Source of the DNA: a virus
Reading direction: 5' to 3' (one strand)
Virus record (IMG/VR): IMGVR_UViG_3300013130_000030
Location: 1-28,423 of that record
DNA length: 28,423 nucleotides
This document shows positions 1 to 28,423 of the stretch, in pieces; the first letter of the stretch is position 1; the number at the start of each line of letters is the position of its first letter. The notes beneath the pieces are model-generated. The model was not told the DNA's origin, searched no databases, and saw nothing but the letters and a program-made list of their open reading frames with translations. Made by a program: the position numbers and the translations under genes.

Positions 1-131
1 ATAAATATCTTAAATTTAATATAAAAATAGTAATAAATACCTAATAAAAAGTAATAATTAATGTTTAAAATATTTATTTTATCATAAGTTAGTTGCCGTT
101 GAGTAAAGTAACTCTGCCACCGAATAAAATA

Positions 132-162
132 AAAAAAAAGTGACCTATCTATTCACTTTTTT
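132..162 (-). terminator. Intrinsic terminator of the DUF6011-like gene
   Basis: On the minus strand AAAAGTGA and TCACTTTT form an 8-bp stem, followed by a long T run. The hairpin overlaps the last codons and stop of the 158-aa gene. Positions 1-131 hold no gene that I can support. Confidence 0.6.
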
Positions 163-621
163 ATATTTTCTACCACTACATACAGGACCCAAACCTGTTT
201 TGATTGATTCGGGGGTGGTTAAAGTTTTACAACAATGCCCACATTTACCATGGTGATAAACTTCTACCATCGGGTATTTGTTTTGGTCATTGAAGAAGTT
301 TTGTAAAAACCATTCAATCGTTACAACTTTTTTGTCATCCATATCTAAATACGAACTAGAACTATATTTAAATTTTTTATCGGAGAAACAAGTTCCAATA
401 AAAGCGTAGTTGTGTCCGTGTAAAGTTTTCACAAACCAAACATCCTCATCTTTATGTTTTTTGATTTTATATGTAATGTAATTACCGTTTTCTTTATTCA
501 AAACAGTGAAGAGGGCATTTCCGGCGAAAACAAAATCACGTAGTTGTTGTCCACGTAGTTGTGCTTCGGGTACAAATTGAAATGTTGGTTTTGATGTGGT
601 GGGGATTTTTACGAAGTCCAT
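145..621 (-). CDS. DUF6011-like zinc-binding phage protein
   Basis: A 158-aa protein whose C-terminus (about residues 124-148) reads C-x2-C-C-K-T-L-T-T-P-E-S-I-x-T-G-L-G-P-V-C. This matches the DUF6011 pattern, a small cysteine cluster followed by 'TPESIxxGxGPxC', and probably binds one zinc ion. The N-terminal 120 residues are not recognised. Phage proteins of this type are uncharacterised, so no biochemical role is claimed. A TATATTTG -7 box lies 22 nt before the start codon, back to back with the promoter of the plus-strand 700 gene. The 3' end is built into a terminator hairpin. The family match was made from memory of the motif. Confidence 0.7.
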   Translation of the reverse strand: MDFVKIPTTSKPTFQFVPEAQLRGQQLRDFVFAGNALFTVLNKENGNYITYKIKKHKDEDVWFVKTLHGHNYAFIGTCFSDKKFKYSSSSYLDMDDKKVVTIEWFLQNFFNDQNKYPMVEVYHHGKCGHCCKTLTTPESIKTGLGPVCSGRKYKKVNR

Positions 622-643
622 AGATTTTGTTTTTTTGTTCTTA

Positions 644-671
644 CAAATATAATATATTTTTTATATATTTG
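644..671. promoter_or_regulatory. Divergent promoter pair
   Basis: Two TATATTTG boxes face away from each other: 651-644 on the minus strand serves the 145-621 gene and 664-671 on the plus strand serves the 700-1014 gene. Both match the Bacteroidota -7 consensus TAnnTTTG. Confidence 0.6.
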
Positions 672-699
672 TGGTATAAAACTAATAAAAATATTTAGA

Positions 700-1014
700 A
701 TGAAAAGTATACATCAAATATTCAGAGGTAACGAACATTTAATGGACTTGGGTTCTGTTGAAGAATTGATTGAATACACTCAAGAACTTGAGGGTCAAGT
801 CATGAATACCAATATTGAACAACAATACGACAAAGAGTTAATCTATTTGGAAATGATTCGTGATATCTATAATAGTTGTAGTGATATTGGTGAACAAGAA
901 ATGTTACATGAAAGATATCCTAATGATTTTCCTGAAGTTGATTACAAAGAAATGGTAAACAATTTAAAAAGATATATAAGAAGTATGGCTTCTGAAAATA
1001 GATTACCTATTTAA
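700..1014 (+). CDS. Small acidic protein of unknown function
   Basis: A 104-aa acidic, mostly helical protein that I do not recognise. It has no signal peptide, membrane segment or cysteine cluster. The ATG lies 28 nt after a plus-strand TATATTTG box, leaving a short A-rich leader, as is normal for Bacteroidota genes without Shine-Dalgarno sites. Its 3' end overlaps the convergent minus-strand gene ending at 1003 by 12 bp. Such tight packing and the good codon structure support a real gene. Confidence 0.65.
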   Translation: MKSIHQIFRGNEHLMDLGSVEELIEYTQELEGQVMNTNIEQQYDKELIYLEMIRDIYNSCSDIGEQEMLHERYPNDFPEVDYKEMVNNLKRYIRSMASENRLPI

Positions 1015-1422
1015 TTTGTGTGGTAAAAAAGTACCAATAAATTCCTCATACCAAAAAGAACCTTCTTCTTCACTCATTTTAATAAGTTCATCATCACTCA
1101 CTGATGGACCAACAAAATATTTACCATTTTTAATAAAAAGACCTTTACCTAGTGGTTGTTTTTTTATTTCTATATATGAAAGATATTGATCAAAAACAAG
1201 ATTTTCAGGCATATAATACATATCCTCTAAATAATACACAACATCTTTAAATTTTTGGTTTGAAGTCATTACTGCCGGATTGAACAGTATTTTTTTAACT
1301 TCTGATAATGAATTTATTTTTCTATTGTTTTGTGATATTAAATCCAAATGAAAGTCATGTTGTCTGATCCAATCCATTGAATCATCAATCTCTTCCCTGA
1401 TTAATTTCTTTAAATTTTTCAT
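1003..1422 (-). CDS. Candidate internal head protein with capsid-targeting-like N-terminus
   Basis: A 139-aa protein starting MKNLKKLIREE. The frame stays open upstream to 1539, but I chose 1422 because it lies 4 nt after the upstream stop codon and gives an N-terminus paralogous to that of the upstream gene (MKNLIKKILKE). The basic amphipathic start ends in I-R-E (8-10), which fits the [IL]xE cleavage rule of T4-type prohead proteases. It is followed by DSMDWIRQ, a W-I-[KR] motif seen just after this site in several proteins here. The rest is unrecognised. It is probably co-transcribed with the 1427-1963 gene. The packaging role is inference. Confidence 0.65.
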   Translation of the reverse strand: MKNLKKLIREEIDDSMDWIRQHDFHLDLISQNNRKINSLSEVKKILFNPAVMTSNQKFKDVVYYLEDMYYMPENLVFDQYLSYIEIKKQPLGKGLFIKNGKYFVGPSVSDDELIKMSEEEGSFWYEEFIGTFLPHKLNR

Positions 1423-1426
1423 ACTA

Positions 1427-1963
1427 TCACACAAAAACCACAATTTGTTTTTGGAAGATTTCACGTAAAAATTCCTCTTGGTCTTCAATTCCATCATAAG
1501 AAGTGCCATAGATACCCAAACCAAAAAATCTACCATCACTTTTTCTTTTCCAAATTATTCTATCACCATAAGTTTGTTGGTCTAAATCCCAATCGGTATT
1601 TTCTTGTGTCATAAACTCCCATTTGGGACAATCTTTTAAAAGTGTTTCTAATATATCCCAATAACTAAGGGTTGGTTCACCATTCCATTCACCATTTTCT
1701 TTCCAATCACCGTCTCTCCATTGGTCCAAGCCATATTCATCCCACTCTTCTGGTGTAAATCTTCTTATGTAATTTCTAGTTGGTATATAAATGTCTTCTG
1801 AATTTAAAAAATCTAACAAGTCCATATCATCTAACATATAGTCATATACTAAATCTATAAATGGTATTTTAACCCTATCATTCCAAGAAGGTACTTCATC
1901 AGAAACATCTTTAATCCAATCCATTTCAGATTCTTTTAATATTTTTTTAATCAGATTTTTCAT
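1427..1963 (-). CDS. Candidate internal head protein with capsid-targeting-like N-terminus
   Basis: A 178-aa acidic protein starting MKNLIKKILKESEMDWIKD. An ATG 18 nt upstream is possible, but 1963 matches the paralogues and lies 6 nt after a GATATTTATA motif. Residues 9-11 (L-K-E) fit an [IL]xE prohead-protease site, and the new N-terminus SEMDWIKDV resembles segments at 125-139 and 244-255 of the 356-aa protein at 17038. The body is rich in W, D and E with no recognised fold. T4 internal proteins carry a comparable roughly 10-residue leader, so I infer packaging in the head. The function after delivery is unknown. Confidence 0.7.
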   Translation of the reverse strand: MKNLIKKILKESEMDWIKDVSDEVPSWNDRVKIPFIDLVYDYMLDDMDLLDFLNSEDIYIPTRNYIRRFTPEEWDEYGLDQWRDGDWKENGEWNGEPTLSYWDILETLLKDCPKWEFMTQENTDWDLDQQTYGDRIIWKRKSDGRFFGLGIYGTSYDGIEDQEEFLREIFQKQIVVFV

Positions 1964-1969
1964 TCTTAA

Positions 1970-1979
1970 TATAAATATC
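1970..1979 (-). promoter_or_regulatory. GATATTTATA start-proximal motif
   Basis: The motif ends 6 nt before the ATG at 1963. The same motif lies 3-6 nt before several other starts (2972, 11965, 17038, 21616, 23140, 26367). It is probably a phage-specific promoter element or an initiation signal. Confidence 0.5.
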
Positions 1980-1984
1980 ACCTA

Positions 1985-2016
1985 TAAAAAAAAAGACCCA
2001 CATTTCTGTGAGTCTT
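1985..2016 (-). terminator. Terminator downstream of the tmRNA unit
   Basis: On the minus strand AAGACtCAC and GTGgGTCTT form a hairpin followed by nine or more T. There is no minus-strand CDS between here and the tmRNA, so it most likely ends the tmRNA transcript. Confidence 0.7.
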
Positions 2017-2159
2017 AATAGGGCCGAATGGATAAAATATCTTTCGGACTTCCACCACCTTGTTTTTTCTAAACAAGGAAACAAATTAAATATGTTTCCA
2101 TATTAAACCACGTTTAATTTTACTTATGGTTTCTTTTCTTACGTTAAAATTATAAAACA

Positions 2160-2227
2160 CCACAATACCCATTAATAATACAAGGATGTTTTATAAATGT
2201 AATGGTCTTCTTTTGTCTTCTCGCCAT
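2160..2227 (-). pseudogene. Decayed GIY-YIG endonuclease gene behind the tmRNA
   Basis: The first codons (MARRQKK) match the intact GIY-YIG gene at 18532-19176. A net frame change follows. The segment for H-Y-I-Y-K-T continues in another frame and then reaches stops within about 30 codons. No trace of the C-terminal two thirds remains; 2020-2160 holds only A/T-rich sequence with a few hairpins. The remnant begins 44 nt downstream of the tmRNA 3' end, just as the intact gene begins downstream of tRNA-Leu(TAA). Confidence 0.75.
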
Positions 2228-2266
2228 ATCTATAATTTACATATGACGAGAAGGTACAAAAGTTCC
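2168..2266 (-). repeat. Copy 1 of the GIY-YIG leader and inverted repeat
   Basis: About 100 bp closely match 19117-19221. The repeat includes an inverted repeat in which CTTTTGT.CTTCTCGcCATAT faces ATATgACGAGAAG..ACAAAAG across the start codon. It begins only 4 nt beyond the tmRNA discriminator base. Confidence 0.8.
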
Positions 2267-2286
2267 GGCGTGGAGGTGGAGGGTTT

Positions 2287-2508
2287 CGTAAATACTCAAT
2301 AATTTTCATTACTGTTTGGACTATATCATCATCTCATTGAGATGTCGGACGCTCTTGCTGGTTATTAAGTGTGTCGCCACACTCCAGTAGTCTCTGCACC
2401 TTCTTACTCTGTAAGCTTGGCTCAGGATTGCCATCACCATTACGTGTTAAGGTTTCCCTGAGTTCATCCGATTTTTAAACCATTGTCACCAATGGATGGG
2501 TCCGAAAT
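2287..2508 (-). ncRNA. Group I intron in the tmRNA T loop
   Basis: All core helices can be drawn. P1 pairs GGGTTTG (exon) with CGGACCC. P2 is CATTG/CAATG, P3 TCGGATG/CGTCCGA, P4 CTCAGG/CCTGAG, P6 CTTAC/GTAAG, P7 GACTA/TAGTC, P8 CATCTC/GAGATG and P9 CAGTAAT/ATTATTG. The conserved GTGCAGAGACTA and GATATAGTCC strands are present. Extra hairpins after P7 (GTGTG/CACAC within CTGG/CCAG) suggest subgroup IA. There is no internal ORF. The exact junction is ambiguous by one G: ending the intron on the usual terminal G makes the 5' exon end in G rather than U. The spliced product is the same either way. Confidence 0.9.
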
Positions 2509-2742
2509 CAAACCCTCGTCCTGCGTTACATTACTAACGTCTTCTACATGTTTATTCCATTTTAATCTAAACGGACAAAATATTTTATTTAGTCAAGATG
2601 GTTTTTATGGAACCAAATAAACAAATGTACCCTCATAACGGCTTACCCATTTGCCTGAGACACTTTAGGTGGTACTCACCTATACTACGACTTCTGTTGC
2701 TAGGTTATATGTCTGCCGACCCCATAGTAACACCTAATCTGA

Positions 2743-2808
2743 TTAGGCAGCTACTGTTGCACCTTCAGTCACAAAGTGGCCTACAGTTGCGTTTGCAAAT
2801 ACATTGCC
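2743..2808 (-). other. tmRNA tag reading frame
   Basis: From a GGC codon after TTAAAT (Gly is the usual first tag residue in Bacteroidota) the frame encodes 21 residues, starting GNVFANATV and ending TEGATVAA, then TAA. Two in-frame GCA codons or a later GGC could also be the resume codon. The VAA ending fits protease-recognised tags, but the length is unusual. Confidence 0.6.
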
Positions 2809-2904
2809 ATTTAAAAGTTCAATACGTGTATTTACGTGATAGTATTATTTCACGACATGCTTACCCATTACTAATCAATAACCAGTCAAATCCAAAAACA
2901 CCCC

Positions 2905-2933
2905 CAATAATTCAAAGAACTTCTACAAAGATA
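2905..2933 (-). promoter_or_regulatory. tmRNA promoter box and boxA-like leader
   Basis: A TATCTTTG -7 box lies at 2933-2926. Between it and the mature 5' end is GTTCTTTGAATTATTG (2920-2905), a boxA-like sequence also found before three tRNA units. Confidence 0.6.
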
Positions 2934-2957
2934 TAAATAAATATTTTAATAAACAAA

Positions 2958-2967
2958 GATATTTATA
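2958..2967 (+). promoter_or_regulatory. GATATTTATA start-proximal motif
   Basis: The motif ends 4 nt before the ATG at 2972 on the plus strand. Confidence 0.45.
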
Positions 2968-2971
2968 AAAT

Positions 2972-3343
2972 ATGTGGTTAGAAATAATAAATATAACAAA
3001 AGACTTAATCGGTAACCTGATTAAATTTAAAAAAGAAGAAAAAGAAAAAATTTCAAAACTTTTAAATGAAATATCAGATTTGTTAATGTCGGTTTCTCAA
3101 GATTTAGAAAATAATCAGTACCCTCATTCAAGTTGCTCAATGATGCAAGTATTAACAAAGGAATTTTACGATAAAGTTAAATTTACTCTTAAAGAAGAAA
3201 ACTCAATTCATTTAGAACATCTGTTAATACAAGCCTCATTCTTAGAGAGAGAATTTGCTCTTAGAGGTGAACCTGAGACCATTGTAAAATTAAAAGAAGC
3301 TTCTGGTGAATTTAAAGCCTTTTCAATTTTACTTAAAAATTAA
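2972..3343 (+). CDS. Helical protein of unknown function
   Basis: A 123-aa protein that I do not recognise. It is predicted to be largely helical: a Lys/Glu-rich stretch (residues 19-35) is followed by amphipathic helices and an L-x-x-A-S-F-L-E-R-E-F segment near residue 90. There is no membrane segment or signal peptide. The start codon lies 4 nt after a GATATTTATA motif. The stop overlaps the stop of the convergent 63-aa gene by 4 bp. Confidence 0.65.
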   Translation: MWLEIINITKDLIGNLIKFKKEEKEKISKLLNEISDLLMSVSQDLENNQYPHSSCSMMQVLTKEFYDKVKFTLKEENSIHLEHLLIQASFLEREFALRGEPETIVKLKEASGEFKAFSILLKN

Positions 3344-3531
3344 AGTGAACCCAAAGACATAGCTTTTCTTTGTAATTCTACCATTTCTTTTTGTAAGTCA
3401 TCAATTTTTTTATTGTCCTCAGTGGTCAAATCAAATCTACTTTTAATTAAAGATACTTCTCTTGCTTTTTGATCATACTCTATAAGTAATTTATCATAAA
3501 GCCGTGCTTTCTCATCATTCGTCATTCCCAT
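3340..3531 (-). CDS. Small coiled-coil protein
   Basis: A 63-aa protein. Residues 25-55 form a likely coiled coil rich in K, E, D and L. The start could be the first ATG (MGMTNDEK) or the ATG two codons later. It lies convergent to the 2972 gene with a 4-bp overlap. Not recognised; perhaps a small phage structural or regulatory protein. Confidence 0.55.
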   Translation of the reverse strand: MGMTNDEKARLYDKLLIEYDQKAREVSLIKSRFDLTTEDNKKIDDLQKEMVELQRKAMSLGSL

Positions 3532-3576
3532 AATATATATTTTTTAATAATTATAGTTATATATTGTTATAAGTAA

Positions 3577-3993
3577 ATGGGGTTAAGAAAAAACAAAAAA
3601 GGTTTTAAATTGTATGAACTAACTGAGGAGGAGATTTATAAAATTATGCCCAAACTAAAAAAAAGAAACTTGGGTGATATAAAAGATGATGATAAACGTA
3701 TTTTTTATTTAAGAACGTGGTTGATTACAGAAATGCAACCACTACATAAACTGCCAAACTATAATAAACGTTGTTGGGGTGGTTCTGGGTGTTATGAATT
3801 AGACCATATATTATCTATAGCAACTTCGTATTTAGAAGGTATCCCACCACATAAAGTAGGTTCATTAGAAAACCTCAGATTCATACCAAAAAATGAAAAT
3901 AGAAATAAAAGTTATAAATTAACTGAAGAATCACATAAAGTTTTAAGGAAATTTAAGCGAAAAGGTGATATTTATAAAAAAAGAAATAAATAA
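3577..3993 (+). CDS. HNH endonuclease-like protein
   Basis: A 138-aa basic protein. Around residues 64-112 it has C-x-G-G-S-G-C-Y-E-L-D-H-I-L-S, followed by S-L-E-N-L-R-F-I-P-K-N-E-N-R-N-K-S. This is an HNH-type fold: paired Cys, an E-L-D-H first histidine, and a SLENLxxxxxxxNxxK C-terminal half. It may be a free-standing homing-type nuclease or one acting on packaged or foreign DNA. Its stop overlaps the next ATG by 1 bp, so the two genes are probably translationally coupled. The N-terminal 55 residues are basic and could help bind DNA. Confidence 0.75.
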   Translation: MGLRKNKKGFKLYELTEEEIYKIMPKLKKRNLGDIKDDDKRIFYLRTWLITEMQPLHKLPNYNKRCWGGSGCYELDHILSIATSYLEGIPPHKVGSLENLRFIPKNENRNKSYKLTEESHKVLRKFKRKGDIYKKRNK

Positions 3994-5417
3994 TGGAATT
4001 TAAATTATCTCAAATTTTAGAATCTACCATATTATTAGAAGGTAGAAGAGAAGAAGTTATTAGTAGATACGGTGAAGATCACACAGATTTAGTTGACATG
4101 TTTGTGGAAGTTGACCCGTCAGGTAATAACAAATATCTTGAATGGATGGTTAAAACTGCTTTAGGTAAAAACCAAGATGACCGTATACCAATGGCTGATG
4201 ACATAGCTAAAACTGTGGTTGATTTCCATAGAAATTTAACTAGAATTAGTAATAAAGATATTAATAGTTATAAATCTTTAAATGATTTAAAATCAGTTGT
4301 TGAGGATGCTTTAGTTAAAGAAAAAGAAAAAAGAATTTCTAAGGAAGCTGCACAAATATATAAAGAAGGTGGTGTTGTTATTTATGCACCGTTTACTGTT
4401 GAGGCTTCTTGTAAATACGGTGCTGGTTCTAAATGGTGTATTGCTGGTACAAGTGATGCTAGAGGTTTAAATACTTATTTTGATCAATATAGTGAACATT
4501 CTAATTTCTATTTCTTTATTAATAATAATTTAGTTGGTAAAGATAATGTAAATTACAAATACGCTTTACAATGGAGATTTGATGGTGGTCAAGAAGATTT
4601 AACTTGGTGGGATGCTAAAGATGATTCTCATTCTACTCCACCTGATTGGGTAACCCCTGAAATGATGGAAGCTGTTAGAGCATTTAATCCTTCACATACT
4701 AAGAAAAAATTACAAACTAAAATTGCTTCTTTTATTGCTGACCCTAATTATGAAAATTATAATAAGTTCAAAGATTATTTAACACCTGAACAAAAAACGT
4801 CAACTGTTAATAAAATCATTGAAAAAGGTAATCTTAACTCTAGAGCTTTCGGTATTTTAGCTTCTGACCTTAATGAAAAACAAAAAATGGATTTCATTAC
4901 CAATTATGTTAAAGGTACAGTTAATGCAAACGATTATAAATCCATGAAACAATATTTAACTGAGTTACAAAAAATGACTTTGGTTAAATACAACCCATCT
5001 ATTCTTAACAATTACGATGTGATGACTGAACTGAATAATGAGTTAACAGATGATCAAAAATATAAATTATCTAAAGAAGTTGATGCGAAACAAATTAACA
5101 ATACTGACAGTAAAGTTTTATTTAGAAAATGGTCTATGTCACCTGAAGAAAGAGCTAAACATGGTCAAACTTCTTTCTATGTCTTTTTATCTAATCCTGA
5201 AAATTTTGTTGAGAAATTGGTTAAGGTTGACCCTCTAGACCCAGAATCATATAGAACAATTAATATGATGAAACTTAGAAAACAAGTCCAACCAAATACA
5301 AATATGTACGGTATTAAAACTCAGGCAGGTTTATTAGATGAATATGTGGGTAAAAATACATCTAGTATTAATCCAGCTGTCTTAGATAGTATAAAAGAAA
5401 AAGCTGTAAAGATATAA
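3993..5417 (+). CDS. Large candidate internal head protein with KWCIA motif
   Basis: A 474-aa protein starting MEFKLSQILESTILLEGRRE. Residues 8-10 (I-L-E) before S11 fit an [IL]xE prohead-protease site. Residues 130-195 contain IYAPFTVEASCKYGAGSKWCIAG, then a Tyr/Phe-rich strand segment (FYFFINN). I recall 'GxGxKWCxA' segments in other large phage proteins of unknown function. The C-terminal half (about 235-474) is a series of helical segments with repeated L-T-x-x-Q-K (EQKTS, EKQKM, LQKMT, DDQKYK), suggesting a helical repeat. It overlaps the HNH stop by 1 bp and ends just before a strong terminator. Packaging is inference. Confidence 0.65.
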   Translation: MEFKLSQILESTILLEGRREEVISRYGEDHTDLVDMFVEVDPSGNNKYLEWMVKTALGKNQDDRIPMADDIAKTVVDFHRNLTRISNKDINSYKSLNDLKSVVEDALVKEKEKRISKEAAQIYKEGGVVIYAPFTVEASCKYGAGSKWCIAGTSDARGLNTYFDQYSEHSNFYFFINNNLVGKDNVNYKYALQWRFDGGQEDLTWWDAKDDSHSTPPDWVTPEMMEAVRAFNPSHTKKKLQTKIASFIADPNYENYNKFKDYLTPEQKTSTVNKIIEKGNLNSRAFGILASDLNEKQKMDFITNYVKGTVNANDYKSMKQYLTELQKMTLVKYNPSILNNYDVMTELNNELTDDQKYKLSKEVDAKQINNTDSKVLFRKWSMSPEERAKHGQTSFYVFLSNPENFVEKLVKVDPLDPESYRTINMMKLRKQVQPNTNMYGIKTQAGLLDEYVGKNTSSINPAVLDSIKEKAVKI

Positions 5418-5420
5418 TTG

Positions 5421-5448
5421 AAAAGGGGACTCATGAGTCCCCTTTTTT
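5421..5448. terminator. Bidirectional terminator
   Basis: A perfect palindrome, GGGGACTCATGAGTCCCC, is flanked by an A run on the left and a T run on the right. It ends the plus-strand 474-aa gene and, read the other way, the minus-strand lipoprotein gene. Confidence 0.85.
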
Positions 5449-5908
5449 ATTCATGATAAGTAAATTGTATCACAGGATAATTAGGTTTACCACTGGTATC
5501 TAAACCTTCTTGTTCTATTCCTTGGTAAGCGTAGTAATCTCCACTGTTAGAAGTATCAATAACCTTTCTAGATACCATCACACCATCAATATAAATTACC
5601 ATCTCAAACATGTAATCTACTGTAGGTGAAAAAGAAAAAACTACAGGTTCACCATCAACCAATTGCCAATACTCATAATCCCATGTGTAAGGAACTTGAC
5701 CCAGTATTGTTGGAAATGTAGGTTCCACATCATCCTTATAGTAAGGTTTACAAACCATACTGTTCATCACTGGCACACCTGTTGGGTCTGAACCCTCAAA
5801 TATATTAACTTCAAATTTAATTTTATGAAATTTAATTTCTTCTTTCTGACAAGAAACAAAATTTAACCCAAGGGTTATAAGTAAGATGTATTTGATTATA
5901 TTTTTCAT
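5447..5908 (-). CDS. Phage-encoded lipoprotein
   Basis: A 153-aa protein with a type II signal peptide: K at 3 and 6, a hydrophobic core (about 7-17), and lipobox F-V-S-C at 18-21. The mature part is probably beta-rich and has no recognised domain. It should be anchored to the host envelope, perhaps on the outer membrane, where phage lipoproteins often block superinfection; this role is inference. A TATATTTG box ends exactly 4 nt before the ATG, so the transcript may be leaderless. The 3' end shares the terminator at 5421. Confidence 0.75.
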   Translation of the reverse strand: MKNIIKYILLITLGLNFVSCQKEEIKFHKIKFEVNIFEGSDPTGVPVMNSMVCKPYYKDDVEPTFPTILGQVPYTWDYEYWQLVDGEPVVFSFSPTVDYMFEMVIYIDGVMVSRKVIDTSNSGDYYAYQGIEQEGLDTSGKPNYPVIQFTYHE

Positions 5909-5912
5909 ACAA

Positions 5913-5920
5913 CAAATATA
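5913..5920 (-). promoter_or_regulatory. TATATTTG box 4 nt before ATG
   Basis: A -7 box exactly 4 nt upstream of the lipoprotein start, consistent with leaderless transcription. Confidence 0.6.
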
Positions 5921-5950
5921 ATAAAAGATTATTTATAAAAAAAATATTTT

Positions 5951-6403
5951 TTAAACTGTATGTTCAATATTAACTCTTATACAAGTTTGTGGTTGTCCTT
6001 CGTTCATGTAAAAATTGTTAATGTAACCCATGATATTTGCTGAACCAATTGGGTTAGCTGAGTGAACAACCACTTTTGGAAAATACATTTTGTTACTTTT
6101 CTTTTCACTTCTACTCATGTTTATTCTATGTTCATTTATGGAATAAAAATGATTAACCAAGAATTTAGCAACATCATAACCAGTCTTTTCCTCAATATTG
6201 TTATAATCTAATTGATAATTATTTTTAACATTGTTGTAGTACTCATCCATAGCTGTATCACCCAAGTCGTGATCCAAAGAAATCAACTCTACATTATTCA
6301 ACCCTATTTTGTTAATTAAATCAACAAATTCATGAAAATTTCTAACTACCAACCAATCCTTATCAATTGGTGTACGCATGTCATCTAGGTATATTCTGGC
6401 CAT
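5951..6403 (-). CDS. Cyclic-phosphate processing receiver (cREC) domain protein
   Basis: A 150-aa protein with the cREC pattern: N-terminal Y-L-D-D-M-R-T-P (5-12), I-S-L-D-H-D-L-G-D (41-49) and a C-terminal V-V-V-H-S-A-N-P-x-G segment followed by an M-x-x-Y-I-N motif. cREC domains are receiver-like folds predicted in comparative genomics to process cyclic phosphate ends in RNA repair systems. The gene starts 1 nt after the stop of a metallophosphoesterase and lies downstream of a second phosphoesterase and a polynucleotide-kinase-like gene, which fits RNA end healing. Substrate and activity are not proven. Confidence 0.7.
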   Translation of the reverse strand: MARIYLDDMRTPIDKDWLVVRNFHEFVDLINKIGLNNVELISLDHDLGDTAMDEYYNNVKNNYQLDYNNIEEKTGYDVAKFLVNHFYSINEHRINMSRSEKKSNKMYFPKVVVHSANPIGSANIMGYINNFYMNEGQPQTCIRVNIEHTV

Positions 6404-6404
6404 A

Positions 6405-7109
6405 TTATATAAAATTTATTTTATTTGTTACAGGGTCCCACTCAAAACTTACAGGTTTGTTTTTGTAGATGTAGTTCCCATCCAATACAGAAGCATTGAT
6501 ATAATGAGTGTTACCATCAAAAACGTAGCCTCTTGACTCATGAATGTGTCCGCACACTACTATTTTTGGTTTAATTTCCTCAATTTTTTTCATTAATTCC
6601 TCACAACCAACATTAACAGAATCAAAAGGAACAAAATCCAATTTACCGTATGGTGGACCATGAACAATCAAGATATCAGTATTGTTTGGGATCAAATCCC
6701 ATTTTTCTTTTAAAGCTTCTCCGCGAGGAACATTAAAAGCCCAATTATGGAATTCAGGTTGCCATGGGGTGCCCCAAACTTTAACCATATCAACATATTC
6801 CATTTCACCCTCACCCAAAACAACCAAATCGTCTTGGAGATATTCAATGGTTTTGTAACCTGTTAAGATACCTTTATATTCTTCAGGGAAATCTTGAAAT
6901 CCGAAATCATGATTACCTGCAATAAAAAGTTTGTGGTCATATGAATCAATACCATCATACCACTTGAAGAAACTTTCAAGTTCTTTTTTATACCCTCGTC
7001 CTGTGGAATCTCCAGCATGGATCAAAATATCCCCACCAGGAAGAAACCCATCTAACTGCTTATGCTTGTTATGGGTATCACTAATACAAGTTATTTTCCA
7101 CTTTTTCAT
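6405..7109 (-). CDS. Calcineurin-like metallophosphoesterase, MPPED/UPF0046-like
   Basis: A 234-aa protein with the full set of metal ligands: S-D-T-H (D11, H13), H-A-G-D (D34), G-N-H-D (N66, H67), V-H-G-P-P (H150) and C-G-H-I-H (H188, H190). The VHGPP and short GNHDF context resembles the MPPED1/2 group, which act as phosphodiesterases on cyclic or small phosphoesters. A TATATTTG box ends 4 nt before the ATG. The next gene, cREC, begins 1 nt after the stop. Its place between another phosphoesterase and cREC suggests removal of 2',3'-cyclic or 3'-phosphate RNA ends; that substrate is inferred. Confidence 0.85.
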   Translation of the reverse strand: MKKWKITCISDTHNKHKQLDGFLPGGDILIHAGDSTGRGYKKELESFFKWYDGIDSYDHKLFIAGNHDFGFQDFPEEYKGILTGYKTIEYLQDDLVVLGEGEMEYVDMVKVWGTPWQPEFHNWAFNVPRGEALKEKWDLIPNNTDILIVHGPPYGKLDFVPFDSVNVGCEELMKKIEEIKPKIVVCGHIHESRGYVFDGNTHYINASVLDGNYIYKNKPVSFEWDPVTNKINFI

Positions 7110-7113
7110 AATA

Positions 7114-7121
7114 CAAATATA
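7114..7121 (-). promoter_or_regulatory. TATATTTG box 4 nt before ATG
   Basis: A -7 box placed exactly 4 nt before the metallophosphoesterase start at 7109. It lies in the gap after the stop codon of the upstream phosphoesterase. Confidence 0.6.
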
Positions 7122-7127
7122 ATAAAA

Positions 7128-7781
7128 TTATCCAACAATGCCAACTAAATCATCCATATGATGGTCATCAGGCATATCTGAAAAAATTGACCTTTTGTTC
7201 ATTATTTTAACTATCTCCTCAATACTGTATGGGTCCATCCCATTTCCGTCTACACCAACATCCATTTTTTTTCCATTACCAAATTTACGTTCTTCAGGTA
7301 AATGAACATGTCCATGAAGATGAATAACACCTTTGTTCATTCCATGCCAACTTTGAAGTGGGTAGTGACACATAACAAAATCTACACCATCTATTTTAAC
7401 CTCCAAATAATGTTGGACACTAAGAAATCTAGATTGGATGTCTCCCCTGTTGTTTTCAATGTGGTGGTCATGGTTCCCAAGAATTAAATGAATGTTTTTA
7501 CAAACCAACCTATCTAAAAAAATACCAATATTTTCAAAACCACCAAAAGAAACATCACCCAACATAATTAAAGTGTCGTCTTGACCGACATGATGGTTAA
7601 TTCCTTCAACCAATCTTTCGTTCATTTGTTCTATGGTTTGGAAATCCCTTGTTGAATCAATCGGTATTTCACCATCTCGTGTTCTCCAATTTGTTACGCC
7701 ACGACAAATATTTTTATGCCCATAATGAGTATCAGAGGTTATATAAACCCTACCAGTTGTTAATATTTTTTTAAAACTCAT
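7128..7781 (-). CDS. Calcineurin-like metallophosphoesterase
   Basis: A 217-aa protein with S-D-T-H-Y-G-H (D17, H19), L-G-D-V-S-F-G-G (D76), G-N-H-D-H-H (N103, H104), C-H-Y-P-L-Q-S-W-H and a late H-L-H-G-H-V-H. This is the pattern of small phage and bacterial phosphoesterases that hydrolyse nucleotides or nucleic-acid ends. The C-terminal 25 residues are His- and Asp-rich. Its ATG overlaps the stop of the upstream kinase gene by 4 bp, so kinase and phosphatase are translationally coupled. That pairing recalls the two activities of T4 polynucleotide kinase-phosphatase, here split over two proteins. The substrate is inferred. Confidence 0.85.
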   Translation of the reverse strand: MSFKKILTTGRVYITSDTHYGHKNICRGVTNWRTRDGEIPIDSTRDFQTIEQMNERLVEGINHHVGQDDTLIMLGDVSFGGFENIGIFLDRLVCKNIHLILGNHDHHIENNRGDIQSRFLSVQHYLEVKIDGVDFVMCHYPLQSWHGMNKGVIHLHGHVHLPEERKFGNGKKMDVGVDGNGMDPYSIEEIVKIMNKRSIFSDMPDDHHMDDLVGIVG

Positions 7782-8167
7782 AATTTAAATTCAAAACGAT
7801 TACGCATTTGTTCTAATTTATCTTCAGGAACATTATGTTGATTAGTTCCGCCATGACGATTCTCAACTATAATAGTAAATACATCATAACCAAATTCTTT
7901 TGCCATCATCATATATGGTTCCATCTCCCACTCTTGGGTAAAAGTGTTTGATACAACGATTTTGGGGTATTCTAAAATCATGTCACTTCTAACCATTCCT
8001 TGACACCAATTATGAGCTTCTTTAATTTTACTACCATCAAAAGTATAATTACCTTCTCCATCAATGAAGTACATATCTGCTTCATAATGTTGCCCACCCA
8101 ATGTTTTTGCGAATGTTGATTTTCCTGACCCACAAATTCCTCTACATATCACTAATACTTTTTCCAT
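7778..8167 (-). CDS. P-loop kinase, AAA_33/NEDD4BP2-like
   Basis: A 129-aa protein with Walker A G-I-C-G-S-G-K-S-T (10-18), a Y-E-A-D-M-Y-F segment, A-H-N-W-C after residue 50, and V-V-S-N-T-F-T-x-E-W-E in the middle. This pattern is typical of small P-loop kinases related to NEDD4-binding protein 2 and to polynucleotide 5'-kinases. It probably phosphorylates a nucleotide or RNA 5'-OH. It overlaps the downstream phosphoesterase by 4 bp. A TATATTTA box lies 4 nt before the ATG, and a terminator (8199-8224) separates it from the tRNA unit upstream. Confidence 0.8.
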   Translation of the reverse strand: MEKVLVICRGICGSGKSTFAKTLGGQHYEADMYFIDGEGNYTFDGSKIKEAHNWCQGMVRSDMILEYPKIVVSNTFTQEWEMEPYMMMAKEFGYDVFTIIVENRHGGTNQHNVPEDKLEQMRNRFEFKL

Positions 8168-8171
8168 ATGG

Positions 8172-8179
8172 TAAATATA
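8172..8179 (-). promoter_or_regulatory. TATATTTA box 4 nt before ATG
   Basis: A near-consensus -7 box, again 4 nt before a start codon (8167), driving the kinase and phosphoesterase pair. Confidence 0.5.
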
Positions 8180-8198
8180 ATAATTTTTTTTTAAAATA

Positions 8199-8224
8199 AA
8201 AAAACCTTAACGTAAATGTTAAGG
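8199..8224 (-). terminator. Terminator of the first tRNA unit
   Basis: On the minus strand CCTTAAC and GTTAAGG form a stem followed by seven T. It follows the structured RNA at 8225-8372. Confidence 0.75.
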
Positions 8225-8372
8225 CTTAAAATCACTTGGGGAGGGGTATTTAACCCCTCACGATTCATATTCGTACTTATTACTATTGAGCTCACATAAT
8301 AAGTCTTATTTGGACAAATCAACCTATCCGTCAACAGGTCGCATATACCTTTCGCCACCCAAGCAATATAAA
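8225..8372 (-). ncRNA. Structured RNA of unknown class
   Basis: About 140 nt closed by CTTGGG/CCCAAG. Inside are hairpins ACCTGTTgacggATAGGT, ACTTATTA/TAATAAGT (8 bp) and GAGGGGttaaataCCCCTC. It lies between tRNA-Leu(TAG) and a terminator, in tRNA orientation, and has no ORF. An 11-bp hairpin AAATTTAACAC/GTGTTAAATTT lies between it and the tRNA. I cannot assign it to a known family. Confidence 0.5.
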
Positions 8373-8432
8373 TTTAACACTAATTTTTTAAATAATAAAG
8401 TTTTTGTGTTAAATTTTTAAAAAAATGTTATA

Positions 8433-8516
8433 TACGTCAGGAGAGATTTGAACTCTCATATCTTTGAGATATTGCTTTCTAAGAGTAACGCGTCTACCTA
8501 ATTCCGCCACTGACGT
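8433..8516 (-). tRNA. tRNA-Leu(TAG)
   Basis: The acceptor ACGTCAG/CTGACGT pairs fully. It has a Leu-type D arm (GCGGAATTAGGTAGACGC), anticodon loop CTTAGAA (TAG), a long variable arm and T arm GAGAG-TTCAAAT-CTCTC. The anticodon stem has one A-C mismatch. CCA is not encoded. Confidence 0.9.
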
Positions 8517-8523
8517 ATGATTG

Positions 8524-8597
8524 AGCGGGTGGTGGGTCTCAAACCCACAACTCCCAGCTTGGAAGGCTAGTACTCTAATCAATTGAGCTACACCCGC
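8524..8597 (-). tRNA. tRNA-Gly(TCC)
   Basis: The acceptor GCGGGTG/CACCCGC pairs fully, the anticodon loop is CTTCCAA (TCC) and the T arm is GTGGG-TTTGAGA-CCCAC. It lies 7 nt upstream of tRNA-Leu(TAG) in the same transcript. CCA is not encoded. Confidence 0.93.
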
Positions 8598-8641
8598 AAA
8601 TGTGGGAACCGCACCCCACTCTGAACTTGTACTTCGTTCTA

Positions 8642-8761
8642 TTAAGCGTTTTTTCTTTTAAGAATAAATTTTTTTATTCTTTTAATCAAGGTACTTTCTT
8701 TTCTTTTCCCTCTAAAAATTTCTCTATGTGATTCTAATTTACCTGTTAACACTTCTTTCAT
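8642..8761 (-). CDS. Small basic ORF inside the tRNA unit
   Basis: A 39-aa open frame starting MKEVLTGKLESHREIFRGKR and ending KKFILKRKNA, rich in Lys and Arg. It follows an A-rich leader (AAAAAAGAAATTT) and lies between a terminator and tRNA-Gly. Small ORFs inside phage tRNA clusters are common. The coherent start and strongly basic composition favour a real peptide, but it is not recognised and could be chance. A tRNA T-arm-like fragment (GGGTTCGAAGTTC, near 8806-8818) lies just upstream. Confidence 0.45.
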   Translation of the reverse strand: MKEVLTGKLESHREIFRGKRKESTLIKRIKKFILKRKNA

Positions 8762-8828
8762 AAATTTCTTTTTTATTTTATTGTTATTCGTTGTGGATAC
8801 ATTTGAACTTCGAACCCAAGACTCCTAA

Positions 8829-8841
8829 TATGTCAAATAAC
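8829..8841 (-). promoter_or_regulatory. boxA-like element, variant
   Basis: GTTATTTGACATA is a variant of the GTTCTTTGACATATTG element seen before other RNA units. It lies between the attenuator-like terminator and the tRNAs. Confidence 0.35.
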
Positions 8842-8847
8842 TATATA

Positions 8848-8882
8848 AAAAAACCCTGAATCTTTTGGACCCAGGGTTTTTC
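8848..8882 (-). terminator. Attenuator-like terminator after the 31-aa ORF
   Basis: On the minus strand AAAACCCTG and CAGGGTTTTTTT form a stem around a loop containing CCAAAAGAT. The same loop word occurs in the terminator at 23434. It lies between a strong promoter with a tiny ORF and the downstream tRNAs. Confidence 0.75.
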
Positions 8883-8909
8883 TACATATAGAGAACAAAT
8901 TCAAATGAA

Positions 8910-9005
8910 TCAACTTATATATGACGACCCAGGTCCTGAATGAAGCGAATCCACCCCTTTCACCGTCTTAACGACCCCTTGTTTGTATGTCATTGTTGTT
9001 TTCAT
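8910..9005 (-). CDS. Tiny leader ORF, 31 aa
   Basis: A 31-aa frame starting MKTTMTYKQGVVKTVKG and ending SGPGSSYIS. It is the only ORF between a strong TTGACA/TATATTTG promoter and a terminator, in a transcript of about 190 nt. The same layout is found at 23434-23648 with a different 33-aa ORF. It may be a leader peptide that senses translation upstream of the tRNA genes, or simply a small phage protein. Confidence 0.5.
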   Translation of the reverse strand: MKTTMTYKQGVVKTVKGVDSLHSGPGSSYIS

Positions 9006-9046
9006 TGAATTTATTGTTTTTTTGTTTGTATTAATTAAATATGATA

Positions 9047-9076
9047 CAAATATAGTAAAAGTTATTTAAATGTCAA
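9047..9076 (-). promoter_or_regulatory. Strong promoter of the first tRNA unit
   Basis: TTGACA (9076-9071), a 16-bp spacer and TATATTTG (9054-9047). The downstream leader closely resembles the one after the 23620 promoter (ATATTTAATT shared). Confidence 0.75.
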
Positions 9077-9084
9077 ATATTTTT

Positions 9085-9762
9085 TTAATCTTTTTTTTCA
9101 GTTGCGTATTTTATACCCATAATTGTACCTACTATTGAAAAGGCATTTGTTAAAAGTATTCCAAATATGTTAGACCAAGCAGCACTTATAACTTGTGTGT
9201 CTTTACCCATAATCATTGTAAACACATAAACACCAGTTGTGATAAATCCAACACCAACTATAATATATAACGCTACTCTTACTATTATTGATATTAATTC
9301 GTTTTGTGTCTTTTTCTGTAATAAGTCTAAATCATTTTCAGCATTTTGTTTTGCTGTTTCAGCACTTATCCTTGCTTGTTCTGATTTAACCATTTCATTT
9401 TTTAACTCTTCAGTTAATCTAAGATTATCTTGTTTCCATTCATTTAATTCCCTGTTTTGAACTTCGAAAGTTAATCTAGACTCTTCAACTTCTCTTAGTG
9501 TCTCTTGGAGTTCCGTCATAATTCTTTCATTCTCTCTGTTAGCCACAACCAAATCATCGTTTTGTTTTTGTATCTTTTTGGTCATTTCAAGACGTTTCTT
9601 CCTCTTTTCAGAATCTTTTTCTTCACAAGTTTTTAAATAAATTCTAAATTCCTCATCATCTTCACCATCAATAAGTTTAGTGATATTTCCTTCTAGACCT
9701 ATACCTTTTTTATTGTATAAATCCATTAAAGTTTTTTTGGTATTTGAATCTATTTTAATCAT
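9085..9762 (-). CDS. Coiled-coil protein with two C-terminal membrane segments
   Basis: A 225-aa protein. Residues 45-155 form a long, highly charged coiled coil. Two hydrophobic segments follow at about 158-184 and 196-217, leaving a short basic tail. The N-terminal 40 residues are small and charged. No enzyme motif is visible. The start overlaps the response-regulator stop by 4 bp, so it is the last gene of a signalling cassette and a plausible output or partner of it. It could be a membrane effector, scaffold or anchor. It has no promoter of its own. Confidence 0.7.
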   Translation of the reverse strand: MIKIDSNTKKTLMDLYNKKGIGLEGNITKLIDGEDDEEFRIYLKTCEEKDSEKRKKRLEMTKKIQKQNDDLVVANRENERIMTELQETLREVEESRLTFEVQNRELNEWKQDNLRLTEELKNEMVKSEQARISAETAKQNAENDLDLLQKKTQNELISIIVRVALYIIVGVGFITTGVYVFTMIMGKDTQVISAAWSNIFGILLTNAFSIVGTIMGIKYATEKKD

Positions 9763-10196
9763 CTATAGACTTTAAATGGAGCTGTCCTATTTTTATAACC
9801 TTCATAATCCTTTCTAAATTCCTCCAACCTAGGTTCAATGTCATCAGATTTAATAATCCAAAATTGAACTCCCGCTTGTACTGCCTTTGCTTGTTCTTCT
9901 GATTCATTTGAAGAAGAAATAATTCCTATTACGACATGATTACCATATTGGAAATTTATTCTTCTAATAAGTTCTATTCCATCAAATGAACTACCAATGA
10001 TATTTAAATCAACAAAGACACACTCAGGTTTATCTTGAGTATCATTATTCTCAAACCATTTTTTAAACATTTTTTCTGCCTCATCAGCACTGTTTATAGA
10101 ATTTAAGGATAAACTAATATCCAATAAAGAACAAGAATCTTCGAACACCAAGTGAAACAAATCTTCATCATCCACCAATAAAATAGAATCAATCAT
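9759..10196 (-). CDS. Single-domain response regulator (CheY-like)
   Basis: A 145-aa receiver domain. It has acidic residues D9, D10 and E11, phospho-acceptor D63 in V-F-V-D-L-N-I, the S94-S95 switch position in G-I-I-S-S-S-N, and K116 in F-W-I-I-K-S. There is no DNA-binding output domain, so it should act by protein contact. It lies 8 nt downstream of the sensor kinase and overlaps the coiled-coil membrane gene by 4 bp. The natural reading is a phosphorelay from the kinase to this receiver and on to the membrane protein or a host target. Confidence 0.88.
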   Translation of the reverse strand: MIDSILLVDDEDLFHLVFEDSCSLLDISLSLNSINSADEAEKMFKKWFENNDTQDKPECVFVDLNIIGSSFDGIELIRRINFQYGNHVVIGIISSSNESEEQAKAVQAGVQFWIIKSDDIEPRLEEFRKDYEGYKNRTAPFKVYR

Positions 10197-10204
10197 TTTA
10201 ATTT

Positions 10205-11965
10205 TTATTTATTAACATTTATTTTAATTTTGGTTCCAACTTTGTTTTTTTCACATGTTATACTGAAACCATGTTCTTTTAATATAGCTATACATATGTT
10301 TAAACCTAAACCAGAACCAGATTCTTTTTGATCTTCTTTTCTAATATAAGGTTGTGATAACTTATCAAAGTCTTTTTGTGACATTCCCCTACCATTGTCT
10401 TGTATGATAATATTTTCATTTTCTGTATATATTTTTACAAATTTAGTTTCACTATCGTTGTATTTTAAACCGTTTCTGATTAGATTATCTATCGCTGTAC
10501 AAAAAAGTGATTCATTAACTTCTAATGTTGGTAGTTCTTCTAATATTACTTGTGATTTATAAGATGTACTAGAAAGATAACTATCTAAAATATCTTTTAT
10601 GTTACAAGATGTTTTATCTAAAACAGCATCTTTTTTAACTAAATTGGTAAATTCGTAAACACCTTTATATACTTTTTGGGAATGTTTTAACCCTTCTTTT
10701 AACATTTTAAGTGGAGCTTCTATTTTTAATCTTTGAATATCCTCATCTGTTAACCTTCTTTCTAAAGAACTTAAACCTCTTGGGATATATGTGTTTATAC
10801 CTGAATGCATATCATGTCTTAATATTTTTGCCGCATGTTCTAGGTATGTATTTTTTTTATCTATCTCCTTTGAAGATTTAATCAATTCTGTCACATCATA
10901 TCTTATTGACATAAAACCAATTAAATTACCATTAATATCAAATTCTGCTTTTATATAAGAATCAACCCAATATAATTCACCAGTTTTATTCTTATTTGTT
11001 ACAACATCATTCCATATTTTTTTATCCTGAACGACTGTTTTATACATATTTAACCAGTATTTTTTAGGGTGTACACCAGAATTAACTATATTATGGTCTT
11101 TACCTAAAACTTCTTTAATTGACCATCCCGAAACATCTTCAAATTTTTTGTTAACATAAGTTATTTTCCCATTTTTATCGGTTTTACTTACAAGAACAGA
11201 ATAATCAATGAAACTTTCCATATCTTTAATATTTTTACTAAACACAGTAGATATTTTAACAGAATGTGCGAATGAGTAAAGTGAAGATAATATTTGTGTA
11301 AAATTAACCTCAAGGTCAACCCATCTTCTACTTGTTAAATTTTCAATACAAATAACACCAATCATTTCACCAGCATAAGTAATTGGTACATCTAACATGG
11401 ATTTAATACCTAAAGGTCTTAAATAAACTTCCTTAAAACAAGATGTTGCTTCATGTGTTTCGGCGTTATGTGCTATAATAATCGGGTTGTTTATTAATGA
11501 AATAAAATAAGGTTCAAAATCTTTTTTAAATAACTCTATATCTTGGTACCATTTATTTTCACTTTTAACATAAAGTTGTTGGCAAACAATAGAAGTCTTA
11601 TCTTCATTATATAACCATATTGAACATCTGTCGGCATTTATTGTATCTGAAACTTCTTTAGTTAAAACTTTTGCTCCCTCAATTATGTTACCTTCATAAA
11701 AAAGTTGATTATGTGATTGTGATATTAAAGCTTCATTTAATTTTTGTACATAATCATTTTGTTTTCTGTCTTTATAAGTTTCTTTTATGTATTCAAAAAT
11801 AAAAACAGAAATAAATGGTATAAAAGCTAAGAATAAAGCGTAACCATAATAACCTATCATCCCAATATAATTAATGAAATGGGAAACTACTACAGAAGGT
11901 GTCATTAAAAATGAACACACTAAAACTATAGAGGTCAATAAAGATATTTTTAATTTAAGAGACAT
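10205..11965 (-). CDS. Membrane sensor histidine kinase (GAF-PAS-HK)
   Basis: A 586-aa protein. Two membrane segments (about 7-28 and 39-60) are joined by a short loop, so there is no large external sensor. A GAF domain spans about 90-240 and a PAS domain about 255-360 (D-x-x-G-x-I-x-Y-V-N-K-K-F, then I-R-Y-D-V-T-E). The phospho-acceptor region has L-R-H-D-M-H-S-G-I-N with H384. The ATPase domain has N box D-N-L-I-R-N (493-498), G1 D-N-G-R-G-M (523-528) and G2 G-S-G-L-G-L-N (550-556). All catalytic motifs look intact. A GATATTTATC motif ends 5 nt before the ATG. Complete two-component pairs are rare in phages. Confidence 0.9.
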   Translation of the reverse strand: MSLKLKISLLTSIVLVCSFLMTPSVVVSHFINYIGMIGYYGYALFLAFIPFISVFIFEYIKETYKDRKQNDYVQKLNEALISQSHNQLFYEGNIIEGAKVLTKEVSDTINADRCSIWLYNEDKTSIVCQQLYVKSENKWYQDIELFKKDFEPYFISLINNPIIIAHNAETHEATSCFKEVYLRPLGIKSMLDVPITYAGEMIGVICIENLTSRRWVDLEVNFTQILSSLYSFAHSVKISTVFSKNIKDMESFIDYSVLVSKTDKNGKITYVNKKFEDVSGWSIKEVLGKDHNIVNSGVHPKKYWLNMYKTVVQDKKIWNDVVTNKNKTGELYWVDSYIKAEFDINGNLIGFMSIRYDVTELIKSSKEIDKKNTYLEHAAKILRHDMHSGINTYIPRGLSSLERRLTDEDIQRLKIEAPLKMLKEGLKHSQKVYKGVYEFTNLVKKDAVLDKTSCNIKDILDSYLSSTSYKSQVILEELPTLEVNESLFCTAIDNLIRNGLKYNDSETKFVKIYTENENIIIQDNGRGMSQKDFDKLSQPYIRKEDQKESGSGLGLNICIAILKEHGFSITCEKNKVGTKIKINVNK

Positions 11966-11970
11966 TTAAT

Positions 11971-11980
11971 GATAAATATC
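11971..11980 (-). promoter_or_regulatory. GATATTTATC start-proximal motif
   Basis: The motif ends 5 nt before the sensor-kinase ATG and probably starts the kinase, regulator and membrane-protein transcript. Confidence 0.5.
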
Positions 11981-12003
11981 TTTATTATCATTAAAATGTT
12001 AAT

Positions 12004-12744
12004 TTATTTTAATGACCTACGATAACCATCATTTAAATCTTTTATGGCAAATTTAACACTTAAGACACCAAAAAATAACATTAGTATCATTATTGTAATA
12101 TAAGATTCACCAGAAGTATCTATGTTGTAATTCCATAAACCATGATAAGTAACAGAAGTTAAATAACCTATTAAAGTATATACAAATAATTTAAAGAATC
12201 TATACTTATGGGTTAAAATACCAAACACCGACCTATCACTAAACTTGGAACAATCTATTTCACTTAAAGCTATCCAATAACCAAATAGTAACCCAAATAA
12301 CATATGTGCTAAAGTAGATGTTAAAAACCTTACTATTATTACCTTACCCCCAAAAACGTGTAAGTACTGGACATTCTCAATCATAGCAAACCCCAAACCT
12401 ACCATACCAAAATAAAACATTATCCCAATGGGGTGTTCCTTTTTATGTTTTATCTTAATAGTAAAAAAGGTTATTAATATAAAGGATATAAATTTAACCA
12501 ATTCTTCTCTAGGAGCAACAACCAAAAAATCATCATAAAAAGGATTTAAACCTTCAGTATTCCAATTAGTGTATATGAAAATTAGTGTTAAAAAAAGAAC
12601 TGATAAAAAGCCACCAATAAGATATTCAAAACTTCTACGAAGGTTTATCGAACCATATGGTGAAGTTAAATGGATTAATAATAAATAAAAAAGGGAAGGT
12701 ATAGACGCTAAGCCTAAGTACAATAATGTTTGAGTTGGAACCAT
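12004..12744 (-). CDS. PrsW-like intramembrane protease
   Basis: A 246-aa protein with about eight hydrophobic segments. It carries the PrsW-type motifs R-E-E-L-V-K (E80, E81, K84), G-L-G-F-A-M-I-E-N-V-Q-Y (E123, N124), L-A-H-M-L-F-G (H147) and T-Y-H-G-L-W-N (H201). PrsW proteins are membrane-embedded metal-dependent proteases that cleave anti-sigma factors or other membrane proteins. Here the gene lies 38 nt upstream of the sensor kinase, so its substrate may be a host or phage membrane signalling protein. A TATAATTG box ends 4 nt before the ATG. The substrate is unknown. Confidence 0.8.
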   Translation of the reverse strand: MVPTQTLLYLGLASIPSLFYLLLIHLTSPYGSINLRRSFEYLIGGFLSVLFLTLIFIYTNWNTEGLNPFYDDFLVVAPREELVKFISFILITFFTIKIKHKKEHPIGIMFYFGMVGLGFAMIENVQYLHVFGGKVIIVRFLTSTLAHMLFGLLFGYWIALSEIDCSKFSDRSVFGILTHKYRFFKLFVYTLIGYLTSVTYHGLWNYNIDTSGESYITIMILMLFFGVLSVKFAIKDLNDGYRRSLK

Positions 12745-12761
12745 ATTTCAATTATACTAAA

Positions 12762-13199
12762 TTAAAATTGAAGAGTAAAATTATCCATTTGTAAAACCAT
12801 CTCAAAAGGTTCAAGAGGTTCCGATGAAAAGTATGTGGGTCTACACCCAAATAAAAACCATTGATCAAGTATCACACCGAGCGGGTCTATTCTCTGTAAG
12901 GTTGCATTAATTTTATTATTACCTACTGAGTCAAACCATTCGATTAAATTTCTAACATCTGAATCACCAATTATATCTCTGATAATAACTCTTATTGGGT
13001 TAATACTTACTGGTTCAAGTAAGAAATTAGGGACCACATTTCTTCTTCTTATTGAAGGTAATTCTGATGATACTATATACCTTCCTTTTGGTCCTAAATC
13101 TAAAAGATAACGTATTGGTGGTACATTATGGATTAAATTAATTGATGGTGTTTTTGGTGAAAATCCGTTGAACTTTTTAATAATTAACTTTGGTTTCAT
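12762..13199 (-). CDS. Tail-tube-like structural protein (T4 gp19-like candidate)
   Basis: A 145-aa protein. The C-terminal half reads I-D-P-L-G-V-I-L-D-Q-W-F-L-F-G-C-x-P, followed by an acidic E-P-F-E-M-V-L-Q-M-D strand. That 'DPxGxxxxxWxLxG' order is typical of phage tail-tube proteins of the gp19 type. The N-terminal part has V-R-N-L-I-E-W-F, which also fits the fold. T4 gp19 is 163 aa, so the length is similar. It could instead be a neck or baseplate tube paralogue. It precedes the PrsW-like gene by 17 nt. An AATATTTATT motif lies about 30 nt before the ATG. Confidence 0.5.
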   Translation of the reverse strand: MKPKLIIKKFNGFSPKTPSINLIHNVPPIRYLLDLGPKGRYIVSSELPSIRRRNVVPNFLLEPVSINPIRVIIRDIIGDSDVRNLIEWFDSVGNNKINATLQRIDPLGVILDQWFLFGCRPTYFSSEPLEPFEMVLQMDNFTLQF

Positions 13200-13248
13200 T
13201 TATTTAAAATAGTGGTATTTTATTTTAAAATAAATATTAAAACCAAAT

Positions 13249-13275
13249 AAAAACCCCAACTCAGGTCGGGGTTTC
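13249..13275 (-). terminator. Terminator of the UVR-motif gene
   Basis: On the minus strand AAACCCC and GGGGTTT with inner AC/GT pairs form a hairpin followed by a T run. It lies just after the stop codon at 13281. Confidence 0.7.
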
Positions 13276-13280
13276 AATTC

Positions 13281-13790
13281 TTATTTCTTATCTTCATTTA
13301 AAGATTTAATCAAATCTCTAATTTTAGCAGCATCCTCATATTTTTCTTCCCTTATGGCTTTATTAAGTTTCATTTCCAAAAGTTTAACAGTATCAATATC
13401 AGACTGTTTATTTCTATTGTTATAATCCGAACCATTAAAATATCTTTTAAAGGGGTTATAACTGGTTGACCCATCAGGGGAAGTCCAACTTTTATTTTCC
13501 CAAGGACCAAGTTCATCATCACCTTTTTCAATATTCATATCATCCATTGATGTATCAAAAAATCCTGGAAATATAGTAAAGAAATCATCATGGTCCATCC
13601 TTATTCTGTTATGATCTAAATCACCAAAAAATCTATCACTTCTAGATTGGCCTGAAAACCCATCTCTAGAACCATCACCATAAAAAGCTCTTAAAAACCT
13701 CTCAATTTCCTTTTGTCTCTCATTAAGAATTTTGGTGAACATCCTTCTAAACTCTTCGTCACTCATGTCATTAAATCCAAATTTATCCAT
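13281..13790 (-). CDS. UVR-motif protein
   Basis: A 169-aa acidic protein. The C-terminus (about 138-168) has L-x-x-K-L-N-K-A-I-R-E-E-K-Y-E-D-A-A-K-I-R-D, a clear UVR motif as in UvrB, UvrC and McsA, where it mediates protein contact. The first 130 residues are low-complexity, rich in D, F, G and R, with D-D-F-F-T-I-F-P-G-F-F segments. The phage protein may borrow the UVR contact surface to engage host UvrA/UvrC-like or McsB-like partners; this is inference. An ATATTTATATAA motif lies about 14 nt upstream. Confidence 0.7.
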   Translation of the reverse strand: MDKFGFNDMSDEEFRRMFTKILNERQKEIERFLRAFYGDGSRDGFSGQSRSDRFFGDLDHNRIRMDHDDFFTIFPGFFDTSMDDMNIEKGDDELGPWENKSWTSPDGSTSYNPFKRYFNGSDYNNRNKQSDIDTVKLLEMKLNKAIREEKYEDAAKIRDLIKSLNEDKK

Positions 13791-13840
13791 AATATATTTT
13801 TTTATATAAATATATTAAAGGTTATTTATTTGTCAATAGA

Positions 13841-14431
13841 TCAGTCCCACCAACGGTCAATTTCAGATTCCATTATTTTAAAAATAAGTTTTCTGCAACG
13901 ATTTTGGTTTTCGTGAGCAATTTCCATTGCAATTCTTTGTTTGTCAGTTTCATCAACTTCTTTCATAAATCTGTTGATTTCCCCTGACAATACTTTTTTG
14001 TACTGACGAGGATACTTTTTAAAGTAATCGTCAAAGTTCTCTGAAATCAAAGTATCTTCCATAGTGAACCATTTTTCAGTTTCATTAGTTGGTACAAAGT
14101 CGTATTTGGTGTCGTGATAATCCATGTACTCCATACCGTAGAAATCATCTTGTTGTAATTTGATAAGTTTGGCAACTAATCGCATCCTTTCGGCATCACG
14201 TTTAGCATCTACATGAATATCCCGATCACCAATATATTTTGCTTGACGTTCTAACTTAACTCGAAGGATCTCATATATGAATCTATGATCCCAATCTCGG
14301 TCACGCCATATGGTAGGAAACCATTTTATAAGATTTTTAACACCACAATAAAAATCCTTGTGGTAATACCTACCTTCAAATCTCCACCAAAGAGATATTT
14401 TTTCAAATATGTTTAATTTATCCTTTTCCAT
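13841..14431 (-). CDS. Conserved phage protein of unknown function
   Basis: A 196-aa protein. I chose the ATG at 14431 (MEKDKLNIF), although the frame is open to 14494, because a TATATTTG box ends exactly 4 nt before it and the longer form would enter the upstream terminator. It is rich in W, Y, R and D; the segment W-F-P-T-I-W-R-D-R-D-W-D followed by I-Y-E-I-L is one I recall from other large phages without a known function. Predicted helical, no membrane segment. The T-rich stretch after its stop may act as a weak terminator. Confidence 0.65.
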   Translation of the reverse strand: MEKDKLNIFEKISLWWRFEGRYYHKDFYCGVKNLIKWFPTIWRDRDWDHRFIYEILRVKLERQAKYIGDRDIHVDAKRDAERMRLVAKLIKLQQDDFYGMEYMDYHDTKYDFVPTNETEKWFTMEDTLISENFDDYFKKYPRQYKKVLSGEINRFMKEVDETDKQRIAMEIAHENQNRCRKLIFKIMESEIDRWWD

Positions 14432-14435
14432 GTAA

Positions 14436-14443
14436 CAAATATA
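14436..14443 (-). promoter_or_regulatory. TATATTTG box 4 nt before ATG
   Basis: A -7 box with the same exact 4-nt spacing to the start codon at 14431. Confidence 0.6.
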
Positions 14444-14462
14444 ATGATTTTTTTTAAAATAA

Positions 14463-14507
14463 AAAACCCCTAGCAGTTTTTGTTGATCAAACAATCTTAC
14501 TAGGGGG
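14463..14507 (-). terminator. Terminator of the second RNA unit
   Basis: On the minus strand CCCCTAG and CTAGGGG enclose an inner TTGTT/AACAA hairpin, followed by six T. It ends the transcript carrying the initiator-like tRNA. Confidence 0.8.
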
Positions 14508-14648
14508 TGATAGTGGTTATATGGTTGAGTAAGTGTGACTCGTCAGTCAGATATTACAACAATCCAATTCCCAATACCTAAAAAGACCTTTACAAGTCTT
14601 GACCTATGGATTCTATCCACAGGGGGGATATAAAAGACCTATCCTGGG

Positions 14649-14670
14649 ACACTGTTCTTATGGGTAGCGT
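14649..14670 (-). repeat. WCCCRTAAGAAC hairpin, copy 2
   Basis: Stem ACGCT/AGTGT around the 12-nt loop ACCCATAAGAAC. Confidence 0.55.
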
Positions 14671-14736
14671 AATAGGTACTGTTTAAAAATAACCCGATTA
14701 ATCAAGGGGAATCAAACCCTTCTTGAAACCTGAGCG

Positions 14737-14756
14737 TGCTGTTCTTACGGGAAGCA
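14737..14756 (-). repeat. WCCCRTAAGAAC hairpin, copy 1
   Basis: Stem TGCT/AGCA around the 12-nt loop TCCCGTAAGAAC, inside a CCTG/CAGG helix. Confidence 0.55.
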
Positions 14757-14848
14757 GGTCGGGTAATAATAAATATAAGGGAAATCAGATAAACACGGGC
14801 CTAGTAAAACATCTTTCAGGAAAGGCCCTTCTAGTGTTTATCCTTTAG

Positions 14849-14921
14849 TTGCGGAGACAGGACTCGAACCTGTGATTCTAGCTTATGAGACTAGACGGAT
14901 AACCATCTTCCACACTCCGCG
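14849..14921 (-). tRNA. tRNA-Met(CAT), initiator-like
   Basis: Acceptor CGCGGAG/CTCCGCA has a C1-A72 mismatch at its end, the hallmark of bacterial initiator tRNA, and position 11-24 is G-C (purine-pyrimidine), also typical of initiators. Anticodon loop CTCATAA, T arm ACAGG-TTCGAGT-CCTGT. The anticodon stem CTAGT/GCTAG lacks the three G-C pairs of the usual initiator. CCA is not encoded. Confidence 0.85.
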
Positions 14922-14927
14922 ATATAG

Positions 14928-15145
14928 TATCTGAGGGAGGAATCGAACCTCCACAAACTTTCGTTCATACATTTTTAGTTATCAATAGGATTTAATTCTT
15001 CATCATAATCTATTAAATCTATCTATATATTTTTCCTATATATTTTTATAGAGTCATATAAGTAACTCTAGATTGTTCGCGACCAACCATTTTTTACCTA
15101 TTTCAAACCTACGGTGTAAGCGTCTACCAATTCCGCCACTCAGAT
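14928..15145 (-). tRNA. tRNA-Leu-like gene with about 130 nt inserted in the anticodon domain
   Basis: Acceptor ATCTGAG/CTCAGAT is perfect, the D arm is Leu-type (GCGGAATTGGTAGACGC), and the T arm is GGAGG-TTCGATT-CCTCC. Between them lie about 130 nt too many. TACA and TGTA could be the outer anticodon stem, with TAAAA just before the 3' strand, which would suit a TAA anticodon. The insert holds hairpins (TAGAGT/ACTCTA; ATTTAATAG with complementary ATTAAAT) but no group I core. It may be an intron, an insertion that kills the gene, or a new RNA class. Confidence 0.6.
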
Positions 15146-15157
15146 ATGTCAAAGAAC
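15144..15157 (-). promoter_or_regulatory. boxA-like element
   Basis: GTTCTTTGACATAT directly abuts the 5' end of the tRNA-Leu-like gene at 15145. It resembles E. coli boxA (TGCTCTTTAACA). Confidence 0.5.
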
Positions 15158-15170
15158 AAAATTTTCAAAG

Positions 15171-15281
15171 TACGCAAAGAAGGATTCGAACCTACAAGAC
15201 CTACTCTTATCGACCCAAAGGGTTAGATTATTTTCGGTCAGAGTTGTTACACCCCGTGTTTACCAATTTCACCACTTGCGT
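15171..15281 (-). tRNA. tRNA-Leu-like gene with an enlarged anticodon loop
   Basis: Acceptor ACGCAAG/TTTGCGT pairs (one G-U). The D arm is Leu-type (GTGAAATTGGTAAACAC) and the T loop TTCGAAT is normal, with one T-T mismatch in the stem. GGGT and ACCC can form the anticodon stem, but the loop between them is 27 nt rather than 7. No anticodon can be read with confidence. It may carry a 20-nt insert or be a degenerate gene. Confidence 0.55.
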
Positions 15282-15294
15282 ATTTAATGTTAAA

Positions 15295-15325
15295 CAAATA
15301 TAAGAATTGTTTTTAAATCTGTCAA
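15295..15325 (-). promoter_or_regulatory. Strong promoter of the second tRNA unit
   Basis: TTGACA (15325-15320), a 17-bp spacer and TATATTTG (15302-15295), starting the transcript that carries the tRNA-Leu-like genes, the initiator-like tRNA and the structured RNA. Confidence 0.75.
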
Positions 15326-15326
15326 A

Positions 15327-15482
15327 CTATTTTAAATATTTTTTTGATTCTGAAATAACCTCTTTTGCTTCTCTAGTTACTTCTTTTTTGTCAGCATTTG
15401 GTACTCGAACCATTACATATGCCACAGCATCTGTTACTTTCATTTTACCACTTTCAGCAATCATTTCTCTAATGTTTTTCAT
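15327..15482 (-). CDS. Small protein of unknown function, 51 aa
   Basis: A 51-aa frame starting MKNIREMIAESGKMKVTDAV and ending EVISESKKYLK. It contains V-A-Y-V-M-V-R-V-P-N-A-D-K-K-E-V and looks like a short helix-strand-helix protein. The start follows the 54-aa gene by 17 nt on the same strand. Its stop overlaps the -33 region of the tRNA promoter. Normal codon use for this genome supports a real gene; it is not recognised. Confidence 0.6.
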   Translation of the reverse strand: MKNIREMIAESGKMKVTDAVAYVMVRVPNADKKEVTREAKEVISESKKYLK

Positions 15483-15499
15483 GTCTCTTTTGTTTTTAA

Positions 15500-15664
15500 T
15501 TATTTTAAAACCATATATTTCACACCATCAACAATTTTTACCATGTAGTTGCCGGTATCTTTTACTTTCTTTTGTGAACGTTTTGTTGATTTAGCAGTTT
15601 TTGTACTTTTCTCTGCTTCACCAAACTTTTCTTTAATTACCTGATTCATTGAAAATCTTTCCAT
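15500..15664 (-). CDS. Small basic protein of unknown function, 54 aa
   Basis: A 54-aa frame starting MERFSMNQVIKEKFGEAEK and ending VDGVKYMVLK. The middle (17-36) is a Lys, Ser and Thr-rich linker; the C-terminus Y-M-V-K-I-V-D-G-V-K-Y-M looks like a beta hairpin. A TATCTTTG box lies 17 nt before the ATG. It is followed 17 nt later by the 51-aa gene. No known family is recognised; the basic linker could bind nucleic acid. Confidence 0.6.
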   Translation of the reverse strand: MERFSMNQVIKEKFGEAEKSTKTAKSTKRSQKKVKDTGNYMVKIVDGVKYMVLK

Positions 15665-15681
15665 ATCTCTTATTGTTTCTA

Positions 15682-15689
15682 CAAAGATA
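15682..15689 (-). promoter_or_regulatory. TATCTTTG promoter box
   Basis: A Bacteroidota -7 box upstream of the 54-aa gene, with a leader of about 17 nt to its start at 15664. Confidence 0.5.
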
Positions 15690-15702
15690 ATAAAATTTTT
15701 AA

Positions 15703-15891
15703 TTAATCATCATTTACCGAAGATTTTTTAAAATTTTGATTTCCTTTTTGATGCGCTGGGTCGAATGGACAATGCCGGCATAATGACCCACAACATTTTC
15801 CACGTTTTTTCAAATACTTTTCAGTAAGTATTATTCTACCATCCTCTAAATAGTAATCCTTACCCTCTTCAAATATAAAGTCTTTATTCAT
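15703..15891 (-). CDS. DUF5522-like cysteine-rich protein
   Basis: A 62-aa protein starting MNKDFIFEEGKDYYLEDG. The pattern E-G-K-D-Y-Y-x-E-D-G-R-I-I-L-T-E-K-Y-L-K-K-R-G-x-C-C-G-x-x-C-R-H-C-P matches DUF5522, a small cysteine-rich family common in Bacteroidota and probably metal-binding. An ATG at 15921 would add ten residues, but that form lies deeper in the upstream HNH gene; the chosen start overlaps it by 8 bp. It may be a host-derived gene. Confidence 0.75.
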   Translation of the reverse strand: MNKDFIFEEGKDYYLEDGRIILTEKYLKKRGKCCGSLCRHCPFDPAHQKGNQNFKKSSVNDD

Positions 15892-16393
15892 TTTTAAATC
15901 CCAAAAACTGTTTCCAGTCATTACTAATTTTACTTATTTTTTCTACAAAATATAAATAAGAAGGTTTAAAAGGTTTATGACTCATAGTTAATCCATACTC
16001 ATCCAAAAACTCATTAACATCCTTACTACATTTCCTAACATTACAAACGCCACAACAAGTAACCAAGTTTTCCCATGTGTTTGTACCACCCTTAGATTTA
16101 GGTATAACGTGGTCAATTGTTAAATCACTCACCGAACCACAATAGATACACTTATTATCATCTCTTTTAAAAATATTTTGTCTAGATAAATGAACTTTCT
16201 TAAAAGGCAAAACAATATACTTCAACAAACGGATTACCGTTGGCCTGATGTAAACTTTCCTTTCTGTCATTATTGGGTTTTCTGACTCGTGAGTCACGAC
16301 TTCAGCCTTACCTTTAAACACTAATTTAAACCCTTTTTGTAGTGTTGTCACATTAATCGGGCTGTAGTCCATATTTAGTACTAATACTTTCAT
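15884..16393 (-). CDS. HNH endonuclease
   Basis: A 169-aa protein with a complete HNH module at about 83-130: C-I-Y-C-G, then D-L-T-I-D-H-V-I-P-K-S-K-G-G, W-E-N-L-V-T-C-C-x-x-C-N-x-R-K. The N-terminus (V-L-V-L-N-M-D-Y-S-P-I-N-V) matches the free-standing HNH proteins common in Bacteroidota and their phages. It probably cleaves DNA, either as a homing enzyme or against competing DNA. It overlaps the DUF5522-like gene by 8 bp. An AAATATTTATAAA motif lies about 15 nt upstream. Confidence 0.85.
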   Translation of the reverse strand: MKVLVLNMDYSPINVTTLQKGFKLVFKGKAEVVTHESENPIMTERKVYIRPTVIRLLKYIVLPFKKVHLSRQNIFKRDDNKCIYCGSVSDLTIDHVIPKSKGGTNTWENLVTCCGVCNVRKCSKDVNEFLDEYGLTMSHKPFKPSYLYFVEKISKISNDWKQFLGFKNE

Positions 16394-16416
16394 AAGACTT
16401 TTTATTTATAAATATT

Positions 16417-16563
16417 TTATTTCTTTTTTAAATCACGCAAAACTTTTTTAGCATGTTTAATTTCACCGTACTCCAAAATGGTAATCCAAAAGATAAAGAA
16501 TTTCTTTTGAATCTTGTAGTACTTATTGTAATCTGCGTCACGTTTTTCTTTAATTCTATACAT
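16417..16563 (-). CDS. Small basic protein, 48 aa
   Basis: A 48-aa frame from the ATG at 16563 (MYRIKEKRDADYNKYYKI), 7 nt after the stop of the cysteine-peptidase-like gene. The frame is open to 16695, but that form would overlap the upstream gene by 125 bp. The protein is Lys and Tyr-rich with a short hydrophobic F-F-I-F-W-I-T-I segment that may touch the membrane. Not recognised. Confidence 0.5.
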   Translation of the reverse strand: MYRIKEKRDADYNKYYKIQKKFFIFWITILEYGEIKHAKKVLRDLKKK

Positions 16564-16570
16564 CTTATTT

Positions 16571-16978
16571 TTATTTAATTTTCCATACAAAATAAACACA
16601 TTTATCAGAACAATCCCAAGTATCCAATAACTTACCACCATCCAAAGCAGCAACATGTTTGGATACCCGAACAATGTATCTACCATTTGGATCAATCTTT
16701 GCCAACTCTTTTGCTGTCATTCTTTTTTGACCTTTAACCCCAGGGTATGAAATTCTTTTCCATTTGATACCCAAATCATCCAAGGTGTTTGTTATTTGAT
16801 TTTCCCATTTACCTTTGGACGATGACCTATTGGCTCTCCAACCATGGTCATACATAAGTTTATGAACCTTAGAATAATCTTCTTTGGTAATATTAACCAC
16901 AGCCCTAACCATACAATCTTTATCAGATTTAATGTCTTCCGTACCCTTTGGTTGTGTGTATTCAAAAATCATATTCAA
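16571..16978 (-). CDS. Papain-fold cysteine-peptidase-like phage protein
   Basis: A 135-aa protein. D-C-M-V-R-A (C22) near the N-terminus, V-S-K-H-V-A-A-L-D-G-G (H108) and D-T-W-D (about 118-121) give the Cys-His-Asp order of a small papain-like peptidase or amidase fold, a type common in phages. Y-P-G-V-K-G-Q-K-R-M lies between them. It could cut peptides or peptidoglycan, or be an inactive relative. A TATCTTTG box lies about 20 nt before the ATG. The 48-aa gene follows it. Confidence 0.6.
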   Translation of the reverse strand: MNMIFEYTQPKGTEDIKSDKDCMVRAVVNITKEDYSKVHKLMYDHGWRANRSSSKGKWENQITNTLDDLGIKWKRISYPGVKGQKRMTAKELAKIDPNGRYIVRVSKHVAALDGGKLLDTWDCSDKCVYFVWKIK

Positions 16979-17022
16979 TTCTTTATTCTACAAAGATACG
17001 TAATTATTTTTAATAAAATTAA

Positions 17023-17032
17023 GATATTTATA
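17023..17032 (+). promoter_or_regulatory. GATATTTATA start-proximal motif
   Basis: The motif ends about 5 nt before the ATG at 17038. Confidence 0.5.
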
Positions 17033-17037
17033 AAAGA

Positions 17038-18108
17038 ATGAAATTAATTAGAGAATTTAACGAATTTGATTTTATAACAAATGAACCTATTAATCCATGG
17101 CTGGAATATGATGGGATTCATTTTGATATTGAACCTTCACCTGAAGATGTTAACACTTATATTGAACTAGCTTTAAATACAAGGGAGGTTAATAATAAAG
17201 ATGCTTGGGATGTGGGTAGAGAACAAGATATTAAAACAATTATAAAATACAAAAAAAAATATGGTAATTGTTATTTGGTTCTACACCCTATAAGAAATGA
17301 ATTATCTTACAGTGATTCTACATTATCTTACAGTGATTCTACAGATTACTATGGGGAGAAAATCAAATATATTAAATATTCACAATTAATACCGAATGAC
17401 ATAACTGAATCTGAAGAAGACGATGACTGGTCCAAATGGATTAAAGATGTGCCAGACGTACCATTAGACATATCTTTTTCTGATGCCCAAATGGATAAAA
17501 TGTATAAGATAGAATTTACAGATGTGTTATATCAAGCTGTTGAGGCTTGTGACCACGATTTGGACCCATTTTACAGAGCAAAAACAGCTTTAACATTAGA
17601 AAAGAAACAAGATGAATATAGTGATGTTTTTTGTGACCATGAAAGTGATGAGGTTGTGGATACAATCAGATTGAGGGTGTTTGATAAAGATGGTATTCCT
17701 GAGGCTAACTTTTGGGTAACGGAAGACATGGTTAAATTTTATCCAATGGATGAAACAATAAATGAATCTGAAGAAAATATTGACCCCTGGTATTGGGCAA
17801 AAGAAATTAAAGGTGGAATAGAACTTCAACCCAATACCTTATATTATTTTAAACCTACATTAACCATAAATGAAATTGAAGTGTTTGCTAATAATATTAT
17901 TAATTCAGAATATATTAAGAACTGGTTATTAACAAAAGTGGTACCTGGAATTTATGACGTAAAAAGTGGAGGTTTAAATTATTTCGTAACAAGTAATGAT
18001 GTCAATGAACAAGTTTTCGGTTGGTGTACGGGGACTCCTATAGAAAGAGCTCTTTTAATTTATCCAAAAGCAACACCAGTTGACGCAAGAAAAGAATTTT
18101 TATTTTAA
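17038..18108 (+). CDS. Modular candidate head-packaged protein with three possible cleavage sites
   Basis: A 356-aa acidic protein. It starts MKLIREFNEF (I-R-E at 4-6). Two internal segments repeat the pattern of the other targeting-peptide proteins: I-T-E at 122-124 followed by SEEDDDWSKWIKDVPDVP, and I-N-E at 241-243 followed by SEENIDPWYWAKE. Each fits an [IL]xE-S protease site followed by a W-rich start. This would yield modules of about 118, 119 and 113 aa, close to the size of the free-standing paralogues. A 21-bp tandem duplication (17301-17342) repeats seven codons (LSYSDST). The polyprotein reading is inference. Confidence 0.7.
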   Translation: MKLIREFNEFDFITNEPINPWLEYDGIHFDIEPSPEDVNTYIELALNTREVNNKDAWDVGREQDIKTIIKYKKKYGNCYLVLHPIRNELSYSDSTLSYSDSTDYYGEKIKYIKYSQLIPNDITESEEDDDWSKWIKDVPDVPLDISFSDAQMDKMYKIEFTDVLYQAVEACDHDLDPFYRAKTALTLEKKQDEYSDVFCDHESDEVVDTIRLRVFDKDGIPEANFWVTEDMVKFYPMDETINESEENIDPWYWAKEIKGGIELQPNTLYYFKPTLTINEIEVFANNIINSEYIKNWLLTKVVPGIYDVKSGGLNYFVTSNDVNEQVFGWCTGTPIERALLIYPKATPVDARKEFLF

Positions 18109-18109
18109 G

Positions 18110-18205
18110 GAACACACTCTCAGGCATTCTACTCCCAGCTCCGAGGAATTGTATCTAACTTAGCCCGTTACTCACCGCTGTGCGGGTACCTGAGTTGATG
18201 TGTTT
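18110..18205 (-). ncRNA. Structured RNA downstream of tRNA-Arg
   Basis: Closed by CTCAGG/CCTGAG and ACACA/TGTGT, about 95 nt. Inner candidates include CCCGCACAGCGG and TCCTCGGAGCTGGGA segments. It follows tRNA-Arg(TCT) on the same strand and ends close to the converging 17038 gene. Possibly a terminal processing or stability structure. Family unknown. Confidence 0.4.
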
Positions 18206-18207
18206 TG

Positions 18208-18279
18208 TAGGCCCACCTGGACTCGAACCAGGAATACAAGCTTAGAAGGCTAGGGTTATATCCCTTTAACTATGGACCC
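18208..18279 (-). tRNA. tRNA-Arg(TCT)
   Basis: Acceptor GGGTCCA/TGGGCCT (with G-U pairs), anticodon loop CTTCTAA (TCT), T arm CCTGG-TTCGAGT-CCAGG. One T-T mismatch in the anticodon stem. CCA is not encoded. Confidence 0.88.
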
Positions 18280-18284
18280 AAATA

Positions 18285-18447
18285 AAAATAGATGATGAAT
18301 AACTTTATCGGGGTTCCCATCCTCAGACTTCACACACCATTAGAGAGTACGGGATTTACATCAATACAATTAAGAATGAAAACCTAACTGTGTACCCTTG
18401 TGACACGTCTCTCCACGCTTATTATCCTACGCTTTTTTATCACCTAT
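18285..18447 (-). other. Non-coding spacer with possible RNA structure
   Basis: About 160 nt between tRNA-Glu and tRNA-Arg without an ORF. GAGAG/CTCTC and GGG/CCC pairs could close a hairpin from about 18347 to 18415. No tRNA or known RNA recognised. Confidence 0.35.
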
Positions 18448-18452
18448 TTTTG

Positions 18453-18526
18453 TCACCCGTATGGGATTCAAACCCATGATCTTTTCCGTGAAAGGGAAAC
18501 GACTTAAATCACTTGTCCAACGGGCG
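18453..18526 (-). tRNA. tRNA-Glu(TTC)
   Basis: Acceptor CGCCCGT/ACGGGTG, anticodon stem TTTCC/GGAAA around CTTTCAC (TTC), T arm ATGGG-TTTGAAT-CCCAT. Its 5' end lies 5 nt after the GIY-YIG stop codon. Confidence 0.88.
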
Positions 18527-18531
18527 TAATA

Positions 18532-19176
18532 TTATAATTTTCTACCTTTAAACCAACCCTCACAAAGGTAATAATTTATTTCTTCTTTTTTAATTTTTTT
18601 ATTTTCTTTTCTGTTGTTAACCCAACAAGTTCCATATTGGGAATTTTTTTCGCCTTTTTGATTAATAGAATTTTTTTCACCTATTTTTCTTTTAGTTTCT
18701 TCAGTATGAGTTCTACCACCAAAAGTATTATGGTTAAAATTTATTTTTTTTAAACCTTCTATTATTTTTTGTTTCTTTTTTTCTAACCATTTAGGGTCAT
18801 TCTCATATAACCATTTAATCCTTTCGTGAGATGGAATCCAATTGTTACTTTCAATAAATTTTTTTCTATGTTCTTCACTAACAAACCCACCATCACCACC
18901 TAATTTAAGGTTCATACAAAGTTCTTCAGATAATAAGTCTTCATTAACAATTTCCTTTTCACGTTTTTTTAACTCTTTTCTGTTTTTTAAAAACTCAAGA
19001 ATTTCTTTTGTATGATTTTCCTTTCCATGGTAATTAATAGAATTCCATAATTTCTTACCACTACCTAAATATCCATCCTCTAGATTATCTGTTGAATGCA
19101 TTCCTATGTAGTATTTCCCATTTACATTACAAGTTGTTTTATAAATGTAGTGATACTTCTTTTGTCTTCTCGCCAT
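18532..19176 (-). CDS. GIY-YIG homing endonuclease (Seg/NUMOD3 type)
   Basis: A 214-aa basic protein. The GIY-YIG core is at 9-50: H-Y-I-Y-K-T-T, N-G-K-Y-Y-I-G-M-H-S-T and D-G-Y-L-G-S-G-K. The C-terminus has NUMOD3-like DNA-binding repeats (GGRTHTEETKRKIGEKNS, GEKNSQYGTCWVNN). It is tucked between tRNA-Leu(TAA), 48 nt upstream, and tRNA-Glu, 5 nt downstream, without its own terminator. The first 30 codons and the upstream leader match a decayed copy behind the tmRNA at 2160-2266. A T/A-rich ATATTTATATATAAAG motif and an inverted repeat precede the ATG. Probably a free-standing homing enzyme that targets phage tRNA loci. Confidence 0.9.
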   Translation of the reverse strand: MARRQKKYHYIYKTTCNVNGKYYIGMHSTDNLEDGYLGSGKKLWNSINYHGKENHTKEILEFLKNRKELKKREKEIVNEDLLSEELCMNLKLGGDGGFVSEEHRKKFIESNNWIPSHERIKWLYENDPKWLEKKKQKIIEGLKKINFNHNTFGGRTHTEETKRKIGEKNSINQKGEKNSQYGTCWVNNRKENKKIKKEEINYYLCEGWFKGRKL

Positions 19177-19221
19177 ATCTATACTTTATATATAAATATG
19201 ACGAGAAGGTACAAAAGTTCC
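19117..19221 (-). repeat. Copy 2 of the GIY-YIG leader and inverted repeat
   Basis: Matches 2168-2266. The shared block begins 3 nt beyond the tRNA-Leu discriminator base, so both copies abut the 3' end of a tRNA or tRNA-like RNA. Confidence 0.8.
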
Positions 19222-19224
19222 AGG

Positions 19225-19308
19225 TACTCGGAGAGGGACTCGAACCCTCACAGCCATCTAGCCATTTGATCTTAAGCCAAACGTGTCTACCAATTCCACC
19301 ATCCAAGC
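19225..19308 (-). tRNA. tRNA-Leu(TAA)
   Basis: Acceptor GCTTGGA/TCCGAGT (two G-U pairs), Leu-type D arm GTGGAATTGGTAGACAC, anticodon loop CTTAAGA (TAA), T arm GAGGG-TTCGAGT-CCCTC. CCA is not encoded (CCT follows the discriminator). Confidence 0.9.
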
Positions 19309-19321
19309 ATTTGAGGTTGAG

Positions 19322-19478
19322 AACCTCTGTGTTGTAGTAACGTCACACTTATACTCTTTAGCATTCCTTTCTCAAGAGAACAACACATTTTTTTGTTACT
19401 CAACCCCTCACGTCCTTTTACTCTTGGGGTTAAAGGTCTTGCGGACCACCATTACGGATTCATCATACTAGGAAGACG
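19322..19478 (-). other. Non-coding structured leader upstream of tRNA-Leu(TAA)
   Basis: No ORF. Pairings on the minus strand: GTGTTGT/ACAACAC closes a branched element (about 19329-19388), and AACCCC/GGGGTT forms another (19402-19434). GATTCAT/ATGAATC lies at the end of the preceding small ORF. Role unknown. Confidence 0.4.
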
Positions 19479-19479
19479 C

Positions 19480-19674
19480 TCAGTACATGAATCTTGCTCC
19501 TCTCTGAAGTAACTTTTTTAATCTTATATATGTGGTGCAGTAGTCGACAACCACACTCGTTTCACCATCACTTGTCAACAGGTCTATGAACTTAACGAGT
19601 TCACCTTTTCTTACCACCACAATATATTTTAAAAAGAGGATAAGGTAGGAGTTACGTTCTGTCTTGCATTCCAT
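19480..19674 (-). CDS. Possible small protein inside the RNA unit
   Basis: A 64-aa frame starting MECKTERNSYLILFLKYIV. The part V-R-K-G-E-L-V-K-F-I-D-L-L-T-S-D-G-E-T-S-V-V-V-D-Y reads like a real protein, but codon use (GTC, CTC, GAC) differs from neighbours and the first 13 codons overlap the structured RNA ending at 19636. Translation could begin later at a GTG near 19622. Either a small phage protein or a chance frame. Confidence 0.35.
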   Translation of the reverse strand: MECKTERNSYLILFLKYIVVVRKGELVKFIDLLTSDGETSVVVDYCTTYIRLKKLLQRGARFMY

Positions 19675-19720
19675 CTCAAGAACGGCCTATTACCAGTGGG
19701 TTTGTGGTTACCTTATCCCC
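19636..19720 (-). ncRNA. Structured RNA with a 12-bp closing stem
   Basis: GGGGATAAGGTA pairs with TACCTTATCCTC. Inside are ACCAC/CTGGT and CGTTCT/AGAACG hairpins, giving a three-way junction of about 85 nt, followed by TTTTT. It starts 5 nt after a boxA-like element. Family unknown. Confidence 0.5.
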
Positions 19721-19725
19721 ATTTT

Positions 19726-19741
19726 CAATATGTCAAAGAAC
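19726..19741 (-). promoter_or_regulatory. boxA-like element
   Basis: GTTCTTTGACATATTG, between a leader hairpin and the structured RNA. It resembles boxA antitermination sequences that precede bacterial rRNA genes. Confidence 0.5.
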
Positions 19742-19752
19742 TTTTTCTTTTT

Positions 19753-19792
19753 ACGGAGGTAGGACTCTCATCTCTAAACTTCCTACCCCCGT
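19753..19792 (-). other. Leader hairpin of the third RNA unit
   Basis: ACGGgGGTAGGA pairs with TCCTACCTCCGT around a 16-nt loop. No T run follows on the minus strand, so it is not a standard terminator; it may protect the 5' end or regulate antitermination. Confidence 0.5.
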
Positions 19793-19803
19793 TGTTTGTC
19801 TTA

Positions 19804-19834
19804 CAAATATAAGTAATCTTTTTTAATTTAACAA
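19804..19834 (-). promoter_or_regulatory. Promoter of the third tRNA unit
   Basis: TTGTTA (19834-19829), a 17-bp spacer and TATATTTG (19811-19804). Confidence 0.65.
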
Positions 19835-19848
19835 ACTATTTTTTTATT

Positions 19849-20319
19849 TTATTTTGTTCTATCAATTACTACATAAATAGTATCAATAACTTTACCTTCT
19901 GTTTTACAATCACACTTAGGTTTTGATTCATCTTTATTTCCAAACATATTCCCAATAGGGTCTTTGTCTAGTACAACAACTTCTTTAACAAAGTGATTAG
20001 TTTCACCTCTATTATTAAACCAGTTTTTACCAAAAGTTTCGTGGTATTTAATTTTCACCTTCCAACCATTGGTTGCTGCTGAATCAAGTGTTGAGATTAC
20101 TTTTGGATCGTTGACATCATTATCAACTGAAAACTCAAATGGTGTTGCACTATTCATACCTGTTTGTGTTGTGTTTAGAGTCCCTTCCCAAGAGTCATAA
20201 ACAAGACCTTTTTCTGAGAATTTGGTAATCATCCCTATACGTTCACCATTTGAATAATTTTCTGTACAAGATGACAATCCTAAAATACCAATTAACCCAC
20301 AAATAATAACTTTTTTCAT
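19849..20319 (-). CDS. Conserved phage/bacterial lipoprotein
   Basis: A 156-aa protein with a type II signal peptide: MKKVII, a hydrophobic core and lipobox L-S-S-C at 15-18. The mature N-terminus N-Y-S-N-G-E-R-I-G-M-I-T-K-F-S-E-K-G-L, followed by D-S-W-E-G-T-L-N, matches a lipoprotein family that I recall from phages and bacteria, sometimes mislabelled as a dehydrogenase. Probably a beta-barrel-like small domain on the envelope. It begins 3 nt after the stop of the 78-aa gene. Function unknown; receptor masking is possible. Confidence 0.75.
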   Translation of the reverse strand: MKKVIICGLIGILGLSSCTENYSNGERIGMITKFSEKGLVYDSWEGTLNTTQTGMNSATPFEFSVDNDVNDPKVISTLDSAATNGWKVKIKYHETFGKNWFNNRGETNHFVKEVVVLDKDPIGNMFGNKDESKPKCDCKTEGKVIDTIYVVIDRTK

Positions 20320-20322
20320 AAT

Positions 20323-20559
20323 TTATTTTTTTTCTTTGTTTGAATTTAATAACTGATTTCTTTTAATATCAAGTTTATTTCTTAGAACATCTGTTGTCAC
20401 CCAAGATAACCGAGAATAGCTCTTCTCTTTACTTAATTTATTTTCAAAATTACTTATTAATTTACGTGCGGTAAATGTTTGTTGGTATGTCTCACAAGAG
20501 TCAATTACCCTTTCAATCCACTTGGTGAGATCACCATAATGTGTGCTTCTTTTTTCCAT
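20323..20559 (-). CDS. Small helical protein of unknown function
   Basis: A 78-aa protein, basic and helical (K-W-I-E-R-V-I-D-S-C-E-T-Y-Q-Q-T-F-T-A-R-K-L-I). It lies 3 nt upstream of the lipoprotein gene, so the two are probably co-expressed. A TATCTTTA box lies about 15 nt before the ATG. Not recognised; it resembles a small DNA- or protein-binding helical domain. Confidence 0.6.
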   Translation of the reverse strand: MEKRSTHYGDLTKWIERVIDSCETYQQTFTARKLISNFENKLSKEKSYSRLSWVTTDVLRNKLDIKRNQLLNSNKEKK

Positions 20560-20612
20560 ATCAATTATTTTTGATAAAGATAAAAAGATTCTTTTGATTA
20601 AACAAGAAAAAA

Positions 20613-20647
20613 ATAAAAAACCCCTAACATTTCTGAAAGGGGTCTTT
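20613..20647 (-). terminator. Terminator of the DUF5856-like gene
   Basis: On the minus strand GACCCCT and AGGGGTT form a hairpin followed by six T. Confidence 0.7.
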
Positions 20648-20674
20648 TAATTGATGATACGTATATTTTAAAAA

Positions 20675-21175
20675 TTATTTTAAAAATCTTAATTTATATA
20701 ATGTAGAATTTATTAATTCACAAACAGTGTCTATTTGATTCTGTATGTAAGAATCTTTGCAACAATCTCTTAAAGATTCTATCTTTTCACATAAATCTTT
20801 TAAATATGTGATAGTGTTTTCTGTTCCAGAATAATCTTTCAGTTCATAATTTTGATACCCTTTAAGGATTTCATATTTACCCTGATAAGACTCTACCAAA
20901 CCATCTATTAAGCCACCCACAACATCATAATAACCATTTAAAGCCATGTGTTCAGGGTATGATTCTGTTTGTAAATGAAATGTATGTATTTGTGTTCTAG
21001 AATGAAGTATTTGTGAAATCATTTCAGTATAGTCTTTTGTAGAATCACCAGATTTTACATCTTCATTATCTTTTTCTTCAGTATTTTCTTCTTCTGCCTC
21101 AACAATTCTACCTTTTTTAAGGATTTCGTCAACAATATTTCTAGAAGTTGTTCTGTTTGTGAAATTTCTATTCAT
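20675..21175 (-). CDS. DUF5856-like phage protein
   Basis: A 166-aa protein. The segment L-H-S-R-T-Q-I-H-T-F-H-L-Q-T-E-S-Y-P-E-H-M-A-L, then Y-Y-D-V-V-G-G-L-I-D-G-L-V-E-S-Y-Q-G-K-Y, matches the phage DUF5856 pattern, whose 'xHxxHWQTxSxxxH' helices resemble Dps/ferritin-like proteins. Here W is replaced by L. The N-terminal 60 residues are an acidic linker after a basic start; R-I-V-E-A-E-E-E (I-V-E at about 24-26) could be another [IL]xE site, so it may also be a head protein. A GATATTTATA motif lies about 20 nt upstream. Confidence 0.65.
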   Translation of the reverse strand: MNRNFTNRTTSRNIVDEILKKGRIVEAEEENTEEKDNEDVKSGDSTKDYTEMISQILHSRTQIHTFHLQTESYPEHMALNGYYDVVGGLIDGLVESYQGKYEILKGYQNYELKDYSGTENTITYLKDLCEKIESLRDCCKDSYIQNQIDTVCELINSTLYKLRFLK

Positions 21176-21226
21176 GACTTTAATATTATTTAACTATAAA
21201 TATCCAATAATATTAAAAAAAAACCT

Positions 21227-21616
21227 TTAAAGATTAAAATAGTTCCTACCATCTATTCTCATCGGATTTTCAAACCTATCGGTGAAAGTTTTAAGATATT
21301 CATCTATGTCTTGATTTCGCTCTTGATATTTACTATCCTCATCGTAATCGGTTCCACCAAAAACGGTTCTACCATTTTTATCAATTAATAAATGGTGTAG
21401 ATAGTCATATGAATTAAAGGGTTGTAATGTTCTAATATTACCTGTATTTGTATGGAGATTCTCATCCAATTCTAAAAACTTTAAAACTTCCTCATACTGT
21501 TCTTCGGTTATCATTGGTTCAAATGTTATTACAGTATTTAGAAGAGATGGTGATATATCTTCTATCCATTTTTTCCAATTTTCCGTTTCTTCCCTTATAA
21601 TTTTTTTTAGGTTCAT
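21227..21616 (-). CDS. Candidate internal head protein with capsid-targeting-like N-terminus
   Basis: A 129-aa acidic protein starting MNLKKIIREETENWKKWIED. I-R-E (7-9) fits the [IL]xE rule, and W-K-K-W-I-E-D follows, as in the other members. The rest (L-E-L-D-E-N-L-H-T and D-R-F-E-N-P-M-R-I-D-G) is not recognised. A TATATTTATA motif ends 4 nt before the ATG, inside the gap to the upstream phosphoesterase stop. Confidence 0.65.
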   Translation of the reverse strand: MNLKKIIREETENWKKWIEDISPSLLNTVITFEPMITEEQYEEVLKFLELDENLHTNTGNIRTLQPFNSYDYLHHLLIDKNGRTVFGGTDYDEDSKYQERNQDIDEYLKTFTDRFENPMRIDGRNYFNL

Positions 21617-21619
21617 ATA

Positions 21620-22339
21620 TTATAAATATACGATATCCCAATTACCATCAAAATCTTCCACAAGACAAGTTGTATTTTCACAAAAATCACCCGAATTCAT
21701 ATAATCATTTTCTAATTTTGGTTGATGTATGTGACCACACACCGCAACATCATATCCTTTTTGTTTTGTTAGGTTCTTTGCGTTTGTTTCAAAATCAGAT
21801 ACAAAGTTAATTGCTCCCTTTACAGATTGTTTTATTGTATTTGCCAGTGAATGGTATGGTAGATTGAACTTCTTTCTTATGTAGTTGTATATTGTATTTA
21901 ATTTTATTACAAAATCATAACTCCATCCACCAATTACTGCTAGCCACCTTACTTTCATGATTACAAAATCTAATACATCTCCGTGAAAACAAAAATACTT
22001 TCTTCCGTCCATTCCTTCGTGTACATACTTTCTTACGATTTCTATGTTATTCATTTTAAATGGGACAAATGGTTTTAAAAAATCATCGTGATTTCCTCTA
22101 ATATAGATTACCTTTGTTCCCTGTTCAGATCTCTTCATAAACCTTCTAAAAACTTTTGAACAATCCTTATTCCATTTACCTTTTGACTTTAATGCCCATC
22201 CATCTATTATATCACCATTAAGGATTAATATTTCCGATTCATTCTTTTCCAAAAAGTTTAGTATCTTATCAGTTTGTGATTGTCTTGCACCAAGATGTAA
22301 ATCACTCATTATTATTGTTCTCCACTTTTTCATTTCCAA
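21620..22339 (-). CDS. LpxH-like metallophosphoesterase
   Basis: A 239-aa protein with M-S-D-L-H-L-G (D13, H15), L-N-G-D-I-I-D-G-W, Y-I-R-G-N-H-D-D-F, F-H-G-D-V-L-D-F and C-G-H-I-H-Q-P, then N-S-G-D-F-C-E. This order, with the 'NGDxxDxW' and 'HGDxxD' elements, is that of the UDP-2,3-diacylglucosamine hydrolase-like family widespread in Bacteroidota. It could alter lipid A or another envelope glycolipid. Its 5' end overlaps the stop of the glycosyltransferase gene by 10 bp, which links it to envelope sugars. The first ATG (22339) or the third codon may be used. Confidence 0.8.
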   Translation of the reverse strand: MEMKKWRTIIMSDLHLGARQSQTDKILNFLEKNESEILILNGDIIDGWALKSKGKWNKDCSKVFRRFMKRSEQGTKVIYIRGNHDDFLKPFVPFKMNNIEIVRKYVHEGMDGRKYFCFHGDVLDFVIMKVRWLAVIGGWSYDFVIKLNTIYNYIRKKFNLPYHSLANTIKQSVKGAINFVSDFETNAKNLTKQKGYDVAVCGHIHQPKLENDYMNSGDFCENTTCLVEDFDGNWDIVYL

Positions 22340-23034
22340 TATGTGTTATCATCTTTAAAGAATTGTTTATTATTTCTGTTGAAATATGATTTAATCATTA
22401 ACCTCATCATATATAACACCCCTTTATTATCAAATCTTCTTGGTGGTGTGAATATTGTGGTATTTAATATTTTAAATCTTTTTGGTTTTATTTGTTTGGA
22501 TAGTAGATAATCTTCAGATACTTTTGCATCTTCGTCAAATCCCCCTAATTTATTAAATGTGTCGGTTTTAAACAACATAAATCCCCCTAAACAAAATGGT
22601 GATATGAACTTGGATATTTTTTGTATAAAATCAAACGTTCTAAACACATAATTATACTTCCCGTTTGTTGTTCTTATCTTTGTTGTTAGTAAATCAATGT
22701 CTTCTTTTAACATTGTTGTTATTACTGTTGTTAGAAGTGTTGGATCAAGTAAATTCATATCTGAATCTAAAAACAATACGTATGGTGTTTTAACATACAT
22801 TGCTCCGTTGTTTCTCGCCTTTGCTGGAAGTCCTCCTTGTATGATTTTTAAACTAAACTTATCTTTAGTTCTTGATTCTAACTGATAGGTTGTTTCATCT
22901 GTGGAGGAATCTGAAATAATAACATTTACATTATTAATGTTGTTTTGAAAATTCAATAAAGTCAGTGTGGTGTCTATTGTTTTTAATTCGTTTTTACAAG
23001 GAATTACTATGGTTAAAAATTTGGATAGTTCCAT
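22330..23034 (-). CDS. Family 2 glycosyltransferase
   Basis: A 234-aa GT-A fold enzyme: I-V-I-P-C-K-N-E (8-15), V-I-I-S-D-S-S-T-D-E-T, a metal-binding D-S-D motif in L-F-L-D-S-D-M-N, and G-G-F-D-E-D-A-K-V-S-E-D-Y-L-L in the acceptor half. No membrane anchor is visible except weak hydrophobic stretches near 140-160. It probably transfers a sugar to an envelope lipid or polysaccharide, perhaps to alter phage receptors. It overlaps the LpxH-like gene by 10 bp. No TAnnTTTG box precedes it; transcription may start at the GATATTTATT motif near 23153. Confidence 0.85.
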   Translation of the reverse strand: MELSKFLTIVIPCKNELKTIDTTLTLLNFQNNINNVNVIISDSSTDETTYQLESRTKDKFSLKIIQGGLPAKARNNGAMYVKTPYVLFLDSDMNLLDPTLLTTVITTMLKEDIDLLTTKIRTTNGKYNYVFRTFDFIQKISKFISPFCLGGFMLFKTDTFNKLGGFDEDAKVSEDYLLSKQIKPKRFKILNTTIFTPPRRFDNKGVLYMMRLMIKSYFNRNNKQFFKDDNTYWK

Positions 23035-23080
23035 ATAATATAACTATCTTTGTAATTGGGTATCTGGTATTAATAAATCA

Positions 23081-23140
23081 TTAACAATTAGTCCCTGTAT
23101 TATACACACATAATCTTCTTATGGATTCTTGTAGGTTCAT
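23081..23140 (-). pseudogene. Orphan or decayed capsid-targeting peptide ORF
   Basis: A 19-aa frame starting MNLQESIRRLCVYNTGTNC, 3 nt after a GATATTTATT motif (23144-23153). The first ten residues match the leaders of the targeting-peptide family (MNLKKIIREE, MRDRIRRILKE), then the frame drifts to a stop. It is either a remnant of a lost head protein or a short peptide. It lies upstream of the glycosyltransferase. Confidence 0.45.
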
Positions 23141-23168
23141 ATTAATAAATATCCAAAGAATGAGATTG

Positions 23169-23239
23169 AAGCACCAATTGGGATCGAACCAATGTGAGCG
23201 GTTTTGCAGACCGTCCCCTAACCACTCGGGCATGGTGCC
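23169..23239 (-). tRNA. tRNA-Cys(GCA)
   Basis: Acceptor GGCACCA/TGGTGCT (G-U at the end), discriminator T as usual for Cys, anticodon loop CTGCAAA (GCA), T arm ATTGG-TTCGATC-CCAAT. CCA is not encoded. Confidence 0.9.
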
Positions 23240-23247
23240 TTATATTG

Positions 23248-23321
23248 TACACTCTGAAGGATTCAAACCTTCAACCGCAACGTCCGTAGCGTTGTACTCT
23301 ATTCAATTGAGCTAAGAGTGT
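23248..23321 (-). tRNA. tRNA-Arg(ACG)
   Basis: Acceptor ACACTCT/AGAGTGT and anticodon stem CAACG/CGTTG around CTACGGA (ACG) are perfect; T arm GAAGG-TTTGAAT-CCTTC. The first base of the anticodon would need A-to-I editing by the host. Confidence 0.92.
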
Positions 23322-23326
23322 ATTAG

Positions 23327-23400
23327 TAGGGAAGGTGGGAGTTGAACCCACATGTGACCAATTACTCTTTCAACACGTTATCAGCGTGAGGAGATACGAC
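23327..23400 (-). pseudogene. tRNA remnant, Ile(GAT)-like 3' half
   Basis: The T arm GTGGG-TTCAACT-CCCAC and acceptor 3' strand CTTCCCT are normal, and CACG-CTGATAA-CGTG looks like a GAT anticodon arm. No D arm or 5' acceptor strand (AGGGAAG) exists before the boxA-like element at 23410-23425. The spacing between anticodon and T arm is too long. Probably a deleted or rearranged gene. Confidence 0.5.
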
Positions 23401-23409
23401 TCTATTTAT

Positions 23410-23425
23410 CAATATTTCAAAGAAC
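23410..23425 (-). promoter_or_regulatory. boxA-like element
   Basis: GTTCTTTGAAATATTG, between the attenuator-like terminator and the tRNA genes. Confidence 0.5.
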
Positions 23426-23433
23426 TAAAAATA

Positions 23434-23461
23434 AAAAACCCTAATCTTTTGGATTAGGGTT
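23434..23461 (-). terminator. Attenuator-like terminator after the 33-aa ORF
   Basis: On the minus strand ACCCTAATC and GATTAGGGT enclose CAAAA, followed by TTTTT. It shares the CCAAAAGAT word with the terminator at 8848. Confidence 0.8.
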
Positions 23462-23488
23462 GTTATATCTTTTTATGTTTTGTAATTC

Positions 23489-23590
23489 TTAACTCTTACA
23501 ATCAACATATAACATACCCTTATCACTGTGAATAAAACACGGCTGATACCACTGATTACGATTACTGATATGTATGTTATTTGTTATCAT
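23489..23590 (-). CDS. Tiny leader ORF, 33 aa
   Basis: A 33-aa frame starting MITNNIHISNRNQWYQPCFI and ending YVDCKS. It lies alone between a strong promoter and a terminator, upstream of tRNA-Cys and tRNA-Arg. It contains two Cys codons and one Arg codon, which is suggestive for a leader peptide before those tRNAs, but the numbers are small. Its partner is the 31-aa ORF at 8910. Confidence 0.5.
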   Translation of the reverse strand: MITNNIHISNRNQWYQPCFIHSDKGMLYVDCKS

Positions 23591-23619
23591 TTCTTTTATG
23601 TTATAAATTAAATATGTGA

Positions 23620-23648
23620 CAAAGATAGTAAAAGTTTTTAAAATGTCA
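23620..23648 (-). promoter_or_regulatory. Strong promoter of the fourth tRNA unit
   Basis: TTGACA (23648-23643), a 15-bp spacer and TATCTTTG (23627-23620). The flanks are similar to those of the 9047 promoter. Confidence 0.7.
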
Positions 23649-23650
23649 AA

Positions 23651-23860
23651 TTAATTTTCAAAATTTATGTGTGTGAATAATTTTTGTGCTGCCTCAAGAG
23701 GAAATTTGTTTCCCCATTCTATAATGTGTTTAACATCATCAAGTTCATTAACACCTTTAGCAAAACCAATATATGCTTTATATCCATCATAAGGGTCTTT
23801 AACCAAAACCACCCCAATTGTTTGGGATGCTGTAAACCATGTGTAATCTATTATTTCCAT
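23651..23860 (-). CDS. Small conserved phage protein
   Basis: A 69-aa protein: I-G-V-V-L-V-K-D-P-Y-D-G-Y-K-A-Y-I-G forms a likely beta hairpin, followed by G-V-N-E-L-D-D-V-K-H-I-I-E-W-G-N-K-F-P and an A-A-Q-K-L-F helix. I recall similar 'VVxxxDxxxGxxKAYIG' proteins in large phages, without a function. A TATCTTTG box ends exactly 4 nt before the ATG, and that box overlaps the end of the 35-aa gene upstream. Confidence 0.7.
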   Translation of the reverse strand: MEIIDYTWFTASQTIGVVLVKDPYDGYKAYIGFAKGVNELDDVKHIIEWGNKFPLEAAQKLFTHINFEN

Positions 23861-23864
23861 AAAA

Positions 23865-23872
23865 CAAAGATA
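23865..23872 (-). promoter_or_regulatory. TATCTTTG box 4 nt before ATG
   Basis: A -7 box with exact 4-nt spacing to the start at 23860. It immediately follows the stop of the 35-aa ORF. Confidence 0.6.
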
Positions 23873-23980
23873 TTAATCTTTGTTGTAATAATCAAAATAA
23901 TCTTTTCTATCTTTTAAGACAGTTAATAATAAAAATGTGACAACTATCACTGAACTTAATGTTAATACTATTGATTCCAT
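23873..23980 (-). CDS. Single-pass small membrane protein, 35 aa
   Basis: A 35-aa frame starting MESIVLTLSSVIVVTFLLLT. Residues 4-21 form one membrane helix, followed by a charged tail (K-D-R-K-D-Y-F-D-Y-Y-N-K-D). Small single-pass proteins like this are common in phages as lysis or membrane modulators; no specific role can be assigned. It lies 12 nt upstream of the 69-aa gene. Confidence 0.55.
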   Translation of the reverse strand: MESIVLTLSSVIVVTFLLLTVLKDRKDYFDYYNKD

Positions 23981-24051
23981 ACAATAATATATAGTTAAGA
24001 ACTTCAAAAAGTATGTGGATTAAAGGTTATTAAATCTTTAAGAAAATGTTA

Positions 24052-24729
24052 TTAAAGTTCAGGATTTTGATAACCCTCAAAAACTTTTATAAGTTGATTT
24101 AAATCAGTATGCAACCTGTATTCTTGATTAAACATTTGGTCGTCGTCACGAAGCCATTCTCTAATAGTTTCATGGTCAACATCGTAATCCCAGTAACCAA
24201 CCGATAAAATTCCAGGTTCCGATTTTTCAACAAAAAATGATGTTGATAATATCGCTTCTGAAGGGTCATAATTTTCCTCCTCTAAGTCGTTTCTTCTATA
24301 TTCTAAAGCTTGATGTAAATCACCTCTATCATCTTCTCTAGGTAAAACACCACCATCTCTAGGTAAAACACCACCATTATAGTTTTCTATGATGTCACAG
24401 AATTCATCAATTTCATCGTGGTCACGAAGATAAACCACACCTTGTGGGTGTCCATTATAGTTTGGGTGTTCTTCGGTATCTCTAATCCAAGAAAATGGGT
24501 CCTCCTCTGATTCCAAATCTTCTTCTTCGGTTACGGTTTCTCCACCAGAAGATGATGAACCACCTTCTTCACTTTTTTTCCAATAACTTTTTTCAGGGTC
24601 AGATTTCCAACTTAGGTCTTCTGTGTAACTTGGGTCGGTCTTCCACTTTGGATCTTCTACCCAAGAAACTGAATCTTTATCACCCCAATTTAAAGTCTCT
24701 TTCAATATTCTTCTAATTCTATCTCGCAT
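24052..24729 (-). CDS. Candidate internal head protein with capsid-targeting-like N-terminus and W/D repeats
   Basis: A 225-aa acidic protein starting MRDRIRRILKETLNWGDKD. L-K-E (9-11) fits an [IL]xE site. Residues 20-50 repeat a W-x-x-D-P pattern (SWVEDPKWKTDPSYTEDL, SWKSDPEKSYW), then a Ser/Gly linker, then E-S-E-E-D-P-F-S-W-I-R-D, the same motif that follows the cleavage sites in other members. A 21-bp tandem duplication (24335-24376) repeats GGVLPR(E/D). The start overlaps the upstream gene by 28 bp. The C-terminal 130 residues are not recognised. Confidence 0.65.
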   Translation of the reverse strand: MRDRIRRILKETLNWGDKDSVSWVEDPKWKTDPSYTEDLSWKSDPEKSYWKKSEEGGSSSSGGETVTEEEDLESEEDPFSWIRDTEEHPNYNGHPQGVVYLRDHDEIDEFCDIIENYNGGVLPRDGGVLPREDDRGDLHQALEYRRNDLEEENYDPSEAILSTSFFVEKSEPGILSVGYWDYDVDHETIREWLRDDDQMFNQEYRLHTDLNQLIKVFEGYQNPEL

Positions 24730-25022
24730 ATCCGCTGACTTTCATCACTTTCTTCTTCACTTTTCCTATATTTTTTACGGATAATCAATTTCATTAAATT
24801 GACCATTTTAGTAAAATATACAAATTCTGCTGATTCAGAACTTATATTATAAGTTTTGTTAAAGTGATTTATTAGTTTGACAGCATTAACCAAATCTTCT
24901 CTATTCTTTACAGAAAGAAGTAAATCTTTAGTTCTTTTAAAGGCATCTTCTTTTGACTCAATCTTTTTAGATTTAAAGAAAACCAATGACAATAAAAATT
25001 TGTTAAAAAAATTATTTTGCAT
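24702..25022 (-). CDS. Helical protein with a hydrophobic N-terminus
   Basis: A 106-aa protein. Residues 3-17 (N-N-F-F-N-K-F-L-L-S-L-V-F-F) are hydrophobic, perhaps a membrane contact. The rest is helical and Lys/Glu-rich, ending in an acidic tail. Not recognised. An ATATTTATTAATAAATAAG motif lies about 18 nt before the ATG. It overlaps the next gene by 28 bp, so their expression is linked. Confidence 0.55.
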   Translation of the reverse strand: MQNNFFNKFLLSLVFFKSKKIESKEDAFKRTKDLLLSVKNREDLVNAVKLINHFNKTYNISSESAEFVYFTKMVNLMKLIIRKKYRKSEEESDESQRICEIELEEY

Positions 25023-25059
25023 GTCAAACTTATTTATTAATAAATATATACAAAAATAA

Positions 25060-25455
25060 TTAAACGAACTGAAATTTCCTAATTTCGGACCTGATTCCTA
25101 TAATACTTTCATACAGGTTTTCCAAACTCCAAGAACCATCACCATAAACTGTGGGTTCAGATATTCCGTATTGAAAATCAAAATAAAATAATTGGTCTGT
25201 GGGACCATCTAACGGTTGTACTCTTACTAAATCTTGAATGATTTGTCTATCAATATCTCTAGCAATTTCTTCAGATAATAACCGTGTTAATTCAGACTCA
25301 ACATCTATTCCGTGATATGCTTGTAAATCTTGTGTTAATTCGGGTGACCATATTGTACGTATTGTTCTATTATTACCTTCAACTGTAATAGAAGTTGTAT
25401 GAATATCTAACGAATCATCAAATCTAAATTTACGTATTTTGTGTGTTGGTCGCAT
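25060..25455 (-). CDS. Short gp23-like major-capsid-protein fragment
   Basis: A 131-aa protein. Residues 32-75 (R-T-I-W-S-P-E-L-T-Q-D-L-Q-A-Y-H-G-I-D, then E-L-T-R-L-L-S-E-E-I-A-R-D-I-D-R-Q-I-I) resemble the conserved core of T4-type major capsid protein (in gp23 roughly 'xIELAQDLRAVHGMDAxAELxxILxxEIxxEINRxV'). A full gp23 exceeds 500 aa, so this is a partial copy. It is a closed ORF between two head-protein candidates (3 nt after the nuclease gene), so it may be maintained rather than decaying. Confidence 0.5.
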   Translation of the reverse strand: MRPTHKIRKFRFDDSLDIHTTSITVEGNNRTIRTIWSPELTQDLQAYHGIDVESELTRLLSEEIARDIDRQIIQDLVRVQPLDGPTDQLFYFDFQYGISEPTVYGDGSWSLENLYESIIGIRSEIRKFQFV

Positions 25456-25458
25456 TAA

Positions 25459-26367
25459 TTACATTGGGTTGCCATCCTCATCAATTTTGGTTTCACCACC
25501 TTTATGATCAAACATGATAATACCATTATCGATTGGGGCAACCAAAAAGTCAACCTTTTTATATTTCCATGAAGCTAAATCTGATTTGGCCTGATTTTCC
25601 CTATTTTTAACTTGTATGGTTATAGTTTTACCATTATCACTCATAATTAAATCGGTACCAAATAACATATCAATGAAATCACCATCACCTCCTTGATATA
25701 GTGTTTTCATACCATATTTCTCCAATATATCTCTTACATCATTTTCAGCTTGTTCACCTATTTGTGACCTAGAAGTGGTATTCCTAACAAAACTACGGTA
25801 TTCACTAATGTCTATATATTTATCTAAAACTTTTTCTAGTTTGTCTTTTATCGATAATAAATAACTTTTGACACCTAAATTATTTTTAGCGTTTAACTTT
25901 TGGACCATGTTACCTCTTTTTAAAAGTTCGGTTAATAGTTCAGCTAAATCAGCATAATTTGTATTTAATTTGTTTATGTAATCAAAATTACCGTTTTGGT
26001 CGAAAACTCTATTAACAGATTTTAAAGATACATTCTCATAATAACCCTCTGTCTCGGATATATAATCATACCTACCTTCTTGATTATATTTTTGGGTATC
26101 ATATAATAATTTTAATGGTTTTTGATAATCCGGATTAACATCTTTTAAAGCCATCATTTCCTCCAATTTGGAGTTAATGATATTTTTTAGACCTAAACCA
26201 TAATCATTATATAAAAAAGTTTTTAAACTTTCTATTTTATGACATAATTCATTCTCATCTTTATTTGTAAAATGAGAACATGTTTTATAACTACTAGGTT
26301 GGCCACCAAATAAACTTAATTGGCTTTCTTTCAATATCTCTTTTCTTATAATTTTTTTAATATTCAT
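25459..26367 (-). CDS. PD-(D/E)XK nuclease-like protein with capsid-targeting-like N-terminus
   Basis: A 302-aa protein from the ATG at 26367 (MNIKKIIRKEILKESQLSLF); an ATG 21 nt upstream would add seven residues. L-K-E at 12-14 before S15 fits an [IL]xE site. The C-terminal domain has I-G-E-Q-A-E-N-D-V (E208), D-G-D-F-I-D-M-L-F-G-T-D-L-I (D233, D239) and T-I-T-I-Q-V-K-N (Q252, K254), the PD-(D/E)XK nuclease signature. The middle (40-190) is helical. A nuclease with a head-targeting leader would be injected with the phage DNA; that is inference. A GATATTTATC motif ends 5 nt before the ATG. Confidence 0.7.
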   Translation of the reverse strand: MNIKKIIRKEILKESQLSLFGGQPSSYKTCSHFTNKDENELCHKIESLKTFLYNDYGLGLKNIINSKLEEMMALKDVNPDYQKPLKLLYDTQKYNQEGRYDYISETEGYYENVSLKSVNRVFDQNGNFDYINKLNTNYADLAELLTELLKRGNMVQKLNAKNNLGVKSYLLSIKDKLEKVLDKYIDISEYRSFVRNTTSRSQIGEQAENDVRDILEKYGMKTLYQGGDGDFIDMLFGTDLIMSDNGKTITIQVKNRENQAKSDLASWKYKKVDFLVAPIDNGIIMFDHKGGETKIDEDGNPM

Positions 26368-26372
26368 ATAAA

Positions 26373-26382
26373 GATAAATATC
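26373..26382 (-). promoter_or_regulatory. GATATTTATC start-proximal motif
   Basis: The motif ends 5 nt before the nuclease start at 26367. Confidence 0.5.
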
Positions 26383-26393
26383 ATACAAAAATA

Positions 26394-26417
26394 AAAGGTG
26401 TGATTATTCACACCTTT
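26394..26417. terminator. Bidirectional terminator after RNA ligase
   Basis: AAAGGTGTG and CACACCTTT form a 9-bp stem with a 6-nt loop. It overlaps the stop codon of the RNA ligase gene and is followed by T residues on the minus strand. Confidence 0.7.
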
Positions 26418-27456
26418 ATAATTTTTTAAATTCAGGTTTTATTAATTTCCAAACATAGTCATGATAATCTTTTCTATCATACATTTTAAAGAGTATTGGG
26501 TGTAGGTGTTTATCCATCCCCAATACCCATTGAGCATATTTAGATTTCTCAGGTAAATCACCATCATAACTTTCATAGTAAGAATCAAACAACTTACCAG
26601 CATGTTCAGTTATGGACATTTTTTTATACCTTAACTCTTTAACATAGGATTTTATCTTATCAAAGAATTCATCAGGAACATCTTTAAGTATTTGATTAAC
26701 ATCCTGACCAGTACTTAACATTTCCCATATGGAAGTAGTAGATACATTAGTCATTATCTTATGTAATCTCAAATATTCTTCTCCTTTTATTTTCATTCGG
26801 TCGCCATTGGAGAATCTTACTACATAACCCTCCTCATTGTCTTTTATAAGACTTTTAAGAGTTTTGTAATCAGATATACCATCATATTTCTTAACCACCT
26901 TTAGACCTATGTTAGATATCATATTCATAAACCTGTTTGGTCCGTTATGTATATCTATTTCTTCACCACTTTTAGTATGTATCATACCAAGTAATACAAC
27001 ATCCTCATAATCGTATCTCACAACTATTCTGTTGTCATTGTATATTATCTCAAACAAGTAAGTATAATCTTTGTGGAGTTTATCGTAACCATATTTGGAT
27101 AACATTTCAAATCCTTTAACAGATTGGTCGGAAGTGAAGGAACCTCTGGTTTCGAACACCCATTGTCCTTCATAATGAAACAATATGCCTAAAGAGCCAT
27201 CTAATTTGGTGTATACATCAAAGTCAGAGGTAGTGGTGTGTTTACCTTCCTCTTGATTAAAAAATTTAGCAAAAGGTCTTGCAACAACATTACCTTTGTC
27301 ATCGGTTACTAGTCCACGAGCTTGTAGAGTCACCTCATCCCATAAAACCTCATACTGAACTTTTTCACTATAGTTCCATATGGTTAATGGTAAAGTGGGG
27401 TGAACTTGTTTGTAGACCAAACCATCATTGTAATATTTTTCCAAAACTTCTAACAT
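26416..27456 (-). CDS. T4 RNA ligase 1-like (RnlA family) ligase
   Basis: A 346-aa ATP-dependent RNA ligase. Motif I is K-L-D-G-S (K84 is the AMP-accepting lysine), preceded by A-R-G-L-V; motif III is L-F-E-I-I-Y (134-139), motif IV E-E-G-Y-V-V-R-F and motif V M-K-I-K (221-224). Length and motif order match T4 RNA ligase 1 (374 aa), which reseals tRNA cut in the anticodon loop. Together with the kinase, phosphoesterases and cREC at 5951-8167 it would complete an end-healing and sealing pathway. A TATATTTG box ends 4 nt before the ATG. Confidence 0.92.
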   Translation of the reverse strand: MLEVLEKYYNDGLVYKQVHPTLPLTIWNYSEKVQYEVLWDEVTLQARGLVTDDKGNVVARPFAKFFNQEEGKHTTTSDFDVYTKLDGSLGILFHYEGQWVFETRGSFTSDQSVKGFEMLSKYGYDKLHKDYTYLFEIIYNDNRIVVRYDYEDVVLLGMIHTKSGEEIDIHNGPNRFMNMISNIGLKVVKKYDGISDYKTLKSLIKDNEEGYVVRFSNGDRMKIKGEEYLRLHKIMTNVSTTSIWEMLSTGQDVNQILKDVPDEFFDKIKSYVKELRYKKMSITEHAGKLFDSYYESYDGDLPEKSKYAQWVLGMDKHLHPILFKMYDRKDYHDYVWKLIKPEFKKL

Positions 27457-27460
27457 TCTA

Positions 27461-27468
27461 CAAATATA
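27461..27468 (-). promoter_or_regulatory. TATATTTG box 4 nt before ATG
   Basis: A -7 box at the same exact 4-nt spacing before the RNA ligase start. Confidence 0.6.
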
Positions 27469-27476
27469 GTAAAAAA

Positions 27477-28277
27477 TTAGATTGGTAATTTAATTTTTGA
27501 TAATAATTGATTTGAGACGTGTGTATATATTTCAGTAGTTTTGACATTACTGTGACCCGCGATTTTCTGGATAATTCTGATATCAACACCAGATTCTAAC
27601 ATATTTGTAAAACAAGAATGTCTTAACTGATGAATGTGATAATTTTCACCCAAATATTTTTTAACAATCTTGTTACAACTATTTGGACTATATTTCAATG
27701 AAGTTTGTCCGTTGAATAAGTATTCTTTTGGTTTATATTGTGTGAAATAATTTCTTAATAACTCCAAAACCTTTTGAGATAATGGTACGATTCTGTCTTT
27801 TCTACCTTTAGCGTTTTTAATATGAATTATCATCCTTTTGGGATCTATGTCTTCTATTTTTAGGTTAACCACCTCAGAAACTCTTAGACCAACTGAATAT
27901 GTTATAGTTAATAATGCCTTATGTTTAATGTTTTCAATTTTTGAAAGTTGGGTTTTTATGAACTCCCCATCAATAACTTTTGGTAATTTCTTTTCTGACT
28001 TTGGTCTCTTAAAACTTACTTTATCATATTTCTTATCCAAACCGAATTTATATAAAAACCTAATTGCGTTAATTACTTGGTTTTGTTGTGATATCGAAGT
28101 AAAGTTATAATTATCCATATAGGATTGGAAATCACCGGATGTCAGCCTTGTTGGTGATATTTTAATACTATTTAAAAACTGGTTAATATAAAAAAGATAG
28201 GACTTAATTGTCCTATCTGAATAATTTAAATACTTCAATTTTTGATTACAAATTTCGTAGTAATTTGTTTTTTTCAT
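27477..28277 (-). CDS. Tyrosine recombinase (XerC/D or integrase type)
   Basis: A 266-aa protein. The N-terminal SAM-like core-binding domain spans about 1-90. The catalytic domain has R132 (G-L-R-V-S-E-V), a K-G-R-K-D-R-I-V-P turn (lysine at about 157-160), H-x-x-R in H-Q-L-R-H-S (H216, R219), G-H-S-N (H242) and nucleophile Y251 in E-I-Y-T-H-V. All catalytic residues are present. In a T4-like phage it could resolve multimers, act at the genome ends or integrate; no attachment site is recognised nearby. It lies 20 nt upstream of the RNA ligase start. Confidence 0.9.
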   Translation of the reverse strand: MKKTNYYEICNQKLKYLNYSDRTIKSYLFYINQFLNSIKISPTRLTSGDFQSYMDNYNFTSISQQNQVINAIRFLYKFGLDKKYDKVSFKRPKSEKKLPKVIDGEFIKTQLSKIENIKHKALLTITYSVGLRVSEVVNLKIEDIDPKRMIIHIKNAKGRKDRIVPLSQKVLELLRNYFTQYKPKEYLFNGQTSLKYSPNSCNKIVKKYLGENYHIHQLRHSCFTNMLESGVDIRIIQKIAGHSNVKTTEIYTHVSNQLLSKIKLPI

Positions 28278-28329
28278 CTTTAAAACATTGTTTTATAAGG
28301 GTTTTTGACTAGGTGTTGATATATACTAG

Positions 28330-28422
28330 TTAGCCACAATTCTGAATCCTGAATGGATTTGACCAAAACTTTTGACCATCCAAATCAAGTAAGAACTCGG
28401 CTTTATCTTCATCCCACTTTAC
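28330..28422 (-). CDS. C-terminal end of a partial gene at the window edge
   Basis: The last 30 codons of a minus-strand frame that runs off the right end: V-K-W-D-E-D-K-A-E-F-L-L-D-L-D-G-Q-K-F-W-S-N-P-F-R-I-Q-N-C-G. The composition is normal for a protein. Too short to name. The gap to the recombinase is about 50 nt. Confidence 0.55.
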   Translation of the reverse strand, partial: VKWDEDKAEFLLDLDGQKFWSNPFRIQNCG

Positions 28423-28423
28423 A

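Follow-up and report, generated by a model that had tools for sequence, protein, structure and literature searches.

A tmRNA gene split in its T loop by a compact group I intron was found in the window, that is, in the whole 28,423-nt (28.4 kb) stretch of an IMG/VR-type virus record that was analysed here. T-loop introns of tmRNA genes are known from bacteria; their carriage by phages, and a lineage of them that ends in A, are the new part. The anatomy of the gene, the fold of the intron, its junction, its recurrence in phages and the existence of endonuclease-bearing relatives can be read directly in the sequences.

The interrupted tmRNA gene and its intron

The features of the locus are as follows.

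2926 to 2933, minus strand: -7 promoter element of the Bacteroidota type, TATCTTTG (TAnnTTTG), its first base 28 nt upstream of the mature 5' end
2511 to 2905, minus strand: 5' exon of the tmRNA (RF00023, 46.8 bits; about 83% DNA identity to the intronless orthologue L255)
2743 to 2796, minus strand: tag frame ANATVGHFVTEGATVAA with its stop (ARAGORN calls the identical tag in the intronless orthologues L255 and L260)
2498 to 2515, minus strand: P1, formed by exon GGGUU (2515-2511) and guide GACCC (2502-2498), with a U.G wobble at the 5' splice site
2289 to 2510, minus strand: group I intron, 222 nt, at T-loop position 3 (RF00028; intronless alleles; homologues; covariation)
2297 to 2314, minus strand: P9 hairpin CAGUAAU-GAAA-AUUAUUG (covarying helix 12; RF00028 alignment)
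2271 to 2288, minus strand: 3' exon, with T loop CGAAA, T stem CCCTC, acceptor CACCTCC and discriminator A
2085 to 2270, minus strand: insert directly 3' of the tmRNA (break of collinearity; absent from L092 and L255)

The 5' exon extends from the mature 5' end GGGGGTG (position 2905, reading GGGGGTGTTTTTGGATTTGAC) through the T stem GAGGG to the first two bases of the T loop (TT). After the interruption, CCCTC-CACCTCC-A completes the T stem and the acceptor by base pairing; the pairing of GGGGGTG with CACCTCC places U at position 70, giving the alanine determinant G3.U70. The tag frame is open upstream as far as GGC at 2806-2808, GNVFANATVGHFVTEGATVAA, and its differences from the tag of L009 are mostly synonymous. 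The tmRNA with its leader is about 83% identical to that of L255 over 453 aligned bases, and ARAGORN calls both L255 and L260 as tmRNAs with the same tag as in the window. Thus, the acceptor, T stem and tag frame described in a preliminary description of this DNA are all confirmed.

That description had looked to the Rfam models for a check. The group I model gave a clear match, at positions 2297-2596 on the minus strand (RF00028, 94 bits, E = 3e-23; gathering score, 50), whereas the tmRNA model (RF00023, positions 2490-2905, minus strand) scored 46.8 bits, marginally short of the cut-off (47), an effect of the broken T arm, which the model has to span. Four relatives with the same interruption, L008, L250, L087 and L033, score above this cut-off (56.3, 56.2, 56.0 and 67.7 bits). 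ARAGORN called nothing on the window or on five versions spliced in silico, probably because CCA is not encoded in the window; it is encoded in L092, L009 and L255. The insert in the 3' flank looks like the first part of a GIY-YIG homing endonuclease gene with a frameshift (MARRQKK...); tblastn aligns it weakly (E = 0.002) with the intact gene at 18532-19176. Given this insert and the CCA that is not encoded, the window copy of the tmRNA could be impaired. GIY-YIG-like genes also lie just after the tmRNA in L254, L257, L258, L279 and L076.

The window intron is a group I intron by its P3-P8 core with conserved P7, an assignment made from the sequence that makes no claim of canonical 3' splicing. 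The T arm and intron together (239 nt) fold at -69.6 kcal/mol (z = -4.2 against shuffles). In a model of 57 pairs (P2-P9, with the P3/P7 pseudoknot), 90.5% of the cells are paired across 20 phage homologues, and double changes occur at 28 of the 57 pairs (124 such cells, as compared with 43 in shuffles); when the partners are slid, pairing falls to 41% or less. P7 is invariant across the homologues, so that its support is conservation, not covariation. P7.1 and P7.2 (helices 9 and 10) are present between P7 and P3', which suggests subgroup IA2, the subgroup that accounts for more than half of viral group I introns (PMC11835236). The record L024 was excluded from the homologue alignment; its locus at 5255-5484 appears to join a position-2 5' half to a position-3 3' half and is possibly recombinant or misassembled. 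Within the window clade, the core tree (about 150 columns) has weak support, and no firm claim is based on it.

The preliminary description had placed the intron at 2287-2508. Its length of 222 nt holds, but both ends have to be shifted by 2 nt: the first base is 2510 (U), the last base is 2289 (A), and the exons join as TT^CGAAA, at T-loop position 3. With the pattern GGTCGGCAGACATATAACCTAG, related tmRNAs were recognized in 43 viral contigs, most of them intronless. Intronless orthologues read GGACGAGGG-TTCGAAA-CCCTCC, and L255, L260 and L276 read GGACGAGGGTTCGAAACCCTCCACCTCC, which is equal to the window exons joined at TT^CGAAA; L260 is collinear with the window over 127-1978, and both L260 and L255 over 3337-5448. 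A seven-base loop is also restored in about 20 homologous phage introns when their exons are joined as TT^CGANN or T^TCGANN. The guide UUUCG-GACCC pairs across GGGUU^CGAAA with no gap, its 5' part UUUCG pairing with the 3' exon CGAAA to form P10. The U.G at -1 and the P1/P10 guide recur in nearly every homologue, and in position-2 introns, which lie one base earlier, the guide wobble has likewise moved by one base. On the basis of the intronless alleles, the homologous joints and the gapless guide, the intron is 2289-2510. Ends at 2287-2508 would give TTTGAAA, in place of the TTCGAAA of the intronless orthologues, and would put G instead of U at -1. The site corresponds to position 3 of the bacterial T-loop tmRNA introns (PMC11915505), and the loop is restored to seven bases.

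The terminal A

The last base of the intron is A in the window, L009, L087, L092 and L250, as judged from homology and, for the window, from the intronless allele; this homologous A had been missed previously. G is the last base in the remaining distinct phage introns, at position 3 and position 2 alike. The last G of a group I intron occupies the guanosine pocket in the second step of splicing, and when the pocket pair is changed to A:U the ribozyme prefers A. This A:U change is absent from the A-ending introns: P7 is identical in the A-ending and G-ending sets (GACTA with UAGUC), and the sequence thus shows no alteration of the guanosine pocket. Of the columns that vary in the A-ending set, 16 fall in helices; only a single pair, in one of the sequences, has lost its pairing, a pattern that speaks against simple decay. 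In PMC11915505, boundaries that put G last could be assigned throughout; the only exceptions, 15 sequences, have C at -1.

Three readings of the terminal A come into consideration: a two-base shift, a defect, or slow joining of the exons at their natural site. The last may follow from the A end, given that the G-specific P7 pair is kept. We tentatively raise the possibility that the A-ending phage introns have no need of a terminal G, either by ligation at an A end in a G-specific pocket or by shifting both sites and so borrowing a G from the exon.

A shift of both sites by two bases throughout the A-ending lineage would mean cuts after UUUG and ACG, that is, an intron at 2287-2508 and the product UUUGAAA. 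Then G would again end the intron and the seven-base loop would be kept, and T loops that start with UUUGA do occur in tRNAs of the window. However, the base at -1 would be G paired to C rather than the U.G wobble of the homologues, L092 would acquire UUUAAGG, and UUCGA is found in all intronless orthologues with this T stem, so that we regard such a shift as unlikely.

It is also conceivable, though doubtful, that the A-ending introns are defective in splicing, completing the first step and failing in ligation, and that little or no functional tmRNA is made. The A next to an unchanged G-specific P7 pair would fit this, as would the unencoded CCA and the insert at the 3' end of the window tmRNA, and tmRNA presumably need not be essential to a phage. 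Nevertheless, five contigs share the terminal A with nearly all core pairs kept, and most of the differences within the conserved tag frame are synonymous. Two of the contigs with A-ending introns also carry GOLLD RNA (L250, 9693-10107, 328 bits; L087, 4946-5352, 315 bits).

Occurrence in phages and relation to known introns

A pattern combining P7' with the tmRNA 3' end was found in 33 viral contigs; two of the matches are tRNA-Ala genes and nearly all the others are tmRNAs. A pattern for the 5' side added L295-L298. T-loop tmRNA introns are thus present in more than 30 viral contigs, which appear to be of Bacteroidota-type phages, and the window is not the lone oddity among phages that it had seemed. 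They include the RefSeq crAss-like phage cr128_1 (L006, MT774392/NC_055885.1), whose intron-split tmRNA lies at about 1081-2398, is cut at GACGAGGGTT and resumes at CGAATCCCTCATGCTCC after about 880 nt; neither the tmRNA nor the intron is annotated in the record. Its intron resembles that of the window in lying at tmRNA position 3 and in its guide GACCC, and differs in its last base, G, and in holding, after P9 and on the opposite strand, a 561-nt endonuclease gene (endoVII/HNH-type). In cr106_1, a relative of cr128_1, the annotated tmRNA is uninterrupted. L297 and L298 have ORFs in the same intron with a LAGLIDADG-type motif read by eye (YISGFFDADGS). Judged against these sequences, the window intron looks like a miniature form of a mobile element.

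Some tmRNAs, among them those of L254, L257, L259 and L277, have the T stem CGGAG/CTCCG, not GAGGG/CCCTC. Since this stem would not pair with the intron guide, such alleles may be intron-resistant. A tRNA-Ala(TGC) gene is split in the T loop, apparently at position 2, by a group I intron in L010 (about 9088-9400, 101 bits) and in L070 (about 2219-2530, 104 bits), the 183-kb L010 record having a terminase; group I introns in tRNAs usually lie in the anticodon loop. The window itself has, on the minus strand, a tRNA-like gene of 111 nt (15171-15281, 33 bits) whose insert, near the anticodon/variable region, is unusually long, and an isolated T-arm match (23335-23351), perhaps a decayed tRNA, next to what resembles a degenerate tRNA-Ile(GAT) immediately 5' of tRNA-Arg.

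That the contig is a piece of bacterial chromosome and the tmRNA that of the host is extremely improbable. No capsid or terminase was recognized among the window genes, and these do include an integrase and a histidine kinase, as well as metallophosphoesterases and homing endonucleases. However, one window protein is a T4-type RNA ligase/tail-fibre attachment protein (phrog_562, E = 1e-66), a phage hallmark, and the window is collinear with the intronless 226-kb record G021, in which a terminase is present. Furthermore, the exact motifs were found in none of 395 Bacteroidia and none of 295 Bacteroidales genomes, a search that divergent copies can escape and that therefore gave no direct comparison with a bacterial position-3 intron. 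A terminase is also present on G006 (138.6 kb), G009 and G012, all of which carry an intron-split tmRNA. The 5' end is preceded by TAnnTTTG, at a distance of 28-46 nt, in every one of the 38 phage tmRNA loci examined; this is the -7 element of Bacteroidota and suggests that the hosts of these phages belong to that phylum. The L255 tmRNA body had no match in GenBank phages. With a loose pattern, position-7 introns were recovered from genome contigs in several Oceanobacillus/Bacillus tmRNAs among the matches listed, which serve as a positive control for the pattern method; most of the other listed matches inspected looked like chance.

The preliminary description knew of T-loop tmRNA introns in a few bacteria; they now number 883 sequences in 21 phyla, at positions 7, 2, 3 and 8 (PMC11915505). 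In that survey, which counted 79 phage tmRNAs, position 2 is almost restricted to Anaerolineae and all position-3 cases are from the class Bacteroidia, so none is reported from a phage at the latter site. The window intron is like this bacterial class (PMC11915505) in gene, loop, position 3, the U.G at the 5' site and small size, small introns usually being endonuclease-free; the differences are the phage carriers, with positions 3 and 2, and the terminal A of the window lineage. Introns in protein genes of phages, such as the terminase of a Vibrio phage, have a similar core (about 72-77% identity over 150-190 bases), whereas the gene interrupted in the window encodes a stable RNA. An unannotated intron in Klebsiella phage Muenster (L003, about 1430-1740), near an HNH endonuclease gene, has a close core (75.8% identity to that of the window) and appears to lie in the anticodon loop of a CAT tRNA rather than in a T loop. 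All phage introns known in 2014 were in protein-coding genes (PMC3984707). Ten phages with ssrA have been listed with no mention of introns (PMC4131195), and introns of crAss-like phages have been described with no mention of tmRNA (PMC7886860). We found no report of a T-loop tmRNA intron in a phage in the open-licence literature.

Proposed splicing pathway and significance

We consider it probable that the window carries a self-splicing T-loop group I intron in a phage tmRNA with its own promoter, and that this intron is a nearly neutral, miniature descendant of mobile introns. The tmRNA would be transcribed from the phage promoter in a Bacteroidota-type host and the ribozyme core would fold; guanosine would attack the bond after U55 within P1 (GGGUU.GACCC), and the freed 5' exon would attack the 3' junction, positioned by P10 (UUUCG:CGAAA), to give the T loop UUCGAAA. 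Maturation of the ends, addition of CCA and loading with alanine would follow. The T loop is needed for the tRNA-like fold, so by its anatomy the RNA would have to be spliced before 3' maturation and charging, as had been noted previously. Splicing in cells, the order of processing, charging and the mobility of the window intron are what we infer, the mobility from relatives whose endonuclease genes lie within or next to the tmRNA. Of 76 group I introns predicted in other large gut phages, 37 have metatranscriptomic support for splicing (PMC12363816). Endonuclease-bearing mobile introns would have colonised the conserved T loop, and their miniature descendant would persist because splicing makes it nearly neutral.

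Splicing might instead act as a regulatory switch that ties tmRNA activity to the state of the cell (GTP, temperature or stage of infection), given that 3' maturation and charging have to await a restored T loop, an argument from anatomy only. Related phages, however, have the same tmRNA without the intron, which suggests that a switch is unneeded, and no regulatory element was seen; a switch of this kind is very improbable. A nearly neutral mobile intron fits the data equally well as splicing-based regulation of tmRNA.

In short, T-loop introns of stable RNA genes have a reservoir in phages, which may also be a source of those scattered among bacteria. Because standard annotation missed interrupted tmRNAs, both with ARAGORN on the window and in the RefSeq record of cr128_1, phages may be under-credited with tmRNAs. 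A clade of A-ending introns beside natural G-ending sisters offers a ready comparison for the second splicing step, and a lineage free of the terminal G, if real, would be an exception to the rule held to govern that step in group I introns.
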